This document shows positions 1-64,000 of a stretch of 64,000 nucleotides of DNA, piece by piece. The notes beneath the pieces are model-generated. The model made no database searches and was not told where the DNA came from. It was given only the letters and a program-made list of their open reading frames with translations. The translations under genes and the position numbers were made by a program. The DNA is from a virus. The stretch is taken from IMG/VR virus record IMGVR_UViG_3300034407_002866, positions 23,135 to 87,134 of that record; one strand, written 5' to 3'. The stretch's first letter is position 1. Each line of letters begins with the position of its first letter.

Positions 1-606
1 ATTAAATGGAACCCCGAGACCTACGTCTGCAGACCTTTGATACATTTGACAATGTAGTTTTCCATTGCGTACTACGAATTGTGCCATAACGTGACAAGGA
101 GGTAAAGCCATTGTATTCAATACCATAGGGTTCCAGGCCGACATAATAATGCGTCGAGAATCAGGCGTTTGTTTAATTTGTTTAATTACACTTAGTACTT
201 GGTCTACACCTCTTGGATCATCCTGATAATAAGAAAACTTTCTCCACTGGGATCCATATACTGGACCAAGATCCTTGATGTATTCGTCATTATAATGCCC
301 AAGCTCCACGCCTTGCTTATCAGCATTTGCTGTCCAAATGGTTTTCTTTTTAACCAAATCTTCACGGTCTTTACCAAATGTAAGTTCGGCTAAACGACGT
401 TCATCAGTACCACCTTCAAGAAACCACAGCAGTTCCCCAACAACTGCTTTCCACGCAAGCTTTTTTATGGTGACTGCAGGAAAGCCTTCACCGAGATCAA
501 ACTTCATTTGATAACCAAAGATAGAGCGTGTTCCTACACCAGTTCTATCACTTACGTTTTCGCCATTTGCGATAATATCATTAATTAGTTTTTTATATTG
601 ATGCAT
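1..606 (-). CDS. thyA: Thymidylate synthase, 3' end beyond window
   Basis: Makes dTMP from dUMP with methylene-tetrahydrofolate. The 202 residues present show the DRTG motif (20-23), the catalytic Cys171 in LPPCH and the SRR..MSAWNP phosphate-binding stretch (150-160), all standard for ThyA. The last part, about 60-80 residues, lies outside the window. I chose the ATG at 606 because it forms a TAATG overlap with the folA stop and matches the T4 Td N-terminus (MKQYQ-type); an in-frame ATG at 621 is the alternative. Transcribed after folA, which regenerates the folate it consumes. Confidence 0.96.
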   Translation of the reverse strand, partial: MHQYKKLINDIIANGENVSDRTGVGTRSIFGYQMKFDLGEGFPAVTIKKLAWKAVVGELLWFLEGGTDERRLAELTFGKDREDLVKKKTIWTANADKQGVELGHYNDEYIKDLGPVYGSQWRKFSYYQDDPRGVDQVLSVIKQIKQTPDSRRIIMSAWNPMVLNTMALPPCHVMAQFVVRNGKLHCQMYQRSADVGLGVPFN

Positions 607-1079
607 TATATCTTTTTCCATTTGTCTACATATACTTCACCTTCACGCTCACTACTATATAATTCGTACGTTAATTCAATTAACGTTTTAGGCAAAAATA
701 TTTCACAATCATATACACCATTGATGCGGCTCAACCAAAATTCATCAATAATAGGTAAGTTATTTTCTATTAAATGGCAACCGCCAATCATCCACACATT
801 ATTTTCTTTACTAAGAATGCTCATTCTCGAATTAAAAATATCAGAACGAATTACTTCAATACCTTCCTGGTGTTTCATAGTATTAGAAACTACAATATTT
901 TTTCTGTTTGGCAACGGTTTGAATGGTAAACTATCCCACGTTTTTCGACCCATAATAACTGTCCCGTTTAGTGTCGTTTCTTTAAACCATTTTAAGTCAG
1001 CTTTGTTATTAGGCCAAGGAAGTTGACCACCTTTACCTATACCCCAATCATCATCACATGCTAATATTGCCCGTATCAT
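606..1079 (-). CDS. folA: Dihydrofolate reductase
   Basis: NADPH-dependent reduction of dihydrofolate, coupled to thymidylate synthesis by the next gene. 157 residues, the usual DHFR length. Visible: WGIG near the N-terminus, LPWP, the catalytic acid Asp28 in the NKADLKWF helix and the MGRKTW cofactor loop (43-48). The ATG at 1079 overlaps the primase stop (ATGA) and has a GGAGAA ribosome site just before it; a start 4 codons earlier (1091) is also open. T4 likewise carries frd and td together. Confidence 0.96.
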   Translation of the reverse strand: MIRAILACDDDWGIGKGGQLPWPNNKADLKWFKETTLNGTVIMGRKTWDSLPFKPLPNRKNIVVSNTMKHQEGIEVIRSDIFNSRMSILSKENNVWMIGGCHLIENNLPIIDEFWLSRINGVYDCEIFLPKTLIELTYELYSSEREGEVYVDKWKKI

Positions 1080-2089
1080 GCTTTTCTCCATGCCATTAAT
1101 TTTAAATTAGCTTCTAAGCTAGTATATGTATTATTACAAATGATTTCTTCAACGTTATTTGCACCAGCCAATACCATTTCGTTAATATCTTTTGCTGGAA
1201 CATCAGACGGCCAAATACAAATTTTATTACCGTTACGAATTATTTTTTCCATTCGTTTGTGAATTTCTTTGTTTCTTGGCTCGGCATCGAATACAAACGT
1301 CGCATTAGTTATATTTTGTAGCGCGGCAGTACTACCTTCTGCACCGGCCATCGCTACTGCGTTTGAAAGAAACATGCTGTCAAGTGCTCCTTCAACTACA
1401 AAATATTTTTTATTAAAATCAACTTTATCAAGGCCAAAAATCTTTGGGCGATCGTCAAACATAATTGTAATATAGCGCATTCCCTTTGGGTCGAAACCTC
1501 TTGCTGAAACTCCAAAGACTTTACCTTTTTTATCCACGAATGGTATTACTAAACGAGGCTCATCTTTTCCAACATTTTCAAATTTATTTGGAATGACACT
1601 ATTGATCCATGTTTTAAATTTTTGTGCGTAAAACATTCGATAATGATGCTCAGGTGGAATGCCACGCTTCATTATATATTTTTTTAAAGGATGGTTAACA
1701 TCCAATTGACTTATCTTTTTAAGTTTTTTTAATGGATTTGTATTAAATACTGGTTTTTCAAATTTTGTTTTTTCTATTGCCGTTTTTTCTGGTTGTTTTT
1801 CACTTACTTTTTTTACAAACTTTTCAGATATGTAATCGTTATAAACTAGGTTATCAACGCTTTTTAGGAAATATGAAAAAGATTGGCTTGCTCCACAATT
1901 ATGACAATAAAAATGAAACGTGTTATCTTTTTCTAACAACCATCCTCTAGCCTTTGTTCGTGATGTTTGCGAATCACCACACGCTGGGCATCTAAAATTT
2001 ATTTTATATGGGTTTGTAGATCTAACTCGAAAGCGTTCGAGCCTGTTTGATAACAAAGTTGCATAATGAAGGTCTACGAAATCTACCAT
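1076..2089 (-). CDS. 61: DNA primase, T4 gp61-like
   Basis: Synthesises RNA primers for lagging-strand replication with the gp41 helicase encoded at 24-25.5 kb. The N-terminus has a CHC2-type zinc ribbon (Cys34, Cys37, Cys62, Cys65). A Toprim-like core follows, with the acidic VVEGALDS segment (231-238), then an acidic strand around Asp269 and a KDINE segment near the C-terminus. 337 residues agrees with gp61-type primases. The stop overlaps the folA start, so the two are probably translationally coupled. Confidence 0.93.
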   Translation of the reverse strand: MVDFVDLHYATLLSNRLERFRVRSTNPYKINFRCPACGDSQTSRTKARGWLLEKDNTFHFYCHNCGASQSFSYFLKSVDNLVYNDYISEKFVKKVSEKQPEKTAIEKTKFEKPVFNTNPLKKLKKISQLDVNHPLKKYIMKRGIPPEHHYRMFYAQKFKTWINSVIPNKFENVGKDEPRLVIPFVDKKGKVFGVSARGFDPKGMRYITIMFDDRPKIFGLDKVDFNKKYFVVEGALDSMFLSNAVAMAGAEGSTAALQNITNATFVFDAEPRNKEIHKRMEKIIRNGNKICIWPSDVPAKDINEMVLAGANNVEEIICNNTYTSLEANLKLMAWRKA

Positions 2090-2149
2090 TTCGCCTCACA
2101 AGTTGATTTATATGGTTACTATTCAATATAACACCAATATTATAAAATG

Positions 2150-2617
2150 TCAACTAAAAAAAGACATTAACATATTATATTTTGTTAAAACGAAAACAAG
2201 TCCTGCTGACGCACCTAGGATCCACCATCTCCAATTTTCCAATGCTCGTACTCTTTCATCTTGTATTTCAAGGCGTTTTTTTACTGACGAGTTCATTGAG
2301 TTGAGCGTTTCTAAAACTTCTTTATGTCGACGCTCTCTTTGGATTTGTGCCTCTTCTTTCATTTCATTTAAAGATTTATTTAGATCTTTCCTAAACGCAA
2401 GTTCATCATCACCGTGTTTTACGAAATTGTTTTCTAGACTTACGAGTCTTCTTTCGGTATTTTCTAATATCGTATCTTGCACTGCCGCGATTTTATGAAG
2501 TTCAGACATGTCTTCGATTGCGCCATCAACTTTATTGAATACACGATCTATTTGTTTTATATCTTTTTTTATAACAGCAACATCTGTTTTTAGTGTATTT
2601 AATTCTTCATTGGCCAT
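2150..2617 (-). CDS. Coiled-coil protein with C-terminal membrane segment
   Basis: 155 residues. The first 125 are charged and heptad-like (long coiled coil). One hydrophobic segment near the C-terminus (about 132-152, WWILGASAGLVFVLT) follows a Trp-rich boundary, so the protein is probably a tail-anchored membrane protein. It lies downstream of the spanins and endolysin and could take part in lysis, but I recognise no family and one TM segment is not enough to call a holin. Confidence 0.75.
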   Translation of the reverse strand: MANEELNTLKTDVAVIKKDIKQIDRVFNKVDGAIEDMSELHKIAAVQDTILENTERRLVSLENNFVKHGDDELAFRKDLNKSLNEMKEEAQIQRERRHKEVLETLNSMNSSVKKRLEIQDERVRALENWRWWILGASAGLVFVLTKYNMLMSFFS

Positions 2618-2644
2618 TTGTGTTTACTTCTTTGTTTTTAAATT

Positions 2645-2667
2645 AAAAAAGGAGGTATTACACCTCC
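2645..2667 (-). terminator. Rho-independent terminator after the spanin genes
   Basis: On the minus strand GGAGGT and ACCTCC form a 6-bp stem with a 5-nt loop, followed by six T residues. It lies 30 bases past the o-spanin stop, so it ends the lysis-gene transcript. Confidence 0.85.
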
Positions 2668-2697
2668 CAATATTTAACATAATGAAGTTTATAAAAT

Positions 2698-3078
2698 TTA
2701 TTTATTCTTTAAAGCATCTTCATAGTAAACAATTATAGCTTTTTGTTCATTAATATATCGACGTAATTCACCAATACCAATAGCAAGATTTTCGTAACCT
2801 TTAGGTCCTACAGCAAACACGACGAAATTGCCAGTTGAACCTTTCAGCTCTTCCATTTTTACGTCAATGTTATCTTCGGTAATAACACTCCACTCAACTG
2901 GTGGAAACTCTACCTTAGGAGGTCTTGCTTGAATTGGAATATTTTGTTTTTGATATTCAGTCTGAACTACTACTGTCGGTTCCGGCGTTCTCCCCAGACA
3001 CCCCGTCAGGAGCATCAGTGATATCACCAGGAGCGGTAGTGTCTTCAGCGATGTCACTGATAAGTCTGTCAACTGCAC
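2698..3078 (-). CDS. o-spanin-like outer membrane lipoprotein (Rz1-type)
   Basis: 126 residues with a lipoprotein signal: hydrophobic LLVISLMLLTGC with lipobox Cys27, followed by a Pro-rich stretch (Pro residues 32-59) typical of o-spanins. The first 122 bases lie inside the 3' end of the upstream i-spanin-like gene in another frame, the classical Rz/Rz1 arrangement. Expected role: bridge the periplasm with the i-spanin and fuse the two membranes at lysis. The C-terminal half (60-126) is longer than in lambda Rz1 and looks globular. Confidence 0.8.
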   Translation of the reverse strand: MQLTDLSVTSLKTLPLLVISLMLLTGCLGRTPEPTVVVQTEYQKQNIPIQARPPKVEFPPVEWSVITEDNIDVKMEELKGSTGNFVVFAVGPKGYENLAIGIGELRRYINEQKAIIVYYEDALKNK

Positions 3079-3406
3079 GCTGTACCCTTTCCTCTAAGTT
3101 TGTAGGATCCTGTAAGGCTTCCATAGTTAAATCAATACGCGCAAATTTATTTCGTAAAGTGTTTAAATATTCACGTGATGCTGCTAACTGTATTGTAAGA
3201 TTTTGATTCAGCTCTTCGTTGCGTTCAGCATCTGCAACCATTTGATCTACTGTATTTTGTAGAGTTTCGGCTGCAGATGCTAATTTAACGTTATTTTCAC
3301 GAAGTGTTCCAATGGTTTCTTCTGACCATTCATAGTAGCTTTTAGCAGCGTAACCTAAGCCACCGATAATGCTAGCTAATATGATTAAAAGATATAATTT
3401 TGCCAT
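2957..3406 (-). CDS. i-spanin-like inner membrane coiled-coil protein (Rz-type)
   Basis: 149 residues: an N-terminal signal-anchor (LYLLIILASIIGGLGYAA), then a long predicted coiled coil (about 30-115) and an acidic Ser-rich tail. This is the architecture of the inner-membrane spanin. The partner lipoprotein is encoded from within its 3' end. The acidic tail (Asp, Ser, Gly rich) is the part whose DNA also encodes the partner's lipobox, which may explain its low-complexity composition. Confidence 0.8.
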   Translation of the reverse strand: MAKLYLLIILASIIGGLGYAAKSYYEWSEETIGTLRENNVKLASAAETLQNTVDQMVADAERNEELNQNLTIQLAASREYLNTLRNKFARIDLTMEALQDPTNLEERVQRAVDRLISDIAEDTTAPGDITDAPDGVSGENAGTDSSSSD

Positions 3407-3415
3407 ATGAACTTT

Positions 3416-3760
3416 TTAACTATTGCAGTAAGAAGCGTATAAACCTTCAAATGTTGCTTTATCACAACCATATTTTTCTTTCATTTTGGCATACATTTCT
3501 GTTTTGCCACATGAAGAAGCATGGAGATTTTTCATTTCAGACGCCATTTCGTCTTCGTCATCATCATTGTCATCGGCATCATCTTCATCTTCGTCGTCTT
3601 CATCATCATCAGATGCTTCCAACATTTCATCATTTTTTTCTGCCATCATTTTTTCTTGGATTGCTATAGCAATACGATTACGCATTTCTTCGTCCAATGC
3701 TTCTTTCATAGCGAGAGGATTTTTATTAACCGAGTGCTCTATAATATCTCTAATTGACAT
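3416..3760 (-). CDS. Acidic small protein with Asp/Glu tract
   Basis: 114 residues: an amphipathic helical start (MSIRDIIEHSVNKNP), an almost pure Asp/Glu run at 50-70, and a C-terminal Cys-containing motif (CGKTEMYAKMKEKYGC ... YCNS). The helix plus acidic tract recalls the T4 prohead core protein gp67, but the usual gp20-gp67-gp21 neighbours are absent here. Unassigned. The Ser-rich open frame on the other strand is its shadow. Confidence 0.75.
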   Translation of the reverse strand: MSIRDIIEHSVNKNPLAMKEALDEEMRNRIAIAIQEKMMAEKNDEMLEASDDDEDDEDEDDADDNDDDEDEMASEMKNLHASSCGKTEMYAKMKEKYGCDKATFEGLYASYCNS

Positions 3761-3805
3761 TTACTGTCTCCTTATTCGTTTGTGGTTTAACTTATTTATT
3801 ATTTA

Positions 3806-4666
3806 TCATCTAAACATTTTTGCTTGAGTCTTTGGACCAACTATACCGTCTGGAGTTAATCCGTTTGATCGCTGCCATTTTTTTACTACACCCAAAGTAC
3901 CAAACCCAAAATCGCCGTCTGCAGTAACACCGAGAGCTTTTTGCATTTTAGCAACATCGTCGCCTTTCATGCCTTTGCGCAGTGTTCTTTTATTAGACGA
4001 GGAGCTGCTTGAAGTTTTCTTTGGCGTTGGAATACTTTCACCACCTAAAATACTTTTTGCCCTTGCATATCGTGATTTACGGTCGTCTAAACCAATTGTA
4101 CCGCCGTTAATACGTTTTGTCATTCCTACAATATCGTCATTGTCTGCATATCTATCAATTTTGTTTGTGGCCCAAAACCAGCAAGCTGACTCAAGAGCAC
4201 CCTTTTTCGTTGCTACGTATTCAGCCGCTTCTTCTGCTGACATTCCAACAGATTTGCCAAATGCAGTATAGTTGTTGCGCCCGGTTAACTGTTTAATTCC
4301 TCTACCGCGGAATCTCCAACCATCACCGTCTTCTGTATTACCCATTGCCCCGCGTTTAGAACGGAATTCATCTTGGTACACATAGTTAGCAATCTTTTCA
4401 GGTTTACGAGCATAATCAGCTGCGTTTCTTTTATCTTTTCCAAAATACCTACCAAATACACCATTCAAAGCTTTTTCGCTATAATTTAAATTTTCTTCGA
4501 GTGCAGTAAAGTCAGCTGATTCATGACCACATTGTGCCATAAAACCAGCAATACGTAATGGTGTTATTATATCATATTTTTTAAACATGTCAACAACATT
4601 TTCATACCAGGCTTCAGGTTCTTTATTTCTTGGTATCATTGCGCTAAATTGTTCAAGAGTAATCAT
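3806..4666 (-). CDS. Endolysin: GH19 chitinase-like domain plus peptidoglycan-binding domain
   Basis: Cleaves host murein for lysis. Residues 1-210 match GH19-type phage endolysins: GHES with catalytic Glu49, the ENLNYS segment with a second Glu near 58, and FRGRGIKQLTGRNNY (about 118-132). A Ser-rich linker (219-227) leads to a C-terminal PG_binding_1-like domain (LRKGMKGDDVAKMQKALG ... DGIVGPKTQ). No signal peptide, so release needs a holin, which I could not identify firmly. The stop of the upstream gene overlaps its start. Confidence 0.92.
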   Translation of the reverse strand: MITLEQFSAMIPRNKEPEAWYENVVDMFKKYDIITPLRIAGFMAQCGHESADFTALEENLNYSEKALNGVFGRYFGKDKRNAADYARKPEKIANYVYQDEFRSKRGAMGNTEDGDGWRFRGRGIKQLTGRNNYTAFGKSVGMSAEEAAEYVATKKGALESACWFWATNKIDRYADNDDIVGMTKRINGGTIGLDDRKSRYARAKSILGGESIPTPKKTSSSSSSNKRTLRKGMKGDDVAKMQKALGVTADGDFGFGTLGVVKKWQRSNGLTPDGIVGPKTQAKMFR

Positions 4667-5724
4667 GTATTCGCTCCTATAATATCCCTTAGTCTTTTTG
4701 GACCTTTGTTTTTCTTTTTATACTTTTTCATTTGAGCAGGAGTCAATCCTGGCTCTCCCTGTGGACCAACGCCTAAACCAGCAACAGCGCCAGATCCAAC
4801 GCTATTTGTTGGTTCTTCTTTCATCGTCGGTTTTGTGTTTACATTTTTTGACATAGAACCGGATTTTACAACACCGGACTTTTTAATTTTATTGATAAGT
4901 TTTAAAGTACGCATATTAATTGCTGACTCAGTAACTTTTTTACCTTTGGAATCATATTTACCTAGTTCCATTACTTTTTCTTTCGCATACCATTGTGGAC
5001 TAAATGTTTCATGCCATTCCCAATCACGAGAGCGAGGATCCCATTCCATTACTTTCCACTCACCCTTATGACGAATATTTTCATCATATTGTTTTTCTAT
5101 CTTAAAGCGACGGCCAGTCGGAAAAGTAATTTCTTTTTCTCCATTGGGTCCAGCCTTTTTCCATTTAGGAGGTTGTAGTTTTCGTGCTTCATCCATAGCG
5201 TCAAGTTTTGCAGCAACGGCCATTTGCCGGCGTTTTGCTTTTGATTTACCTTTGAATTGAGGAGCATCTGAGTCATAAAAATCTTTAATCCATGTACCCA
5301 TATCATCTGATTTTTTAAGTTTTTCATCTAAAAAACTATTGACATTTTCTGAAAGTGTGTTATAATGATTATATCTACTAAAAAACAAATCCAGTGACTG
5401 GTCAATATTCTCTTCAGAAATAGATTCATTAAGCATGCTATCATTAGTAAAATGTTTCCATTCTTTTATGAGAAACAGCGCTGCGGCATAGGAAGCAAAA
5501 TTTGATGATCCGCCTGGTAGTTTAGCTAAAAGCTTTTTGATTTTTAATATCATCAAATCAAAAATACCAAATGAATCTTTTTCAGATTTTAAATTTCTTT
5601 GGTTTTTTCCTTTGAGTATATTTCCTTTTTTATCTATAACCCCTGCTTCGTAAGCAGGCCACTTTTCAAATGGCGTAGCTAATCTACGGATAAATTGATA
5701 AACTAAGAATAGATCTACTACCAC
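4663..5724 (-). CDS. Conserved T4-like marine phage protein, probably virion-associated
   Basis: 353 residues. The N-terminal part (LFLVYQFIRRLATPFEKWPA ... GIFDL, then a helical LPGGSSNFASYAAAL region) is one I recall as conserved among marine T4-like phages, often annotated structural. The middle (150-260) is Trp- and charge-rich. The C-terminus holds a short collagen-like GPQGEPG and a Lys-rich tail. Function not established. Overlaps the endolysin start by 4 bases. Confidence 0.85.
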   Translation of the reverse strand: MVVDLFLVYQFIRRLATPFEKWPAYEAGVIDKKGNILKGKNQRNLKSEKDSFGIFDLMILKIKKLLAKLPGGSSNFASYAAALFLIKEWKHFTNDSMLNESISEENIDQSLDLFFSRYNHYNTLSENVNSFLDEKLKKSDDMGTWIKDFYDSDAPQFKGKSKAKRRQMAVAAKLDAMDEARKLQPPKWKKAGPNGEKEITFPTGRRFKIEKQYDENIRHKGEWKVMEWDPRSRDWEWHETFSPQWYAKEKVMELGKYDSKGKKVTESAINMRTLKLINKIKKSGVVKSGSMSKNVNTKPTMKEEPTNSVGSGAVAGLGVGPQGEPGLTPAQMKKYKKKNKGPKRLRDIIGANT

Positions 5725-5725
5725 T

Positions 5726-6100
5726 TTATATTTTCCTTAAAATTTCTTCTATAAATTCATTTGATCTAAAATGACGATTATGAATTTTTTCATCTTCATA
5801 TTCAATAAATTCTGGCATAAAATTTAAGTATGCCACAAAAGGCTTCAAATACTCGTGGTATTCCTCTAACTTCATAAACAATATATTTGTTGTTTCAGTG
5901 CCAAAACAATTATATAAAATAATCAAATGATTTAGAATCAACCTTTCTTTAAGTTCTCCAGTTTGTTTAAATCTACTAAAAAGTTTTCTTAAGTATTGCA
6001 ATCTTTTTAGATCTTCTTCAAACTCAGATATATCCGAGCAATGCGGATTTTCATAGTATTTTGCAGCATATAATAGAAAGGTTGATTCTGTCAATTTCAT
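5726..6100 (-). CDS. Conserved phage protein, DUF7207-like
   Basis: 124 residues, all-helical by composition, with a central KERLILNHLIILYNCFGTE stretch that I recall from the DUF7207 family of T4-like phages. No catalytic motif or membrane segment. It sits one base before the 353-residue gene, in the same operon. Role unknown. Confidence 0.8.
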   Translation of the reverse strand: MKLTESTFLLYAAKYYENPHCSDISEFEEDLKRLQYLRKLFSRFKQTGELKERLILNHLIILYNCFGTETTNILFMKLEEYHEYLKPFVAYLNFMPEFIEYEDEKIHNRHFRSNEFIEEILRKI

Positions 6101-6117
6101 AATGTATATTTCTTTAA

Positions 6118-6432
6118 TTAAGCTGGGTCAGCTACAACAGAGTCATCACCAGTACCAGCAACACCTAAATCACCAGCATCACCGGCTGAAACTTTCATTG
6201 GTATAAGTGCTTCGTTTTTATGGCGTGTAGCGCCGTTTTGATCTGTGTAAGTATAATAAATATTCCAACCTGGCGTTTTAATACCTTTTGCGCGGTTTCC
6301 TGCGACACCAGCTTCTCCTGTGTCAACAAATATCGCGTTATCACGATCATTTGATTTGTTTGTGTTAGCTGCAGCATCTTCCAACCATGTTGGTACTGAA
6401 GCTAATGCGTCTGTTTTTCCCCAAAGTGCCAT
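6118..6432 (-). CDS. Small conserved marine T4-like phage protein
   Basis: 104 residues starting MALWGKTDALASVP, followed by TNKSNDRDNAIFVDTGEAGV and a Gly/Asp/Val-rich tail. This N-terminal pattern recurs in marine T4-like phages and is probably virion-associated, but no function is known to me. A ribosome site (aaggag) precedes the ATG. Confidence 0.75.
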   Translation of the reverse strand: MALWGKTDALASVPTWLEDAAANTNKSNDRDNAIFVDTGEAGVAGNRAKGIKTPGWNIYYTYTDQNGATRHKNEALIPMKVSAGDAGDLGVAGTGDDSVVADPA

Positions 6433-6461
6433 TGTTTTTATTCTCCTTATTTGGGTTTAAT

Positions 6462-6680
6462 TTATTTATTATAGTTCATAACTTTTTTACCAAGTGGTGT
6501 TAAGTTACCCTTTTTATCGTACATTTGATTAACAAGTTTTTTTTCTTCGGCGGATAACTCGTTAAGCTCAGGTTCGGCGTGATAACCTTTACCGTCACAA
6601 TGATCACAGCCAGCACCATCACATTTAGGGCATTCAACCTTGACTTTTTCATTAAGTGTAAATTGCTTAAAACTTTTCAT
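6462..6680 (-). CDS. Small zinc-finger protein with capsid-targeting-like leader
   Basis: 72 residues. The leader MKSFKQFTLNE matches the T4 internal-protein capsid-targeting pattern (MKTYQEFIAE-like) and ends in L-x-E, the consensus of the T4 gp21 head protease. The rest has two CxxCxGxG-type repeats (CPKCDGAGCDHCDGKG) like the DnaJ zinc domain. Suggests a small metal-binding protein packaged in the head; targeting and cleavage are inferred. Confidence 0.75.
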   Translation of the reverse strand: MKSFKQFTLNEKVKVECPKCDGAGCDHCDGKGYHAEPELNELSAEEKKLVNQMYDKKGNLTPLGKKVMNYNK

Positions 6681-6730
6681 TTGTTTTAGACCTTTGTTCC
6701 TGATTACTGTTAATATTTATCAAATTTAAA

Positions 6731-7039
6731 TTACCACTTTTCTTTATCTGCCCAATATGCCCCAGACATTTTACCTTTAGCGATATTTTTAGCATGGCGT
6801 GCTTTAAACGATTTTCTCTTAGCCTTCATTCTATCAGATTCACCTTTTTTTGGATCACCGGCAGTGGATGCGCCTTGCTCACCAAATCTAATAGTTTTAA
6901 TTTTATTACCGTCTTTAGCAACGACAATATGACTTTTAGTAGGATGACTAGGAGTTCTTTTTGGTTTATTATAACCATCCACTCCAGCCTTCGCCAATCG
7001 AGGATCTTTTTCTTCTAAGAATTTTTTAAAATTTTTCAT
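6731..7039 (-). CDS. DUF5872-like basic protein with capsid-targeting-like leader
   Basis: 102 residues, strongly basic. The leader MKNFKKFLEE ends in L-E-E. The body (GYNKPKRTPSHPTKSH, then KARHAKNIAKGKMSGAYWADK) matches what I recall as DUF5872, a small family of unknown function found in phages and bacteria. The high Lys/Arg content fits DNA contact inside the capsid, by inference. Its start overlaps the stop of the upstream gene by 4 bases. Confidence 0.78.
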   Translation of the reverse strand: MKNFKKFLEEKDPRLAKAGVDGYNKPKRTPSHPTKSHIVVAKDGNKIKTIRFGEQGASTAGDPKKGESDRMKAKRKSFKARHAKNIAKGKMSGAYWADKEKW

Positions 7040-7329
7040 TTCATTAACTTCTTCATTGCTGCCAATGCCTTTTTACCGTCAGGATGGTTTGGATTAATAC
7101 TGACTTCATCACCGTTCATAAAATCAGATATATTTGCCGATTTACCTAATGCTGTAATTGCTTTATGTAATGGATCTCTTTTATCATATTTAGTTTCAAA
7201 ATTAGGTTTACCTCGTAATTCAACCCAACTTTTTTCTTTAGTGTCTCTCATTTTTAAAGTATCCTGGCCTTTACCACGAATCAGTTTAACCATGATACCT
7301 TCGGAAATATATTGTTTGAAACTATACAT
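7036..7329 (-). CDS. Small protein with capsid-targeting-like leader
   Basis: 97 residues when started at the ATG at 7329 (MYSFKQYISE). A start 7 codons upstream is open, but only this ATG puts the leader at the N-terminus, and it overlaps the preceding stop. The I-S-E at residues 8-10 fits the prohead-protease consensus. The body (KGQDTLKMRDTKEKSWVELRG ... NPNHPDGKKALAAMKKL) is not recognised. Confidence 0.72.
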   Translation of the reverse strand: MYSFKQYISEGIMVKLIRGKGQDTLKMRDTKEKSWVELRGKPNFETKYDKRDPLHKAITALGKSANISDFMNGDEVSINPNHPDGKKALAAMKKLMK

Positions 7330-7888
7330 ATTCTTTAATTTTTTTCTCAATAGCTGATATGATTTTATTATGTGTTTTACTTAAATATCTATCACTACGA
7401 AGACGTTTAATAGCAAGCGCAGTCTGTGCAGCATATTTCTTTTGAAAATCTGCAGGCCGTGTATCAATGTCTTGTACGTTTGCTAATCTATCTGCGAGTT
7501 TAATAACTAATGACCAACTTGACATTTTAGCCATCTTATTGGCAATATATTCACCTTTACCAATTGCATCAGATGCAGCTTTATCAGTTGTTAATTCCTG
7601 AACCATATCAGCTATAAGAGCACCAAACTGTTTAACCAAATCATCATATGTTGTATCAGTATCTTCAATAGTATCGTGTAGATAAGCCGCCTGTACTAAC
7701 GCCGAAAGATTGTTTGATTTTTTAAACTTTTGTACGAACCGAGCAACTTCTTTTGGATGCTCAATATATTTACCACCGCTTTTACGTGTCTGTCCTGAAT
7801 GGGCTTTAGTAGCAACCCGTAAAGCTTTAAGTGCGCTTTCATTAAGTGTTTCTGTTTCTTCTGATATGTATTGCTTAAATCTTTTCAT
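7322..7888 (-). CDS. MESH1/SpoT-type HD hydrolase, putative (p)ppGpp hydrolase with capsid-targeting-like leader
   Basis: 188 residues. After the leader MKRFKQYISE comes a compact RelA/SpoT hydrolase-type HD domain: RKSGGKYIEHP with His44, the LHDTIEDT signature with His71, Asp72, Glu75 and Asp76, and IKLADRLANV with Asp133. These are the metal ligands and catalytic acids of SpoT/MESH1 hydrolases. There is no synthetase, TGS or ACT domain, so it is a stand-alone hydrolase, expected to remove the 3' pyrophosphate of (p)ppGpp. The leader suggests packaging and injection with the DNA. The substrate is inferred from family. Confidence 0.85.
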   Translation of the reverse strand: MKRFKQYISEETETLNESALKALRVATKAHSGQTRKSGGKYIEHPKEVARFVQKFKKSNNLSALVQAAYLHDTIEDTDTTYDDLVKQFGALIADMVQELTTDKAASDAIGKGEYIANKMAKMSSWSLVIKLADRLANVQDIDTRPADFQKKYAAQTALAIKRLRSDRYLSKTHNKIISAIEKKIKEYV

Positions 7889-8190
7889 CCGAACTCGTGT
7901 CCTGCAACACGTTTCATTTGTTTGTTGAATTCTTCCTGGGAAGGTTTTTCTTTATACAATTTAATGGAAATTTCAGGACGGTCTTTACCTTTAATTCTCC
8001 AATTCATACCTTTTTCTTTGTGCTCTGGTTTTGTAGTTTTGACTACTCTACGCTTATAACCAGCTTCCCAAGTTTCTGAGCCTTCTGTAACTGCAGTGCT
8101 GCATTTACCACAACACTGTTGAGTACCACAGTTTGAATGTTGCTCTTTTAAATTTGGAGTATTTTTTATATGTTGTTTAAATGATTTCAT
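7885..8190 (-). CDS. Small Cys-rich protein with capsid-targeting-like leader
   Basis: 101 residues. The leader MKSFKQHIKNTPNLKE ends in an L-K-E site. A Cys cluster (CGTQQCCGKC, about 21-30) may bind metal. The C-terminal 60 residues are basic and mixed alpha/beta with no family I know. Overlaps the stop of the 762-residue gene upstream and the start of the HD gene downstream, so the genes are tightly coupled. Confidence 0.72.
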   Translation of the reverse strand: MKSFKQHIKNTPNLKEQHSNCGTQQCCGKCSTAVTEGSETWEAGYKRRVVKTTKPEHKEKGMNWRIKGKDRPEISIKLYKEKPSQEEFNKQMKRVAGHEFG

Positions 8191-10465
8191 CGTGTTTTAC
8201 GATATACAATTTACCGTCCCCTGTTCTTATTTTTGCGCGCCCTGTTTCTGAATCGGTTCCTACAAGGGTTCCTTCTAATTCATCTTTTTCGCCAGTCACA
8301 TAAGTATGCATAAACTTTATTACATCACCACGGTATATATTTGCATTTAATGCTGCTTCTTCAATTTCTTGCCCTGGAGTATCTTCTTTATATTTTTTTG
8401 TTAAAGCATCAGTACCGTATTCTCTTTTCGATGGAGAATCTTTTTCGTCTTTTGCCTCAACTTTATATCCATATTTTTTAAGAAGTTGATTTCTTTTTAA
8501 TAAACTTTCAGTGTCTTCATTTTGTGTAAGATCTGCATGCTCGTTATTATATTTTTTAAAATATTCTGTTTCTAGACGGCGCCCTGGAATTCCAATATTC
8601 GCAAGAGTTTCAATTTCTTCAATTACGTCTTTTAATTTTTCGCCATTTAAAATATGATTATGTATTTTTTCAAGAATTTTATTTAGCATAATTTGTTCAT
8701 CAAGGTTTAAGAGTTGCTCTTGTCCTGTTGCCAAATCAAACTGTTCCTTTCTAACTTTGTCAGCTAAGTCTTTGTCTGCTTTTCCCCAGGTTCCTTTACC
8801 TTTGGTAGCAAACGAATTAACTCTGGCAAACCCCCATTGTGTTGGGTTTGTTCCTGGGCGATGACCTGTTCTCCAGGCAGCGACCCCCCTATCAAAAACT
8901 GTTTTTAATATACCATATGATATTCCGGTTTTTTCTGCTTTTTTCTTAAGTGCTGCTTTTGGATTTGATTCCATTAAAACATCAAATTCTTCAGACATAA
9001 TAAAATCACTCATACCAGAAATAAGTTTTGATATATCTTCGCCAAAGTCCTCGTAGGTTTCACTTACAGTGTCTTCTTTTGGCTTGAATATTTTAAACCG
9101 CTTGTCAAATTTAACAGAGCCGTTTTTTTCTAAAGCCATATGCGGTCTTTTGCGAATTGGTATATCAGCGTGTATAGCTTCGCCAAACATATCTTTAAAT
9201 TTTTTTGTATGAACAGACGGTTTTGTTTTAGCTTCTTTATCACCAGGTGCTGGTTTATATGCATCAGGATTATCATCGTCCATTTTACCGTACTTGGCAA
9301 AATGTCTAGCTCTATCATCTTTTTTATCTTTTTCAACACCTTTGTAATAACCCTTTGGCTGTGAACCAGGCATATCTTTTACATCAGGATCTTGAGGTTT
9401 TATTGATTTTGATTCTAAAAATAGTTCAAACATATTGTTTATATCATAAACATCTTCATTCTTTTTTGGATTTAAAACACCAGCAAGACGTTCTTTTTCG
9501 GCGGCTCTAACTTTAGGTAAAAGACGAGACGCAATACGATCTATTGTTTTGCCAGGAATTTTTTGCAATCTTCTATCTAAAGTAATTTTTTCTGCGGTAG
9601 ACATTTGAGAATACTTTTTATTTTTAGATAATCTATCTTTCATAAAATTAAGAGCTGCTTTTCTAGATCTTTTTAATAACTTTTCTTTTGGGGCCATTTT
9701 TCTTTTGGATCTTTCACGAGCCATTTTTATTTTTGTTTTATACTTTCTCATTACCAAAGCTTTTTTACGTCTTTGTTGAATTGAAAGCGGTTCTCTTTCT
9801 GAAAGATTTTGCTCTTCAAGTTCTTCTGTAATATTCATACCTTTACGAACCATGTTCATTATAGACACTGCGGATATTTTTAACTTTTTAGGCAACCCCT
9901 GTTTAAAAGAAACAATATTTCCTTTTGCAGCTGACTGTCGCATCTTTGATGCTGACATTCCGGACACGCCGTCAGAATCAGGATCTCTTTCACCAGCAGA
10001 AACTATTTCGATATTTTCAAAAGTATAATCTAATTCATTATATTTTTTCAAAAGAACTTCAAATTCTTTAACTCTATCAGACCCAACAACAAGTACAAAA
10101 TTATTATATTTTTTAGATAATTCTTTAGCTACTTCAATGATTGTTTTTGCTGGTGATTTTTTTACAATTCCGCCAAAAGCTTTTTGCCCAAGAGATATTT
10201 TTTGATTATAACTCATAGGGTTCTTTTTTGAATCTTGAGAATGTGACATATAAACTGCAGCATCAGCCTTGCGCTTTACAGCTTCTGTTATTACTTTGTT
10301 TATTAATTTTTCGTGTCCAACTGTAATAGGGTTAAACCTACCAAAAGTTATAACCACAGTTTTCTTCAAAGCCTCGGACATAGTTGGCTTTGTTTCAATA
10401 TAATCACTAGGATTATGATCTTTTATTTTTTTAAGATCTTTTTTATTTTTTTTCTTCTCAACCAT
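8177..10465 (-). CDS. Nucleotidyltransferase (NMNAT/cytidylyltransferase-like) fused to DUF5824-like region
   Basis: 762 residues. The N-terminal domain (36-185) has the nucleotidyltransferase signature GRFNPITVGH (42-51), VGSDR (127-131) and the S-A-S-K-M-R C-terminal motif (171-176). A very basic helical segment follows (225-335, Lys/Arg rich). Around 520-565 is a GISYGILK ... RGVAAWRTGHRPG ... WGFARVNSF block that I recall as DUF5824. The end (720-762) looks like a small beta domain (GDVIKF ... IVKHDEII). Probably a virion or DNA-associated enzyme; the substrate is unknown. A late promoter lies about 30 bases upstream. Confidence 0.85.
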   Translation of the reverse strand: MVEKKKNKKDLKKIKDHNPSDYIETKPTMSEALKKTVVITFGRFNPITVGHEKLINKVITEAVKRKADAAVYMSHSQDSKKNPMSYNQKISLGQKAFGGIVKKSPAKTIIEVAKELSKKYNNFVLVVGSDRVKEFEVLLKKYNELDYTFENIEIVSAGERDPDSDGVSGMSASKMRQSAAKGNIVSFKQGLPKKLKISAVSIMNMVRKGMNITEELEEQNLSEREPLSIQQRRKKALVMRKYKTKIKMARERSKRKMAPKEKLLKRSRKAALNFMKDRLSKNKKYSQMSTAEKITLDRRLQKIPGKTIDRIASRLLPKVRAAEKERLAGVLNPKKNEDVYDINNMFELFLESKSIKPQDPDVKDMPGSQPKGYYKGVEKDKKDDRARHFAKYGKMDDDNPDAYKPAPGDKEAKTKPSVHTKKFKDMFGEAIHADIPIRKRPHMALEKNGSVKFDKRFKIFKPKEDTVSETYEDFGEDISKLISGMSDFIMSEEFDVLMESNPKAALKKKAEKTGISYGILKTVFDRGVAAWRTGHRPGTNPTQWGFARVNSFATKGKGTWGKADKDLADKVRKEQFDLATGQEQLLNLDEQIMLNKILEKIHNHILNGEKLKDVIEEIETLANIGIPGRRLETEYFKKYNNEHADLTQNEDTESLLKRNQLLKKYGYKVEAKDEKDSPSKREYGTDALTKKYKEDTPGQEIEEAALNANIYRGDVIKFMHTYVTGEKDELEGTLVGTDSETGRAKIRTGDGKLYIVKHDEII

Positions 10466-10496
10466 GAAATACCCCTAGGTCATATGAATTATATTT

Positions 10497-10504
10497 TATT
10501 TATA
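10497..10504 (-). promoter_or_regulatory. T4-type late promoter TATAAATA
   Basis: Exact TATAAATA on the minus strand, 32 bases upstream of the 762-residue gene. This is the gp55-recognised T4 late element, and the window encodes gp55 and gp33. It would drive the leader-bearing gene cluster late in infection. Confidence 0.75.
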
Positions 10505-10516
10505 ATATTGATGATA

Positions 10517-11077
10517 TTAGATTTTTAAAGTAAAGTTATTCTTCGAAAAAAATGTTGTCATACAATATTCCTTTTCTACAGGATAATCATGCGGACATCC
10601 ACGTTCTCTTTTCCTTTCTGGATCTGTAAACGTTGCGGTTTCTTTCCAATCAAACCCATAAACGGTAACACTTTTTGGATTGCACGTTGATATATAATCT
10701 AATGTAATTAAACCTGTTGTAGGATTTTTATGTTTACCTGATTTTAACTTCAAGTGTTTATATAAAGAATCTGGGTACACAAAATCTACTTTGCTAAGAT
10801 TACTAGGAGTCCTGGCCTGATGACCCGCATGCATTTTTTTAACATGTTTTGGTATTTTTTCAAAGAATAACTTATATTCGGAAGTATTCCAAAACACCCA
10901 AATGTCACTTTTACTTCCATGACTCAGCGGAACATTCATTCTCGTGTATAACATAGCCGCCTTATTTAAGCGTACTACAACGTCGTGCGAATCAATTTCG
11001 TTTCCATATTTTTTACTGAACAGTCCCATAGAGTTTCCAACTACAGCAACAGTTTTTTCTTCAAACCATTCTTTCAT
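10517..11077 (-). CDS. GT29 (sialyltransferase-like) glycosyltransferase, copy 1
   Basis: 186 residues. GT29 hallmarks: VAVVGNS (10-16), EIDSHDVVVRLN (27-38, the L-sialylmotif region) and TTGLITLDYI ... VTVYGFDW (S-sialylmotif region). Shorter than eukaryotic GT29 enzymes, as usual for bacterial and phage members. Related to the copies at 11074-11583 and 19144-19680: all open MKE(W/V)FE(E/G)KTV and share VYGFDWKET. The donor sugar cannot be read from sequence; CMP-sugars such as CMP-Kdo are possible. Confidence 0.85.
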   Translation of the reverse strand: MKEWFEEKTVAVVGNSMGLFSKKYGNEIDSHDVVVRLNKAAMLYTRMNVPLSHGSKSDIWVFWNTSEYKLFFEKIPKHVKKMHAGHQARTPSNLSKVDFVYPDSLYKHLKLKSGKHKNPTTGLITLDYISTCNPKSVTVYGFDWKETATFTDPERKRERGCPHDYPVEKEYCMTTFFSKNNFTLKI

Positions 11078-11583
11078 TTTCTTAATTTAAAAACCTCTTT
11101 TTGTTTTTCAAAAAACCGCCTATTACAATAATCTTTTTCTAAGGCAAAATTATGTCTTTCATCAATCATTTTTTTATCATGAAACGATGGGGTTTCTTTC
11201 CAATCAAAACCGTAAACATTTACAGTCTTTGGGTTATATAAAGATATTAAATGTAATATTCTTAACCCAGTTGACGGGCGGTGGTGGCCTAAATCTTTTA
11301 CTAACCACTCTTTATTTATTTCAGGATGATGTAAAATTTCAATAATATTATCACATTTTTTATTGGTTACTTTGTTCGGATTCATTGTTTTAAACCAGTT
11401 TAAAAACCAAACATTCGTTTTTGCACCATGTGAAATAATATCAGATGGTTTGAGTAGAAAAAACCCTCTTTTAATCCTACAAACTACATCTGCAGAATCT
11501 ATTTCATTTCCGTATTTTTTATTAAACAAACTTCTTGCATTGCCAACAACAGAAACTGTTTTACCTTCAAATACTTCTTTCAT
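11074..11583 (-). CDS. GT29-like glycosyltransferase, copy 2
   Basis: 169 residues, paralogous to the neighbouring gene: VSVVGNA, EIDSADVVCRI, STGLRILHLI and VNVYGFDWKET are all kept in order. Internal sequence (40-110) has diverged strongly, so acceptor specificity probably differs. Start overlaps the previous stop by 4 bases. Assignment to GT29 rests on these motifs only. Confidence 0.82.
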   Translation of the reverse strand: MKEVFEGKTVSVVGNARSLFNKKYGNEIDSADVVCRIKRGFFLLKPSDIISHGAKTNVWFLNWFKTMNPNKVTNKKCDNIIEILHHPEINKEWLVKDLGHHRPSTGLRILHLISLYNPKTVNVYGFDWKETPSFHDKKMIDERHNFALEKDYCNRRFFEKQKEVFKLRK

Positions 11584-11589
11584 AATATA

Positions 11590-12267
11590 TCATAATCCGT
11601 ATTGTTGACTGTAATCCATATATATTCTTTCGCGGTGCCATTCATCTGCCATAGACGTTGTTGCAAAGTCGTGAAAACACGGAGTACCTAAAGTGTAATG
11701 TAATAGTTTAGCATTTTTATTTGGACCAAATTCGTCTGGCAGCCAATTCCATTCAATAGGCAATTCACCAATTAAATTATCTTCTAACCATGTAAATCTG
11801 TGAACTTGTGCGCCAGTTGCATTTGAAACAAAATCTGTAGTAACAATTCTATTTTCAGGATGTTCACAGTTCCATAAAATTACACTTGACCAATTTTTTC
11901 GAGGGTAATCTTCGTTTTTTGATCCTAAATATTTTTTAGCTGTTTTAGTTTTATAGTCATGCTTTACTACCATGACTGCTTTTGATTCGTCTCGCATTTC
12001 CCAAAGCTTTGATATGTCATCACGTAATATCATATCCCCGTCAATAAAAATTGCCCAGCCTTTATATTCCATTAAATGTGGAATAAGAAATCGACTATAT
12101 ATAAAATGATTACTGCCATCAGAATGTTTTTCTTCGTAACCATTTAAGAGATTAAGTGATAAAGGATTTAAACTTATTGGGGATGTTGCATGACGAATAA
12201 TAGAGTTAGCACAAACATGATACGCAGTTGCTTCTCTTTTATCGTATCCCATAAAAATTGGTATCAT
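11590..12267 (-). CDS. GT-A glycosyltransferase, GT8-like
   Basis: 225 residues with a start typical of GT8-like enzymes (MIPIFMGYDKREATAYHVCANSI reads as a nucleotide-sugar-binding N-terminus, shown here only in part). It has the metal-binding DxD motif IDGDMI (75-80) and a C-terminal LLHYTLGTPCF segment like the HxxG motif of GT8. Cytoplasmic, no TM segment. Probably adds a hexose to a surface glycan; donor unknown. Overlaps the SDR gene by one base. Confidence 0.82.
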   Translation of the reverse strand: MIPIFMGYDKREATAYHVCANSIIRHATSPISLNPLSLNLLNGYEEKHSDGSNHFIYSRFLIPHLMEYKGWAIFIDGDMILRDDISKLWEMRDESKAVMVVKHDYKTKTAKKYLGSKNEDYPRKNWSSVILWNCEHPENRIVTTDFVSNATGAQVHRFTWLEDNLIGELPIEWNWLPDEFGPNKNAKLLHYTLGTPCFHDFATTSMADEWHRERIYMDYSQQYGL

Positions 12268-12806
12268 TATACAAGTTTCCTTCTACTGTGCATTATATCT
12301 AATGTCAAATTTTTTATTATTATTTCTTTTGGCTGATTCACAATCCATTCGATAATATTAGTTATGTAATCGGTTCCCATCCTAGGATATTCTTTTCTGT
12401 GCTCAGTCATAGGAGTATTCATTCTTCCTAGCTTCATATGAATTATTTTGCAATCAGTGTCAATAAGCTGCAGCTGCGAACATGCCTTTTCAAGAGAGGA
12501 TTTATAAATGGCATATTCGTTAACTGTGTCTTTATTACCGTCAGCACTTACACTTCCAATATTAAGTATTGTGCACTCTCTATATTTATTTTTTTTAAAC
12601 AATTCATATAAAAGATCTGTTTGAAAGTATTTACAATGCGCATTATTAATATATAAATCAAAATCATTTATTAAAAAAGAATTAACACCATCATTTAAAT
12701 CATTACCAGTTGCTCGACTCAATCCTACGACTTCATGATTTTTTGAAAAGGTTTCATACAATGTTTTTCCAAGACCACTCGTATGGCCAGTGATTACTAT
12801 TTTCAT
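12267..12806 (-). CDS. Short-chain dehydrogenase/reductase
   Basis: 179 residues. Classical SDR signs: TGHTSGLGK at the N-terminus (TGxxxGxG), INNAH (NNAG-type), IGSVSADG carrying the catalytic Ser, and YAIYKSSLEKA with the YxxxK pair. Shorter than most SDRs (about 250) at the C-terminus. It lies directly after gmd and a ColD-type gene, so reduction of a 4-keto-dideoxy sugar is a plausible job, but GDP-colitose synthase (ColC) is longer and this is inference. Confidence 0.85.
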   Translation of the reverse strand: MKIVITGHTSGLGKTLYETFSKNHEVVGLSRATGNDLNDGVNSFLINDFDLYINNAHCKYFQTDLLYELFKKNKYRECTILNIGSVSADGNKDTVNEYAIYKSSLEKACSQLQLIDTDCKIIHMKLGRMNTPMTEHRKEYPRMGTDYITNIIEWIVNQPKEIIIKNLTLDIMHSRRKLV

Positions 12807-13804
12807 AATTTAAAAGTACCGCCAACATTTAAAATTTTATGTCTAGATATATCATCTTCAACCATTTCAGATATCATTTTTTCAAATGTATATTCCGGTT
12901 CCCAATTTAATGTATTCTTTGCTTTATTTGAATCAGCGTGTAAACTGTGTAATTCGTTTGGCCTTTGAAATTCTTCATCGGATTTGACATATTGTTCCCA
13001 ATTTGATATTCCTACAGTTTCAAAAGCTATTTTACATAGATCACGCACACTGTGTTTAATACCAGTTGCAATAATAAAATCTTCAGGTTTGTCTTCTTGA
13101 AGCATAAGCCATTGGGCTTTTACATAATCTTTAGCATGGCCCCAGTCTCTTTCGGCATCAAGATTTCCTAATACAATTTTATCAGATTTACCTAATGATA
13201 TTTTTGCTACGCCGTCTGTGATTTTTCTTGAAACAAATTCAATACCGCGTATCGAAGATTCATGATTAAAAAGTATACCAGTACACGCAAACGCGTCATA
13301 ACTTTCACGGTAATTTTTTGTTATATGGTAACCATACAATTTTGCTATTCCATACGGGCTCGCAGGTTCAAACGGTGTATTTTCTGTTTGTCTTCCGTCT
13401 ATGTTGCTGTTACCAAACATTTCACTTGTGCCAGCCTGATAAAATTTAGTGTTAGGTTTGATTCGTCGTATAGCTTCAAGACAATTAAGTGGTCCGATAG
13501 CATCAACATGAGTAGTTACATAAGGTAATCTCCATGAACCACCAACAAAGCTTTGAGCTGCAAGATTATAAAATTCATCAGGTTTTGCTATTTCCATTAC
13601 ATCCATGATACTACACAGGTCGGTGACATCCCCAATAACAGTTTTAAGACCTTTTTCAAATAAATTTAAATATTCGATGTTTGACCAATTTGGGCTTGTA
13701 TATCTTTTTACTAATCCATATACATTATAACCTTTTCCTAAAAGAAGGTCGGCAAGATAGCATGCGTCTTGTCCTGGGAAACCAGTAATTAAAGCAGTTT
13801 TCAT
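12803..13804 (-). CDS. gmd: GDP-mannose 4,6-dehydratase
   Basis: Converts GDP-D-mannose to GDP-4-keto-6-deoxy-D-mannose. 333 residues. TGFPGQDA (7-14) is the Gmd-type Rossmann motif (TGxxGQDG). The catalytic set is visible as TSE (126-128) with Tyr151 and Lys155 in SPYGIAK. Other Gmd signatures are NLAAQSFV, NHESSIRG and RDWGHAKDYV. It lies between a ColD-type dehydratase that uses its product and an SDR; a phosphomannomutase at 52.2 kb could feed the pathway. Confidence 0.95.
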   Translation of the reverse strand: MKTALITGFPGQDACYLADLLLGKGYNVYGLVKRYTSPNWSNIEYLNLFEKGLKTVIGDVTDLCSIMDVMEIAKPDEFYNLAAQSFVGGSWRLPYVTTHVDAIGPLNCLEAIRRIKPNTKFYQAGTSEMFGNSNIDGRQTENTPFEPASPYGIAKLYGYHITKNYRESYDAFACTGILFNHESSIRGIEFVSRKITDGVAKISLGKSDKIVLGNLDAERDWGHAKDYVKAQWLMLQEDKPEDFIIATGIKHSVRDLCKIAFETVGISNWEQYVKSDEEFQRPNELHSLHADSNKAKNTLNWEPEYTFEKMISEMVEDDISRHKILNVGGTFKL

Positions 13805-14961
13805 TTTATATTCCTTATTACATTTGCTGCCATTTGTATATTATCAGAAAGATCTACACAATCGTTACCAATAAAAAAACCATCAAAATGTAATTTATCA
13901 GTTCCAGTAAAATCTCCAACACTATCCCAATTTAATCGGTCTATTACAGGATTGCGCATAAAGTTTCCTGCTACGATAGGGCGTGTTTCAACACCGTTTT
14001 TCGTGAGCTCTTCAATTACCATTTTTCTTTTTCCGGCTAAATCACCTTCAAGAACTAGTCCAAAACCAAACCAACTGCTTTTTTCGTGTTCATCTTGTAA
14101 TCTTATATTAGGAACATCTGCAAAAACCTTTTTTGCGATTTCAGCATTCTTTCTTCGATCTATCATCATCTGCGGCCATTTTTTTAATTGCTCTTGGCCA
14201 ATAGCACCACTCATTTCGAGTGGTCTTACACAATACCCGGGTAATATAAACTTGAAACTGTCTTCAAATGGATCACCGGATTTTGCAAACAAAGGATCAT
14301 CTGAAGTGCTATCTCTTATCCACCCGTGAGCTCGTAGGCTCTTTAAATATTCATAGGTGGTATCGTCATTAGTAAGAACCATTCCGCCTTCCATAGTTTG
14401 CATGTGGTGGCTAAAGAAAAAACTAAAGGTACCCATTTCTCCAACAGATCCGCAGTGCTTATTGTATTCTAATGCACCTAAGCTTTCGCAATTATCTTCT
14501 AATAAGGTAATGTTTCGCTTATCACATATCTCTTTAATTTTGTTGAGTTCTGCTGGATTACCTAAAAGGTTTACAACAAAAACAGCCGCCGTGTTTTCAT
14601 CAATAGCTGCCTCTACTTTACTAGGATCTATGTTAAACGTATATGGGTCAACATCAACAAATCGAATAGTATAACCTAATTGGTGTATTGGAAAATAAGT
14701 TGTGCTCCAGCTTACGGCCGGTACAATAATATTCCCTTTATTTTTATATTTTGGATTTAATGCGAGAGCTGATATAGTAATAAGATTAGCACTACTTCCG
14801 CTATTTGTCATAACAGCATGCTTGCTTCCAAAAAATTCGGCAAATTGGTTTTCGTATTTCTTTACTTCTTCACCCATCGTGTACTTACCACTTGAGATTA
14901 CTCGATGAATAGCGTTAACTTCTTCATCACCCCAGGTATCACTTGCTAATTTATATTTCAT
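13801..14961 (-). CDS. colD: ColD-type GDP-4-keto-6-deoxymannose 3-dehydratase
   Basis: 386 residues, PLP-dependent DegT/DnrJ/EryC1/StrS fold. The usual PLP Lys is replaced by His: SHHMQTMEGG (His185-His186 with this start). This is the hallmark of ColD, which removes the 3-hydroxyl in colitose synthesis. Several long stretches agree with what I recall of E. coli ColD (PAVSWSTTY, LLEDNCES, FKFILPGYCVRPLEMSGAIG, SSWFGF). The start at 14961 fits the ColD N-terminus; 14979 is possible. The substrate would be the Gmd product made next door. Confidence 0.92.
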   Translation of the reverse strand: MKYKLASDTWGDEEVNAIHRVISSGKYTMGEEVKKYENQFAEFFGSKHAVMTNSGSSANLITISALALNPKYKNKGNIIVPAVSWSTTYFPIHQLGYTIRFVDVDPYTFNIDPSKVEAAIDENTAAVFVVNLLGNPAELNKIKEICDKRNITLLEDNCESLGALEYNKHCGSVGEMGTFSFFFSHHMQTMEGGMVLTNDDTTYEYLKSLRAHGWIRDSTSDDPLFAKSGDPFEDSFKFILPGYCVRPLEMSGAIGQEQLKKWPQMMIDRRKNAEIAKKVFADVPNIRLQDEHEKSSWFGFGLVLEGDLAGKRKMVIEELTKNGVETRPIVAGNFMRNPVIDRLNWDSVGDFTGTDKLHFDGFFIGNDCVDLSDNIQMAANVIRNIK

Positions 14962-14963
14962 TG

Positions 14964-15848
14964 TTAATTTCCGATCCATTGTCTATTTCTATTAATAAAA
15001 TTAAATGTTTTGACATTTCTAGCTTCTGCCAGTGTATATTGCCCATTAGCCAAACTACCGAATAATTGTTTTCTATCTTTTTCTTGTAAGTTTTCAATTT
15101 GGGAAATAGAATGAGATAATGGATATGCTGGACACATTTTATCGCATATAACTGGAATTCCTAGTCTTAATGCGTCTAGTGCTCCTGAACTATTAAACGC
15201 AATAACACAATATGCGTTTTTTAATTCTTCTTCAAAAGATGTATCATTTTTAACTTGATGTTTTGGTCTAACTGAGTCATATGATAATTTATCAAGAACC
15301 CAAGGAGAGGACTTTCTCCTTATAACAATAGGGCGATCTGTGTATTTTTTTAATGTTGTAATTACATTTTTTTCCCATTTTCCTTTATCAAAAACCTGTG
15401 ACACAACATCACTGGGCGGTAGTATAACAATATTTTGCTTATTTTTAAAATTGTAGTTTTCAAAATTAACATTAAAGTTAGAATTATACCTGTCGTGATC
15501 TATTTCAGAAAGGATTGCATTTTGTACAAAGCCATTTTTTGTAATTCGCATCCAATATGGATTTTTATATCCTCGATTGAAATATGCATGGTCAATGTAA
15601 TAAAAATCAATATTATGTTGCTTCGCCAATTGAAATAAATGTGCGTTTCCACGAAGCATGCCCGCAAATATAATTGCGTTTACTTCTTTTGGCAAAGGGC
15701 GTGGTCTAATACTAGGCGGTACCTGACTGTTACCTTTTGACTTCGCTAAAAAATGTTTTGTCCAAATTGTTTTTGCGCCAACCGAAGCCCCAAAATACTT
15801 TACGTAAATGTCCTGTTCTTTTTTGCCTGTCAGAAATGAATATATCAT
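14964..15848 (-). CDS. Capsule-type GT-B glycosyltransferase-like protein, copy 1
   Basis: 294 residues. The C-terminal half carries a pattern also present in the genes at 16633 and 18088: a TDRPIVIR strand, a helix ending in LKNAYCVIAFNSSGALDA and then a LGIPVIC loop. It resembles KpsC/KpsS-like or CDP-glycerol transferase-like GT-B folds. The N-terminal YIDHAYFNRGYKNPYW segment probably forms part of the acceptor site. No membrane segment. Specificity unknown; Kdo transfer is one option because the phage encodes KdsA and KdsB. Confidence 0.75.
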   Translation of the reverse strand: MIYSFLTGKKEQDIYVKYFGASVGAKTIWTKHFLAKSKGNSQVPPSIRPRPLPKEVNAIIFAGMLRGNAHLFQLAKQHNIDFYYIDHAYFNRGYKNPYWMRITKNGFVQNAILSEIDHDRYNSNFNVNFENYNFKNKQNIVILPPSDVVSQVFDKGKWEKNVITTLKKYTDRPIVIRRKSSPWVLDKLSYDSVRPKHQVKNDTSFEEELKNAYCVIAFNSSGALDALRLGIPVICDKMCPAYPLSHSISQIENLQEKDRKQLFGSLANGQYTLAEARNVKTFNFINRNRQWIGN

Positions 15849-16636
15849 TTTACGTTATTCCAATACGAAGTTTTTCTTTGAACAACAAGATCTTTTTTAT
15901 GACTAGTTCCTTTTTGTTTTCTTGGACCTTTCATATGATCCATAAATTCTCCAAGAGGCCCGTTGATGAAAGGATGGTTGTTTTTAATTTGCGGGCTTAG
16001 GTTATGCCAATGTATTTGATTAAAGTTTTGCATTGCCGCGTCATATGTATGACAATCAGTCCAAAACTCTAATTTAAAAATACTGTCATCTAAATAATAT
16101 TGTTTCCATGCATTTAAAAAGTCTTTAGCAATGTCATGATTCATATTAAAGATGTGAAATCCGGTTTCAGTATACATCCAAGGGCGGGCAAGATATCCTG
16201 CAAACTTTCCTTCTGGGCACCAATTTGATATGTCACTTCTTTTAACTGGTGAATGTGTTCTGCTATCTCCATCTAACCATATTAAAATATCAGTTTTATT
16301 TTCTTGTAAAAATTGAAAAAGAGCAAATACTTTATGACTAAATCGCACAGCGTTATAGCGATAATTTGAAGCTCCTTTCGAAGCATATTTTCCCAATCCA
16401 TTTGCTTCAGGATTGTTTTTATGTCTATCCTTAAAGGAAATAAGATCTTTATAATTTAATATTTTATACGAAACTCTTGGATCTCTTATTAAATCTTTTT
16501 TTGGAATTGGATTGTCAACATAAACAGTTAGTGACACGTCATCAGGCCAATTTTTTATAAACCCTTGTACTAAAAGACCACCAGTTTCTCTCCATCCTTG
16601 AAGATTGAAACACGTAACTGCGCTAATTGTTTTCAT
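15845..16636 (-). CDS. Putative GT-A glycosyltransferase
   Basis: 263 residues. WLDGDSRTH (about 119-127) supplies a DxD-type metal motif. A C-terminal FWTDCHTYDAAM segment and a WHNLSP loop resemble phage and bacterial sugar transferases acting near capsule genes. It overlaps both neighbours by 4 bases, all within one glycan operon. No closer family assignment is possible by eye. Confidence 0.72.
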   Translation of the reverse strand: MKTISAVTCFNLQGWRETGGLLVQGFIKNWPDDVSLTVYVDNPIPKKDLIRDPRVSYKILNYKDLISFKDRHKNNPEANGLGKYASKGASNYRYNAVRFSHKVFALFQFLQENKTDILIWLDGDSRTHSPVKRSDISNWCPEGKFAGYLARPWMYTETGFHIFNMNHDIAKDFLNAWKQYYLDDSIFKLEFWTDCHTYDAAMQNFNQIHWHNLSPQIKNNHPFINGPLGEFMDHMKGPRKQKGTSHKKDLVVQRKTSYWNNVK

Positions 16637-17538
16637 TTTTGTTTACACCTATAAAAATATTCGTTTATGCTTTCCCATAATAGACCTTTTTTAATATCTT
16701 CAATACTAAAATGAGACATAGCAAGTTTTTGTACCCAAGATTCTCTATTTGGTAAAACGGGATTTTCTATTTTAGACATGTCATAATTACCAACAAGTCC
16801 TGCAGGGCTTTTCTGCCAATCTTTATCAGTTATAAAAACTGGTATACCTTCTAATACACTCACAGCGCCTGGAGAGCTGTTGTGTGATATTGAACACCAT
16901 GCATTTTTTAAATCTTGCATAATGTTTTTATTTTCAGATAAAGTTACTTTTTTATTCCGCGCCATCATTAAATAATTTTCTTTGTGTTTTACATCAGACG
17001 GATGCATTCTTATTACAATTGGCCTATCCGTATATTTTCTTATTTTATTTATAGTTTCAGAACACCATGATATGTTACTTTTTTCTTCCATTGTCCACCC
17101 AGAATCTTTTTGTAATAATATAAGAATATGTTCGCCTTCTTGTCTCCAACTTTTTAAATCAAATCCTATTGTGCTTTTTATTTTTTTCCACCTATTAGGA
17201 TCTATTGTATTATCAAAATAATATCCAGTGTTTGCATAAATCCCATTTAAACTATATCTAAAATATATGCCTTTTGACAAATAATTAAATATATTTCCAT
17301 CTATTGTGAGAATGTTTTTGTTTTTTTCTAACTGGGTTTCGATAACTAGCTTTCGTAAAAGATTGTGTGCGCCTTTACCTTTTTTCTTTGACCACCCTTG
17401 TATAATTGCAATATCGCAATCCTGAACACCTTCGTAACCTCTTACAATGTTACAGTTAGGAAATGCGTTAGCAATCGCGTTAAACCTATTATCAACTCTA
17501 TTTGATTTTAAGGTATTATAAAATATCGTACTTTTCAT
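16633..17538 (-). CDS. Capsule-type GT-B glycosyltransferase-like protein, copy 2
   Basis: 301 residues. Shares TDRPIVIRMHPSD, LKNAWCSISHNSSPGA and EGIPVFIT with the copy at 14964, in the same order. The RMHP segment resembles the donor-site HP motif of capsule GT-B enzymes. The N-terminal half (DIAIIQGWSKK, NILTIDGNIF) differs from its paralogues. Likely cytoplasmic sugar-phosphate or Kdo-type transferase; donor unknown. Confidence 0.75.
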   Translation of the reverse strand: MKSTIFYNTLKSNRVDNRFNAIANAFPNCNIVRGYEGVQDCDIAIIQGWSKKKGKGAHNLLRKLVIETQLEKNKNILTIDGNIFNYLSKGIYFRYSLNGIYANTGYYFDNTIDPNRWKKIKSTIGFDLKSWRQEGEHILILLQKDSGWTMEEKSNISWCSETINKIRKYTDRPIVIRMHPSDVKHKENYLMMARNKKVTLSENKNIMQDLKNAWCSISHNSSPGAVSVLEGIPVFITDKDWQKSPAGLVGNYDMSKIENPVLPNRESWVQKLAMSHFSIEDIKKGLLWESINEYFYRCKQK

Positions 17539-18098
17539 TTATTATTTATTTCAAATACGAGACCTCTTATTGACACAAATTGTTGTCGTGGAGGTCTTAT
17601 TTTATTATTCATTAGCGTTATAGACGCCTTTCTTAAAAGCAAAGACTCTTCAATATTTATTTTAAAACCATATTTTTGGAACACATCAATCCAATATATT
17701 TCTGATTGTTCGTTTACGTGGTTCTTACCACCCCAAAAAGGAGGAGCCGCTGTTAATATAACTCTCTTGCATTTCTGAAAATCTTTCATAAAAATAGGTA
17801 TGCATTCTTCTTCAATATGTTCAACAAACTCCACGCTCCAGCCTAAATCAAATTCTCTGTCAAACGTTGAAGCTCCAACACGATAATCTACTCTTTGAAA
17901 ATTAGAGGTATTTGGTATTGATTGTGTACCATCTACACCGTAAGAATCTATACCAAGTTTTATTCCTTCGAACACTTGGTCGCCCGTGCCGCAACCAATG
18001 TCAATCATAGAATTTACATTCCATTTTTTCATAGCATATTTTAACGCTTCTATGTCAATGTTTGTTCCACCTCCGTGCTGATTCTCTTTAAAATCCAT
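17535..18098 (-). CDS. SAM-dependent methyltransferase
   Basis: 187 residues. Motif I IDIGCGTGDQVFEG (33-46) is the SAM-binding loop. GVDG (54-57) is the acidic end of strand 2 and GWSVEFVEHI (88-97) is the motif usually seen in Methyltransf_23-like enzymes. The NEQSEIYWIDVFQKYGF segment near residue 130 is common in sugar and FkbM-like O-methyltransferases. Inside the glycan island it probably methylates a sugar or a terminal residue. Confidence 0.85.
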   Translation of the reverse strand: MDFKENQHGGGTNIDIEALKYAMKKWNVNSMIDIGCGTGDQVFEGIKLGIDSYGVDGTQSIPNTSNFQRVDYRVGASTFDREFDLGWSVEFVEHIEEECIPIFMKDFQKCKRVILTAAPPFWGGKNHVNEQSEIYWIDVFQKYGFKINIEESLLLRKASITLMNNKIRPPRQQFVSIRGLVFEINNK

Positions 18099-19143
18099 CC
18101 CAGTGTCTCCTTACTAACTTTTCTACGTATGTTACTATATCATCTGACAGTATGATGTCTTTATGAAGTTCTGTGCAAGACATTCTTACAGTCCAGTCCA
18201 AGACTTCTTTTTTTGGAGCAAGATACGGATCACATATATTTTCTATGTTCGTATTCAATAGTTCTGAACCAAAGTTCATTTTTGAACAAAAGGTCGGTAT
18301 TCCTGCGTCTATCAATTCAAATATACTCGTTGAATTATCAATCACTGCACAATACATATCATGATAAAGGTTTTGCATTGTAATGTTTTTACCAATGATA
18401 TGAATGTTTTTATACTCAATTAATAGTTCTTTAACGTAATTTTGTAATTTAGACATAGGATGAACCTTTATGCATATTCTTCGGTTCGTTTTGTTTCTTA
18501 TTGTTTCTACTGTTTCTAATAAAAAATCCTTTGGGTGTTTTGTGCCCGTTGGATCCATTTCAAAACCGGTAAAGATATATATTGCACCGTTATCTTTATC
18601 GTGTTTCCAAATATGATTATACAAACGAGGGGCTTTTACTATCTGAAGAGATTCGAAATCATCAGGATGAAGCCACTTTCCATCACCGTGCATCCAGCTA
18701 TATAATCCTACTCTCGCGTAATCCTTAATGTTAAACGTCGTTTCATAGTTTGCTTCTGCTCTTGACACTGTAGAGCTTTCAAATACGACTACGGGTTTAT
18801 TTTGTTCATTTGCCATCCTCAAGAGCTCAACGTTAATATAATCTAATGTTGCTGATCTATTTAAACGTGGTATACTATCACATTCGTATTCTATATCTGG
18901 TATGTAACCGTCTGTATAATCTCCGTTTAAGTATCCTTCTAGATATGCGTTCTTTCTAATTTCTGAACCCCAAGTTCCATTTAAAATTAAAACATCAGCA
19001 TTGTTAAAGCTATGCATGTAGTTCTCAGGGACAACGCGTCTTGGAATGACTCTATTCCTAGAAAAATACTTTATTCTTGGGCACTGTGCTCTACTCGCAA
19101 AAGAAGCGGTCGCCTTAGAAGAGGATGCTACAAAAAACTTCAT
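18088..19143 (-). CDS. Capsule-type GT-B glycosyltransferase-like protein, copy 3
   Basis: 351 residues. The C-terminal half has the set NRRICIKVHPMSKL, NLYHDMYCAVIDNSTSIFE and AGIPTFC, parallel to the copies at 14964 and 16633. The longer N-terminal half contains VVVFESSTVSR and a LYSWMHGDG segment. The most divergent of the three. Overlaps the methyltransferase by 11 bases and starts one base before the GT29 copy 3 stop. Confidence 0.72.
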   Translation of the reverse strand: MKFFVASSSKATASFASRAQCPRIKYFSRNRVIPRRVVPENYMHSFNNADVLILNGTWGSEIRKNAYLEGYLNGDYTDGYIPDIEYECDSIPRLNRSATLDYINVELLRMANEQNKPVVVFESSTVSRAEANYETTFNIKDYARVGLYSWMHGDGKWLHPDDFESLQIVKAPRLYNHIWKHDKDNGAIYIFTGFEMDPTGTKHPKDFLLETVETIRNKTNRRICIKVHPMSKLQNYVKELLIEYKNIHIIGKNITMQNLYHDMYCAVIDNSTSIFELIDAGIPTFCSKMNFGSELLNTNIENICDPYLAPKKEVLDWTVRMSCTELHKDIILSDDIVTYVEKLVRRHWDGF

Positions 19144-19680
19144 TTAAATCTTTAATTTGAATTGTTTATTAAAAAAATTATTAAAGCAGTATTCTTTTTC
19201 TTCGCTAAAAACGTGAGCAACACACTTTCTTCTCTCGTGCCAAGAGTACGTTTCTTTCCAATCAAAACCATATACGCGTACGCTCTTTGGATCCTGTTTA
19301 GAAATGTAATAGAGGACTCTGAGCCCGGTTGAGGATTTCTTTGTTAGGTTGCTGTCAAGAGCTATTCTATCCTCTTCAGAAAACACTACATCGGCCATTT
19401 CTATAAATTTAGGAGATACACTTTCGGTATCCATTTGCATTTTAAGAACACCTTTATTATGAGCAGTGTTAAAATGAGATTTGTTCTGTCGGATGTTCTG
19501 CATACACCATACATCAATACGCGTTCCCATCTGCTTTTTGTACTGAGGAAACCGATACCCACCACGATTGATTCTTACAACCACATCCGCAGAATCTATT
19601 TCATCGCCATATTTCTGTTGTATGATAGATGCAGCATTTCCTACAACCGCTACGGTCTTGCCTTCAAACCATTCTTTCAT
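19144..19680 (-). CDS. GT29-like glycosyltransferase, copy 3
   Basis: 178 residues. VAVVGNAASI, EIDSADVVVRINRGG, SSTGLRVLYYI and VRVYGFDWKET put it in the same paralogous set as the two copies near 11 kb. First gene of the glycan island, behind a late promoter at 19730. The separation of this copy from the other two by about 7.5 kb of sugar genes suggests duplications spread across the operon. Confidence 0.83.
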   Translation of the reverse strand: MKEWFEGKTVAVVGNAASIIQQKYGDEIDSADVVVRINRGGYRFPQYKKQMGTRIDVWCMQNIRQNKSHFNTAHNKGVLKMQMDTESVSPKFIEMADVVFSEEDRIALDSNLTKKSSTGLRVLYYISKQDPKSVRVYGFDWKETYSWHERRKCVAHVFSEEKEYCFNNFFNKQFKLKI

Positions 19681-19700
19681 AGTATATTATCCCTGTTAAC

Positions 19701-19726
19701 AAAAAAAGCAGAGAACTTGTCCCTGC
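19701..19726 (-). terminator. Terminator between the DUF1127 operon and the glycan island
   Basis: Minus-strand hairpin GCAGGGA / TCTCTGC (7 bp with one G-T pair, short loop) followed by seven T residues. It ends transcripts from the small-gene operon upstream. The late promoter at 19730 directly abuts it, so late transcripts would begin within or beside the stem. Confidence 0.65.
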
Positions 19727-19729
19727 CTT

Positions 19730-19737
19730 TATTTATA
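19730..19737 (-). promoter_or_regulatory. T4-type late promoter TATAAATA
   Basis: Exact TATAAATA on the minus strand about 50 bases upstream of GT29 copy 3. Would place the glycosyltransferase island under late control. Confidence 0.65.
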
Positions 19738-19771
19738 TTTACTTACAAACCTAATTATACTAAATTTACTG

Positions 19772-19882
19772 TTATCTTAGCATTACTTTTCTTGCTTCTT
19801 CTATGTAGCCTTGTTCACACAATTTTGAGGCAAGAACTGCGTTATTAAATGCGCTAATACTATTTAATATAAAATTAAGCAT
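19772..19882 (-). CDS. 36-residue protein, third gene of the DUF1127 operon
   Basis: ATG at 19882 overlaps the stop of the upstream 65-residue gene by 8 bases. The peptide ends LASKLCEQGYIEEARKVMLR, a plausible amphipathic helix. No family recognised; reality is supported by coupling and position before the terminator. Confidence 0.5.
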   Translation of the reverse strand: MLNFILNSISAFNNAVLASKLCEQGYIEEARKVMLR

Positions 19883-20072
19883 TATATAGTGTTCTTCCAA
19901 AGCTTTCTTCTTTAGTTATTGCTTTTAACTTTGCTAATCTTTGAACTGCGTCTTCGCGGGCTTCATACATGCCTTTCATATGCGCTGCGGTAATTCCTGG
20001 TGATCCAATCATTGCACCAATAGCTCTGCTATAACCAATGATTTCTAATCTTGCGTATATACGTTCTAACAT
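19875..20072 (-). CDS. 65-residue hypothetical protein
   Basis: Starts one base after the stop of the DUF1127-like gene. Sequence MLERIYARLEIIGYSRAIG ... AREDAVQRLAKL is helical and basic, reminiscent of the short Arg-rich proteins encoded beside DUF1127 genes in alphaproteobacteria, but I cannot assign a family. Confidence 0.65.
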   Translation of the reverse strand: MLERIYARLEIIGYSRAIGAMIGSPGITAAHMKGMYEAREDAVQRLAKLKAITKEESFGRTLYNA

Positions 20073-20073
20073 A

Positions 20074-20361
20074 TTATGCCCACCCTTTAAGATTTTTGTT
20101 TATTTCTGCAGTTGTTTCTTTTTCGCGGATAGAGTCACCGTAAAACTGGTCGTTAACAACAGCCATGATGTCGCCACGGCACAAGCCAATGTCTTTTAAT
20201 TCTCTATTTGAAAGGGAGGATAATTCTCTATATGATTGGCGTCTTAATGCACGCTTATACATAAATTTGTCTAAAGCTACAAACAAGGCTTTGATTTTTT
20301 CAATTACTATTGATAACGTAATAAATTTATATAAAGATTGTGATTGAAGTGTGTGTGACAT
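20074..20361 (-). CDS. DUF1127-like small protein
   Basis: 95 residues. Positions 43-66 contain YRELSSLSNRELKDIGLCRGDI, the DUF1127 signature (R-x-L-x-x-L-x-x-R-x-L-x-D-I-G-L-x-R-x-x-I). An N-terminal hydrophobic helix precedes it. DUF1127 proteins are abundant in alphaproteobacteria, where some act in phosphate/carbon regulation and RNA turnover. Its presence here argues for an alphaproteobacterial host and for acquisition from it. A good ribosome site (AAGGAG) precedes the ATG. Confidence 0.82.
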   Translation of the reverse strand: MSHTLQSQSLYKFITLSIVIEKIKALFVALDKFMYKRALRRQSYRELSSLSNRELKDIGLCRGDIMAVVNDQFYGDSIREKETTAEINKNLKGWA

Positions 20362-20492
20362 GTTGCATCTCCTTAACGCATATGATTGTTTTTATTGAAT
20401 TACAATTATATTTATTAAGGAAATGTAAAAATAAGGCTTAATTTGGGTTGCCAATTTGGTATAGACGGTATTCACTAGTGTCAACCGTGACA

Positions 20493-21278
20493 TTATGTCG
20501 GGTTGTCTACCAATATAAGGTCAAACATTGCTGAACAAGTTTGACCACCCGATGCAGCAACAACATCAATTTTAATATCTGTCTTTTCTTCAAACTTTAA
20601 TGGTACTGGATATTCTACAATAACATTTTGACCGCCGGCAGCGTACGAAATACCTTTAACATTAAATGTACCACCGAAAGGTCTTGCAAACAATGTATAT
20701 TGTAACGAGGCATTGGTTGATGCTTTGTCAGAACCCATTTGAGTTTTGATTAGATACGCCGTTTTACCTGCCGGCACAGTATAAACAGCCATAAGAGTTT
20801 GGCCTTTATCTTCAAGAATTTTTGCAGCTAAAGCGCCACCTTGATTGATAGTAACATCTGCATCGTTATTAGTATCTACCATACGAGCTCTAAATACTCG
20901 TGAAAATGTTTCAGTGGTTGTTCCACCAATAGTAGTCGTTACTGTTTGTGGTGCGTAGTCTGCGTCAAGACCTTGGATTTCAACTGATGCGCCACTGTTT
21001 TGAGTAGAAGTTACAGCTACAACACCGGCAGCTGGGTACGGATATGTTACTGCTGCTGAATTACCGTCCCAGATAGTTCCAGCTGTAACGTCTCCATCAG
21101 TTGCGCCAAATTTGTTAATATGGTCATAACCGTCAACGTCGCCCGCAGCAATTGGAATATTAGATGCAACTCCAAATGAGTTGATAATATTGCCGTCTTT
21201 ATCTGCTAGAATAAATGCTTCAAATAAAGTTTTATTATTTTGTAAATACGCTTGAGTTAATTTGTTCCAAATAGCCAT
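20493..21278 (-). CDS. Putative virion structural protein
   Basis: 261 residues from the ATG at 21278 (TAATG with the upstream stop), giving MAIWNKLTQAYLQNNKTLFEAF. Rich in Ala, Thr, Gly and beta-forming residues with repeated PYPAAG and TTTIGGTTTE-like segments, like phage decoration or receptor-exposed proteins of marine T4-like phages. It follows two genes with capsid-targeting-like leaders. No enzymatic motif. Confidence 0.75.
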   Translation of the reverse strand: MAIWNKLTQAYLQNNKTLFEAFILADKDGNIINSFGVASNIPIAAGDVDGYDHINKFGATDGDVTAGTIWDGNSAAVTYPYPAAGVVAVTSTQNSGASVEIQGLDADYAPQTVTTTIGGTTTETFSRVFRARMVDTNNDADVTINQGGALAAKILEDKGQTLMAVYTVPAGKTAYLIKTQMGSDKASTNASLQYTLFARPFGGTFNVKGISYAAGGQNVIVEYPVPLKFEEKTDIKIDVVAASGGQTCSAMFDLILVDNPT

Positions 21279-22519
21279 TACTTTTGCCATCCCTTAATAT
21301 ATTTATCTGAAAAGTTTGCAGCTGAAAATTGTAAGCGGTCAACAAGTTTTAACGCATTCTTACCATAACGATCAATTGCAACAAAACCTTCTTGCCCTGT
21401 AACTTCATAGCCTTTATTGGTTTTAAGTAGTGTTTTTAAGCCATCAACGTTTTCAAGTTTACGAATAATTGTATGCTTTGCGTCAACGATTAGGTTATAC
21501 ATAGTAAATAAATTTTCAAGATCGCGCGGTTTGACTTTTTTGAAAAACATCATGGCATTATCTTTTTTAGCTTGCCAGGTTGCTTTACCTTTTGGCGATT
21601 TTTTACTATCAATTTCTTTATCGTAATAATCACTTAAGTATTTCTGAAAGCCTTTAACAAAAGTTTTTGGATTACCAATTCTTTCGCCGGCGCGAACTTT
21701 TGTATTGATGTAAGTATTGAGGCGCATATTAATATCATACTGAGATCCTGGCTTGAGAGCATCAAATGTGTTTTTTGGAATTGTCTTAAGCAGTGAACCA
21801 ATTTGAGATATTATTTTTGTAATATCAGCAGTCTCTTTTGCGGTAAATGTTGCATTGCCAGATTGATCTTTGAATACTGCGTCTACTGACCAGACCGACG
21901 GGACTGTTTTAAGGCCGCTTGCAATCTCCTTTCCAAAATTTGCAGACATTTTTTCAAGGCTTGATCCTCGGTATACAGTATGCCAGACCACTCCGACCTT
22001 GGATCTGAGTATTGTTTTAGCAAGCTTTGATGATTTAGGTATCGCATAAACAATCGTATTAGGATGGAAAGTAATATGCGGTTCACCGTCAATCGTATCT
22101 TCTTTAATATCACTTTTTTCATATAAAAAATCGCCTTGTACTACACCTTTAATTCCTAGTTTTGAAAATTCATCTAACGCAATTTTTAGTTTTGCATTTA
22201 GCTCTGCCTTACCCACGGTATCAGCATCAATATCGGCGTGTGTTTTATATAGCTTTGGGTTCTTATTAAAAATACCTTTTTTAGCTACAAAGAATTTTCC
22301 ATCACTTGGATCGATGCCAGCAAATACTGCTGGTGCGCCATCCCACTTGACGCTAATATTGACGGGTGCTTTAGTATTACCTGCTAGCATATCTCTAATA
22401 TCACGAAGATAGTTTATTACGTTTCGTGTACCAACAATGCCGCCATCAATAACAGCATCTTCTGCATGTGTCATGTGCAGGTTCTTTTCTTCGGACAAAA
22501 ACTTTTTAAAACGAATCAT
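21278..22519 (-). CDS. DUF6267-like protein with ligase-type KWDG motif and capsid-targeting-like leader
   Basis: 413 residues. The leader MIRFKKFLSE ends in L-S-E. After a HAEDAVIDGG ... RNVINYLRDIRDML helix comes VKWDGAPAVFAG (about 58-69), which fits motif I (KxDG) of covalent nucleotidyltransferases (DNA/RNA ligases, capping enzymes). FVAKKGIF (77-84) and IKGVVQGDFLYEK (123-135) could be the later ligase strands. I recall this block as DUF6267 in T4-like phages. Putative head-packaged ligase-like enzyme; activity is not established. Confidence 0.78.
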   Translation of the reverse strand: MIRFKKFLSEEKNLHMTHAEDAVIDGGIVGTRNVINYLRDIRDMLAGNTKAPVNISVKWDGAPAVFAGIDPSDGKFFVAKKGIFNKNPKLYKTHADIDADTVGKAELNAKLKIALDEFSKLGIKGVVQGDFLYEKSDIKEDTIDGEPHITFHPNTIVYAIPKSSKLAKTILRSKVGVVWHTVYRGSSLEKMSANFGKEIASGLKTVPSVWSVDAVFKDQSGNATFTAKETADITKIISQIGSLLKTIPKNTFDALKPGSQYDINMRLNTYINTKVRAGERIGNPKTFVKGFQKYLSDYYDKEIDSKKSPKGKATWQAKKDNAMMFFKKVKPRDLENLFTMYNLIVDAKHTIIRKLENVDGLKTLLKTNKGYEVTGQEGFVAIDRYGKNALKLVDRLQFSAANFSDKYIKGWQK

Positions 22520-22522
22520 TTA

Positions 22523-23818
22523 TTAAATTCCATTAAATTTGATAGCAAGATTAAAACCTTGAGCAATTTTATTTTCAGGTGGAGATTTGTTCGAACGAAC
22601 TGACATATTCATCGTTAGCTTTTCGCTACCACCAGCGTTTAATTCAATAAACCAATTTTGTTTAGATGAGGTAGACTTATATGCTTTAACAGTTTTTACC
22701 CTCGGCAAAAATGCTCCTAGATCATCTTCGTCTGTAACCATTTTATACTTATTACCAAATGCTTTAACGACAACTAAAGGTACGTTTTTGTCTTTTTTAA
22801 GTACTTGTTTTTGTATATAATCAATAGCTTTAGATTTATTCTTATTTACTGCACTTATAATACCATCGCGTATAAGATCAAGCATTTGGTCGTACATACT
22901 TTCGTATTCTCTAGAATTCTTTTTCTTAAATTCTGTAATAATTTTAATTGAATTTCGTTTCTTTCCTCTCGAGTCCCAATCAAAAGGTAACCCAAGTTTT
23001 GAATGTACTTTGTTAAATATTAGTTTCTGTAGATCTGATTTTTCACGTGCATACGAAAAATCATCAAAGAATTTATTCACGTAAGTATTTAATTGAGGTT
23101 CAGCGGTTTTTTCACCACCAGCTTTAAGCGATACGCCAAGCATATTTTTATTTTTAAACTTGATGAATAAATCACCTTTATGAGACGCAGGTATGCCGGT
23201 TGGCTTCGCTCGATAACCCCAAAACACTTGTTGAATAGGAGATTGTTTGTTTAAATCATTAAGATAGTCTAAAATAGCTAAAGCGTTTTCCATTTTTTCA
23301 GAATATTTTGAAGACGTTGGCATTTGTTCGATAAATTGTTTACCGGCTTCTGCGTCTCTACTATTTACATATACGCCATATTTGTTTCCATCGGCTTCAG
23401 ATATAAAATCATATAGGTCGTTTATGTTTGAAAACTTTTTCTTTGACATAAATGCTAGAGAAGGAACCAACTCCGTAATCGTTGAATTAAGAGTAGTCTC
23501 TGACATGCCCCCTGACGTTGGCTTAAATGTAATTTGAACCTTTTTAGATCCAAGCTTTACGATAGTAGAACCGACGGACCCGCCGGATGTGCTTAGTTCG
23601 TAATCTATGTTTGCTTTATCTAATTTTTGTTCTATATTTTTCTTGACAGAGTCACGATCATTTTTCTGAGAACGAACGACCAATACTGTTTTGTTATTTG
23701 TTGTACTCTTTACGGTGTAAGTATATGGCTGAATGGCTGCATCAAATCTAGCCTTGTCTTGCTGAGACACAAAAAGCATTTCACTGTTCTCTCTTAAATA
23801 TTTTTTAAACGAAATCAT
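22523..23818 (-). CDS. Large protein with capsid-targeting-like leader, possible nuclease
   Basis: 431 residues. The leader MISFKKYLRE ends in L-R-E. Residues 215-245 read GDLFIKFKNKNMLGVSLKAGG, an Asp followed by a strand with SLK that resembles a degenerate PD-(D/E)xK core. The rest is mixed alpha/beta and Lys-rich (pI likely high). Pairs with the ligase-like gene 3 bases downstream. Nuclease assignment is weak; the leader and late promoter are the firm observations. Confidence 0.75.
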   Translation of the reverse strand: MISFKKYLRENSEMLFVSQQDKARFDAAIQPYTYTVKSTTNNKTVLVVRSQKNDRDSVKKNIEQKLDKANIDYELSTSGGSVGSTIVKLGSKKVQITFKPTSGGMSETTLNSTITELVPSLAFMSKKKFSNINDLYDFISEADGNKYGVYVNSRDAEAGKQFIEQMPTSSKYSEKMENALAILDYLNDLNKQSPIQQVFWGYRAKPTGIPASHKGDLFIKFKNKNMLGVSLKAGGEKTAEPQLNTYVNKFFDDFSYAREKSDLQKLIFNKVHSKLGLPFDWDSRGKKRNSIKIITEFKKKNSREYESMYDQMLDLIRDGIISAVNKNKSKAIDYIQKQVLKKDKNVPLVVVKAFGNKYKMVTDEDDLGAFLPRVKTVKAYKSTSSKQNWFIELNAGGSEKLTMNMSVRSNKSPPENKIAQGFNLAIKFNGI

Positions 23819-23849
23819 ACATATTCTCTTGTATAGGATTAATTTAAAC

Positions 23850-23857
23850 TATTTATA
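23850..23857 (-). promoter_or_regulatory. T4-type late promoter TATAAATA
   Basis: Exact TATAAATA on the minus strand 32 bases before the 431-residue leader-bearing gene, the same spacing as at 10497. Supports late expression of the putative internal head proteins. Confidence 0.75.
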
Positions 23858-23877
23858 AAATAACATGCTTTAGGCGC

Positions 23878-24069
23878 TTATTGTAAATTGGTAGAAATAT
23901 TTTTTTTCGAAAAAAACAATGGAGTCCATCCTTGAAACCCAAATCCTAAATTTAATTTTCTGCAAGTAACTCTTGCATTTTTATAGTCTGTTCCAACTTG
24001 AATTAAAGTACCACTATCTATTTCCAAAATGCTGTATTGGTTTTCGTTTTTCTTTAATGAATAACTCAT
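23878..24069 (-). CDS. 63-residue hypothetical protein
   Basis: MSYSLKKNENQYSILEID ..., beta-rich with an LGFGFQGWTPLFF segment near the end. Overlaps the gp41 stop by 4 bases and so belongs to the replication operon. No family recognised. Confidence 0.6.
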   Translation of the reverse strand: MSYSLKKNENQYSILEIDSGTLIQVGTDYKNARVTCRKLNLGFGFQGWTPLFFSKKNISTNLQ

Positions 24070-25496
24070 TGTAATTCTCCTACTTCAAACAAACTTTTCT
24101 TTTTATTTTTGGAACCCATGTCCCACTGTTCTCCAAACGAAGACTTATCAAATGTCGGGCGAGGATCATTACCGCCTTTACCATTTGAAGACTCGGATTG
24201 AATAGTATCTTGAGCACGCTCTTCAAGATTGAACAATTTCATTTTTGCTCTTTCAATCCCTACAACAAATCTACGATAATAGCCTAAATCTCCATAGCGA
24301 TTTTTAAGTTGTTTAATCATAAGCTGTCCGCGTTGATCTAATTCTTCTGATGTGATAAGACCGAGGATAAGGTCCGCGGTGTGAGTAATACCCATAGACT
24401 CAGAGGTGTTCGTAAGATCAACATCAGAGTTTCCATAACCATCTCGATTAAACTGAGAGGAGGTAACAATAGCCATGTCAAATTCCATGGCAAGACCGCG
24501 AATTTCTTCAGCGATTGATTTAACAAGTGTATAAGAGTTTGCCGCGGCCGCGCCTTTTACTCTCGCTGATGCACAAATGTTAAGATAGTCAATAAACACA
24601 ATATCTGGAATAAAGTTCTTTTTCATACGCATTTCGTTGAGGAGATGGCGGAAGTGGCCGGAGTGCGCAGAACCTGTTGGGTACTCTTTAATAACCAATT
24701 TTCCAGGAGTCTTACTTTTATAACGATCCATTCTTTTTTCAAATACGTTAAGAGGAACTTCCTTAACTTCGTCAAGAGTAATATTCATAATGTTTGCATC
24801 AATACGCCGAGCAACTTCTTCTTCCGCCAATTCCATTGTAACGTATAGAACATTCTTGCCGTGCATTAGACTCGATGCGGCCATGTGACATTTAACGAGG
24901 GACTTACCACCACCAGTTGTTGCCAAAAGAACTGACATAGATTTACGAGGTAATCCACCTTTTGTAATAGTATTTAGGATGTCGATATCAAACGGAATGC
25001 GTTCTTCTTTACGATGGTAATACTCGTGCCTAGACTCAAAATCTTCAAGAAAGTCGTGGCCAATATGTGTATCGAAACTAATGCCAAGCGAATCAGAAAG
25101 AATTCCTGGAATTGCTCCTTTATCGTTTTCTTTATCTTGACCGTCGAGAATAAGAATAGCCTTACGAATTGAATTATAAAGATCTTTATTCTGGCAAAAC
25201 TTTTCAGTTTCATCTACAAGAAACGTTTCATTTGTATTATCGTCTGTCTTTAATTCATCAATTAAATTCGTGACTTCTTTATATGCGCTTTCATTTAGAT
25301 CTTTACGTTTATCTATTGAAATTTTAAGAGCTTCGATTGATGGCGGCTCTTTATATTCGTTCATATAGTCCGAATATGTTGAAAAGATTTTACGAAGACT
25401 ATTATCATCGAAATATTCTTCCTTAATGTAAGGAAATACTCTTCTGCAATATTCTTCGTTGTAAATCAAATTAGATAATATTGTTTTTTCAATCAT
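24066..25496 (-). CDS. 41: Replicative DNA helicase, T4 gp41-like
   Basis: DnaB-family hexameric 5'-3' helicase of the replisome. 476 residues from the ATG at 25496 (MIEKTILSNL); an ORF extension to 25538 lacks support. Walker A ATTGGGKSLVK, Walker B IVFIDYLNI, the SSQFNRDGYG arginine/DnaB H4-type loop and the C-terminal KNRYGD are visible. The N-terminal 150 residues form the helical primase-interacting domain. A consensus early promoter lies 75 bases upstream. Confidence 0.95.
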   Translation of the reverse strand: MIEKTILSNLIYNEEYCRRVFPYIKEEYFDDNSLRKIFSTYSDYMNEYKEPPSIEALKISIDKRKDLNESAYKEVTNLIDELKTDDNTNETFLVDETEKFCQNKDLYNSIRKAILILDGQDKENDKGAIPGILSDSLGISFDTHIGHDFLEDFESRHEYYHRKEERIPFDIDILNTITKGGLPRKSMSVLLATTGGGKSLVKCHMAASSLMHGKNVLYVTMELAEEEVARRIDANIMNITLDEVKEVPLNVFEKRMDRYKSKTPGKLVIKEYPTGSAHSGHFRHLLNEMRMKKNFIPDIVFIDYLNICASARVKGAAAANSYTLVKSIAEEIRGLAMEFDMAIVTSSQFNRDGYGNSDVDLTNTSESMGITHTADLILGLITSEELDQRGQLMIKQLKNRYGDLGYYRRFVVGIERAKMKLFNLEERAQDTIQSESSNGKGGNDPRPTFDKSSFGEQWDMGSKNKKKSLFEVGELQ

Positions 25497-25570
25497 ACAA
25501 ATTTTTCCATTGTTAAGATGAGTAATGGCACCAATCACAGATCAATGCCATCACCTTTGTAATTAATTTT

Positions 25571-25599
25571 AATATATCACTATATCATAGAATTGTCAA
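25571..25599 (-). promoter_or_regulatory. Early sigma70-type promoter for helicase gene
   Basis: TTGACA, 17-bp spacer, TATATT on the minus strand in a short noncoding gap between uvsX and the helicase gene. Confidence 0.8.
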
Positions 25600-25602
25600 C
25601 AA

Positions 25603-26709
25603 TTAAATTAGATCATCTTCGCTATCAGCTTCTGCCAAATCGTCCAATGCCTTTGATCTGCTATTACCATCATCTTCACGCATAATACTACCAGATGCAC
25701 CGATTGTAAAGCGATCGTGAACGTAGGCTTTGAAATCAGTTTTTTCAAACATCATATTCCAAAAATCACCATTATCATTTACTTCCTTAGCTCGCATTAG
25801 TTTTGCCGAAAGTATTTCACCAGTTGCTGGATCTACTGCTTCATACCAACCAACCTTTGGTTTACGTAGATATCCACCTTTTTCAGCAACGTCCATCAAA
25901 CCTGACCATTTAACAATACCGCCTTCCCAAGATACGGAAATTGGAATTTTGGATTTTTCCTTAACGTGTCGAGATTTTTCAATATTAATAACAAAGTGAT
26001 AACCTTGGATTTCAGTGCCAACTTTATCTTGTTGGCGACCAACAATCCAAATGGCATCAGCTGAATAATAGATGCCTGTACCACCTGATACGATTGCCTT
26101 TGGGAACAGACCGATCTCTTGATACGTGTGGTTGACAGCAATCAATGGAATATCTTTAAGATTAAGATGTGGTGTTACAATACGGAACAAAGATTTCAGA
26201 GCCTTTGCGCGAGACATATCGGCAACTGATTTTTCGTTCATTGCGTCCTCAACTTCTTTCTTTGAAGCAAGGTTACCAACGGAGTCAATGATAATACATA
26301 CATGATCTTTTTTATCAATTGCATCGAGTTGGCTTGCAATGTCAAATTTAAGTTCTTCAACATTAGTAATTGGTGTATGGACTACTCGATCCATGTCAAT
26401 ACCAAACGACTCAAAATATGCTTGTGGTGTACCAAATTCTGAATCATAAAACAGTAAAATTGCATCTTCATATTTGTTCATATATGCAGCTGCTGTTAAT
26501 AGTGCAAACGCAGACTTAAAGTGTTTAGACGGACCAGCCAAAACCAAAAGGCCTGGGGATAATCCTCCATCGATGTCACCAGAAAGGGCCACATTTACCA
26601 TAGGAACAGGCGTTGGTGCCATTTCTTTTTTACCAAAAACTTTTGACTCTGTTAATTGAGCTGTAAGTTTAATAGTAGAGTTTTTCACAAGTTTGTCGAG
26701 TAGACTCAT
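25603..26709 (-). CDS. uvsX: UvsX recombinase (RecA/Rad51 family)
   Basis: Catalyses strand exchange in recombination-dependent replication, helped by UvsY (54.2 kb) and gp32. 368 residues. Walker A GPSKHFKS (59-66) has the form typical of phage UvsX; Walker B is CIIIDSVGN; AVNHTYQEIG is the switch region. The acidic C-terminus (SEDDLI) is usual. Directly follows the 108-residue gene and gp32. Confidence 0.96.
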   Translation of the reverse strand: MSLLDKLVKNSTIKLTAQLTESKVFGKKEMAPTPVPMVNVALSGDIDGGLSPGLLVLAGPSKHFKSAFALLTAAAYMNKYEDAILLFYDSEFGTPQAYFESFGIDMDRVVHTPITNVEELKFDIASQLDAIDKKDHVCIIIDSVGNLASKKEVEDAMNEKSVADMSRAKALKSLFRIVTPHLNLKDIPLIAVNHTYQEIGLFPKAIVSGGTGIYYSADAIWIVGRQQDKVGTEIQGYHFVINIEKSRHVKEKSKIPISVSWEGGIVKWSGLMDVAEKGGYLRKPKVGWYEAVDPATGEILSAKLMRAKEVNDNGDFWNMMFEKTDFKAYVHDRFTIGASGSIMREDDGNSRSKALDDLAEADSEDDLI

Positions 26710-26710
26710 A

Positions 26711-27037
26711 TTATTTTCCTTCTACGATTGAAAGTAGTTTACCCTGATAAGATTCAATTTTAGAAACTCGGTCAGGCCAATAGATTGTTGATTTGTCTGG
26801 ATTTTTGCAAAGATTATTAAGAAATGGTACAATAGATTTATATAAAAGTTCTAATCTATATTCTAAATCATCTGCTGCCAATTTAGCATCAACTAATTGA
26901 TCCTCAAGTGTTTGTTTTTCAGAACTTACTTGCTGAATAGTTTCTTCGGCGGCAAGTTCCTTTTCTTGCAGCTCTTCGTCTATAAAAGTAAATCCGAAGT
27001 CAAAATCCAAAACTTCTTCGTATATTTTGTTAGCCAT
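26711..27037 (-). CDS. Coiled-coil protein between gp32 and uvsX
   Basis: 108 residues, acidic, with a central coiled coil (EEEL-type heptads around 22-70) and a C-terminal IYWPDRVSKIESYQGKL segment. A similar small gene sits in this position in other marine T4-like phages. No known function; co-expression with uvsX suggests a recombination role. Confidence 0.75.
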   Translation of the reverse strand: MANKIYEEVLDFDFGFTFIDEELQEKELAAEETIQQVSSEKQTLEDQLVDAKLAADDLEYRLELLYKSIVPFLNNLCKNPDKSTIYWPDRVSKIESYQGKLLSIVEGK

Positions 27038-27055
27038 GTTTACCTCCTGGATGTA

Positions 27056-27077
27056 AGAAGGGGCCGAAGCCCCTTCT
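27056..27077 (-). terminator. Stable UUCG-loop hairpin downstream of gp32
   Basis: Perfect 9-bp stem AGAAGGGGC / GCCCCTTCT closed by a TTCG tetraloop on the minus strand, just after the gp32 stop. No T tract follows, so it may be an attenuator or mRNA-stabilising 3' end rather than a full terminator. Confidence 0.7.
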
Positions 27078-27082
27078 CTTTG

Positions 27083-28021
27083 TTAACCTTTAACGAGGTC
27101 TCTAAACATTGCAAGATCTTCATCGTCATCGCTGATATCGTCAGACTGTGATGTCTGCGGGGAAGATGTTTCTTCTTTCATCGTAGGGGCGTCGTCGCTT
27201 TTTCCAAACTTGCTCATATCGAGCTCGTTATCCGTTTCATCTTCTGCTGTGCTCGTTGACAGCGGAGAGTCTCCTGTTAAATTTAAAACACGATATAGTT
27301 TTGCTTTAAGATCTCCATAGGATTTGAAGTTCTTTTCGTCAACGAGTTCTTGGAGTGCGTGTTGCTGTTTCCAAACTCCTTCGAGTTTATCATCATCCTC
27401 GAAGAGTGGAGACGGACCGTCGAACTCTGACTTGTCGTAATTTGGGTAACCTTCAAACTGACGAATTTTCAAACGAAAGTTTGCGCCTTCCCAAAAGTCA
27501 AACGGATTGATTGGGTTTTCGTCTTCAAAGGATGGGTTCATCAAATCGTTGAGCTTGTCAAAGATTTTCTTACCAAACTGATACATAAAGACCTTGCCTT
27601 CGTTCTCAGGGTTACCGCTATCCTTAACTACATAAATGTTCGATACGTATTTAAGGCGGCGTTTCTGTTTACGAGCTTGTTCTTTATCTGCGTCAACACC
27701 ACTGTTCCAGAGTTTGGAGTTAAATTCTGAAACTGGATCATCTTTTCCGATAGTTGTGAGTGAGTTCTCGATATACCACAAACCGGTTGGACCTTGAAAT
27801 CCATGGTCCCAGAGTCTGACGAATGGCATTTCTTCTCCTGATGTAGGAGGAAGAAAGCGAATGATGGCGAAGCCGTTACCTGCCTTATCACGGGTTGGTT
27901 TCCAAAATTTACCTTCGTTGGGATCTGAATAGCTCTTTGTTGCGATTTGTGAGAGCTGTGAGTTCAACTTATCGAGTGAAGATGAACGGTTCTTTTTAAG
28001 TGCATCAAATGACATTGTCAT
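27083..28021 (-). CDS. 32: Single-stranded DNA-binding protein, T4 gp32-like
   Basis: Binds ssDNA cooperatively and organises the replisome. 312 residues from the ATG at 28021, which has an AGGAGA site 7 bases upstream. Basic N-terminus (FDALKKNRSSSLDKL, the self-association B domain), an OB-fold core (FAIIRFLPP, FVRLWDHGFQGP, YVSNIYVVKD, GKVFMYQFGKKIFDKL) and a very acidic C-terminal tail (SDDISDDDEDLAMF) that contacts partner proteins. All match gp32. Confidence 0.96.
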   Translation of the reverse strand: MTMSFDALKKNRSSSLDKLNSQLSQIATKSYSDPNEGKFWKPTRDKAGNGFAIIRFLPPTSGEEMPFVRLWDHGFQGPTGLWYIENSLTTIGKDDPVSEFNSKLWNSGVDADKEQARKQKRRLKYVSNIYVVKDSGNPENEGKVFMYQFGKKIFDKLNDLMNPSFEDENPINPFDFWEGANFRLKIRQFEGYPNYDKSEFDGPSPLFEDDDKLEGVWKQQHALQELVDEKNFKSYGDLKAKLYRVLNLTGDSPLSTSTAEDETDNELDMSKFGKSDDAPTMKEETSSPQTSQSDDISDDDEDLAMFRDLVKG

Positions 28022-28096
28022 ATTTGTGTCTCCTAGTTTTGCGTTATATAGCATTGGTTTATATTGCGATGTATATTGTGGATTTATTCCACCATC

Positions 28097-28104
28097 TATT
28101 TATA
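28097..28104 (-). promoter_or_regulatory. T4-type late promoter TATAAATA
   Basis: Exact TATAAATA on the minus strand 75 bases before the gp32 start, at the 3' end of the gp59 gene. Would supply late gp32. Confidence 0.6.
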
Positions 28105-28701
28105 TTAAAAAAAGTACTCTTTAGTGATTGCAGAAAACTTTTTTTGGTCTATTTCCAAGAATGGATAATATTTCTTGGATAATCTTATTATATCACGTGC
28201 AACGAATTTGTCAACTACTTTTTCTTCCCAGTAGTCATAAACATTAGAAATCTTTGAAAGTATAGTAAAAGTTTCAATAGATATTTCCTTTTGAAAATAC
28301 ATAGTCATAACATATGGATGCTGACCGTCAATGACGGATAGATTGTCATGATAATTGTCCTTGAGTTTATGCAGATCCATTTTATACAAATATGACAAAG
28401 AGTCCATCTTTTTTTCCCATTCGTTATAGATTTCTTCTCCGCGTTCTTCAACTATTTCACGAATCCATGCTTTAGGATTTCGAACAAGGTTAGCAATAAG
28501 AATCTTGAGTGGATCTTTTTTCTTTGATAGCTTATAGAAAAAAAATGCATCGTTTCGAGTTTGGAATTTATCAAAGGAAGCACGGATCTTACCGTTATAT
28601 TTGTGATAATCGTAACCGTCTGTATCAAAATGCTTTTTGAGTGCTAAGTAGTTCACATAGACTCGAAACGATGCTTCATTAGCATAGTTTAGTGACGTCA
28701 T
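28105..28701 (-). CDS. 59: Helicase loader, T4 gp59-like
   Basis: Loads gp41 onto gp32-coated forks. 198 residues, helical and basic. The N-terminal part aligns by eye with T4 gp59 (FRVYVNYLALKKHFD, YDYHKYNGKIRAS, FFFYKLSKK, ANLVRNPKAWIREI), and the C-terminal IETFTILSKISN matches the T4 ISFETFILLDSF helix. It lies with gp32, uvsX and gp41, as expected. Confidence 0.9.
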   Translation of the reverse strand: MTSLNYANEASFRVYVNYLALKKHFDTDGYDYHKYNGKIRASFDKFQTRNDAFFFYKLSKKKDPLKILIANLVRNPKAWIREIVEERGEEIYNEWEKKMDSLSYLYKMDLHKLKDNYHDNLSVIDGQHPYVMTMYFQKEISIETFTILSKISNVYDYWEEKVVDKFVARDIIRLSKKYYPFLEIDQKKFSAITKEYFF

Positions 28702-28912
28702 TTTCTTCCTTTTTTACTAGTCTTAATTCTAAAGCTTCGGTTTTTATTTTTTGCTTTATAATTGTGGACTTTTTAACTATATTTGCTACTGTTTCAATTT
28801 CAAGGTTGTTTTCTTTAGCATAGGTAACAAGAGCATCAATATAAGTTGCTCCTTTTGTTAATTTATCTTGAATAGCCATATGAATTTTTTCAGGGGTTTT
28901 AGTTTCTATCAT
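28679..28912 (-). CDS. 33: Late-transcription co-activator, gp33-like
   Basis: 77 residues. The pattern GATYIDALVTYAKENNLEIETVANIVK followed by a KEKIKTEA-like helix (quoted in parts) resembles gp33 of marine T4-like phages, which links RNA polymerase to the sliding clamp at TATAAATA promoters together with gp55 (56.4 kb). Overlaps gp59 by 23 bases. Confidence 0.78.
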   Translation of the reverse strand: MIETKTPEKIHMAIQDKLTKGATYIDALVTYAKENNLEIETVANIVKKSTIIKQKIKTEALELRLVKKEENDVTKLC

Positions 28913-29112
28913 TAACCGTTTATAACCCCTACCGAATCAATCCATGCCTTTGCCTCATTTTCAACTTGCTGGATAGTTTGACCAGCAAATGTTTTTTGAG
29001 TTTGCATGGTTTCATTTATAAAATATTTAATATTATATCCATCCGTGTCAGAATGAATTTCAGCACGTAAATTTTGTCCTGACTTTTCTTTTAGGAATTT
29101 ATTTACAATCAT
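28912..29112 (-). CDS. 66-residue conserved-type phage protein
   Basis: MIVNKFLKEKSGQNLRAEIH, then YNIKYFINE and a C-terminal VENEAKAWIDS helix: a small beta-alpha protein found in similar replication operons of marine T4-like phages. Function unknown. One-base overlap with gp33. Confidence 0.7.
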   Translation of the reverse strand: MIVNKFLKEKSGQNLRAEIHSDTDGYNIKYFINETMQTQKTFAGQTIQQVENEAKAWIDSVGVING

Positions 29113-29298
29113 TTATATCTCCTTTATGTGTTTAATGTAAGAGGTCGCTTTTTTACTACCGCAATTGCTACAGCAAACCACAGCTATTAAATATTTGTGT
29201 CCTGAAAAGGTAAGGGCTGTTTGATTTCTAATAATATTAATATTATCACAACAGTGCATGTATGTCAACTGCTTTTTTGGTGAATTGTTATTTTCCAT
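29113..29298 (-). CDS. Small zinc-ribbon-like protein
   Basis: 61 residues from the ATG at 29298; a GTG four codons earlier is also possible. Cys pairs MHCCDN and VCCSNCGSKK suggest a zinc ribbon. Ends directly before the next gene. No function assigned. Confidence 0.6.
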   Translation of the reverse strand: MENNNSPKKQLTYMHCCDNINIIRNQTALTFSGHKYLIAVVCCSNCGSKKATSYIKHIKEI

Positions 29299-29328
29299 AT
29301 ATGCACGCACAACTTTGAATATTCTTAT

Positions 29329-30018
29329 TTAAATTTCTTCAAATAATATGTTATTTATGTAATCGTTTTTATCTTTTTCTGATATTCCCATAGCCAAAAT
29401 AGAACGATGCAAATGCGGATTTAGTTTTTGGTTTTGGCAATATTTGTTTAACAACGGTCTTATGTCACGCCGAGACTCGAGCGCAAACATATTTAAATTA
29501 TCTAAATAATAATCTACTAAATCAGTTGTAACTTGAATAAATTGGTCAAGTTCTTTATCAGTATTAATATTGCTTACTGCAATCATATCACTTGAAAAAA
29601 TTTCACTGGCCCAGGGTGGCAATTCGCGTGGCTTGTTCCATTCCAAACCGGCAACACACATTTCCATATATTCGTGATATGGGTGTGGAAAGCCATATAA
29701 TGGGCTATAATCCATAAACGAGCCAGTAATTTTTTTGGGCCCGGCTACGATATCAAATCCAAGAATTGGCAACTCTATATTCACTCTTGGAAACACATTT
29801 ACATGCATTAACCAAAGGCCTTTGCCATCTTTTGGCGAAATTGTTTTTAAATGGCATTTGCGAATAACATTGGAGCACCAAAACGTGTCGTTCCAATTTT
29901 TAAAATTTAGGTTATTCATTTTTGGTTCTTCATATCTCTCAAACGAGCTATCGAACCTTGTTTCTAAATACTCAGCATATTTATTTAATCTTTGCCATAA
30001 CTTCGGAGTCTGTTCCAT
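29329..30018 (-). CDS. pcyX: Ferredoxin-dependent bilin reductase, PcyX-like
   Basis: Reduces biliverdin using ferredoxin. 229 residues, FDBR fold. The core FPRVNIELPILGFDIVAG and the MDYSPLYG segment with Asp103 (PcyA Asp105 equivalent), plus RELPPWASEIFS, place it near PcyA. The position of PcyA Glu76 is Asn80 here (FPR-V-N against FPR-P-E). Loss of that Glu is what I recall for PcyX, which makes phycoerythrobilin by a four-electron reduction. Overlaps the heme oxygenase gene by 38 bases, so the two are coupled. Confidence 0.88.
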   Translation of the reverse strand: MEQTPKLWQRLNKYAEYLETRFDSSFERYEEPKMNNLNFKNWNDTFWCSNVIRKCHLKTISPKDGKGLWLMHVNVFPRVNIELPILGFDIVAGPKKITGSFMDYSPLYGFPHPYHEYMEMCVAGLEWNKPRELPPWASEIFSSDMIAVSNINTDKELDQFIQVTTDLVDYYLDNLNMFALESRRDIRPLLNKYCQNQKLNPHLHRSILAMGISEKDKNDYINNILFEEI

Positions 30019-30574
30019 TGAAATATTGTTCCAATTCTTCTAAAAAATCTTGAACCATGCCGAAACAAACTTTAGCTTCATCAACTAGCCCATCGTGCAA
30101 TTTTTCTCTTATTTTGCTTTTAAGATATTCAGTATCACTATCAAATTCATAAAAGGATGTAGGACCTGGTACTAGTTTTTTAATCATTTGGCCGCCAGAC
30201 AAATCACCCATATGCCTTACATAAATATGAGCAAAAAGTCTATCTTTATTGTTTTGTATTTCTTCAATATATTTTATGTAATTTATAGCAGTTGAAAGGA
30301 TTAAATTGTCACCTAGCGAATTAAAATTTTCAGCCGATTCCATTTCCAAAAGATCTGCAAGCAGCGCAGGAGATCTTTCTAATTTTGACATTTCACCTTC
30401 AAATATATTTTTACGGCCAGCATAAAATTCTAACGTAGTATATACAGCCAGCTGGTTTTTTAAATAGACGTAATATTGTTCTGGCGTAATATTCTTTTTT
30501 ATTAGCCTACGCATAAACGTAGTTCTTTCAGCATTCCGATGTTCTGATTTTGTTAGGTTTTTTAAATTATCCAT
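29981..30574 (-). CDS. hemO: Heme oxygenase
   Basis: Opens heme to biliverdin IX-alpha, the substrate of the next gene. 197 residues from the ATG at 30574. Proximal His12 in SEHRNAE; distal-helix signature RHMGDLSGGQ (120-129) with the Gly-rich kink. Length is typical of bacterial and phage HO1. Driven by a perfect sigma70 promoter 37 bases upstream. Confidence 0.95.
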   Translation of the reverse strand: MDNLKNLTKSEHRNAERTTFMRRLIKKNITPEQYYVYLKNQLAVYTTLEFYAGRKNIFEGEMSKLERSPALLADLLEMESAENFNSLGDNLILSTAINYIKYIEEIQNNKDRLFAHIYVRHMGDLSGGQMIKKLVPGPTSFYEFDSDTEYLKSKIREKLHDGLVDEAKVCFGMVQDFLEELEQYFNGTDSEVMAKIK

Positions 30575-30610
30575 TAATCTCAATTCGCTTTTTACTAGTC
30601 TTATTGTTTT

Positions 30611-30639
30611 ATTATATTACATATATTTGTATTTGTCAA
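30611..30639 (-). promoter_or_regulatory. Consensus early promoter for the bilin cassette
   Basis: TTGACA, 17-bp spacer, TATAAT: both boxes are perfect. Located in the gap before hemO, so the cassette is an early operon. Confidence 0.88.
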
Positions 30640-30648
30640 TAGATTAAT

Positions 30649-30801
30649 TTATTCTTTTTTCCAAATAGTCCATGCACCATAAAAAATAACTGCATACGCA
30701 ATTAAATCTATTGGAATTAAAATCATTGCTACACCAGTTGCAATAAGAACAGCCCCGTCAAGAGTAGTTCTTTCTGTTAATCTTTTTTTAATCCAGTTCA
30801 T
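30649..30801 (-). CDS. 50-residue membrane protein
   Basis: ATG at 30801 overlaps the upstream stop (ATGA). Peptide MNWIKKRLTERTTLDGAVL ... ends YGAWTIWKKE with one or two hydrophobic segments (AVLIATGVAMILIPIDLIA). A similar small protein occurs in other marine T4-like phages. Too short for the supplied gene calls but well supported by coupling. Confidence 0.7.
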   Translation of the reverse strand: MNWIKKRLTERTTLDGAVLIATGVAMILIPIDLIAYAVIFYGAWTIWKKE

Positions 30802-31031
30802 TTTTTCTTTCCTAACAGTTTAGCTTTCATTGCACTGAGTTCAGCTAACTTCTTTTTAGCCTGCTCTTTCTTTTTTTCTTCAGCTTCGTCTATTACTTGA
30901 ATTGGCGGGTTTTCATGGTCGACATTAACAATATCTTTACTTGGCTCATTTGTTTCCAAATGAGCTCTCAAATCGGAAATTCTTTTTCTAATATCTAATA
31001 TTATATTATCTAGATTTTGATCGCCATGCAT
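30798..31031 (-). CDS. 77-residue coiled-coil protein
   Basis: Helical and charged: LDNIILDIRKRISDLRAHLE at the N-terminus and a Lys-rich KKKEQAKKKLAELSAMKAKL end. Lies in a run of tightly packed small membrane-related genes (30.6-33 kb). Function unknown. Confidence 0.68.
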   Translation of the reverse strand: MHGDQNLDNIILDIRKRISDLRAHLETNEPSKDIVNVDHENPPIQVIDEAEEKKKEQAKKKLAELSAMKAKLLGKKK

Positions 31032-31306
31032 TATTTATTTTCTAATTCTTTAATACGTTGTTCTAAGTCGTCAATTTTTTTAGTAACACGTGGATACCGT
31101 TTCCGCCAAGCCTCGGGATCATCTTGTAGCCAATTCCACCCAAACTTATCTACTAAATAATCTAAAAACGCGTCAAATTTTGACATTAGATAAAGTGCTG
31201 CGTGTGTATTTCTAAACCATGCCAAAAACGCAGCACCAATTATTGACCCGCCGATCGCTGTATAAATCCACAGTGTATCACCAAACATTCTTACTAATGT
31301 ATCCAT
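31031..31306 (-). CDS. Small membrane protein
   Basis: 91 residues from the ATG at 31306 (a TTG four codons earlier is open but lacks support). One TM segment (LWIYTAIGGSIIGAAFLAWF) then a cytoplasmic part with FGWNWLQDDPEAWRKRYP and a C-terminal coiled coil. A protein of this pattern recurs in marine T4-like phages; role unknown. Confidence 0.72.
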   Translation of the reverse strand: MDTLVRMFGDTLWIYTAIGGSIIGAAFLAWFRNTHAALYLMSKFDAFLDYLVDKFGWNWLQDDPEAWRKRYPRVTKKIDDLEQRIKELENK

Positions 31307-31307
31307 G

Positions 31308-31517
31308 TTAGCTTCCAAACGTAGACATTATAGCAGGGCCAAAGATTGAAACTATATATCCCAAAACGGCAATAGATATAAGACCTAATAATAGCCACTT
31401 AGCTTTAAAATCATCAACACGCATTGTAAATCCTAGTATTTCGTTATTCATAACCCTAAAACTTAAATCAAAGGTTCCTTCAGGAGTATCTTCATCTTTT
31501 AGTATTTCGCTAGACAT
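31308..31517 (-). CDS. Small C-tail membrane protein
   Basis: 69 residues; acidic N-terminus, FDLSFRVMNNEILGFTM strand pair, then a TM segment (WLLLGLISIAVLGYIVSIFG). Overlaps the lipase stop by 8 bases. No family recognised. Confidence 0.68.
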   Translation of the reverse strand: MSSEILKDEDTPEGTFDLSFRVMNNEILGFTMRVDDFKAKWLLLGLISIAVLGYIVSIFGPAIMSTFGS

Positions 31518-32238
31518 TTTTATTTTTCTCCGTATATTCTATGTAATAATCCATTCCGTGATCTGATGCGCCATCGAATGGTTTCCATTGCTTAATTGAC
31601 GCTAACCTACCACGCCACTTATCTTTTAATCTTTGCCAAGGAGTAAAAGGTCTAATGTGCCCATGATAATTAATGTAACGAGGAGGGCAGTGATGTACGT
31701 ATCCCATCAATGCTAATGGAATTGAAGTAACCACATCGTTATTATTAACGTGACGATAATGTTCAACGTTAGAAAAAGATTTTACAAATTTTCTAGTACC
31801 AACTCTTGGTGATCCATACGTGTATAGAGCTTCTATTTCGTCTTTTAAACGGCTAGCAGCAATTGTTGCCATTGCGCCACCTAAAGAATGACCTGTGATA
31901 TACAATTCTTTGTCTTTATTTACTTCAAGAATTTCAATTATATCTTCCCAAATTTTTTCTAATTCGTTTTGGAAACCATTATGAACTCTTCCGCCTACTT
32001 GCGCTTTATCAGGCCAAGCATTAAGATCTGCTAATATATCTGAAAATTCGTTTGGCTCAGTTCCTCTAAAACATAATACAATTTCTTCATCGTTCCAAAT
32101 AGCATGACACTGTGCTCCATCATTTTCTATAAAATTATGACCTGCATACCCAAGCTTTTTATATTTTGGTTTTGCTGGTTTTTCATCAAGATATGCAATC
32201 CCAGCTAGTTTTGCCATTTTAGAACACTGTTCTATCAT
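31510..32238 (-). CDS. Class 3 lipase-like alpha/beta hydrolase
   Basis: 242 residues. Nucleophile elbow TGHSLGGA with Ser118, acid Asp168 in NNDVVTSIP and His227 in SDHGMDYY form a complete triad in lipase-3 spacing. FRGTE (58-62) is the oxyanion-hole motif and YGSPRVG is typical of the family. No signal peptide. Possible roles: membrane lipid remodelling or lysis; the substrate is unknown. Neighbours are small membrane proteins. Confidence 0.88.
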   Translation of the reverse strand: MIEQCSKMAKLAGIAYLDEKPAKPKYKKLGYAGHNFIENDGAQCHAIWNDEEIVLCFRGTEPNEFSDILADLNAWPDKAQVGGRVHNGFQNELEKIWEDIIEILEVNKDKELYITGHSLGGAMATIAASRLKDEIEALYTYGSPRVGTRKFVKSFSNVEHYRHVNNNDVVTSIPLALMGYVHHCPPRYINYHGHIRPFTPWQRLKDKWRGRLASIKQWKPFDGASDHGMDYYIEYTEKNKNV

Positions 32239-32264
32239 TGCCGTTTCTCCTAAAGATTTTTGTA

Positions 32265-32960
32265 TTAGTCTGATAATGGATTATCCAAAGCTTCTTGTAT
32301 TATTTTATTTATATCATTGTTAAGTTTTGTCATTTTTTCTTCAAGATTTTTAATTGTTTCTTTCATAACATCGCGTACATCTTTTTCTGATAATCTTACA
32401 GTTGCTTCAACTTCTCGTATTGACGTGGTAACATCTTTGGTTTGGTTGTTTAAATCTTCACGAATATTAGCAAGAATATTTTCTATTGAGGACTGAGTAC
32501 TTTTAATTCGCCCTTCAGAGGTTTCTAAATTTGTGCTAATTGTATCTCGTAAATTAGCCATAGTATCTTGGTTATCTTTTAATGTCAATCTTTGGCGCTC
32601 TTCAAATTGATCAAGTTTTACATATATGTCGCTACGTAATGTTCTTACCGTTTCTTCAGCTTTCTGTACTTGATTTTCTAATTGACGTACAGTTCCTTCG
32701 ACTCGCTCGACATCATTTGCCAAGTCCTGTCTAATTTCTACTGTGTAATTTATTGCATCATCAAGTTTTTGTAACTGTAATTCATTCGCAGCTTGGATCT
32801 CTTGAATGTCTATATTTTGAATAATTTCTTTCATGTCCATATAGTCTGCGTATATTTCAAATCCTCCCCAGGCTGCGCCGCCTAGCGTAGATAAAGCAGT
32901 AAGCACAGCAAACATTTTACCACCAGAAAATTTTAATCCGCCAAATTCTACTTCAGCCAT
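32265..32960 (-). CDS. Membrane-anchored long coiled-coil protein
   Basis: 231 residues. N-terminal EFGGLKFSGGKMFAVLTALSTLG with a TM segment (about 15-35), then about 180 residues of near-continuous heptads rich in Glu, Lys, Asn and Thr, like a chemoreceptor rod. The FGGLKF...GGKMFA start is shared with other marine T4-like phages. Unknown role, perhaps envelope-associated. Confidence 0.75.
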   Translation of the reverse strand: MAEVEFGGLKFSGGKMFAVLTALSTLGGAAWGGFEIYADYMDMKEIIQNIDIQEIQAANELQLQKLDDAINYTVEIRQDLANDVERVEGTVRQLENQVQKAEETVRTLRSDIYVKLDQFEERQRLTLKDNQDTMANLRDTISTNLETSEGRIKSTQSSIENILANIREDLNNQTKDVTTSIREVEATVRLSEKDVRDVMKETIKNLEEKMTKLNNDINKIIQEALDNPLSD

Positions 32961-32961
32961 G

Positions 32962-33300
32962 TTAGTCTCCTAAAAAATATTCTACTCCAATTACAATCGC
33001 AATATCATCATCAAATGTTGGTGTAAGAAAATAGTTTTTGTAATTTAATTTTAAAAAAGGAACTATATCCTTTTTCCCTAATCCATAATACCCATCCACA
33101 ATACCATATTCTATGTGTAAATCGTTATAAAATTTATTCTTAAATCCTGCATATATGCTAGGTTTTTCAAGGCTATTTAAATATATGCCAGAAACATAAT
33201 TTCCACATTCCATTCTTCCCTGCGGATGTATTTCATTAAAATTCTTGGCAGAATTTATATGTACAGATAGTGCCAATCCTATTAAATAGTTACAAAACAA
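32962..33300 (-). CDS. Small beta-rich envelope-type protein with TTG start
   Basis: 112 residues. No ATG fits; TTG at 33300 has an AAAGGA ribosome site 8 bases upstream. The sequence alternates aromatic and polar residues (YVSGIYLN, PSIYAGFK, LHIEYGIVDGYYG, IVPFLKLNY), as in small outer-membrane barrels, but the N-terminal hydrophobic part is short for a signal peptide. Unassigned. Confidence 0.65.
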   Translation of the reverse strand: MFCNYLIGLALSVHINSAKNFNEIHPQGRMECGNYVSGIYLNSLEKPSIYAGFKNKFYNDLHIEYGIVDGYYGLGKKDIVPFLKLNYKNYFLTPTFDDDIAIVIGVEYFLGD

Positions 33301-33312
33301 AATTAATTTCCT

Positions 33313-33717
33313 TTAATTTTCAAACTGCAATTTTCTGAGTTGTTCCAATTCTTGTTCTAGCTTTCTTACTTCTAATTGTTTTTTTCTTAATTCTAATTCA
33401 AATAATCTGTTGCAATCAACACGAGATTTTGGCTTTTTACCTAAAGGAATTGTTATTCTTGCATATACACCAACGTCGGTTTTGGTGTCTTGGTTAAAAC
33501 CACTTATAGGATCATCGTAGTCTTTATCAATTATACCAGTGACACCAAACTCCAAATTGGTTGCTGACCCAATAGCATTGGAACAATCAAGATCACCAGC
33601 ACGAAACCTATCAGATTGGTAATTACCTGGTATACCAGGGAGTTGTAAGTTTAATGAAGATGAATCTGCATATGAAGCTGAACCAATAACAATAAACAAT
33701 AGTATTATATATTTCAT
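33313..33717 (-). CDS. Secreted protein with signal peptide, curli/fimbria-island member
   Basis: 134 residues. Signal peptide MKYIILLFIVIGSASYADS with a likely cut after SYA. The mature part has GDLDCSNAIGSATN, a VGVYARITIPLG strand and a C-terminal coiled coil. Member of a block of five signal-peptide genes (33.3-36.0 kb). No family assigned. Confidence 0.72.
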   Translation of the reverse strand: MKYIILLFIVIGSASYADSSSLNLQLPGIPGNYQSDRFRAGDLDCSNAIGSATNLEFGVTGIIDKDYDDPISGFNQDTKTDVGVYARITIPLGKKPKSRVDCNRLFELELRKKQLEVRKLEQELEQLRKLQFEN

Positions 33718-33735
33718 TTTTTATCTCACTTAGTA

Positions 33736-34110
33736 TTATTTTATCTTTGAACAAATTCTAGTCTTTATTCCTGTTGACAACACATCTTTTTTTAATTGTT
33801 TAGATGAAGTACAGATAAAAGATATTTTATTTCTATCACTGTCTTTGATGTAAATATCAAAATTCTTTTGCTCTAAATAATCTAATTGAAAAATTTTATC
33901 AGTTGACGCAAACGAAATTTTATTCCATTCAGAGTCAAATACGTCTATCTCATAAAAATTAGCATCGTTTCGCCTATTCCACAATTTCATTTTTATTACC
34001 GATATTCCTGTAATATAAGACGGTAATATTTTTGGATATGTTGGTGTTAATTCATGCGCAATAGCGCTATTAGCAAAAAGCGCTATTGCAATTATATTTA
34101 AAATTTTCAT
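33736..34110 (-). CDS. Small periplasmic protein with signal peptide
   Basis: 124 residues from the ATG at 34110, which overlaps the upstream stop (TAATG); an ATG 15 bases earlier is open. Signal peptide MKILNIIAIALFANSAIAH. Mature part beta-rich, looking like a single Ig-like domain (YEIDVFDSEWNKISFAS). Resemblance to fimbrial chaperone domains is only general. Confidence 0.68.
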   Translation of the reverse strand: MKILNIIAIALFANSAIAHELTPTYPKILPSYITGISVIKMKLWNRRNDANFYEIDVFDSEWNKISFASTDKIFQLDYLEQKNFDIYIKDSDRNKISFICTSSKQLKKDVLSTGIKTRICSKIK

Positions 34111-34613
34111 TATTTTGCTATACATTCCGCCACAACATTAGCCTTATATTCTCCTCCAGGTAATGCTTTACCAACACCATATAATGCCTCTGAAGTTACC
34201 TTAAACCAAGTTGAGCCTGCAACTGTAAGATCGTATTCTGTATGATTTTCATATTCAATCTTTGCGGTTTCGTAACCGGCCATGCCAGCATCAGATGTAT
34301 TTGACACTTCTATTTCACCATCCCACGCAACCGCATCTGTTAATGATGGGCTACTGGAAAATGAATTCGGCCAAGAGATTTTAGCGGTGTAATAATCTGC
34401 AATGGACACGTCGTATCTAACGACTGGAAGTACACCGCCATCTGCTGGTAATGTACTTAATTCATCTGGTGTAGGGTTACCATAAACACCGGCTTTATCT
34501 GTATATATTGAGCATTTAGATGAAACATTACCTACAATTGGTGTTTCATTAGCAAAAGCAGCTGATGCTACAAAGATGCTAAGTGTACTTAAAGTTAATA
34601 ATTGTTTGAACAT
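34110..34613 (-). CDS. Secreted beta-rich protein with signal peptide
   Basis: 167 residues. Signal peptide MFKQLLTLSTLSIFVASAAFA. Mature sequence starts NETPIVGNVSSKCSIYTDKAG and ends YKANVVAECIAK, with two Cys about 125 residues apart that could form a disulphide. I recall the TLPADGGVLPVVRYDV pattern in other marine T4-like phages. Probably exported to the periplasm or surface. Confidence 0.75.
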   Translation of the reverse strand: MFKQLLTLSTLSIFVASAAFANETPIVGNVSSKCSIYTDKAGVYGNPTPDELSTLPADGGVLPVVRYDVSIADYYTAKISWPNSFSSSPSLTDAVAWDGEIEVSNTSDAGMAGYETAKIEYENHTEYDLTVAGSTWFKVTSEALYGVGKALPGGEYKANVVAECIAK

Positions 34614-34622
34614 ATGAATCTC

Positions 34623-35528
34623 CTATTGTTCGTTTTCGTATTGTGAGCGAACCATCGTATTGTGTTTAGCATCAGACGCTAAACTTTTCATTGCCCTTCT
34701 GTTATCTTGTATTATTGTGTCTTCAAGTATTACAGCATCAACATATTCCCCGCCTTGGATTGTTACTGTATAATAATTTTCAATTTTTTGATTTTGTGCC
34801 AATGAAGCTAGTACTCTTGTCTGCTCTGCCTCATTAACTAAATTGCCTATCGTATTTTTACCGCCTAATTTTTTTTCAAACCTAGATAATTTTTCTTCGG
34901 GTTCTTTTATTTCTTTCGCTTCTTCGTTTTCTTTTTTGTCATTCATAGAAAGATTTGCTTGCACCCATTCATCATAAAATGGGTCGCCTGCACTTAATGT
35001 TTCCATATTATTTAAATAATCTAATAAAGCTTGTTGAAAGCCAGGGCACGACGGATCGTACAAAGGATTTCCATAACACATCATTGCTTGTTCGTCTACA
35101 TCTAATTTATAATTATATATTACTGAAGGATTTTCTATGCGGCCTTCGCCTTCAACATTCATGGATCCATCGCCCCATTTAGTAGCATCAACATAAGGAA
35201 ACCTAACATATTTTTGAATGGTTCCACCAGGATTACCAGACCAATCATCAGTTTCTTCAAATATATAACCACCATCAACAGCATTTTTGTTTCTAACGTA
35301 AACTAAAGCATCCGTTTCTGGATTTTTTACCATCGTGTATCTATATGTTAATCCATGAACTTGAACTGTAACATATGGAGCGGCATGATTAGGGAGTATT
35401 TCTTCCATGCCCCAGGATAATCCGGCTATAGCCGCGTTATTAGTAACACCGTAGCTTGTGTCAGAGTAACAATAGGAGGAGGAGGATACCAACAGCGCCG
35501 CCGCCAAATAAAGTTGACTTTTCATCAT
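34623..35528 (-). CDS. Secreted protein with signal peptide, conserved in marine T4-like phages
   Basis: 301 residues. Signal peptide (MMKSQLYLAAALLVSSSSYCYS), beta-rich region 25-200 with a MMCYGNPLYDPSCPG Cys pair, then a charged helical region (KENEEAKEIKEPEEKL) and an ending strand block. The first 68 bases overlap the 3' end of the upstream gene in another frame, so this signal peptide and the neighbour's C-terminal Leu tract share DNA. Confidence 0.75.
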   Translation of the reverse strand: MMKSQLYLAAALLVSSSSYCYSDTSYGVTNNAAIAGLSWGMEEILPNHAAPYVTVQVHGLTYRYTMVKNPETDALVYVRNKNAVDGGYIFEETDDWSGNPGGTIQKYVRFPYVDATKWGDGSMNVEGEGRIENPSVIYNYKLDVDEQAMMCYGNPLYDPSCPGFQQALLDYLNNMETLSAGDPFYDEWVQANLSMNDKKENEEAKEIKEPEEKLSRFEKKLGGKNTIGNLVNEAEQTRVLASLAQNQKIENYYTVTIQGGEYVDAVILEDTIIQDNRRAMKSLASDAKHNTMVRSQYENEQ

Positions 35529-36039
35529 TTTCCAAATCCTTAAATGGGTTCATTGACTTGTTTTTTGACTTGTTGCCAGGTTGCTTATCTTTGTTTGCCT
35601 CCCAAGCAGCTCGAGCTTCCGGTCCAATCATTCCTTGATATGGGCAAGGAGTTCCTGCGTTCATCATAGCATCAAAAACTCTTTCATCTTGACACATCAC
35701 AGACACAGCAGCTACTTTCATACCCATGTCATATAACACTTTAGCATTTTTTAGCTTTTCGCAATTCATATCACGAACGGTTTTACCTGCGCTAATACCA
35801 AGAATTTGGGTTTGGACAGCACCAGATACACCAACAGTACACAAATCAGAATTTGAAGAATTTATAGAAGGTGAAATTGCTGAAGGTGGTGGAGATTTTA
35901 CAGTAGTGCTAGAAGTACTTGTACTGTTTACATCACTTGTATTTGTGTTATCAGTATAAATTACATCATCACCTACATCCTGTGCTAGCACGGACGTTGC
36001 CGCCAATAGCATTATTATAGTAAAAAGGTTTTTAAACAT
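35461..36039 (-). CDS. Exported protein with signal peptide and C-terminal Leu-rich anchor
   Basis: 192 residues. Signal peptide MFKNLFTIIMLLAATSVLAQ, a Ser/Thr-rich linker, then PSAISPSINSSNSDLCTVG ... GISAGKTVRDMNCEKLK ... MCQDERVF and a final GGGAVGILLLLLLL anchor. Four Cys in the core. First gene of the secreted block, behind a late promoter. Confidence 0.78.
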   Translation of the reverse strand: MFKNLFTIIMLLAATSVLAQDVGDDVIYTDNTNTSDVNSTSTSSTTVKSPPPSAISPSINSSNSDLCTVGVSGAVQTQILGISAGKTVRDMNCEKLKNAKVLYDMGMKVAAVSVMCQDERVFDAMMNAGTPCPYQGMIGPEARAAWEANKDKQPGNKSKNKSMNPFKDLENDEKSTLFGGGAVGILLLLLLL

Positions 36040-36071
36040 GTATTAATCCTATATTCATAACAATTGCCTTA

Positions 36072-36079
36072 TATTTATA
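36072..36079 (-). promoter_or_regulatory. T4-type late promoter TATAAATA
   Basis: Exact TATAAATA on the minus strand 33 bases before the secreted-protein block and immediately after the porin terminator. Confidence 0.75.
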
Positions 36080-36080
36080 A

Positions 36081-36108
36081 AAAAAGAGGAGCCTTAGCTC
36101 CTCTTTTT
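36081..36108 (-). terminator. Terminator after the porin gene
   Basis: Perfect stem GAGGAGC / GCTCCTC with a 4-base loop, extended by A and T tracts on both sides, followed by seven T residues on the minus strand. Closes the porin transcript. Confidence 0.9.
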
Positions 36109-36132
36109 GTCTATAAAAATAATTTTTAGTGT

Positions 36133-36933
36133 TTAAAACGCAAAGGATGCCGAAATTGTTGGGACAATTTCTTCAGAATTTAAGTTATAATCCACGCCAG
36201 ATTCTAATGACATGCCACCAAAAACATATTCATATGAACCACCAATATTTTGGGCCATATCATCAGCATCACCAGCAAGATATGCAGTAACACCAAATAC
36301 AGTTGCATCAGCTTCAAAGGCTGCTTTTTCTGCTGCTGAACCGTATGTTCCTGTTAGGCCAATTGATGCAATACTTAGGTCTGTAGTTGCACGTCCGCCA
36401 AGGACCCAATCTTCTGAATTGAAGTTATAATCTACAGATGCTTCTAAACCAATAGCATTTGCACCGACAGAGTACGCACCTTGTATGTTTTCGATATCAA
36501 TTACATCAGCAGTTACGTCAGTAAAGCCAAGACCAACTGTTGCGCCATAAGCATTAGCTATAATGCTTGTACCTAACGCAGGATCAAGTAGAGTCGCGCC
36601 AGTTTCGCCTTCAACAAAAACATTACCTTGTCTACCAAAGCTTATTGATGCAGCACCAACGGTTGTACCAACTGAATATTCGTCGAGAGTAATTGCATTG
36701 GATCCAGTGTCAATACCAAATTCCATAGACCCAAAAGCCAATCCGTTTACAGCAGAAACATCTAAATCTAAAGATGTTGTAGCGCCATAATTATTTTCAG
36801 GTGTTTCTGCAATTACCGTTTTAATTTCACCGCTAATACCAATATATGGTACATATGGCGTTTCGCTGGTTTCTTCTGCAAAAGCTGCAGAACCTGCAAA
36901 CACAATTGCAGCTGTTGTTAAAAACTTATTCAT
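36133..36933 (-). CDS. Outer-membrane porin
   Basis: 266 residues from the ATG at 36933 (GAGGAAA site upstream). Signal peptide MNKFLTTAAIVFAGSAAFAE, then repeated amphipathic beta strands with Gly/Ala/Asp turns (GISGEIKT, GSMEFGID, ASISFGRQG, GLTGTYG, LESGVDYN). It ends in SASFAF with a C-terminal Phe, the BAM recognition signature. Expected product: a beta-barrel pore in the host outer membrane, for solute uptake, receptor masking or superinfection exclusion. Confidence 0.85.
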   Translation of the reverse strand: MNKFLTTAAIVFAGSAAFAEETSETPYVPYIGISGEIKTVIAETPENNYGATTSLDLDVSAVNGLAFGSMEFGIDTGSNAITLDEYSVGTTVGAASISFGRQGNVFVEGETGATLLDPALGTSIIANAYGATVGLGFTDVTADVIDIENIQGAYSVGANAIGLEASVDYNFNSEDWVLGGRATTDLSIASIGLTGTYGSAAEKAAFEADATVFGVTAYLAGDADDMAQNIGGSYEYVFGGMSLESGVDYNLNSEEIVPTISASFAF

Positions 36934-36989
36934 TACATTTTTTCCTCTGTTATTTAAAATAATTGCAACGCTTCTGTTACTAGGTGCGT

Positions 36990-37274
36990 TGCCAACCCTC
37001 ACATACCTTTAGGCTGCTAATGCCATTTTTGGCGCTCTATTTGCGTTTGCATTTAGAAAGTTTGACCAATAACGCAGTCATCCGGTAAACTCCACTTCCA
37101 CTTCCACACCTGTCGATCCCATTTCAGCCCCATCAAAGATACACTGCCAACCGCAGCAGGCGATTTCGTTGGCTATGCCCAGAACAATGTTCCTGTTTAA
37201 ACAGTGTATCTATGGTGGAGCTGCCCGGTATCGAACCGGGGTCCAGTATGTGTCCACGTTGCTTCAACGCTTAC
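36990..37274 (-). ncRNA. ssrA: Circularly permuted two-piece tmRNA
   Basis: Ribosome-rescue RNA in the permuted order. Reading the minus strand: the acceptor piece starts near 37274, holds a T-arm (CCCGG-TTCGATA-CCGGG) and ends CAGCTCCACCA with CCA at 37215-37213. An 81-base intervening segment follows. The coding piece starts at 37131 with GGGGCTGAAATGGGATCGACA, the canonical tmRNA 5' end (first 20 bases are near-universal). GGGGCTG pairs with CAGCTCC (one G-U). The tag reads ANANRAPKMALAA then TAA (37050-37009). CACATAC in the acceptor piece (37246-37252) can pair with GTATGTG just after the tag (37000-37006). The exact outer ends are estimates. Confidence 0.9.
37132..37212 (-). other. Intervening segment of the permuted tmRNA
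   Basis: 81 bases between the two mature pieces. GATACACTG next to the acceptor end and CAGTGTATC next to the coding end are perfectly complementary (9 bp) and would extend the acceptor stem in the precursor. An inner GCCAAC/GTTGGC pair forms a second stem. Expected to be removed by host tRNA-processing nucleases. Confidence 0.8.
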
Positions 37275-37280
37275 TAATTA

Positions 37281-37309
37281 TATATAATCCATTGTAGTCC
37301 AAATGTCAA
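37281..37309 (-). promoter_or_regulatory. sigma70-type promoter of the tmRNA gene
   Basis: TTGACA, 17-bp spacer, TATATA on the minus strand, placing the transcription start about 7 bases upstream of the acceptor piece. Confidence 0.85.
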
Positions 37310-37360
37310 CTATTTATTTAAATAACTTAATGTGTTACTATTATGTTACTATTATGTTAC

Positions 37361-37429
37361 CTAAGCGCCATCATCCATTTCTTTAAAATCGTCTTCTTCG
37401 GTATCTTCATATAGATATTCATCATTCAT
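37361..37429 (-). CDS. 22-residue acidic peptide after kdsB
   Basis: ATG at 37429 overlaps the kdsB stop (ATGA). Reads MNDEYLYEDTEEDDFKEMDD followed by GA: half of the residues are acidic. Coupling and bias suggest a real micro-gene, but it could be chance. Confidence 0.45.
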   Translation of the reverse strand: MNDEYLYEDTEEDDFKEMDDGA

Positions 37430-38106
37430 TTGTTAGCTTCTTTCCATTTTTTAGCATCTTCTGGCGTGTTTATTTCTATTCCATTAAAGTCAGTTTGCAA
37501 TACTCCAATGTCAAATCCATTTTTAAGCCAGCGTATTTGCTCTAAAGCTTCGATACGTTCTTCTTTTGTAATCTCCATATTAGGATACATTTCCAATGCC
37601 CATCGTTTATATCCATATATACCTAGGTGGTGATCGCCATAACCAGTGATACCTCTTCCAAACCATAGACATTTATCACCTACTCTTACTAGCTTAACAG
37701 TGTTAGGATCATTCTGCAACTCAGAAGGCATTAATGCACACATAGTTGTAACAGTGTAGTTTTCCAAATGCCACTCAGTTTTTTCAATCATATGTTGAGT
37801 TACATCAGGCATATCACCTTGGACATTGATAAACTTATCATAATCATCAAAGAAAGAATTCTTAATAGCACCTGCGCATCGCGCTGTGCCATTTTCATAT
37901 TCACCTTCTTCAATCCAGCACTTGCTCGATCCAAATAAATTAAACACTCTCAGATCATCTGTAAGCACATATGTATCTAAACCTGACTTCTTGCACTCAT
38001 TATATACACGCTGTATCATGGGAACACCGCCAAGTAGAGTCAAAGGTTTACCTGGAAATCGTGTGCTTGCAAATCTAGCTGGTATTAATATTGCCGTTTT
38101 AGTCAT
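37426..38106 (-). CDS. kdsB: CMP-Kdo synthetase
   Basis: 3-deoxy-manno-octulosonate cytidylyltransferase: Kdo + CTP gives CMP-Kdo. 226 residues. N-terminal IPARFASTRFPGKPL (8-22) is the nucleotide-binding signature; NGTARCAG, NVQGDMPD, LGIYGYKRWAL and ERIEALEQIRWL follow in KdsB order. A little shorter than bacterial KdsB (about 245). Lies 138 bases downstream of kdsA. KdsC and KdsD are not seen and would come from the host. Confidence 0.93.
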   Translation of the reverse strand: MTKTAILIPARFASTRFPGKPLTLLGGVPMIQRVYNECKKSGLDTYVLTDDLRVFNLFGSSKCWIEEGEYENGTARCAGAIKNSFFDDYDKFINVQGDMPDVTQHMIEKTEWHLENYTVTTMCALMPSELQNDPNTVKLVRVGDKCLWFGRGITGYGDHHLGIYGYKRWALEMYPNMEITKEERIEALEQIRWLKNGFDIGVLQTDFNGIEINTPEDAKKWKEANK

Positions 38107-38115
38107 TTATTGATC

Positions 38116-38232
38116 CTAATTACTTGTGTCTTTACTATTATCTATTGCAATTTGCACAAGTAAATAAGGAATGTAAGAAATTGTTAACCAAACACTCCAA
38201 AATATACAATTCCATAAAATTATGTCAGCCAA
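38116..38232 (-). CDS. 38-residue membrane peptide with TTG start
   Basis: TTG at 38232 preceded by AAGGAG 8 bases upstream. Peptide is hydrophobic throughout (ADIILWNCIFWSVWLTISYI, then PYLLVQIAID and a polar tail). One TM segment. Located between kdsA and kdsB. Confidence 0.5.
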   Translation of the reverse strand: MADIILWNCIFWSVWLTISYIPYLLVQIAIDNSKDTSN

Positions 38233-38244
38233 TATATTATCTCC

Positions 38245-39024
38245 TTATTTACTAATAGCGATATTTATTTTTTTTATTTGTTTTACTACAGCTTCAAAAT
38301 TTTCTAATTTAAGCATATTTGGACCATCGCTTGGCGCGTCATCAGGCATAGCGTGGACTTCGAGGAAAAATGATTTGATCCCAAGAGCAGCCCCTGCATA
38401 AGAAAGGCTAGGCACGTAATCACGATTCCCACCGCTACTATCCCCCAATCCCCCGGGTTTTTGTACAGAGTGCGTAACATCAAACACAATATCATTATCA
38501 TAAGTGTTGAGCATGTAAATAAGACCAGTGTAATCAACAACGAGATTGTTATATCCAAAACTAGTACCTCTTTCAGTTATCCAAACTTCTTTTGCACCAT
38601 CACACTTGCTTAATACTCCCTTTACATCCCAAGGAGCCATAAATTGCCCTTTTTTGATATTTACAATTTTATCTGTAGCACAGGCTGCTTTGATTAAATC
38701 AGTTTGTCGACACAAGAACGCTGGAATTTGATAAACATCAACTGCATCTTTAAATTCCTTTTCAATCCTGGCAATCTGTACGACATCATGCACATCAGTA
38801 AGTGTTTTTACACCCAGTGTTACCTTTAGTGCAAGAAAGTCTGTTAATGTCGCATCCATACCTTGGCCGCGCTGACCGTTAGCACTACTCCGATTTGCTT
38901 TATCATAACTAGCTTTAAAGTAATATTCTATACCGTATTTGTCGCATACGCGTTTACACTCTTTAGCAATTTCTGCACTTTGTGCAAGTGTTTCGTGCTG
39001 GCATGGACCTGCAATAATTCTCAT
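38245..39024 (-). CDS. kdsA: Kdo-8-phosphate synthase
   Basis: Condenses PEP with arabinose 5-phosphate. 259 residues. FKASYDKANRSS (36-47), TDVHD, IPAFLCRQTDL, NIKKGQFMAP, TERGTSFGYNNLVVD and DVTHSVQKPGG are diagnostic (each well under 20 residues). Cys8 in IAGPCQ is the metal-ligand Cys of the metal-dependent class; metal-independent enzymes have Asn there. Its product, after dephosphorylation, is the KdsB substrate. Confidence 0.95.
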   Translation of the reverse strand: MRIIAGPCQHETLAQSAEIAKECKRVCDKYGIEYYFKASYDKANRSSANGQRGQGMDATLTDFLALKVTLGVKTLTDVHDVVQIARIEKEFKDAVDVYQIPAFLCRQTDLIKAACATDKIVNIKKGQFMAPWDVKGVLSKCDGAKEVWITERGTSFGYNNLVVDYTGLIYMLNTYDNDIVFDVTHSVQKPGGLGDSSGGNRDYVPSLSYAGAALGIKSFFLEVHAMPDDAPSDGPNMLKLENFEAVVKQIKKINIAISK

Positions 39025-39027
39025 TTA

Positions 39028-39330
39028 TTACTCTTTAATTTCAATGCTGCCAATACAACCAAACACAATACTAGCAACCGTACCAACATAAGGTATAAGT
39101 ATTGCTAAAACCCACAAAGTGTTAAGACCTGCATCACGCAAACGTTTTACAGTTACAGCAATAATTGCCCAAAGTGTTGCAATTAATGCAACCAATGCGA
39201 CAAGCGCCCCTAGTGCTCCGGAACCTTCTAGCATTGTCATAGCAATTACGATTGCTATTATGCCTACGATGTGTACTGCCCAAAATTCTTGGCGCTTTGC
39301 TACACCATTAAAATCAAAATATTTTTTCAT
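39028..39330 (-). CDS. DUF805 membrane protein
   Basis: 100 residues. MKKYFDFNGVAKRQEFW is the DUF805 start (F-x-GRaxRxEFW type). Three TM segments follow (IVGIIAIVIAM, ALGALVALVALIATLWAI, LWVLAILIPYVGTVAS), with VKRLRDAG between. Inner-membrane protein of unknown function. Overlaps the cupin stop by one base. Confidence 0.85.
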   Translation of the reverse strand: MKKYFDFNGVAKRQEFWAVHIVGIIAIVIAMTMLEGSGALGALVALVALIATLWAIIAVTVKRLRDAGLNTLWVLAILIPYVGTVASIVFGCIGSIEIKE

Positions 39331-39698
39331 TATTTTTTACCTTGTATTGATGTTCCGATAGTTCTTCGAACAATATCATCGTGATTAAATTCTGCCCAGT
39401 ATAATTCAAAGGCCACTCCGTCCTCAACCCCTTCAAACTGGTGGATCTTCCCAGGTTTAACTTGAGTGAAATCACCAGGACCAAGAATTGTTTCATCAAC
39501 CAAGCCAGCTTGATCTTCATCTTGCCATACCCTTACAATCATTTGACCAGATTCTACGTAAAACCCGTTCCATTTAAATTTATGTTCATGCTCTGAACAC
39601 TTATAACCTTTGTTAAATTCAATTCTATGAAATTCCAATACGCCATTTGCGTGAATGAGTTCTGTATTTCCCCAAATTTTTCCAGCTTTGATGCCCAT
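39330..39698 (-). CDS. Cupin-fold protein
   Basis: 122 residues. Two cupin motifs: FNKGYKCSEHEHKFKWNGFYVE (split as G..CSEHEH....FYVE, metal His) and GPGDFTQVKPGKIHQFE (PGD....PG..H). Similar to small mannose-6-phosphate isomerase-like or WxcM-like cupins. Near kdsA/kdsB, so a sugar-nucleotide role is plausible but unproven. Confidence 0.85.
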   Translation of the reverse strand: MGIKAGKIWGNTELIHANGVLEFHRIEFNKGYKCSEHEHKFKWNGFYVESGQMIVRVWQDEDQAGLVDETILGPGDFTQVKPGKIHQFEGVEDGVAFELYWAEFNHDDIVRRTIGTSIQGKK

Positions 39699-39725
39699 GT
39701 ATTTCTCCTAATAACAAATTCGCAA

Positions 39726-39751
39726 ATAAAAAAAGGCTAACCGTTGGCCTT
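39726..39751 (-). terminator. Terminator after the glycine-zipper gene
   Basis: Minus-strand hairpin AAGGCCAA / TTAGCCTT with one mismatch and a 3-base loop, followed by a T-rich run. Lies about 35 bases past the stop of the gene at 39784. Confidence 0.65.
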
Positions 39752-39783
39752 CGCGGGTTTATTACGCAACCACCCGAATTTAA

Positions 39784-40290
39784 TTAATCCAAAGATGGCT
39801 GGATTAAAACAGTTTGACCTAAAGTATAACGCTTAGTAGTTTCTTGAGTATAAGTATAACCGTTATACTCGTAACTGATATTGTATTTATAGATTGTTGG
39901 TTCATTTACAGTTTTTTGTATTGACTCACATTTTTGCTCAACGCGGTATCCAACTATTTCCTGTACACGTTTATTAGATGCTCTATTAGCGCCTAGAATA
40001 GCTCCTAAAACCGTCGCGGCGTCTTTTCCGCTACCATTACCAAACTGATTTCCAATAACTCCGCCTATAATTGCTCCGGCAAAAACATCGCCATCAGAAC
40101 CGCCGCCAGGTATCACGCGTTCTTGGTAAATAGGAACATCAACATCATAGCAGTTATTGTCATAGCGTGTTACATAATTATTTTTATAAACTGGATCTAC
40201 TGATGTGATAGTAGCATAATTATTTGAATTACCTGCAAAAGAAAGTACAGGCAAGATTGATATTGCACAAGCTGTGATTACGATTTTCAT
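39784..40290 (-). CDS. Glycine-zipper 2TM surface-antigen-like protein
   Basis: 168 residues. Signal peptide MKIVITACAISILPVLSFAG. Central GAIIGGVIGNQFGNGSGK ... LGAILGANRA is the glycine-zipper 2TM domain of Rickettsia 17-kDa antigen/SlyB-type proteins. Flanks contain two Cys and a Tyr-rich C-terminus (YKYNISYEYNGYTYTQE). Probably outer-membrane associated. Under an early promoter at 40311. Confidence 0.82.
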   Translation of the reverse strand: MKIVITACAISILPVLSFAGNSNNYATITSVDPVYKNNYVTRYDNNCYDVDVPIYQERVIPGGGSDGDVFAGAIIGGVIGNQFGNGSGKDAATVLGAILGANRASNKRVQEIVGYRVEQKCESIQKTVNEPTIYKYNISYEYNGYTYTQETTKRYTLGQTVLIQPSLD

Positions 40291-40310
40291 ATTGATTCTC
40301 CTTATAATTA

Positions 40311-40339
40311 ATATTAATCTATAATGAACAAAATGTCAA
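40311..40339 (-). promoter_or_regulatory. Early sigma70-type promoter
   Basis: TTGACA, 17-bp spacer, TAATAT on the minus strand, overlapping the last codons of the YkuK-like gene and feeding the glycine-zipper gene. Confidence 0.78.
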
Positions 40340-40815
40340 TAGAAACTATTAGCAAAATGATCTGCGCCGGAAATTGCAGCCAAAACATTTGGTTTTAATT
40401 TAACTCTATTTTCTGAAAGGCCAGTAACTCCTAATACATATCCTGCGGCTTGATGTGCAACGCAATTAGAACCGTAAAGCGGATTTGTATTAACATCAAG
40501 ATGTATTTCCACATCAAACTCATCAATGAACGGAATTAATTGAGTATATAATTCGCAAGATTTCATTACTTCATTCATTAATCTCAAAGATGGTCTGTTT
40601 TTTCTTACATCATAATCTCTTTCAATAGACCTGTGCTTAAATACTTTGCATCCGCTCCGCCCATTCATATGTACTACACAAACGGATGCGTATTTTGCGT
40701 GCCAAACTCCATTTTTATTAAAACGAACGGAATCAGTTCCAATGTATATTTTAGTATTTTGATCTAAAGAATACAATAAATTGACCAAATCTTCAATTTG
40801 GTTTTTATTTAACAT
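40336..40815 (-). CDS. YkuK-like RNase H-fold protein (DUF458)
   Basis: 159 residues. IYIGTDSVRF (23-32) has the first catalytic-type Asp of an RNase H fold. EIHLDVNTNP (about 103-112) and ISGADHFANS supply the later acidic positions. The pattern HLDxNxNxxxGSNxVxxxAxGYVxGxTG fits DUF458/YkuK. Possibly an RNase H-like nuclease in phage RNA metabolism. Confidence 0.82.
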   Translation of the reverse strand: MLNKNQIEDLVNLLYSLDQNTKIYIGTDSVRFNKNGVWHAKYASVCVVHMNGRSGCKVFKHRSIERDYDVRKNRPSLRLMNEVMKSCELYTQLIPFIDEFDVEIHLDVNTNPLYGSNCVAHQAAGYVLGVTGLSENRVKLKPNVLAAISGADHFANSFY

Positions 40816-41047
40816 TATTAATTTTCCTATTAGAAATGTATGCGCCAGCTGGCTTTTTCATTGCTTCCATTAATTCGTAAAACATTTTTGCTGACATTAC
40901 AACAAATTCCATTTTGTCTTTTTTATTATTGTATTGTTGAATGTAAACTTCTTGGTCATCTAAAAAAACTTTTATATCTTCGTATAGACCGCAATCATCA
41001 AGGACTGTTATGATCGATTCGTCAAATTCAATTTCATTAGTAAACAT
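40805..41047 (-). CDS. 80-residue hypothetical protein
   Basis: Acidic beta-alpha protein (FDESIITVLDDCGLYEDIKVFL, in part) with an MSAKMFYELMEAMKKP helix near the end. Overlaps the next gene by 11 bases and the previous by one. Function unknown. Confidence 0.68.
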   Translation of the reverse strand: MFTNEIEFDESIITVLDDCGLYEDIKVFLDDQEVYIQQYNNKKDKMEFVVMSAKMFYELMEAMKKPAGAYISNRKINNVK

Positions 41048-41229
41048 CAGTTATTATTTTTTAGTTTGTTTTTAGCTTCTTTTTCTTCTTTTATTAATTG
41101 CATTTGCTTAATTTGTTTTATTTCTTTACGTCTAATACGGGCTGCTATAGATTTTTTAATACGAACAGCCTTTGGTTTTGGCTTTTCAACTATTTTATCT
41201 TCATCGGGTTTAATTTTTGCATGTAGCAT
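41047..41229 (-). CDS. 60-residue basic protein
   Basis: Lys/Arg/Ile/Glu-rich helix (KKSIAARIRRKEIKQIKQMQ). Likely disordered to helical, perhaps nucleic-acid binding. One-base overlap with the next gene. Confidence 0.6.
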   Translation of the reverse strand: MLHAKIKPDEDKIVEKPKPKAVRIKKSIAARIRRKEIKQIKQMQLIKEEKEAKNKLKNNN

Positions 41230-41246
41230 ATCGTACCTCTTTAAAG

Positions 41247-41474
41247 TTAAGTTTTGATTCCTATTGTGTTTAACATGTGTTTTGCCATTGTAGTATCGTC
41301 AACAAGTATATTATCTAATTCTTCAGCTATCATTTTCATTATGTCATCAGTATAAAATTTGTAATCTTCGCTTTCATCACCCGATTCAGCAGAAATCGGA
41401 AATGTTACAAAGCCATCTTTATCTTCAAGCTCTTTAATTACTTCTAAAATGAGTTTCCATTCTTCTTCTGACAT
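41247..41474 (-). CDS. 75-residue acidic protein
   Basis: MSEEEWKLILEVIKELEDKDG..., acidic, helix-strand-helix by eye. Located between Dps and the basic gene. No family recognised. Confidence 0.65.
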   Translation of the reverse strand: MSEEEWKLILEVIKELEDKDGFVTFPISAESGDESEDYKFYTDDIMKMIAEELDNILVDDTTMAKHMLNTIGIKT

Positions 41475-41486
41475 AGCAAATCTTAT

Positions 41487-41930
41487 TTAAATGTCAGCGT
41501 GCGAATCTAACATCCATTGCATTTTTTCATGGAAGTCAATGCGATCTTCTAATAAGCTAGCAATTCCTTGCTGACTGAGCTGGTTTGCAATGCCGTGTGC
41601 TTCTTTAAGTTCTGCAACAAATCTTTGATTATCCTGTGCGAGGCGGACAAACATAAACTTAGGGGAAGGAATTGACAATTCGTCTGAAATTACACTAAGC
41701 TCAGAAAACCTTTTTAAAGATCCTGGAGCAAAAGATTTTAAAGTACGAATCCGTTCAGCATATTCGTCGATAGAACCAAAAACATTTTCATAATATTCTC
41801 CAAAGAAATCGTGATAAGCTTTAAAGTTTTCGCCTGTTACATTCCAATGATAATTGTGTGATTTTAAATATAAGGAAAAGGCTGATGCTAATACAACCTT
41901 CATTTTTTCAACTAAGTTTTCTAATTCCAT
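41487..41930 (-). CDS. dps: Dps-like ferritin
   Basis: Iron-storing, DNA-protecting mini-ferritin that forms 12-mers. 147 residues. The dinuclear ferroxidase signature is present: SHNYHWNVTG with His27-type ligands, AYHDFFGEYYENVFGSIDEYAERI giving the His/Asp/Glu set (quoted in two parts), and a C-terminal DFHEKMQWML helix. Length is typical. Late promoter 30 bases upstream. May protect phage or host DNA from iron-driven oxidation. Confidence 0.9.
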   Translation of the reverse strand: MELENLVEKMKVVLASAFSLYLKSHNYHWNVTGENFKAYHDFFGEYYENVFGSIDEYAERIRTLKSFAPGSLKRFSELSVISDELSIPSPKFMFVRLAQDNQRFVAELKEAHGIANQLSQQGIASLLEDRIDFHEKMQWMLDSHADI

Positions 41931-41959
41931 GATATTTCTCCTCTATGCAATTACATTAT

Positions 41960-41967
41960 TATTTATA
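41960..41967 (-). promoter_or_regulatory. T4-type late promoter TATAAATA
   Basis: Exact TATAAATA on the minus strand 30 bases upstream of dps. Confidence 0.7.
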
Positions 41968-41977
41968 AGAAAAAGCA

Positions 41978-42109
41978 TTATAATTTTTTTTGTTTGTTGA
42001 GTATATTGTTTAATGTTTTTGTCACAATTGATTTATCAGTAGAAGATAAAATTATTTTATTATTTTCATCTACCAGAATATGTTTATTTTTATATTGATA
42101 AATTCTCAC
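41978..42109 (-). CDS. 43-residue peptide with GTG start
   Basis: GTG at 42109 with an AGGAAA site upstream. Reads VRIYQYKNKHILVDENNKII then LSSTDKSIVTKTLNNIL, ending Lys-rich; a plausible small beta-alpha peptide. No homologue known to me. Confidence 0.4.
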   Translation of the reverse strand: MRIYQYKNKHILVDENNKIILSSTDKSIVTKTLNNILNKQKKL

Positions 42110-42140
42110 TACAGTTTCCTAATGCAGCTTATTTAAAACG

Positions 42141-42223
42141 GTATCACTCGAGGAATTGAACCTCGAAGAAATCTGTTATGACGCCTGAAATAACTCTGAT
42201 TAATTAGCAAACCTGCAGTGATA
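42141..42223 (-). tRNA. tRNA-like element with atypical anticodon arm
   Basis: Acceptor TATCACT/AGTGATA (7 bp) and a perfect T-arm CGAGG-TTCAATT-CCTCG are clear. The anticodon-arm position shows GTTAT/ATAAC (5 bp) closing a 10-base loop instead of 7, and the D-loop lacks the GG pair. No CCA is encoded. Either a degenerate tRNA or a stable tRNA-like RNA; I assign no anticodon. Confidence 0.5.
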
Positions 42224-42270
42224 TACTTATTTATTTTTTATCTTTACTCGCTTATTTTACCTTGTTTAAA

Positions 42271-42356
42271 TGGTGCCCTCACCCGGACTCGAACCGGGAC
42301 GCTCTCTGAGCGAGAGATTTTAAGTCTCTTGTGTCTACCTATTCCACCATGAGGGC
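42271..42356 (-). tRNA. tRNA-Leu (anticodon UAA)
   Basis: Class II tRNA with a long variable arm. Acceptor GCCCTCA/TGAGGGC, anticodon stem AGAGA/TCTCT with loop CTTAAAA, T-arm CCCGG-TTCGAGT-CCGGG, CCA encoded. Confidence 0.95.
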
Positions 42357-42500
42357 CGTAACTTTATTCTGTATTAATGCGAGTGACCTAACAGCGTACT
42401 CACCTTTCGGCTTTGGGTGTTTCAGGGTTTCTGGTTTGCCACTCTCTACTACAAACCCCTTTTCGATGTTTGGTTCTTTAAACAGTCTGTCTAAAGTAGA
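42339..42500 (-). pseudogene. Open frame of about 50 codons without a start, between tRNA-Gly and tRNA-Leu
   Basis: Minus-strand reading RLFKEPNIEKGFVVESGKPE, then TLKHPKPKGEYAVRSLALIQ and NKVTALMVE before a TAG that lies 16-18 bases inside tRNA-Leu. The composition is protein-like, but no ATG, GTG or TTG opens the frame in the gap. Could be the 3' remnant of a gene displaced by the tRNA array, or a gene with an unusual start. Confidence 0.4.
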
Positions 42501-42504
42501 TCTT

Positions 42505-42579
42505 TGGAGCGGGTAAGGAGAATCGAACTCCTGTCTAAAGGTTGGAAACCTACCGTAATAACCACTATACGATACCCGC
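42505..42579 (-). tRNA. tRNA-Gly (anticodon UCC)
   Basis: Acceptor GCGGGTA/TACCCGC, anticodon loop TTTCCAA, T-arm GGAGT-TCGATTC-type arm, CCA encoded. The anticodon stem has one T-T mismatch. Confidence 0.92.
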
Positions 42580-42589
42580 GAAATAATAT

Positions 42590-42666
42590 TGGTAGGCCCT
42601 TAGGGACTTGAACCCCAATCGGCAGTGTTATGAGCACTGTGCATTAACCAATTATGCTAAAGGCCC
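42590..42666 (-). tRNA. tRNA with anticodon CAU (Met elongator or Ile2)
   Basis: Acceptor GGGCCTT/AGGGCCT with G-U at 1:72, anticodon stem CAGTG/CACTG with loop CTCATAA, T-arm TGGGG-TTCAAGT-CCCTA, discriminator A, CCA encoded. The CAU anticodon reads Met, or Ile (AUA) if C34 is made lysidine. The phage also encodes a TilS-like enzyme at 51.1 kb, which favours Ile2. Confidence 0.92.
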
Positions 42667-42695
42667 ACGAATATTATTTCTATTCTTTAAAAGTT

Positions 42696-42773
42696 TGGTG
42701 ATCTCTGTAGGACTCGAACCTACGACCTAGTGCTTAGAAGGCACTTGCTCTAATCCTGCTGAGCTAAGAGACC
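42696..42773 (-). tRNA. tRNA-Arg (anticodon UCU)
   Basis: Acceptor GGTCTCT/AGAGATC, D-arm with AGCTCAGCAGGATTAGAGC form, anticodon stem AGTGC/GCACT with loop CTTCTAA, T-arm GTAGG-TTCGAGT-CCTAC, CCA encoded. Reads AGA, a codon frequent in AT-rich phage genes. Confidence 0.95.
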
Positions 42774-42818
42774 ATTAACTGTTATATTCTTTAGTTGTTT
42801 TTATCCGTTTATATTACT

Positions 42819-42847
42819 ATTATAACATATATATTCTAATATGTCAA
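42819..42847 (-). promoter_or_regulatory. Perfect-consensus early promoter of the tRNA cluster
   Basis: TTGACA, 17-bp spacer, TATAAT on the minus strand, starting 8 bases after tRNA-Pro and 46 bases before tRNA-Arg. Drives Arg, CAU, Gly, Leu tRNAs and the tRNA-like element. Confidence 0.9.
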
Positions 42848-42855
42848 TCTATATT

Positions 42856-42933
42856 TGGTCTCTCGAGCTGGATTCGAACCAGCGGTTTCTTGGTCCCAAA
42901 CCAAGCGGATTAACCAGACTTTCCCACCGAGAG
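42856..42933 (-). tRNA. tRNA-Pro (anticodon UGG)
   Basis: Acceptor CTCTCGG/TCGAGAG, anticodon stem CTTGG/CCAAG with loop TTTGGGA, T-arm GCTGG-TTCGAAT-CCAGC, CCA encoded. Confidence 0.95.
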
Positions 42934-42940
42934 CTTATTA

Positions 42941-43129
42941 CTATTTGTCCTTTAAGATCTTGTCAATTTTTTCTTCAATTTTATTAAGACGATCTAGAAT
43001 TACTTCATAAGATTCACTTAAAGTTAATTCCTTAGGACCTTCGTTAATCACAGATTGAACTGGATGCACATCTAACTCCCAGTCAATATCATCAGCTTTA
43101 AACTTAGTAGAACTAAACAATTTAAACAT
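42941..43129 (-). CDS. 62-residue protein between tRNA genes
   Basis: MFKLFSSTKFKADDIDWELD ... ending in a LDRLNKIEEKIDKILKDK coiled-coil helix. Sits between tRNA-Trp and tRNA-Pro in the same transcript. No family recognised. Confidence 0.65.
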   Translation of the reverse strand: MFKLFSSTKFKADDIDWELDVHPVQSVINEGPKELTLSESYEVILDRLNKIEEKIDKILKDK

Positions 43130-43148
43130 TCATACTAATCCTTTATAT

Positions 43149-43222
43149 TGGCTAGGGTGGTAGGAATCGAACCCACGCCAACGGGTTTGGAATCCGTTGT
43201 ACTACCATTATACTACACCCTA
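43149..43222 (-). tRNA. tRNA-Trp (anticodon CCA)
   Basis: Acceptor TAGGGTG/CACCCTA, anticodon loop TTCCAAA with an A-C mismatch at 31:39, T-arm GTGGG-TTCGATT-CCTAC, discriminator G, CCA encoded. Confidence 0.92.
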
Positions 43223-43231
43223 ATAAACTAT

Positions 43232-43372
43232 TTTATACATACGCCCGAGCTAGTATTTCCAATCTCCCCGCACGGCCTTATTGACATTGCCGCTCTAGTT
43301 CAATTGAAACTAACATCCCTTTCGAGATAGTGCTTTTAGCTGATCAACGCCTCTACACAGACGTATGTATGA
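43232..43372 (-). ncRNA. Structured RNA of unknown class in the tRNA cluster
   Basis: About 140 bases closed by ATACATACGTCTG / CGGGCGTATGTAT (13 bp including G-U pairs). Inside are ATCTC-GAAA-GGGAT (5-bp stem with a GAAA tetraloop), CGGC/GCCG with a 12-base loop, and GTTTCAATTGAAC. No long reading frame. It lies between tRNA-Trp and a 26-residue gene. T4 carries stable RNAs C and D of similar size in its tRNA cluster; whether this is related cannot be judged here. Confidence 0.65.
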
Positions 43373-43386
43373 AATAGTCTCCTTTA

Positions 43387-43467
43387 TTACTTAAACAGCT
43401 TTGACATCAGTTCGCCTGCAAGACGAGAAGCTGCTTCTTTTTTAAGATCTTCTTTACTCTTAGCCAT
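43387..43467 (-). CDS. 26-residue basic peptide
   Basis: MAKSKEDLKKEAASRLAGEL then MSKLFK: an amphipathic helix. Good GGAG site before the ATG and an early promoter just upstream (43499). Confidence 0.55.
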   Translation of the reverse strand: MAKSKEDLKKEAASRLAGELMSKLFK

Positions 43468-43498
43468 GATAGGCTCCATTGATTCTCTTTATACTATT

Positions 43499-43527
43499 AA
43501 TATAACTGATTCTAAACAGAATGTCAA
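43499..43527 (-). promoter_or_regulatory. Early promoter, GAATCAG-type copy A
   Basis: TTGACA, 17-bp spacer containing TTTAGAATCAG, TATATT. The surrounding 50-60 bases are nearly identical to copy B at 43717, extending to the GAGAATCAATGGAG leader. Confidence 0.88.
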
Positions 43528-43685
43528 TAGTTAATTTCAGTTTCGAAATCTAAATCTACAATTGGATCTGAAAATTCAGCACAAAACATACCATCAAATT
43601 CTTGCTCAATAGGAAATTCGTTATCTATGATATCTTTTGAAACGTCTTGAAACATTTCTGAAAACATTGTTGCAGTATTTTCCAT
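43524..43685 (-). CDS. 53-residue acidic protein
   Basis: MENTATMFSEMFQDVSKDII, then an acidic part with FDGMFCAEFSDPIVDLDFET. ATG at 43685 has a GGAG site from the promoter leader. The stop overlaps the -35 box of the next promoter. No family recognised. Confidence 0.6.
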   Translation of the reverse strand: MENTATMFSEMFQDVSKDIIDNEFPIEQEFDGMFCAEFSDPIVDLDFETEINY

Positions 43686-43716
43686 TTTATTCTCCATTGA
43701 TTCTCTTTATACTATT

Positions 43717-43745
43717 AATATAACTGATTCTAAACAGAATGTCAA
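43717..43745 (-). promoter_or_regulatory. Early promoter, GAATCAG-type copy B
   Basis: TTGACA, 17-bp spacer with TTTAGAATCAG, TATATT, followed by the same GAGAATCAATGGAG leader as copy A. Overlaps the stop of the 64-residue gene. Confidence 0.88.
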
Positions 43746-43748
43746 TAG

Positions 43749-43943
43749 TTATTTCACATATTTTTGTAACCAACGACACTTTGGTTGGATTTTAGCAAGA
43801 TAAGTCCAGCACTCAAAACAGGTACCTTCATAGATTGTTTCATTAGTGTCAAGATGCACAAGACCGAAATCCCCACGGTTTTCCCAGTGAGGAAGTACAA
43901 GATAGTTAAAAAGAATTTCAGATTTTTTAGTGTATAGTGTCAT
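43749..43943 (-). CDS. 64-residue protein with Trp/Cys-rich end
   Basis: MTLYTKKSEILFNYLVLPHW ... GTCFECWTYLAKIQPKCRWLQ. Two aromatic-Cys clusters; possibly metal binding. Single-gene unit behind an early promoter at 43970. Unknown. Confidence 0.65.
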   Translation of the reverse strand: MTLYTKKSEILFNYLVLPHWENRGDFGLVHLDTNETIYEGTCFECWTYLAKIQPKCRWLQKYVK

Positions 43944-43969
43944 AGAGTGATTCCTTTTGTTATAAAATT

Positions 43970-43998
43970 ACTCTATACTATTTCATAACGAATGTCAA
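43970..43998 (-). promoter_or_regulatory. Early promoter (weaker -10)
   Basis: TTGACA, 17-bp spacer, TAGAGT on the minus strand, upstream of the 64-residue gene. A TATAGA lies two bases upstream as an alternative -10. Confidence 0.65.
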
Positions 43999-44005
43999 TA
44001 GTCAA

Positions 44006-44161
44006 TTATTCTTCTTTTTGTTTTTTATCTCTTAGAGCATTATATAATGTTTTAGGTATTACTTGAAGTTGCAAACCAGTTGGCTGAACCCGACTATTAA
44101 CATATTCCTCATATGTTAAATATTCCGCAGGGTGTTTTGGCGGCGTTGTATTCGTTTTCAT
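44006..44161 (-). CDS. 51-residue hypothetical protein
   Basis: MKTNTTPPKHPAEYLTYEEY, then VNSRVQPTGLQLQVIPKTLY and a Lys/Glu tail. ATG at 44161 lies one base after the stop of the upstream membrane protein. No family recognised. Confidence 0.55.
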   Translation of the reverse strand: MKTNTTPPKHPAEYLTYEEYVNSRVQPTGLQLQVIPKTLYNALRDKKQKEE

Positions 44162-44162
44162 A

Positions 44163-44426
44163 TTATTCGGATCCTGGAATAGTTATATTTTGATTTTTCA
44201 TAATGTCCGTGATAACCTTGGTAGTTGTATTGATGTGACTATCAATGTTAAAATCTGTTGTGCTTGATTCGTAATACAAAAGAATTAAGACAGCTCCCAC
44301 GATAATTGGAGCTAGCTGCATTCCTATTTTTACAAATGACGCAATTACACCAAATACAATTCCAAGAACAGTACCTATTAAAGCTAATACAACAATTAGG
44401 CCTAAAAAGTTTTCCATGTTTTCCAT
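44163..44426 (-). CDS. Small membrane protein with two TM segments
   Basis: 87 residues from the ATG at 44426. Two hydrophobic stretches (FLGLIVVLALIGTVLGIVFG and IVGAVLILLYY) flank a short loop; polar C-terminus. Early-type unit. Function unknown. Confidence 0.65.
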   Translation of the reverse strand: MENMENFLGLIVVLALIGTVLGIVFGVIASFVKIGMQLAPIIVGAVLILLYYESSTTDFNIDSHINTTTKVITDIMKNQNITIPGSE

Positions 44427-44430
44427 AATA

Positions 44431-44649
44431 TTATTTATTATCCAAGTAATATTTAACAATTGCATTGTCAATTTCAGTCATAGGAGAACCAGCCCAGGCT
44501 GCGCCTTTTCCTGCTACTTTTCCTGCAACTCTTGCCAAGTTAACAGAGATAAGATCGTTCTTATGTGTACGAGCCATTTCGCGCATACCGTATGCAATTT
44601 TTGCGTTGTCTGTTCCGTTAATCATATTCATGGCATGTTCCTTTTCCAT
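44431..44649 (-). CDS. 72-residue hypothetical protein
   Basis: MEKEHAMNMINGTDNAKIAY ... VAGKVAGKGAAWAG ... YYLDNK. Helical, Ala/Gly rich in the middle. First gene behind the early promoter at 44661. Confidence 0.62.
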   Translation of the reverse strand: MEKEHAMNMINGTDNAKIAYGMREMARTHKNDLISVNLARVAGKVAGKGAAWAGSPMTEIDNAIVKYYLDNK

Positions 44650-44660
44650 TTGATATATAC

Positions 44661-44689
44661 AATCTATCTGATTCTAAAGAGAATGTCAA
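44661..44689 (-). promoter_or_regulatory. Early promoter, GAATCAG-type copy C
   Basis: TTGACA, 17-bp spacer with TTTAGAATCAG, TAGATT on the minus strand; same spacer core as copies A and B. Confidence 0.82.
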
Positions 44690-44696
44690 TAGTTAA

Positions 44697-45290
44697 TTAC
44701 ACTTGTTTTGGCCAAATGTCTCCTAAGTTTGCGTTGAAAGAAATACTAACTCTTTTATTATCAGTTTTATTTGGTAATACTGCATGTTCTAAGAAACTTG
44801 GGAATAAAATTAATCGACCTTTTATAGGAGCGTAATAAATTCGATTATGCTCATTATGAAACAATCTTGAATTCATTGCTACTGGCGACGGAGTCTGAAA
44901 CACAATATTCCCTTCGTCTGGGTCACCGGTTGTTTCATGATAAAATACTCCAGAAATATCATTTAATGGATGAATATGGTAATTTTGATATTGACCGCGT
45001 TCAGTAATATTAACCCACGATTCTTTAATACATATTTTACTGTCGTGTTCGAAGTTAAACGTATCAATATATTCTAAAACACTATTGTATATTAACGATG
45101 TTAACGTTGGGCATTTTTCTAAAAATCGATTATTATCGGAATAAGTAAAACTTGTTTGTACAGAATCATTCCACATATCGAGTGCAGAGTTTATCTCAGT
45201 TTCTTCTAGTGCTAAATTTACTTCTTCGGTAATGTTGGCAGTGCCTAAATCTTTATAAAAAATAGGTATGCTAAACCACTGTTCTATCAT
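44697..45290 (-). CDS. 2OG-Fe(II) oxygenase-like protein (TIGR02466 type)
   Basis: 197 residues. Begins IEQWFSIPIFYKDL, the usual start of the TIGR02466 family. ESWVNITERGQYQNYHIHP then SGVFYH gives the first His, FPSFLEHAVLPN the second and NKRVSISFN the 2-oxoglutarate Arg. Common in marine T4-like phages. Substrate unknown; protein or nucleobase hydroxylation are both possible. Confidence 0.88.
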   Translation of the reverse strand: MIEQWFSIPIFYKDLGTANITEEVNLALEETEINSALDMWNDSVQTSFTYSDNNRFLEKCPTLTSLIYNSVLEYIDTFNFEHDSKICIKESWVNITERGQYQNYHIHPLNDISGVFYHETTGDPDEGNIVFQTPSPVAMNSRLFHNEHNRIYYAPIKGRLILFPSFLEHAVLPNKTDNKRVSISFNANLGDIWPKQV

Positions 45291-45318
45291 AATCTATTCC
45301 TTTTCATTTGTTAATATC

Positions 45319-45347
45319 AATATAACTAATTTTAAAGAGAATGTCAA
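45319..45347 (-). promoter_or_regulatory. Early promoter, variant of the GAATCAG family
   Basis: TTGACA, 17-bp spacer with TTTAAAATTAG, TATATT on the minus strand, upstream of the oxygenase gene. Confidence 0.82.
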
Positions 45348-45354
45348 TAGTTAA

Positions 45355-45729
45355 TTACACTTGTTTTGAAAATTTTTCAACAAAAGAAACCGAGTTGTCG
45401 AAAGCTTCTTGTTCCCACCATCTGTCCAAGTATGGAACAGTTTTGTATTCATCTAAAAGAGTACCCAAATCCTGGGTCATATACTGTTTTACATGGATCA
45501 TTTCATGAGCTATCGTAGTAAATATTTGTCCGATATTACGATCAGTTTGCTTCACAAGAATCATATAGCTCCCTTCGCTTTTATCTATACACATTCCATT
45601 ATTGCCATCAATATCGCAATTTGCTATTAATATATTACGTGGGATAATGCAAAGCTCCTTACACAGGAACTTCACAAACTTTTCAGCCAATTGAATATAT
45701 TCTTTATTCAATTCTATAACAATATTCAT
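45355..45729 (-). CDS. HExxH metallopeptidase-like protein, copy 1
   Basis: 124 residues. AHEMIHVKQYM (about 73-83) has the zinc HExxH; WWEQEAFDN about 30 residues later supplies a probable third ligand (Glu). No signal peptide, so a small cytoplasmic SprT-like or M-type peptidase domain. Paralogue of the gene at 45799. Start overlaps the 30-residue gene upstream (TAATG). Confidence 0.8.
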   Translation of the reverse strand: MNIVIELNKEYIQLAEKFVKFLCKELCIIPRNILIANCDIDGNNGMCIDKSEGSYMILVKQTDRNIGQIFTTIAHEMIHVKQYMTQDLGTLLDEYKTVPYLDRWWEQEAFDNSVSFVEKFSKQV

Positions 45730-45821
45730 TATTTTTTCTTACGCTGATTTCTTGATTTTCTTTTCGAAGATCCAATTTTACGTCTTCCTTTTCGTGGTCT
45801 ATTTTTCGCAGGCCAGGGCAT
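45729..45821 (-). CDS. 30-residue very basic peptide
   Basis: MPWPAKNRPRKGRRKIGSSK followed by RKSRNQRKKK. ATG at 45821 lies inside the end of the upstream gene; the stop overlaps the next start. Coupling on both sides supports it. Possibly nucleic-acid binding. Confidence 0.5.
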   Translation of the reverse strand: MPWPAKNRPRKGRRKIGSSKRKSRNQRKKK

Positions 45822-46236
45822 ATGTATATCCTTTCATGATATTAAAAATGTCATACATTATTTTTTCAAGTTCGTGCGCTTCCTGCTCCCAAGGAGCTTC
45901 AGAGTACGATACGTTATATTCTTTACCTTTCCATTTAGAAGGCTTGTTTCCAATTCCCGATTCTAATTCTCCTTTTAAGTATTGTTTAACATGAACCATT
46001 TCATGAAAAAACGTAGTGATGATATCGTGCCTATCGTGTTTCGGATCAATATAGACTGACAGCTCCTCATCCTCTGGATCATATTCGCAATAACCGTAAC
46101 AACCGTCGTTAAATTCACCATCAAAATATAATTCAATTTCGCCGTCTATTTCTAAAAAGTTAGCTGCAAAAGAAACAGCATTATCTAATAGTTTATTTGA
46201 AATAGATTTTGGTTTATCATATGATACATAAAACAT
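45799..46236 (-). CDS. HExxH metallopeptidase-like protein, copy 2
   Basis: 145 residues. FHEMVHVKQYLKG holds HExxH and APWEQEAHELE the third-ligand region, the same layout as copy 1. The N-terminal half (YGYCEYDPEDEELSVYIDPK) is acidic. Directly follows the topoisomerase gene with a one-base overlap. Confidence 0.82.
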   Translation of the reverse strand: MFYVSYDKPKSISNKLLDNAVSFAANFLEIDGEIELYFDGEFNDGCYGYCEYDPEDEELSVYIDPKHDRHDIITTFFHEMVHVKQYLKGELESGIGNKPSKWKGKEYNVSYSEAPWEQEAHELEKIMYDIFNIMKGYTYALACEK

Positions 46237-47588
46237 TATGAAATCTCAGCTAAGTCATTTTTAAATTGAACTTCAGCTGTAGTTTCTTTCCAATATTTAA
46301 ACTCTTGCTGGGCCTGTTTAATTTCTTTTTTCAATTCAGCTACCATTTCTTGAGTAAGACTCATGATGTTAACACGAAGAAGGCGATCAATATCACTATT
46401 ACTATTTGCATCAGTATGAGACAATATTTGTTCTCCTACCTGCTTTTTATTTTTATTTTTAAATTCAATTTTATTATCAATGACAGCTTGAATGAATTGC
46501 ATTTTTACTTTTAGCCAACGAGCAAGTTCAGATGCTTCTTTTTTCCTTAGCTCGATTCTGCTCTTCATGATCATAAGTCGATAATTACAAAAATCTTTAA
46601 TTAGCTCACGTTCATCTTTATATTCACGCAGCTTGCCGTCATAATCAATAACAGTTAGGTTTTCTGTAAGTGGCTTACTTAACTTAAACTTTTGAATAAT
46701 TTTCGAGTTTGCCCAGTTTGCTGACGAAGTCTGTTTTAATTTAACTTCGAATTTAAAACCAGTTTTATCGCAAAGATCCTCATAAGATACGATATCTCCA
46801 TCATCTTCAAGCTTATCTAAAACTTTAATATAGCCTTCTCTGTCAAAGCCATACGGTACTTCAGTAATTTCTAATACCGTTTTGCTCTTCTTTTTAAAGC
46901 AACCAAATACAGTGTATTTATCCTCAGTTTTATCATATTCTACACTACCATTGAAGTCTGGAAATGACACTGGAAGTCTTTTGGCTATATTACCATTCGT
47001 AAGGAATTCATCGCAGGCACGAGAAAGAGAGACAACACTTCGAGGTAAAATGTTTGTTGCAAAACCAGTAGCAATACCTTTTGTACCATTTGATAAAACC
47101 AATGGAATAACTGGCAAATAAAACGCAGGAGGTTCATGTTCAGGATCAGAATGAACTGGCGCTAACTCTAAATCTTTAATGTACTTACTAAAATTCGCAT
47201 GGACTCGAGTATATACATACCGGGCCGCGCCAGCTTCTTGAATAAGTCGTGTACCAAAGGACCCTCGGCCTTCAATAAGACAAACATTATTGTTCCATGT
47301 TGCAGCCATTAATTGACCTGCGCCGGCAGCTGAAGCTTCTCCGTGATTATATCCGTAATCTGATATGATACCAGCAACAGCTGACACCTTTTTAAAATCC
47401 TTTTTTGAATTAAGTAACGAACTGTATAGGTAAAACCTTTGAACTGGTTTTAGACCGTCTATCATATTAGGAATGGCACGTGACTCGACAGTATACATAG
47501 CGAAACTCAACCATTCGTTAGCAGCTACTTTCGAAATTGGATAATTGTTCATTGCGTCATCGTCTTTAGTAAATTCTAATATACTCAT
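46236..47588 (-). CDS. 52: DNA topoisomerase II medium subunit, T4 gp52-like (GyrA-type)
   Basis: 450 residues. SRAIPNMIDGLKPVQRF is the GyrA/ParC start; the catalytic Tyr lies in GAARYVYTRV (about 128). LVLSNGTKGIATGF and a C-terminal coiled-coil (EASELARWLK ... EIKQAQQEFKYWKE) match the breakage-reunion and gate regions. There is no C-terminal DNA-wrapping domain, as in T4. Works with gp39 upstream. Confidence 0.95.
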   Translation of the reverse strand: MSILEFTKDDDAMNNYPISKVAANEWLSFAMYTVESRAIPNMIDGLKPVQRFYLYSSLLNSKKDFKKVSAVAGIISDYGYNHGEASAAGAGQLMAATWNNNVCLIEGRGSFGTRLIQEAGAARYVYTRVHANFSKYIKDLELAPVHSDPEHEPPAFYLPVIPLVLSNGTKGIATGFATNILPRSVVSLSRACDEFLTNGNIAKRLPVSFPDFNGSVEYDKTEDKYTVFGCFKKKSKTVLEITEVPYGFDREGYIKVLDKLEDDGDIVSYEDLCDKTGFKFEVKLKQTSSANWANSKIIQKFKLSKPLTENLTVIDYDGKLREYKDERELIKDFCNYRLMIMKSRIELRKKEASELARWLKVKMQFIQAVIDNKIEFKNKNKKQVGEQILSHTDANSNSDIDRLLRVNIMSLTQEMVAELKKEIKQAQQEFKYWKETTAEVQFKNDLAEIS

Positions 47589-47612
47589 ATTATCCTCATC
47601 TGATTCTATATT

Positions 47613-47641
47613 ATTCTAACACATTACAATACAAATGTCAA
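47613..47641 (-). promoter_or_regulatory. Early promoter before gene 52
   Basis: TTGACA, 17-bp spacer, TAGAAT on the minus strand; GAATCAG occurs just downstream of the -10 instead of in the spacer. Confidence 0.8.
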
Positions 47642-47652
47642 TCACAATATTA

Positions 47653-49488
47653 TTATGCAAACATATATTCTTTACGAAGCTGAGACTCGCGACCAAACAT
47701 CATTTGAAATACAGATGCATCGTCGACTGTTACGGTATCATAAACGGGTTGATTAATAATCTTATCATATTCTGATTCTTCAAGACTACCTAGACCTTTA
47801 ATATAACGATGCTTCCAACCAGAATGTTCTGTTTTAAATTTACTAGCATCCTCGTATGTGTAAAACCATTTCACGTCTTTATCTTTCGTTGAAATCATAA
47901 TAGGAGTACGAGTAATGTTTACGCGTTTTTCTGTTAAAAGACGAGGCCAAAATTTATAAAAGAACGCAATAAGTAATGGCGAAATATGTCCAATACCATC
48001 ATGGTCAGCATCAGTTAAAGTTGCGATATTTGAATAAGACATATCGTCAACGCTATTAGGGTTATTAATATCTAATCCCAATACAGCAACCAACTCACTA
48101 AGTTCTTTATTTTTTAAAACATCGGCAGGTTTCATATCCCAGGTATTCATAATAACACCTCGAAGTGGATAAGCTCCAACTTTATTAGGATCTCTAACTT
48201 TAAGTAGGAACCCCATAGCTGAGTCTCCTTCTACGATCTTAAGTGTTGCATTATAGGAATTTGCAGCAATGTGTTTTGCTACCTTTACTTTACGTAGCTT
48301 TTTCTGAGCAAGAGTTGCAGCTCTTTTGTCTGCTGCCAATTTCTTAGCAAGTTGCGCTTCAATAATTGGTTCTACGATATCGTTAGCCGCAAATATTTTT
48401 CTTGCTATGTTTATAAATTCTTTTGATTCTGATTTTTCATAATGCTCTTTTACGTTGCCAACAGTATTTGTAAGGCGTTCTTTAGTTTGAGAGTCAAACT
48501 TTGGGTTTGTAAAATTTCGAGCAAACATAATAAAAGTTAGTCCACCTTTAATGGTGTTCCTAGCAACTTCGATTTTATGGCGGCGTTTAATTAATACTCC
48601 CAATTCTTCAACAATACTGTTTACAATAAAATCAACATATGCACCACCTTGTCGAGTGTTTACTCCATTCACAAAACTGTTTGAACGGAAACCATCTTCG
48701 GAAGATGCAAAGAAAAACGAAAGGTCATTGGATACATCAGTTATAACAGATGCGTTTTCTTCTGTAGTAAACATTTCAGCATATTTTTTAATATTGGAAA
48801 CACGAATTCTTTTCTTATTAAAGGAAAATGCAATTTCAGGAAATGCCATTTGGAGACTGATTAGACGATCTTCAAGTAATGCTATTGTATCAAGCTCTTC
48901 TAAAGAATCAACTTCAAACAAAGAAAAGTCAGGAACAAAGGATACTTCAGTACCATTTCCTGCTTTCATATTAGAATTTACTTTAATATCTAACGCGCCG
49001 GTTTTACATTTAACCTCAACAGCGTTTCCATTTTGCCAGGTTTTACCAACGAATGCAGATGATAAGAAATTGGTTGCCGCCGATCCTACACCGTTTGTGC
49101 CAATCGTAACACGGTTATCATCGAAGCTAGTTCCTGCGTTAACCTTTGTCCAGGCCGCTACTGGGCGAGGTATATTTGTTTTCGAGGTTTCGTCATATAC
49201 GTTTTCTTGTGGGATCCCACGGCCGTTGTCTGAAACAGTTACTTTGTTTCCATCTACCCAAACATTGATTTTATTTGCATATTTGAAATTTGTTCGGATT
49301 GCCTCGTCAATTGAGTTATCCAATATTTCGTCAATCATTTTTGATAGTGCTGGCACATAAATAGATTTTTTCCATTCACCAAGTACAAACCGTTCAACTT
49401 CTTCTTTCGAAGCGGATCCCATGTACATACCAATACGGGTACGTACGTGATCTCTTGCTGTTAGTATTTTAAATTCTTCGTTTGCCAT
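47653..49488 (-). CDS. 39: DNA topoisomerase II large subunit, T4 gp39/gp60-like (GyrB-type)
   Basis: 611 residues. ATPase: DEILDNSIDEA, VSDNGRGIP and GTNGVGSAATNFLS (GHKL motifs). Toprim: VEGDSAMGF and DADHDGIGH. In T4 the gene is split into 39 and 60; here both parts are in one frame, as in many marine relatives. Provides ATP hydrolysis and part of the cleavage core for the gp52 partner. Confidence 0.95.
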   Translation of the reverse strand: MANEEFKILTARDHVRTRIGMYMGSASKEEVERFVLGEWKKSIYVPALSKMIDEILDNSIDEAIRTNFKYANKINVWVDGNKVTVSDNGRGIPQENVYDETSKTNIPRPVAAWTKVNAGTSFDDNRVTIGTNGVGSAATNFLSSAFVGKTWQNGNAVEVKCKTGALDIKVNSNMKAGNGTEVSFVPDFSLFEVDSLEELDTIALLEDRLISLQMAFPEIAFSFNKKRIRVSNIKKYAEMFTTEENASVITDVSNDLSFFFASSEDGFRSNSFVNGVNTRQGGAYVDFIVNSIVEELGVLIKRRHKIEVARNTIKGGLTFIMFARNFTNPKFDSQTKERLTNTVGNVKEHYEKSESKEFINIARKIFAANDIVEPIIEAQLAKKLAADKRAATLAQKKLRKVKVAKHIAANSYNATLKIVEGDSAMGFLLKVRDPNKVGAYPLRGVIMNTWDMKPADVLKNKELSELVAVLGLDINNPNSVDDMSYSNIATLTDADHDGIGHISPLLIAFFYKFWPRLLTEKRVNITRTPIMISTKDKDVKWFYTYEDASKFKTEHSGWKHRYIKGLGSLEESEYDKIINQPVYDTVTVDDASVFQMMFGRESQLRKEYMFA

Positions 49489-49547
49489 CGTATACTCCCA
49501 ATATGAATACTCTTGTGCATTCTCATGATTTAAACTTTATTAATATA

Positions 49548-49576
49548 AATCTATACTGATTCTATGCAAATGTCAA
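49548..49576 (-). promoter_or_regulatory. Early promoter, GAATCAG-type, before gene 39
   Basis: TTGACA, 17-bp spacer with ATAGAATCAG, TAGATT on the minus strand, 60 bases before the gp39 start. Confidence 0.8.
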
Positions 49577-49623
49577 CAAAAAAAAAATCATTTGCACAAA
49601 ATCAATATAGAATGTATTTTTAT

Positions 49624-50004
49624 TTAATAGTCGTCATCAGAACTTGAAGACTTACCTTTTGAGTATGCTTGTGCTCCAAAGAACGCAGCAACAAGTCCAG
49701 CAATTGCTACAAAATATGTTGGCGCAATATCACCAATAATTGAAGCAGCATCGTCAATTCCAATTACACTCGTAATTAAAATAAGAACTGGATAAAGAAG
49801 CATTCCCCAAAGTGCAAACCACGCCATTGCTCGAATTTGATCTTCTTTAGCATCTTCGTTTTCTTGAAGTTTCTTTCTATGCTCAAATTCAGCGATTTCT
49901 TTCGCCCGGGCCATTTCTTCATCTGTAATTACACCATCTCCGTCTGTATCCAAATGAGCATATATTGAATCTGCAGATAGCGTTTTAGCTTTATCTTTAG
50001 CCAT
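49624..50004 (-). CDS. EF-hand membrane protein
   Basis: 126 residues. A canonical EF-hand loop DTDGDGVITDEE (about 19-30), a charged helix and two TM segments (AMAWFALWGMLLYPVLILIT and IAPTYFVAIAGLVAAFFGA), ending in an acidic/Ser tail. Late promoter 66 bases upstream. Two TM segments and late timing make it a holin candidate, but a calcium-binding role is equally open. Confidence 0.8.
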   Translation of the reverse strand: MAKDKAKTLSADSIYAHLDTDGDGVITDEEMARAKEIAEFEHRKKLQENEDAKEDQIRAMAWFALWGMLLYPVLILITSVIGIDDAASIIGDIAPTYFVAIAGLVAAFFGAQAYSKGKSSSSDDDY

Positions 50005-50069
50005 GTTTACCTCCTATAATTTATATAACATTGTATATTCATTATAAAAGTATTTTTCAGTTCATGATA

Positions 50070-50077
50070 TATTTATA
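50070..50077 (-). promoter_or_regulatory. T4-type late promoter TATAAATA
   Basis: Exact TATAAATA on the minus strand, directly after the terminator at 50081 and before the EF-hand gene. Confidence 0.72.
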
Positions 50078-50080
50078 TAA

Positions 50081-50103
50081 AAAGCCTCGCAAGGCGAGGC
50101 TTT
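50081..50103 (-). terminator. Strong terminator after the coiled-coil structural gene
   Basis: Perfect 10-bp stem AAAGCCTCGC / GCGAGGCTTT with a 3-base loop, then TTTATA on the minus strand; would also work on the plus strand. Confidence 0.9.
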
Positions 50104-50127
50104 ATTAATTAATAATTTTTTTATTTT

Positions 50128-51006
50128 TTAATAAGTGCCACCTTCAAGAACACCGCCTTCTACACCTTCTGGTGTAATTGAACCACCGATAAATTTTCCA
50201 GTAGTTGCGTCATATGATACGAAATCACCATCTTGGAAAGTTGACATGTCCAAATCATCAAGGCCGCGCATAACAACTTCACCGCCTCCACCTAAAGTAC
50301 TTAGTTGTGTATTAATTTTGTTAATAAAATCTGAATAGTGTTTTTGCAAATCCTCAAATGTTACAAAATCGGTTTGCTCATTGACTTGAGTTTTAGCAAG
50401 TTTTTTATTGGAAAACATCAATAGCGATTCGTCTAAATTATTTTGTTTTGCTAAATAATCTTCATGTATATTGTTTTGTTTTATTGCTTCTTCTATTATA
50501 GGTTCTTCGGTTAAATCAATTGTTTCCACATTTTCAAAATTTAACGAGTCATATTGTGCGTTTTCATAAACTGGCTGTGGTGTATGTTTAAATTCAGCTA
50601 GCAATTCTGCACGAATTCTTTCACGCTCTTTTTCCATAAAAGCTTGCTCAGCCAACTGGGCACGAATTCTTTCACGCTCTTTTTCTTGGTGTATTTTTGC
50701 TTCTTCTTCTAAACGTATTTTTTCAGCATATTCAAAGCGAATCTTTTCCAATTCTTCTTGACGAATCTTTTCCAATTCTTCTACTCTTAATTTTTTTACA
50801 TTCGCCAATTCTTCGCTAAGCATACCAGCAAATTGTTTTAAATGCGGCTCTGCAGCAGAAATCGATTCATTCCTAGGAGCTTGTATTTTTTTAACTTGTA
50901 CAGAATTTTTTTGTGGTACTATATTAGGAGATTTGCGCTGCGCTCTTTTATTCGTCATGTCGTCAATATAATTTAACGTACCTGAAACTGATTCGTTTTT
51001 ATTCAT
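50128..51006 (-). CDS. Coiled-coil virion-type protein
   Basis: 292 residues from the ATG at 51006. Middle (60-150) is a highly charged coiled coil with two internal repeats: KIRQEELEKIR-type units, and ERERIRAQL / ERERIRAEL, the latter copied almost exactly at DNA level (near 50618 and 50665). The C-terminus (TLGGGGEVVMRGLDDLD ... FVSYDATTGKFIGG) is a pattern seen in phage structural and tail-fibre proteins. Late promoter upstream, terminator downstream. Confidence 0.78.
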   Translation of the reverse strand: MNKNESVSGTLNYIDDMTNKRAQRKSPNIVPQKNSVQVKKIQAPRNESISAAEPHLKQFAGMLSEELANVKKLRVEELEKIRQEELEKIRFEYAEKIRLEEEAKIHQEKERERIRAQLAEQAFMEKERERIRAELLAEFKHTPQPVYENAQYDSLNFENVETIDLTEEPIIEEAIKQNNIHEDYLAKQNNLDESLLMFSNKKLAKTQVNEQTDFVTFEDLQKHYSDFINKINTQLSTLGGGGEVVMRGLDDLDMSTFQDGDFVSYDATTGKFIGGSITPEGVEGGVLEGGTY

Positions 51007-51038
51007 TTTTTGCACCCATCTTGGACTCTGTTTAGTTT

Positions 51039-51046
51039 TATTTATA
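51039..51046 (-). promoter_or_regulatory. T4-type late promoter TATAAATA
   Basis: Exact TATAAATA on the minus strand 33 bases before the coiled-coil structural gene. Confidence 0.75.
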
Positions 51047-51068
51047 ATAATAAAGATATCTTAAAAGG

Positions 51069-51701
51069 TTAAATATTATAATCTTTGTTGATTTTTTTAG
51101 AAATTACTTTATGTAACCCGGGATTTACAATCAGCGCCTTTTGCATAATTTCGTGTCGTATAAAGTTTCTCATATATGTTGTATCTTCATTTGACGTATC
51201 CTCGATCCATGGTACACTATTGCGCCTACACCAATTTACCAATTCTGCCTTTTTATTTAATCGAAACGGTCGAATTACATTTCTGTTTGAATATGGAATG
51301 ATTTTTCCTTCGCCGTGTAAACTAGACCAAATCCATGTTTCTAAGCAATCATCTAGGTGGTGGCATGTTATAACTGGCGAGGATTCTTGAAAAAAGAAAT
51401 TATATCTTTCGTTTCTCCAATATTCTTCTTCTGACTCTCTGTTTTTTCTTTTATTACAAATTTGCCCTATGCTTAATGTCATAGATGTTGCTGTTGGTGT
51501 TTCACTAAAAACACTATTCCTTTCATTAACATATTCACGTAAAAATTCTAAAGCATCAGCCGACGTCTCAGTGCCGTGGTCAAAAAACATAAGATTTACA
51601 TTATGATTTCTTCTCAAAAAATCTACAGCGGCCATCGAGTCTACACCCCCTGAACATGCTACGTTAATATTACGTGGGAGTTTTCCCTGTAATTGAATCA
51701 T
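51069..51701 (-). CDS. tilS: TilS-like tRNA(Ile)-lysidine synthetase
   Basis: 210 residues. PP-loop CSGGVDS (16-22); HHLDDCLETW matches the TilS HHxDDxxET motif; PWIEDTSNEDTTYMRNFIR (about 170-188) matches the TilS PxxEDxSNxxxxxxRNxxR block. This is the catalytic N-terminal domain only; the C-terminal tRNA-binding domains of full TilS are absent. Would convert C34 of a CAU tRNA to lysidine so that it reads AUA as Ile. The phage encodes a CAU tRNA at 42.6 kb. Confidence 0.87.
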   Translation of the reverse strand: MIQLQGKLPRNINVACSGGVDSMAAVDFLRRNHNVNLMFFDHGTETSADALEFLREYVNERNSVFSETPTATSMTLSIGQICNKRKNRESEEEYWRNERYNFFFQESSPVITCHHLDDCLETWIWSSLHGEGKIIPYSNRNVIRPFRLNKKAELVNWCRRNSVPWIEDTSNEDTTYMRNFIRHEIMQKALIVNPGLHKVISKKINKDYNI

Positions 51702-51732
51702 AATTTCTCGCCTTTTAATATTTAGATATTTT

Positions 51733-51761
51733 ATTCTATATTAATTCTATTATAATGTCAA
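51733..51761 (-). promoter_or_regulatory. Early promoter before tilS
   Basis: TTGACA, 17-bp spacer with ATAGAATTAA, TAGAAT on the minus strand; the -35 overlaps the end of the cytidylyltransferase gene. Confidence 0.75.
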
Positions 51762-52174
51762 ACAGTTTCTCTTATCGCAACTCTTTTTCTTAAACCGCTG
51801 GAGCTAAATCTATGATTTCGTTTGTTAAAATAAATGTAAATGCCTAAACGTTTACAAATTTCACGCCCTGTAAAATCTTTATCTTTATATTCTTCACCTA
51901 ATATACGAACATCTATTGGATACAATTCTAATATATCTTCAAGATCTTTTTCTGTTTGATATACTAAAATTTCGTCAACATATTTTACTGCACTCAGTTG
52001 TGTATATCTTTCAACAATAGTTTGTATTGGTGAATTTTTTTCATCTCGGTCCACACTAGGATCTATTTGAAGAGCACAAATTAAATGATCACATTTTGTC
52101 TTTGCTTCTCTTAACATCATAATATGTCCTGAATGTAGTAAATCAAATGATGATGCTACAATACCAGTTTTCAA
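51758..52174 (-). CDS. Cytidylyltransferase-like nucleotidyltransferase (TagD/RfaE2 type)
   Basis: 138 residues. SSFDLLHSGH (8-17) is the HxGH motif; VDEIL and RFSSSGLRKR (about 122-131, ISSTxxR type) complete the active site. Size and layout match glycerol-3-phosphate cytidylyltransferase or the ADP-heptose RfaE C-domain. Would activate a sugar or polyol phosphate as CDP/ADP adduct. Overlaps the PMM gene by 4 bases. Confidence 0.87.
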   Translation of the reverse strand: MKTGIVASSFDLLHSGHIMMLREAKTKCDHLICALQIDPSVDRDEKNSPIQTIVERYTQLSAVKYVDEILVYQTEKDLEDILELYPIDVRILGEEYKDKDFTGREICKRLGIYIYFNKRNHRFSSSGLRKRVAIRETV

Positions 52175-52872
52175 TCTTTAAGCTCCTTTAAAATTTTAAA
52201 TGTATGTTCCCAATTATCTACACAAAAAGATTTACTTGGGTGTTTCAATTCTTTAGCTAATGGGTAATCGTTTCCATCTTTATCCATTTTATCACCGAAG
52301 AAATATATAACATCTTTACTTGAAAAATCTTTGAGTATTTGGGATTTGTCATTTCCCTTTGGGTAAATATCTAGACCTGTTTCTCCGCCAACACTTGCAG
52401 TTATATTTGGAAAAAGAATATTAATTTTTTTTGATATTTTTATACGTTCATTTGTTTTTAGATCCCATTTTACATACTGCGATCTTTCTTCCTGGGAAGC
52501 ACCGCGGCCAACAATACTAAAATTAATTGAACCAGGTCTTTCTTCTATGTGTTGTCCAGCTCGTATAGGAAATTTGCTTTTATTAAGCCATAAATTTAAA
52601 TTTGATTTAAGATCGTTGGGTAATTTCCACTCGGAAGTTCTTATGTTGCGGTCGCCTTGGTAAACATCATTGCCGGAACAATTATAAACTCGTTTACAAT
52701 TAAAAAAAATAAATTCACCAATCTGTTCAATAGTTTTAGCGCGATCACTTCCTGTAACTAAATAAACATGATGTGATTGACAAAAAACACTAAACCAAAT
52801 CGCAAAATTTTTGTTCATTTTTTCTCGGCTTGGAGTTAAAGTGCCATCAACATCAAATATATATTTTTTCAT
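52171..52872 (-). CDS. Phosphomannomutase, eukaryotic (HAD) type
   Basis: 233 residues from the ATG at 52872 (AGGAAA site). DVDGTLTPSR (7-16) is the HAD nucleophile motif. SINFSIVGRGAS matches the PMM N-S-x-GR segment, VGGETGLDIYPKGNDKSQIL the GG...D.FP.GxDK block (quoted in two parts here: VGGETGLDIYP, KGNDKSQIL) and FFGDKMDKDGNDY the final metal loop. Converts mannose-6-P to mannose-1-P, the precursor of the GDP-mannose used by Gmd. Confidence 0.88.
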   Translation of the reverse strand: MKKYIFDVDGTLTPSREKMNKNFAIWFSVFCQSHHVYLVTGSDRAKTIEQIGEFIFFNCKRVYNCSGNDVYQGDRNIRTSEWKLPNDLKSNLNLWLNKSKFPIRAGQHIEERPGSINFSIVGRGASQEERSQYVKWDLKTNERIKISKKINILFPNITASVGGETGLDIYPKGNDKSQILKDFSSKDVIYFFGDKMDKDGNDYPLAKELKHPSKSFCVDNWEHTFKILKELKD

Positions 52873-52874
52873 AT

Positions 52875-52934
52875 CTATATTTTTCCTACCCAATGAGTAC
52901 AATCATCACACGGATCTTGCATACCCAATAACAT
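52875..52934 (-). CDS. 19-residue peptide with DPCDDC motif
   Basis: ATG forms a TAATG overlap with the DUF1289 stop. Reads MLLGMQDPCDDCTHWVGKI. Tight coupling and the C-x-x-C suggest a real micro-protein, but length gives little certainty. Confidence 0.4.
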   Translation of the reverse strand: MLLGMQDPCDDCTHWVGKI

Positions 52935-53110
52935 TATCTTTTTTTCAAGGACATCATTATTTTTTGCTTCGTGCTGTCTTCCATCCAAAACCATTCAGAA
53001 ATTTCCTTTTGGGTCCTCTTACATCCTATACATGAATTATTTTTAATAATACATACACTTATACACGGATTGAGAATTATAGGAGGATTTTTATTTTTTC
53101 TTTTTACCAT
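52934..53110 (-). CDS. DUF1289 family protein
   Basis: 58 residues from the ATG at 53110. NPCISVCIIKNNSCIGCKRT then EISEW: the Cys pattern and C-terminal W-x-x-x-x-R match DUF1289, small proteobacterial proteins probably binding an Fe-S cluster or zinc. Behind a late promoter at 53138. Host-type family. Confidence 0.85.
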   Translation of the reverse strand: MVKRKNKNPPIILNPCISVCIIKNNSCIGCKRTQKEISEWFWMEDSTKQKIMMSLKKR

Positions 53111-53137
53111 ACGAGTAAACACCACGACTTGTAATCT

Positions 53138-53145
53138 TATTTATA
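53138..53145 (-). promoter_or_regulatory. T4-type late promoter (minus) at the divergence point
   Basis: TATAAATA on the minus strand 28 bases before the DUF1289 start. It faces away from the plus-strand late promoter at 53166. Confidence 0.7.
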
Positions 53146-53165
53146 TTAATTCTGTATTGCATTTA

Positions 53166-53173
53166 TATAAATA
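53166..53173 (+). promoter_or_regulatory. T4-type late promoter (plus) at the divergence point
   Basis: TATAAATA on the plus strand 41 bases before the tail gene; a second near-match TATAAATG follows at about 53192. Confidence 0.72.
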
Positions 53174-53214
53174 GATTATATAACACTTTTATATAAATGT
53201 AAATAGGAAAAACG

Positions 53215-53700
53215 ATGATAACTAATTTTTTATCGCCATTAGAATTTGTAGTAACTGTAAGAAGGTTGCCGCAAGTAGAATTTTTTACTCAGTCTGTAAC
53301 AATCCCATCTGTTTCGATTGCACAGGTAGATCAAAATACGCCTTTTAAAATTGTACCAGTTCCTGGAGATCGTTTAACTTATGGTGAATTGCCTTTATCA
53401 TTTATAGTTGATGAATCAATGAATAATTATATAGAAGTTTATAATTGGTTAAAAGATATGACCTTTAATGAAGAATTTGAACAATTTGACAGAATAAAAG
53501 ATGGTGAATACGGAATTCTTACAGATATTTCGCTTGTGATTATGAACAGCCACAAAAACCCAAACATAAACATAGAATTTAGAGATTGTTTTCCAACAAA
53601 CCTATCTGATATAACTCTTGATACAACTCAAACCGATGTCACGTACCCGCAAGCAACGGTAAGTTTTACGTTTAGAGATTTTAAAATCACACAACTATAA
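53215..53700 (+). CDS. Tail-tube/baseplate-like structural protein
   Basis: 161 residues. FLSPLEFVVTVRRLPQVEFF (in part), SVSIAQVDQNTPF, GELPLSFIVDESMNNYIEVYNWL and SFTFRDFKI form the beta-sheet pattern of phage tail-tube (gp19-like) proteins. The short length suggests a tube-initiator or baseplate variant. First gene on the plus strand, under a late promoter. Confidence 0.8.
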   Translation: MITNFLSPLEFVVTVRRLPQVEFFTQSVTIPSVSIAQVDQNTPFKIVPVPGDRLTYGELPLSFIVDESMNNYIEVYNWLKDMTFNEEFEQFDRIKDGEYGILTDISLVIMNSHKNPNINIEFRDCFPTNLSDITLDTTQTDVTYPQATVSFTFRDFKITQL

Positions 53701-53711
53701 GGAAATAATAA

Positions 53712-54188
53712 ATGTACGAATATAGATGCACCGTTAATAAAGTAATTGATGGGGACACCGTAGATGTTGACATAGAATTAGGATTCGGAGTAGTACTTGC
53801 GGACGAAAGAGTACGCATTATGGGTATTGATACTCCAGAATCTAGAACTTCAGATAAAGTTGAAGACTTGTTTGGGGAAGCCGCAAAGGCAAGAGTAAAA
53901 GAACTTCTTTCTGGAGATGTTATTCTTAAAACTGAAGTAAGTAAAAATGGCGAAGATATGAAAGGCAAGTTTGGACGAGTACTTGGCGATTTTATTATTG
54001 AAAATTACAATGGAGCAGATAAGCGTTTAACTGAAATACTTATTGAAGAAGGACACGCTGTTCCATATTTTGGCGGGTCAAAAGAAGAAACCCAGGCAGC
54101 TCACGAAGTTAACCGTCAAAAATTACTTAATGAAGGAATCGTCGATAGAGCCGAATATGAAAAGCAAGTTGCTAAACAGAACGGTTGA
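53712..54188 (+). CDS. Thermonuclease-like (SNase) protein
   Basis: 158 residues. VIDGDTVDVDIEL (10-22), VRIMGIDTPES (34-44) and KFGRVLGDF (about 89-97) are the SNase motifs with catalytic Asp, Arg and Glu positions. No signal peptide, so cytoplasmic or virion-associated. Likely a nonspecific nuclease acting on host DNA or RNA. Confidence 0.9.
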   Translation: MYEYRCTVNKVIDGDTVDVDIELGFGVVLADERVRIMGIDTPESRTSDKVEDLFGEAAKARVKELLSGDVILKTEVSKNGEDMKGKFGRVLGDFIIENYNGADKRLTEILIEEGHAVPYFGGSKEETQAAHEVNRQKLLNEGIVDRAEYEKQVAKQNG

Positions 54189-54213
54189 CATTTACTCACT
54201 TCTGTGATATATT
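54185..54213 (+). promoter_or_regulatory. Early promoter before uvsY
   Basis: TTGACA, 17-bp spacer, TATATT; begins on the SNase stop codon. Confidence 0.82.
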
Positions 54214-54246
54214 TGTACTATATACTACATAATGGAGATGCGCGAT

Positions 54247-54681
54247 ATGGATATTGATGAAATAAATCATCTATGGGCTCAGGATTGTAAGATTGACGAA
54301 ACTAACTTGTCTCGTGAATCTTCACGCATTCCTGAGCTTCATAATAAGTACTATAACCTTTTTTACCGCGAAGCTCTAAAGGTAAAAAAGCTAAAAGCTG
54401 ACTTGCTTGAATTTGAAAAAATAAAGTCAGACTATTATAATGGAACAATGGACGAGTTGGATCTTAAAGATAGGGGATGGAAACCCTTTCAGCTTAAAGT
54501 TCTTCGTGGTGATTTAGACCGTTATGTTCAGAGCGATAGTGAAATAATACAACTTAGCTTAAAAATAGCATTACACGAGGAAAGAGCAAAGTATTTGGAA
54601 AGTATTGTTAGACAGATAAATAATAGGAACTTCATAGTTAAGAATATGATAGATTGGGCTCGCTTCCAGGCTGGCGGATAA
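54247..54681 (+). CDS. uvsY: UvsY recombination mediator
   Basis: 144 residues from the ATG at 54247 (GGAG site at 54234-54237; 54232 is an alternative). DIDEINHLWAQDCKID and TNLSRESSRIPELHNKYY, then YYNGTMDEL and a C-terminal NFIVKNMIDWARFQ (T4: R-W-x-IK-x-x-I-x-W-x-x-F) match UvsY. Displaces gp32 and loads UvsX. Next to uvsW, as in T4. Confidence 0.92.
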   Translation: MDIDEINHLWAQDCKIDETNLSRESSRIPELHNKYYNLFYREALKVKKLKADLLEFEKIKSDYYNGTMDELDLKDRGWKPFQLKVLRGDLDRYVQSDSEIIQLSLKIALHEERAKYLESIVRQINNRNFIVKNMIDWARFQAGG

Positions 54682-54698
54682 TAATAAGTAGGTATATA

Positions 54699-56195
54699 AT
54701 GACAGACGTGGTAACAGTAGAATATATTAACGCCGTTCACATGAAAGTAACTGCTGACCCTGGTACACGTCAGGAAATAATGAATTATTTTTCCTTTCGG
54801 CCGGATGGATATCAGTTCAGTCCCAAATTCAAAGCAAGAGTCTGGGATGGTTATATTCGTATTTACCAGCCAATGAGACCTGTTCTATACGTCGGTCTCC
54901 TTCCATACTTAAAAAAATTCTGCGAAGAGCGTGAGTATGATCTTTCAATATCAGATGAATTAATCGTAGATAATAAAGTACCTGAAGACTATGGTTACGA
55001 AATTGCAAAAGAAATAAACTGTAAGTTTACTCCTCGCGATTATCAAAACGAATATGTTGTAAGTGCAATTAAAAATAACCGTTCACTTTCTCTGTCTCCA
55101 ACTTCTTCTGGCAAGTCACTTATTATTTACCTAATTCAGCAGCACTATTATCAAGCGTTTGGCCATAGGACTCTTATCATTGTCCCAACAATTTCGCTCG
55201 TCCATCAGATGGCAGGTGACTTTGCGGACTATGGTTGCGATCCTTCTATGATATATAAGATCCAGGGTGGGATAGATAAGAATACATCTGCGCCAATCGT
55301 AATCAGTACGTGGCAGTCTTTAATTAAACAACCAAAGGAATGGTTTGACCAATTTAGAGTAGCACTAGGTGATGAAGCTCACTTGTTCCAAGCAAAGTCT
55401 TTGACTACGATTATGGAAAAGTTAACTGAATGCGAATATCGCCACGGATTTACTGGTACTCTAAAGTCAGGAGAGTCAAAGACTCATCAGCTTATTCTCG
55501 AAGGTTGTTTTGGTCAAGTTAAAAGATTTGTAAAAACAAAGGATCTTATTGAAGAAGGTACCGTAGCAAACTTTCAAGTAAAAGCTATAGTACTTTCTCA
55601 TCCTGAAAATAAACGAAAAGATTTCCGTAAAGCTTTTAATTCTATTCAAGTTAAACAAAAAAGATATCCTGCTGAAAGAGAATATCTTATTAACCACGAA
55701 AAAAGAAATATTTTTATTCGCAATCTTGTATGGTCTTTAAAAGGACAAAATAATCTTATTTTGTTCGATCTTGTTGAAAAACACGGTAAGGTATTAGAGC
55801 CACTCCTTCGGAGAGACGATCGTCAATTACATTTTGTATATGGTGGCGTAAAAGGTAATGAACGCGAAAACATTCGCCACCTTGTCGAAAATGACCCTAT
55901 CAAACAACATGACATATTGGCATCATACGGAGTGTTTTCAACAGGTGTAAATATTAAAAGATTAGATAATGTTATATTTGCATCTGGATCTAAATCTGAA
56001 ATTAAAGTACTCCAATCAATTGGTAGAACATTACGTAAAGCTGATGACTCAAATAAAGCTACTCTGTATGATATTGCAGATGACCTTTCTGTAGGAGCAT
56101 TTACAAACTATACTCTTAATCACTTTAAGAGACGTATAGAAATATACTCAGAAGAACATTTTCCATTTAAAATATACACCATACCATTAGAATAG
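54699..56195 (+). CDS. uvsW: UvsW helicase
   Basis: 498 residues from the ATG at 54699. Superfamily 2: TSSGKSLIIY (Walker A), GDEAH (DEAH-type box), FTGTLKSGES, then SQ-type VFSTGVNIK and SIGRTLRK (motif VI). The N-terminal VEYINAVHMKV region is the UvsW cap domain. Unwinds branched DNA and R-loops, and ends origin-dependent initiation in T4. Confidence 0.95.
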   Translation: MTDVVTVEYINAVHMKVTADPGTRQEIMNYFSFRPDGYQFSPKFKARVWDGYIRIYQPMRPVLYVGLLPYLKKFCEEREYDLSISDELIVDNKVPEDYGYEIAKEINCKFTPRDYQNEYVVSAIKNNRSLSLSPTSSGKSLIIYLIQQHYYQAFGHRTLIIVPTISLVHQMAGDFADYGCDPSMIYKIQGGIDKNTSAPIVISTWQSLIKQPKEWFDQFRVALGDEAHLFQAKSLTTIMEKLTECEYRHGFTGTLKSGESKTHQLILEGCFGQVKRFVKTKDLIEEGTVANFQVKAIVLSHPENKRKDFRKAFNSIQVKQKRYPAEREYLINHEKRNIFIRNLVWSLKGQNNLILFDLVEKHGKVLEPLLRRDDRQLHFVYGGVKGNERENIRHLVENDPIKQHDILASYGVFSTGVNIKRLDNVIFASGSKSEIKVLQSIGRTLRKADDSNKATLYDIADDLSVGAFTNYTLNHFKRRIEIYSEEHFPFKIYTIPLE

Positions 56196-56225
56196 TATAC
56201 CACAACTCCCAGAATTAATAATTCT

Positions 56226-56253
56226 ATTATACTCATTATTTTGAAAATGTCAA
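56226..56253 (-). promoter_or_regulatory. Perfect-box promoter antisense to uvsW
   Basis: On the minus strand TTGACA, 16-bp spacer, TATAAT, in the gap after uvsW. It points back into uvsW and uvsY. No minus-strand gene lies within reach, so any product is antisense or a small RNA. Confidence 0.65.
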
Positions 56254-56296
56254 TAGAAAAATGCACAGTTGATGAAAATATTTTTCAAATTAACAG

Positions 56297-56325
56297 TTGA
56301 CATTTTTCAAATTCTAATATAAAAT
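56297..56325 (+). promoter_or_regulatory. Early/middle promoter before gene 55
   Basis: TTGACA, 17-bp spacer, TAAAAT, 32 bases before the gp55 start, followed by AAAGGAG. Confidence 0.78.
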
Positions 56326-56356
56326 GTATATAACAAAGATATAAAGGAGTAGTATC

Positions 56357-56917
56357 ATGGCTCGCCGGGTAAAAAGAAATTATGTAAATAATAAAGATTT
56401 GCTAGATGCTCTTATTGAGTATAAGAAAAAATGTCAAGAGGCAGAAGACCAAGGTGATGATTTGCCTACTGTACCAAATTATATCGGTGAATGTATTTTT
56501 AAAATTGCAAATCGTTTAGCAACAAAACCAAACTTTTCAGGATACACCTATAAAGAAGATATGATTATGGATGGTATTGAAAACTGTCTTTTATACATTG
56601 GTAATTTTGATCATAACAAATCATCAAACCCGTTTGCGTATTTTACACAGATTATTTGGTACGCATTTTTGCGCCGTATTCAAAAAGAAAAAAAGCAAAT
56701 GTATATTCGTTTTAAATCATCTCATAATATGGTTGCACAAGGCGCTACATATGAATCAAACGAAGTTCAATTGCATTTAAATACAAACGCAGATTATATA
56801 AATCACTTTGTTAGTGACTATGAGGAAAAGCTAGCGAAGAGTAAAATTCCAAAGCAACCGAAAGAAGTCGTAGAAACAATCGAAGTTGAAGTTAAGAAGG
56901 AAGACGACGATAAATGA
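56357..56917 (+). CDS. 55: Late sigma factor, T4 gp55-like
   Basis: 186 residues. Basic start MARRVKRNYVNNKDLLDAL; YKEDMIMDGIENCLLYI and FDHNKSSNPFAYFTQIIWYAFLRRI (in two parts) are the region-2-like segment recognising TATAAATA promoters. The C-terminal acidic tail (VEVKKEDDDK) is where clamp binding is expected. Together with gp33 it explains the TATAAATA elements here. Confidence 0.93.
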   Translation: MARRVKRNYVNNKDLLDALIEYKKKCQEAEDQGDDLPTVPNYIGECIFKIANRLATKPNFSGYTYKEDMIMDGIENCLLYIGNFDHNKSSNPFAYFTQIIWYAFLRRIQKEKKQMYIRFKSSHNMVAQGATYESNEVQLHLNTNADYINHFVSDYEEKLAKSKIPKQPKEVVETIEVEVKKEDDDK

Positions 56918-57975
56918 AGATTGCTTTTATTAATGATAATCACTTTGGTTGTAGAGGTGATAGCAAAATATTTTTGGATCATCAAGAAAAGTTTTTTGCG
57001 GAAGTGTTTTTTCCTTACTTAGATGATAATAAAATTACAATTGTAATGGATCTTGGTGATACGTTTGATAGACGTAAGTATATTAATTATGTTACATTAA
57101 AAAGAGCAAAAGAGTTTTTCTTTAGCCAGTTAGCGTCTCGCAATATCGAATATCACGCAGTTGTTGGTAATCATAGTGTTTATTTTACAAATACAAACGA
57201 AGTAAATTCTATGTCTTTGTTATTACAGGAATATGATAATTTTCACATATACGACCGTGAACCTGTGGAATTATCATTTGGTTCTACTAAATTTATGATG
57301 GTACCATGGATTACTAAAGATAATCGCGAAGAATGTCATGCCGCCATTAGTTCTTCAGACGCAAATATTCTTTTAGGCCATTTTGAAATTGAAGGTTTTG
57401 AAATGATGAAAGGTATGCTTTGTGATCATGGTTTAAAGAAAGATATATTTTCTGGATTTGAAGCTGTATATTCTGGCCATTTCCACCACCCTTCAGAATA
57501 TAGCAATATTAAATACCTTGGAGCTCAATATGAAATGACGTGGACTGATTATAACGGCCGACGTGGTTTTCATGTGTTTGACACGGAAACTCGAGATATT
57601 GAATTTATAAAAAACCCTAATCGTATATTCCATAAAATTGAATATGATGATGAAAATATGACTATTGAGGATATCGCAAATATTAATACTGATGTATTAA
57701 AAAATACATATGTAAAGGTAATTGTAAAAAATAGAACAAATGGATATTTGTATGATACATTTTTAAATAAAATAGCAGACAGCGGCGCGGCCGATGTAAA
57801 ATCTATCGATGATACTCTCAACTTGGAGTCTTCTGGTGTAGATGAAATTCTTGATGAAACTCAGGAAACAAAAGATATTCTACACGCATATATTGATTCT
57901 ATCGAAACGACAGTAGAAAAGAAAAAAATCAAAAAAGTTATTGATGAACTTTATGTAGAGGCAATGAATTTATAA
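56914..57975 (+). CDS. 47: Recombination endonuclease subunit, T4 gp47-like (Mre11/SbcD)
   Basis: 353 residues. Calcineurin-type motifs in order: NDNHFG, GDTFDRR, VGNHS and GHFHHPS. The C-terminal helical part (EILDETQETKDILHAYI) binds gp46. Processes DNA ends for recombination. Overlaps gp55 by 4 bases. Confidence 0.95.
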   Translation: MKIAFINDNHFGCRGDSKIFLDHQEKFFAEVFFPYLDDNKITIVMDLGDTFDRRKYINYVTLKRAKEFFFSQLASRNIEYHAVVGNHSVYFTNTNEVNSMSLLLQEYDNFHIYDREPVELSFGSTKFMMVPWITKDNREECHAAISSSDANILLGHFEIEGFEMMKGMLCDHGLKKDIFSGFEAVYSGHFHHPSEYSNIKYLGAQYEMTWTDYNGRRGFHVFDTETRDIEFIKNPNRIFHKIEYDDENMTIEDIANINTDVLKNTYVKVIVKNRTNGYLYDTFLNKIADSGAADVKSIDDTLNLESSGVDEILDETQETKDILHAYIDSIETTVEKKKIKKVIDELYVEAMNL

Positions 57976-59687
57976 TGCAAATACAATTTAAAAAAGTGCG
58001 CTATAAAAATGTGCTATCGACTGGTAATGTATTTACTGAAATTAATTTAAATAAAAGCAAAACTACTTTAGTAAGTGGATCTAATGGAAGTGGCAAGAGT
58101 ACAATGCTTGATGCCATTACCTTTGCTTTATATGGAAAACCTTTTCGTAAAGTAAATAAGCCGCAGCTAATAAACTCTATTAACCAAAAGGATGCTGTTG
58201 TTGAAATTGAATTTTTAGTTTCAGGAAACGAATATTTAATTCGCCGTGGGATTAAGCCAAATATCTTTGAAATTTATCGTGACGGAGAATTAGTCGACCA
58301 AGATGCCGCATCAAGAGATTACCAATCGTATTTGGAACAAAACATTCTCGGCCTAAACTATAAGTCGTTTAATCAAATTGTGGTATTAGGTAGTGCTACA
58401 TATGTGCCTTTTATGGAGCTTCCAGCGCACTCTCGTCGTGAAATAATTGAAGATCTGCTTGACATTCAAGTTTTTAGTACAATGAATAATTTGTTGAAAG
58501 ATAAAGTTTCAACAAATAAAGAATCTATAACTGAAAATAATTATCATATAGATATTATTAATTCAAAGATTGAAAGTGCAAAAGAACATAATGATTCTAT
58601 TTTAAAAATTAAAAAAACAGAAGTTGTTAAGATTAAAGAAAAAATTCAACAACATCTTGAAAAAATAGAAATAGAAAAAGAAGAAATTGAAGAAGTCGAA
58701 GTAGTAATTAAAAATCTTATTGAAACTATATCTGACAAACAAACAATTAAAAAACGTCTTGAAAATGCAAAAGGTTTACAGCGTGAATTAGAAAATGACA
58801 TAAAAACGTATCAAAAAGATTTAAGCTTTTACCATGATAACGATAATTGTCCTACATGTAAGCAAGGCATCGACCACGATTTCAAAGAAAACGTTGTTAC
58901 CGAAAAGAGTAAAAAGGTAAAGGAAATCAAGGATGGTATAGTAAAATTATCGGAAAAGATAAAAGAATATGAAACAAGAATAGAAGATATTTCTTTGGTC
59001 GAGGACCAAATCCAGGAAAACAATCTTACGATTGGCGAACATCGCGCACAGATTAAAATGTCAATAAATGCTCTCAAGTCGTATAAAAAAGAACTTGACG
59101 ATGCAGAAAAAGAAGTTGAAGAGGTTGACACAAGTAAACTTGATGATTATAATACAAACCTTAAACTATTACAGTCCGAGCAAAATGAATTATTTGATAA
59201 AAAAGAAACATTAAATGTAGTAAACACAATGCTAAAAGATGGTGGCATTAAAACGCGAATCATTAAACAATACATTCCAGTTATGAATAAACTCATTAAC
59301 AAATACCTGTCCGCGTTTGAACTGTTTGTTGACTTCCATCTCGACGAAAATTTTAATGAAATAATTAAATCTCGTTTTCGTGATGCCTTTTCGTATTCTT
59401 CGTTTTCAGAAGGTGAAAAGCTTCGGATTACTCTTTCAATTATGATGTCTTGGCGTGCTGTCGCTAAGCTACGCAATTCTGTTTCAACAAACTTACTCAT
59501 TCTTGACGAAACTCTTGATGGCGCAATGGATGCAACTGGAGTTGAAAACTTAATTGATACTTTGCATAATTTAAATAGTAACGATAATATTTTTGTCATT
59601 TCCCATCGTGGTGATCAATTTAGCGAAAAGTTTGAATCACACGTTAGATTTGAAAAAATTAAAAACTTTAGTCAAATTGCTACTTAA
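57975..59687 (+). CDS. 46: Recombination endonuclease subunit, T4 gp46-like (Rad50/SbcC)
   Basis: 570 residues. Walker A GSNGSGKST (35-43), long coiled coils interrupted near 292 by a CPTC zinc hook, then the ABC signature FSEGEKLRI and Walker B NLLILDETLDGA. Partner of gp47; one-base overlap (ATAATG-type). Confidence 0.96.
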   Translation: MQIQFKKVRYKNVLSTGNVFTEINLNKSKTTLVSGSNGSGKSTMLDAITFALYGKPFRKVNKPQLINSINQKDAVVEIEFLVSGNEYLIRRGIKPNIFEIYRDGELVDQDAASRDYQSYLEQNILGLNYKSFNQIVVLGSATYVPFMELPAHSRREIIEDLLDIQVFSTMNNLLKDKVSTNKESITENNYHIDIINSKIESAKEHNDSILKIKKTEVVKIKEKIQQHLEKIEIEKEEIEEVEVVIKNLIETISDKQTIKKRLENAKGLQRELENDIKTYQKDLSFYHDNDNCPTCKQGIDHDFKENVVTEKSKKVKEIKDGIVKLSEKIKEYETRIEDISLVEDQIQENNLTIGEHRAQIKMSINALKSYKKELDDAEKEVEEVDTSKLDDYNTNLKLLQSEQNELFDKKETLNVVNTMLKDGGIKTRIIKQYIPVMNKLINKYLSAFELFVDFHLDENFNEIIKSRFRDAFSYSSFSEGEKLRITLSIMMSWRAVAKLRNSVSTNLLILDETLDGAMDATGVENLIDTLHNLNSNDNIFVISHRGDQFSEKFESHVRFEKIKNFSQIAT

Positions 59688-59692
59688 ATTAG

Positions 59693-59721
59693 TTGACATA
59701 TGTACCATTCAGTGGTATTAT
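59693..59721 (+). promoter_or_regulatory. Promoter of the DNA polymerase gene
   Basis: TTGACA, 17-bp spacer, TATTAT, 28 bases before the gp43 start with AAAGGA upstream of the ATG. Confidence 0.82.
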
Positions 59722-59748
59722 GGTTTTATATATTATTAAAGGATACGC

Positions 59749-62277
59749 ATGTCTAATTTTTATACAAATGTTGAACGTTTTGGTAACAATATCCTATGGC
59801 GTGGATATGAAAACGGAAAGCCGTTTGCTCGCAAGGAAAAGTTTAAACCTACTCTGTTTTTACCAGATAAAGACGGCGATTACCGTTCTCTAATCAGTAA
59901 TCGTCCTTTGTCTCCTCGGCACTGTCTCTCTATGGCAGAAGCAAAGGAATTTATTGAACAACATAAGGACGTGCATGGTTTTGAATTATATGGAAATACA
60001 AACTACGTAGCACAATTCATTCAACAAAAATATCCTAATAATGTTAAATTTAATATGAAAAAAATTAATATTATGTCTTTTGATATTGAGGTTGACATTA
60101 GCGATGGATATGCAAATATCGATGAAGCTGATAAAGTAATTACTTCGATATCAATGAAATCTTCAAAGTCAAGTACATATCATCTATTGGCCCAAAAAGA
60201 TTATGACAAGAGCAAAACTATTACTGGCATTGACCCGGATGATATTCAGTTTATGAAGTTTGATACTGAAGAGGCCATGCTTCAACGGTTTATTCAAATT
60301 TGGATGAACGATTATCCTGAAGTCATTACAGGTTGGAACGTTGAATACTTTGATATTATGTATGTTGTTACTCGCATCATTCGATTATTTGGTGAAGAAA
60401 AGGCAAAGCAGCTATCTCCTTGGAAAAACATACGCATGAAAACGCGTGAAATCTTTGGAAAACCTGCTTCCACTTATCAAATTACCGGTATGACAGTAAT
60501 TGATTATATGGACGCGTTCAAAAAGTTTGGTTATAAGTACGGGCCACAAGAGTCGTATAAACTCGATCATATCGCATATGTAATCCTTGGAGAAAAGAAA
60601 CTCGATTACTCAGAATATGGTGATCTTACAACTCTATATGAAAAGAACCCTCAATTGTATCTTGACTATAACCTTAAGGATACGCATCTCATTCAGAGAA
60701 TGGAAGATGAAACGTCATTGCTCCAATTGGTTATGACGGTTGCTTATGGTGGCGGAGTAAATTATGGTGACGCGTTTGGTACGGTTGGCATTTGGGAAAC
60801 CACTCTCTACCGTAAACTGATTCAAGAAAATAGAGTACCACACATTAAAGGCGGACCTGGTCAACGTGCCGGTGATCTCGTTGGTGGTTATGTAAAGGAT
60901 CCAAAAGTTGGTATGCATCCTTGGATTGTATCTTTCGATCTAAACTCTCTGTATCCACACCTAATGCTTCAGTACAATATGTCTCCTGAAACGTATATGA
61001 AGGATGAACGTGACTATGTTTCACAGGACATGGTATTGGATGGTAATTACCAAAATCAAAAATCTGATGTCTCTGTTGCAGCAAACGGTGCGTGTTTTAC
61101 AAATAAACATATTGGTATCATTCCTGAAATCATTGACGAATACTATGGCAATCGTAAGATCATCAAGAAAGAAATGTTGGAGGTTGAACAACAGCTCGAA
61201 AATGCAACGGACCCTAAAGAAAAGGATCGACTAAAACGGCAATCAAACCAATTGCACAATGCACAAATGGCTATTAAAATTAGTATGAACTCACTCTACG
61301 GCGCAATGGCAAACATTTACTTTCTATACTATATTAACGATATGGCTGAGGCCATCACTACATCTGGCCAATTGTCTATTCGGTACGCGCAGAAGTCCGT
61401 TAACGATTACATGAATAAAATCCTTAAAACTGATAATGATTATATCGTTTATATTGATACTGACTCTATTTACGTTGACATGGCTCCTATCGTAGAGTCT
61501 GCGTTTGGCACTATTGACATTGATCGTAAGAAAGGTGAAGAGTTTCTTGATAAAGTATGCCAAATGAAAATCGAACCAATTATTGAGGCTGGTTATAAAG
61601 AGCTTGCCAAAAAGATGGGCACATACCGTCAAGCAATGTCAATGAAACGTGAAAAGATTACTGACAAGTCAGTATTCATCGCGAAAAAACGTTACATTAT
61701 GAATACTCTTAACTCTGAAGGTGTTCACTACGAAAAGCCAAAGATTTCAGTAACAGGTTTGGAATCTGTTCGATCTTCTACTCCCGAAGTATGCCGTGAA
61801 AAAATGAAAAAAGCTTTTGAAGTTATTATGCAAGGTACCGAGTCTGACGTTCAGAACTTTATTGCAAACTTTAGAACAGAATTTTATAACCTCCCTCCTG
61901 AGTCAGTTGGTCGTAATTCAGGCACAGACAATATTGAAAAGTATATGTCAAGTGGTACGTATAAAAAAGGTTGTCCTATGCATGTTCGCGGTGCAATCTT
62001 GTACAATAAATTTCTTAAAGAAAAAAAACTAAACAAAACGTATGAAGCTGTAAAAAGCGGTGATAAGATCAAATTCGTATATCTGAAACTTCCAAACCCG
62101 CTTCATGAAAATATTATTTCTTTTCCAAATGTATTGCCAAAACAGTTAGGATTGGATGAATATGTAGATTACGAAACTCAATTTAACAAAGTATTCTTGA
62201 GTCCAGTTGAAAGTATTCTTGAAGCAATAGGATGGCATGCCGAGAAAAAGGATACTCTTGAAAGCTTTTTTGTGTAG
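59749..62277 (+). CDS. 43: Family B DNA polymerase, T4 gp43-like
   Basis: 842 residues. Exonuclease: SFDIEVDI (110-117), WNVEYFDI and YNLKDTHLI. Polymerase: SFDLNSLYPHLM (motif A), KISMNSLYGA (motif B) and YIDTDSIYVD (motif C). The C-terminal SFFV tail resembles the clamp-binding end of T4 gp43. Slightly shorter than T4 (898). Replicative enzyme with 3'-5' proofreading. Confidence 0.97.
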   Translation: MSNFYTNVERFGNNILWRGYENGKPFARKEKFKPTLFLPDKDGDYRSLISNRPLSPRHCLSMAEAKEFIEQHKDVHGFELYGNTNYVAQFIQQKYPNNVKFNMKKINIMSFDIEVDISDGYANIDEADKVITSISMKSSKSSTYHLLAQKDYDKSKTITGIDPDDIQFMKFDTEEAMLQRFIQIWMNDYPEVITGWNVEYFDIMYVVTRIIRLFGEEKAKQLSPWKNIRMKTREIFGKPASTYQITGMTVIDYMDAFKKFGYKYGPQESYKLDHIAYVILGEKKLDYSEYGDLTTLYEKNPQLYLDYNLKDTHLIQRMEDETSLLQLVMTVAYGGGVNYGDAFGTVGIWETTLYRKLIQENRVPHIKGGPGQRAGDLVGGYVKDPKVGMHPWIVSFDLNSLYPHLMLQYNMSPETYMKDERDYVSQDMVLDGNYQNQKSDVSVAANGACFTNKHIGIIPEIIDEYYGNRKIIKKEMLEVEQQLENATDPKEKDRLKRQSNQLHNAQMAIKISMNSLYGAMANIYFLYYINDMAEAITTSGQLSIRYAQKSVNDYMNKILKTDNDYIVYIDTDSIYVDMAPIVESAFGTIDIDRKKGEEFLDKVCQMKIEPIIEAGYKELAKKMGTYRQAMSMKREKITDKSVFIAKKRYIMNTLNSEGVHYEKPKISVTGLESVRSSTPEVCREKMKKAFEVIMQGTESDVQNFIANFRTEFYNLPPESVGRNSGTDNIEKYMSSGTYKKGCPMHVRGAILYNKFLKEKKLNKTYEAVKSGDKIKFVYLKLPNPLHENIISFPNVLPKQLGLDEYVDYETQFNKVFLSPVESILEAIGWHAEKKDTLESFFV

Positions 62278-62288
62278 GAGAAACCAAA

Positions 62289-62477
62289 ATGAACAACGAA
62301 GACAGAATTCATCGCATTAATTTGCTTAAAAAACGCCACAAACACTTAGACAATACAATAAAAGTATTTGAATCTGAAAAATCACCCGAAGTATATATTA
62401 AAAAAGCAAAGATCGAAAAATTAAAAATAAAAGACGAAATAAATGCTCTTGAAGAATATCTAAGGATGTCTAAATAA
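62289..62477 (+). CDS. YdcH-like (DUF465) small coiled-coil protein
   Basis: 62 residues. LLKKRHKHLDNTIKVFE ... KIEKLKIKDEINALEE fits DUF465 (L-x-x-x-H-x-x-LD ... LK-x-KL-x-LKDEI). Helical hairpin, unknown function, common in proteobacteria. Nine bases after the polymerase gene with a GGAG site. Confidence 0.78.
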   Translation: MNNEDRIHRINLLKKRHKHLDNTIKVFESEKSPEVYIKKAKIEKLKIKDEINALEEYLRMSK

Positions 62478-62480
62478 AGG

Positions 62481-62509
62481 TTGACAATATTACAAAAGTG
62501 TGGTAATAT
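62481..62509 (+). promoter_or_regulatory. Early promoter before the MazG-like gene
   Basis: TTGACA, 17-bp spacer, TAATAT, 27 bases before the start, followed by AAGGAG. Confidence 0.82.
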
Positions 62510-62535
62510 AAATTATATAATGAAGGAGATTAACT

Positions 62536-62946
62536 ATGTCTGATTGGGCAAATGATATTATGATGATGCATCACAAGTTTGGTGTACGTGAATGGTTTGA
62601 AAACAACAAAGATAACCAAGAACTTATGGACAAATACCTAAAGTTTCGACTCTCTATGTGTAAGGAAGAATTAGATGAAACATTGGATGCTATTGAAGCA
62701 CGTGACCCTGAAGAGATTGTGGACGGCCTTATTGATATGTGTGTGTTTGCAATCGGCACTCTTGATGTATTTGGCGTGGACGCAAATGTAGCATGGGATC
62801 GTGTATACGACGCTAACATGGCAAAAGAAGTTGGCATTAAAGAAGGTCGCCCAAATCCGTTTGGAATGCCAGACTTGGTCAAACCCGCGTCGTGGCGCGC
62901 ACCAGACCATCTTGATAATCATGGGGATCTTGATTGCGCAATGTAA
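62536..62946 (+). CDS. MazG-like NTP pyrophosphohydrolase
   Basis: 136 residues, all-alpha NTP-PPase fold. KEELDETLDAI (about 38-48) gives the ExxE metal motif and EEIVDGLIDMC (about 54-64) the downstream D/ExxD part. Related to phage MazG proteins and to the MazG/phosphoribosyl-ATP group. Hydrolyses a nucleotide triphosphate; a ppGpp-related role has been proposed for some phage MazG proteins. Own early promoter. Confidence 0.85.
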   Translation: MSDWANDIMMMHHKFGVREWFENNKDNQELMDKYLKFRLSMCKEELDETLDAIEARDPEEIVDGLIDMCVFAIGTLDVFGVDANVAWDRVYDANMAKEVGIKEGRPNPFGMPDLVKPASWRAPDHLDNHGDLDCAM

Positions 62947-62990
62947 CAAAAATGTTTATTATAGGAAACAGAAAAAAAGTTTAACTCTCT

Positions 62991-63030
62991 TTTTTACAGT
63001 CCTGTTACAGAACTTTAACATAGCTGTTAC
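62991..63030 (+). promoter_or_regulatory. Pho-box-like ladder upstream of pstS
   Basis: Four 7-base half-sites at exact 11-base spacing: TTTTTAC, CTGTTAC, CTTTAAC, CTGTTAC starting at 62991, 63002, 63013 and 63024. This is the PhoB-binding layout (CTGTCAT-type repeats every helical turn). A TATAAT lies at 63054-63059. Suggests induction by host PhoB under phosphate limitation. Confidence 0.75.
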
Positions 63031-63115
63031 ACTATTAAAGTAAAAGCATAATATATAATATAGTATGGGGTGGCCAGGGTGCCGCCTCATTAATGTTTTA
63101 GGAAAGGAATTCCAA

Positions 63116-64000
63116 TTGAAAAATCTTATTTTAGCCGCAGGGATTGCATTGGCTGCAACAACTGTATCAGCACGAGACAATATTCAGATTGCAGGCAGTT
63201 CGACTGTCCTACCATATGCTTCAATCGTAGCAGAAGCATTTGGTGAAAACTTTGACTTCCCAACACCAGTTGTTGAATCAGGCGGATCAAGTTCGGGTAT
63301 GAAACGATTCTGCACGGGCGTAGGCGAAAACACAATCGACATTGCAAACTCAAGTCGTCCTATCAAACCAAAAGAAGTAAAGGTGTGTGCAGACAATGGC
63401 GTAACAGAAATAACAGAAGTTATGTTTGGTTATGACGGTATTGTATTTGCCAACTCAATCGAAGATGAACGGTTTGCATTTACACCAGCGCATATCTACC
63501 TTGCACTCAACAATCGCAGTGAACTAACAACATGGGATCAAGTGGATCCAAGTTTCCCAGCATATGAAATCAAAATGTTTATCCCAGGCACCAAGCACGG
63601 AACACGTGAAGTATTTGAAGAAAAGGTTCTATTATTAGGCTGTGAAGCAGTAGGTGACTTTGAGAAGTTTGAAGCGGCGCACGGTGAAGATGAAGCAGAA
63701 TCCATGTGCATTAAAACCCGCACAGATAGTCGTAGTATTGACATTGACGGTGACTATACAGAAACACTAGCAAATATTTCTTCTAACCAAAACTCATTTG
63801 GTGTATTTGGACTAGCGTTCTATGAAAACAACACAGACATTATTGAAGTAGCAACTATTAATGGTGTTCGCCCAAGCGCAGCCACCGTCGCAAGTGCTGA
63901 ATATCCGGTTAGTCGTCCATTGTTCTTCTATGTGAAAGACGCACACGCAGGCACAATCCCAGGATTGTATGACTATGTTCGTTTCTTTGTAGCAGATGGT
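63116..64000 (+). CDS. pstS: Phosphate-binding protein PstS, 3' end beyond window
   Basis: 295 residues present, TTG start at 63116 with AAAGGA upstream. Signal peptide (KNLILAAGIALAATTVSA) then QIAGSSTVLPYA, the phosphate-binding GSST motif, VVESGGSSSGMKRFC and IANSSRP, and a later PGTKHGTREVF loop. Periplasmic phosphate capture for the host Pst transporter. Carries two or more Cys in the mature part, fitting a marine bacterial type. Preceded by a Pho-box ladder. Confidence 0.93.
   Translation, partial: MKNLILAAGIALAATTVSARDNIQIAGSSTVLPYASIVAEAFGENFDFPTPVVESGGSSSGMKRFCTGVGENTIDIANSSRPIKPKEVKVCADNGVTEITEVMFGYDGIVFANSIEDERFAFTPAHIYLALNNRSELTTWDQVDPSFPAYEIKMFIPGTKHGTREVFEEKVLLLGCEAVGDFEKFEAAHGEDEAESMCIKTRTDSRSIDIDGDYTETLANISSNQNSFGVFGLAFYENNTDIIEVATINGVRPSAATVASAEYPVSRPLFFYVKDAHAGTIPGLYDYVRFFVADG

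Follow-up and report, generated by a model that had tools for sequence, protein, structure and literature searches.

A permuted two-piece tmRNA gene in a T4-like virus record and the apparently exchangeable segment between its two pieces

The minus strand of the 64,000 nt stretch of viral DNA analysed here (the window) raises the question of whether this phage carries a tmRNA gene of its own, in the permuted two-piece arrangement, and of what occupies the segment that separates the two pieces. An earlier note, made from the sequence alone, had proposed such a gene with a tag frame, and the searches agreed on it. ARAGORN called a permuted tmRNA at 37306–36918 of the minus strand, with the tag ANANRAPKMALAA*, and the covariance search that the note had advised returned both the permuted tmRNA family RF04321 (37274–37009, minus strand, 115.7 bits, E 7.2e-22, cut-off 47) and alpha_tmRNA RF01849 (37313–36962, minus strand, 90.2 bits, E 3.8e-23, cut-off 50); with these E values, the tmRNA match is far beyond chance.

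A permuted tmRNA gene in a T4-like genome

The acceptor piece lies 5′ of the coding piece, the order that fits the permuted covariance model, and the tag frame contains an alanine resume codon, a hydrophobic end and a stop (Table 1). The acceptor halves pair, as had been anticipated, at 7 of 7 positions (GGGGCTG with CAGCTCC, including G3-U70), and the strand CAGCTCC is followed by A73 and an encoded CCA. The G3-U70 wobble is an identity element for alanyl-tRNA synthetase (AlaRS). The intervening segment (IVS) has exactly the 81 nt previously counted, although the end formerly assigned to the feature, 36990, was about 28 nt short, the coding piece reaching about 36962. The proposed promoter, TTGACA-N17-TATATA, is indeed present immediately 5′ of the acceptor piece, and its sequence TTGACATTTGGNCTANAATG has a single exact occurrence in the window; however, a generic promoter scan of the locus found sites no commoner than in shuffled sequences and did not list this one, so that it is kept here as a weak candidate for the tmRNA promoter. 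Together, the models and the pairing confirm from the sequence that the locus is a permuted two-piece tmRNA gene.

Table 1. Features of the tmRNA locus and its downstream gene (window coordinates).
Feature	Coordinates	Strand	Basis and remarks
Candidate promoter TTGACA-N17-TATATA	37281–37309	-	TTGACA at 37309, TATATA at 37286
tmRNA acceptor piece (5′ segment, T-arm, encoded CCA)	37213–37274	-	RF04321 and RF01849, pairing; 5′ end approximate; CCA end at 37213
Intervening segment (IVS), 81 nt	37132–37212	-	Length, fold; between CCA and coding piece
tmRNA coding piece (GGGGCTG acceptor strand, tag frame, 3′ helices)	36962–37131	-	RF01849; start at 37131; 3′ end model-based
Tag reading frame ANANRAPKMALAA*	37009–37050	-	ARAGORN
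Downstream gene, 266-aa signal-peptide protein	36133–36933	-	Translation; directly 3′ of tmRNA

The window comes from an 87,134-bp IMG/VR virus record, an uncultivated fragment, and contains T4-like genes for UvsX, a DnaB-like helicase, topoisomerase II subunits, DNA polymerase, an SbcC-like protein, gp32 and gp59. T4-like replication genes stand on either side of the tmRNA locus, in agreement with the phage location given before, and the same locus is present in a 182,738-bp viral contig; the tmRNA gene is thus in a virus genome and not in host DNA. No SmpB was found in the window's record nor in nine related viral records, including the 182,738-bp contig, and therefore host SmpB must serve.

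The 266-aa gene downstream is likely co-transcribed with the tmRNA, and the same order, tmRNA followed by a signal-peptide gene, is seen in the relatives L155, L157 and L158. Its product has no Pfam family; the AlphaFold model is all-beta, with low confidence (pLDDT 42), and the protein is probably a beta-rich outer-membrane protein. As a side observation across the viral clusters, a signal-peptide gene is the next downstream of the tmRNA in 15 of 42 (versus 13% of ORFs, p 3e-4) by a home-made signal-peptide rule, other neighbours also being common.

Several other genes of the window were recorded. Directly upstream of the tmRNA, at 37426–39024 (minus strand), there are KdsB-like and KdsA-like genes (cytidylyltransferase and DAHP/KDO-8-P synthase families), and a sugar cluster at 10517–14979 (minus strand) comprises sialyltransferase-like, glycosyltransferase 8, GDP-mannose dehydratase and aminotransferase genes; a phosphomannomutase gene is found at 52171–52902. 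There are also genes for a ferredoxin-dependent bilin reductase (29329–30018, minus strand), a ferritin-like protein (41487–41930, minus strand) and a PP-loop ATPase (51069–51701, minus strand) that may be TilS-like and could have as its substrate the phage tRNA with a CAT anticodon at 42590–42666 (minus strand).

Permuted tmRNAs and their intervening segments across phages

The earlier note knew of no described phage case, but two-piece tmRNAs of phages are known, if little studied: the methylophage Melnitz (2022), a myophage of OM43 bacteria, has one, and two-piece structures make up 53 of the 133 phage tmRNA structures counted in the same work (PMC9004378). The window's gene is itself a further case of these. 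In phage DSS3_MAL1 an ssrA is annotated, and permuted tmRNAs also occur in phages MD18, RcXuper, V10, DSS3P8 and Phosso; our pattern scans revealed them in well over 100 viral contigs, one degenerate 5′ pattern alone retrieving at least 120. A search for bacterial relatives by exact 5′ motif found none for the window's own sequence.

Among 94 distinct viral tmRNAs, all 7 acceptor pairs are kept in 91 and G3-U70 in every one, while at pair 5 C-G, G-C and A-U alternate; this is the pattern expected of functional tmRNAs. Nearly all viral tags start with A-N-x-N and end in -AA, and the tag of the relatives L087, L157, L158 and L036 is ANANRAPEMALAA. In L017, L029, L072, L010, L021 and others, the tag frame apparently begins only about 45 nt after the start of the coding piece, as though these tmRNAs lacked the first pseudoknot. 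Separately, roseophages DSS3_MAL1, V10 and DSS3P8 (L002, L242 and L243) have a GOLLD RNA just 5′ of their permuted tmRNA.

The segment between the pieces follows a different pattern. At the same locus in the related phage L087, the coding piece is 97–98% identical to that of the window, the upstream region 80% and the downstream region 74%, versus 21% for the IVS, which is 183 nt long in L087. Conversely, L005 has unrelated flanks, an acceptor piece 98% identical and an IVS 86% identical to those of the window. Two isolates that infect Ruegeria pomeroyi, V10 and DSS3P8, are 99–100% identical around and within the tmRNA pieces, but their IVSs are 56% identical, near the background for unrelated DNA aligned end to end. 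Judged by eye, one IVS type is common to L158 and L049, and another to L070 and L046. IVSs are also longer in phages than in bacteria, with medians of about 77 versus 25 nt (Mann-Whitney p 2e-15), the bacterial set being the best-scoring 150 of 270 genomes and perhaps leaning toward short IVSs. These comparisons indicate that the IVS serves phages as an exchangeable slot in their permuted tmRNA genes, and this looks new; from the mosaic patterns, the exchange would occur by recombination between the conserved halves of the tmRNA. Cargo could be accepted there because the IVS is discarded on processing.

The IVS of the window is closed by a perfect stem, as the note had it, although of 10 exact pairs (AGATACACTG/CAGTGTATCT) rather than 9, and of about 12 in the predicted fold (−26.4 kcal/mol). 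It carries the conserved motif TTCTGGGCATAGCCAACGAAA. Among viral contigs, exact copies of this motif were found only in a near-identical relative of the window (L006) and in two unrelated phages (L005 and L241), and always lay inside a tmRNA IVS. No Rfam family matches this IVS, the cargo of which, as judged by the fold and the shared motif, appears to be a structured RNA module. A coding role for this particular IVS was considered and rejected: it has no ORF of at least 20 aa, and its counterpart in L005 differs by 2 nt in length.

Longer phage IVSs often contain an ORF that starts 11–21 nt after the CCA, immediately 3′ of the closing stem's left arm, that usually has an AAGG-type ribosome site, and that ends in or just past the right arm; Rfam confirmed permuted tmRNAs around these ORFs. 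Such nested small protein genes were seen in L245–L299, L007, L008, L011, L020, L031, L032, L048, L120 and L222, and their families include MNWDWHWISWFKG... and the L031 type. The annotations of the isolates examined list no CDS within the IVS, and among the bacterial tmRNAs with a long span, that of G132 has a 165-nt IVS with no evident coding. A 410-nt IVS, also with no annotated gene, occurs in the jumbo phage isolate Sinorhizobium phage Phosso (L244, 348900–350900).

Among IVS clusters of at least 100 nt, an ORF that has a ribosome site covers 75% or more of the segment in 6 of 19, versus 0.13 expected from shuffles. In the four families with diverged pairs, substitutions by codon position are 15/12/46 (p 5e-7), and the most diverged pairs have dN and dS of 0.14 and 1.28 (family A), 0.06 and 0.46 (family D) and 0.10 and 0.78 (family J), with a dN/dS of 0.14–0.29 in family C; within the D pair and within the J pair, IVS lengths differ by exactly 3 nt. 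These substitution patterns indicate that the four gene families (A, C, D and J) are under purifying selection.

Family A (MNWDWHWISWFKGTPFQWGEF..., about 45 aa) has 55 viral relatives, of which 44 lie within a tmRNA IVS, as assigned by sequence motifs, with a constant start about 15–18 nt from the CCA; of the remainder, seven are outside an IVS, two have just a CCA before them and two are truncated where the contig ends. Among the seven outside, L285 and L291 adjoin a tmRNA (the sequence of L286 is that of L285), and in the other four, L252, L254, L260 and L277, Rfam found no tmRNA. In family F, the 352-nt IVS of L031 contains a 117-aa ORF whose product shares 45% identity over 91 residues (E 2e-15) with AGE60311.1, a hypothetical protein that pelagiphage HTVC010P encodes in an ordinary, free-standing gene; for families A, B, D and G, no free-standing homologues were matched in isolated phages. 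In families A, F (L031), H (L087) and J the ORF enters the mature coding piece and stops at the UAG of GAAAUAG. As read from these sequences, an IVS slot with protein genes is well supported. We consider it probable that the phage IVS at large is a recurrent exchangeable cargo slot: in many phages it would hold small-protein genes that are translated, and in others, that of the window among them, structured RNA modules that are conserved.

Proposed working of the tmRNA and alternative explanations

We propose that a single precursor would be transcribed leftwards with the acceptor piece, the 81-nt IVS and the coding piece, and that host tRNA-processing enzymes would excise the IVS, leaving two mature pieces held together via the acceptor stem. 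Host AlaRS would charge the RNA (G3-U70, A73), which host SmpB and EF-Tu would deliver to ribosomes stalled on broken mRNA; the tag ANANRAPKMALAA would then be added to the stalled product, its -LAA end fitting the degradation signal of host ClpXP. In infection it would most likely prevent ribosomes from being tied up as host and phage mRNAs are cleaved, and in this sense the protection of translation during host mRNA decay, which had been suggested for this locus, is plausible. The anatomy of the gene, its pairing, tag and conservation, the exchange of IVSs and the purifying selection on IVS genes elsewhere can be read from the sequences, whereas processing, charging, the use of host SmpB and the benefit to the phage are what we infer from them. 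As a whole, we hold it very likely that this is a functional phage tmRNA of the alphaproteobacterial permuted type, partnered with the host in ribosome rescue, whose IVS is an exchangeable slot.

The RNA might instead serve mainly to tag host proteins for degradation, recycling amino acids early in infection. This was suggested for Melnitz by its authors (PMC9004378) and would suit the ClpXP-type -ALAA end of the window tag, but tmRNA acts on stalled ribosomes whatever the source of the mRNA, and no sequence sign of host preference was seen; we regard this as unlikely to be the main role. We give distinctly less credit to a decoy that competes with or inhibits host tmRNA: although the tag-less tmRNA reported for phage DS6A provides a precedent (PMC11915505), and phages alter the interior of the tag, a decoy would need no tag frame, and the frame is complete and conserved in the window and its relatives. 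Acquisition of tRNA and tmRNA genes is common among phages, and the 115.7 bits of the window are below the 140–167 bits of most bacterial genomes (among the matches listed, the best 150 of 270), as could be expected if the gene were a decaying, functionless copy from a host. Against this, acceptor pairing, G3-U70, CCA and tag are conserved over 94 distinct viral tmRNAs from many phage types, and such decay appears very improbable.

For the IVS, the alternative is an unconstrained spacer that varies freely and in which the ORFs of other phages arose by chance. Most IVSs shorter than 100 nt do in fact have no ORF, that of the window among them, but chance would hardly produce the excess of spanning ORFs with ribosome sites (6 of 19 clusters), the codon-position bias, the free-standing homologues of IVS proteins or one family recurring in 44 IVSs, and we find a mere spacer quite improbable.

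If the IVS is instead a cargo slot, it would be a hidden site for genes that annotation overlooks, and genes would be nested there in a new way, a single transcript yielding both a small protein and a ribosome-rescue RNA. Because the stop codon overlaps the 5′ end of the coding piece, it becomes possible to test for a link between translation and tmRNA maturation. Where the stop of an IVS gene lies in GAAAUAG, cleavage at the 5′ end of the coding piece would remove it and give a non-stop mRNA, that is, a tmRNA substrate. A feedback loop in which precursor cleavage turns the IVS message into a substrate of the tmRNA is a speculation that we think unlikely.

Comparison with known systems

The window's gene resembles alphaproteobacterial ssrA of the Caulobacter type (RF01849/RF04321) in gene order, acceptor stem, T-arm, encoded CCA and the A-N-x-N start of the tag; it differs in that phage IVSs are longer and are exchanged between otherwise alike genes. 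As in Melnitz and related pelagiphages (PMC9004378), an alphaproteobacterial-type permuted tmRNA is encoded by the phage with a protein gene close behind, which in the window is for a signal-peptide protein and in Melnitz for a transcription coactivator. Unlike the Melnitz type, the window has no match to the glutamine riboswitch (RF01739), which does adjoin the tmRNA of L120. The IVS is not discussed in the Melnitz paper (PMC9004378).

A large tmRNA survey (PMC11915505) describes a permuted tmRNA whose IVS holds an intact tRNA-Ala gene and another whose IVS holds a repetitive element; within the open-access literature covered, neither protein-coding IVS cargo nor IVS exchange was found in the passages of the survey that were consulted. 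The phage IVSs differ from the cases described there in that several protein families recur in them. The IVS proteins matched no endonuclease family at a significant score. Even so, the arrangement is like that of the homing-endonuclease genes in group I introns of tmRNA genes, where a protein gene is also nested in a precursor segment that is removed; unlike those introns, the phage IVS is not self-splicing, and the two pieces that it separates are not joined.
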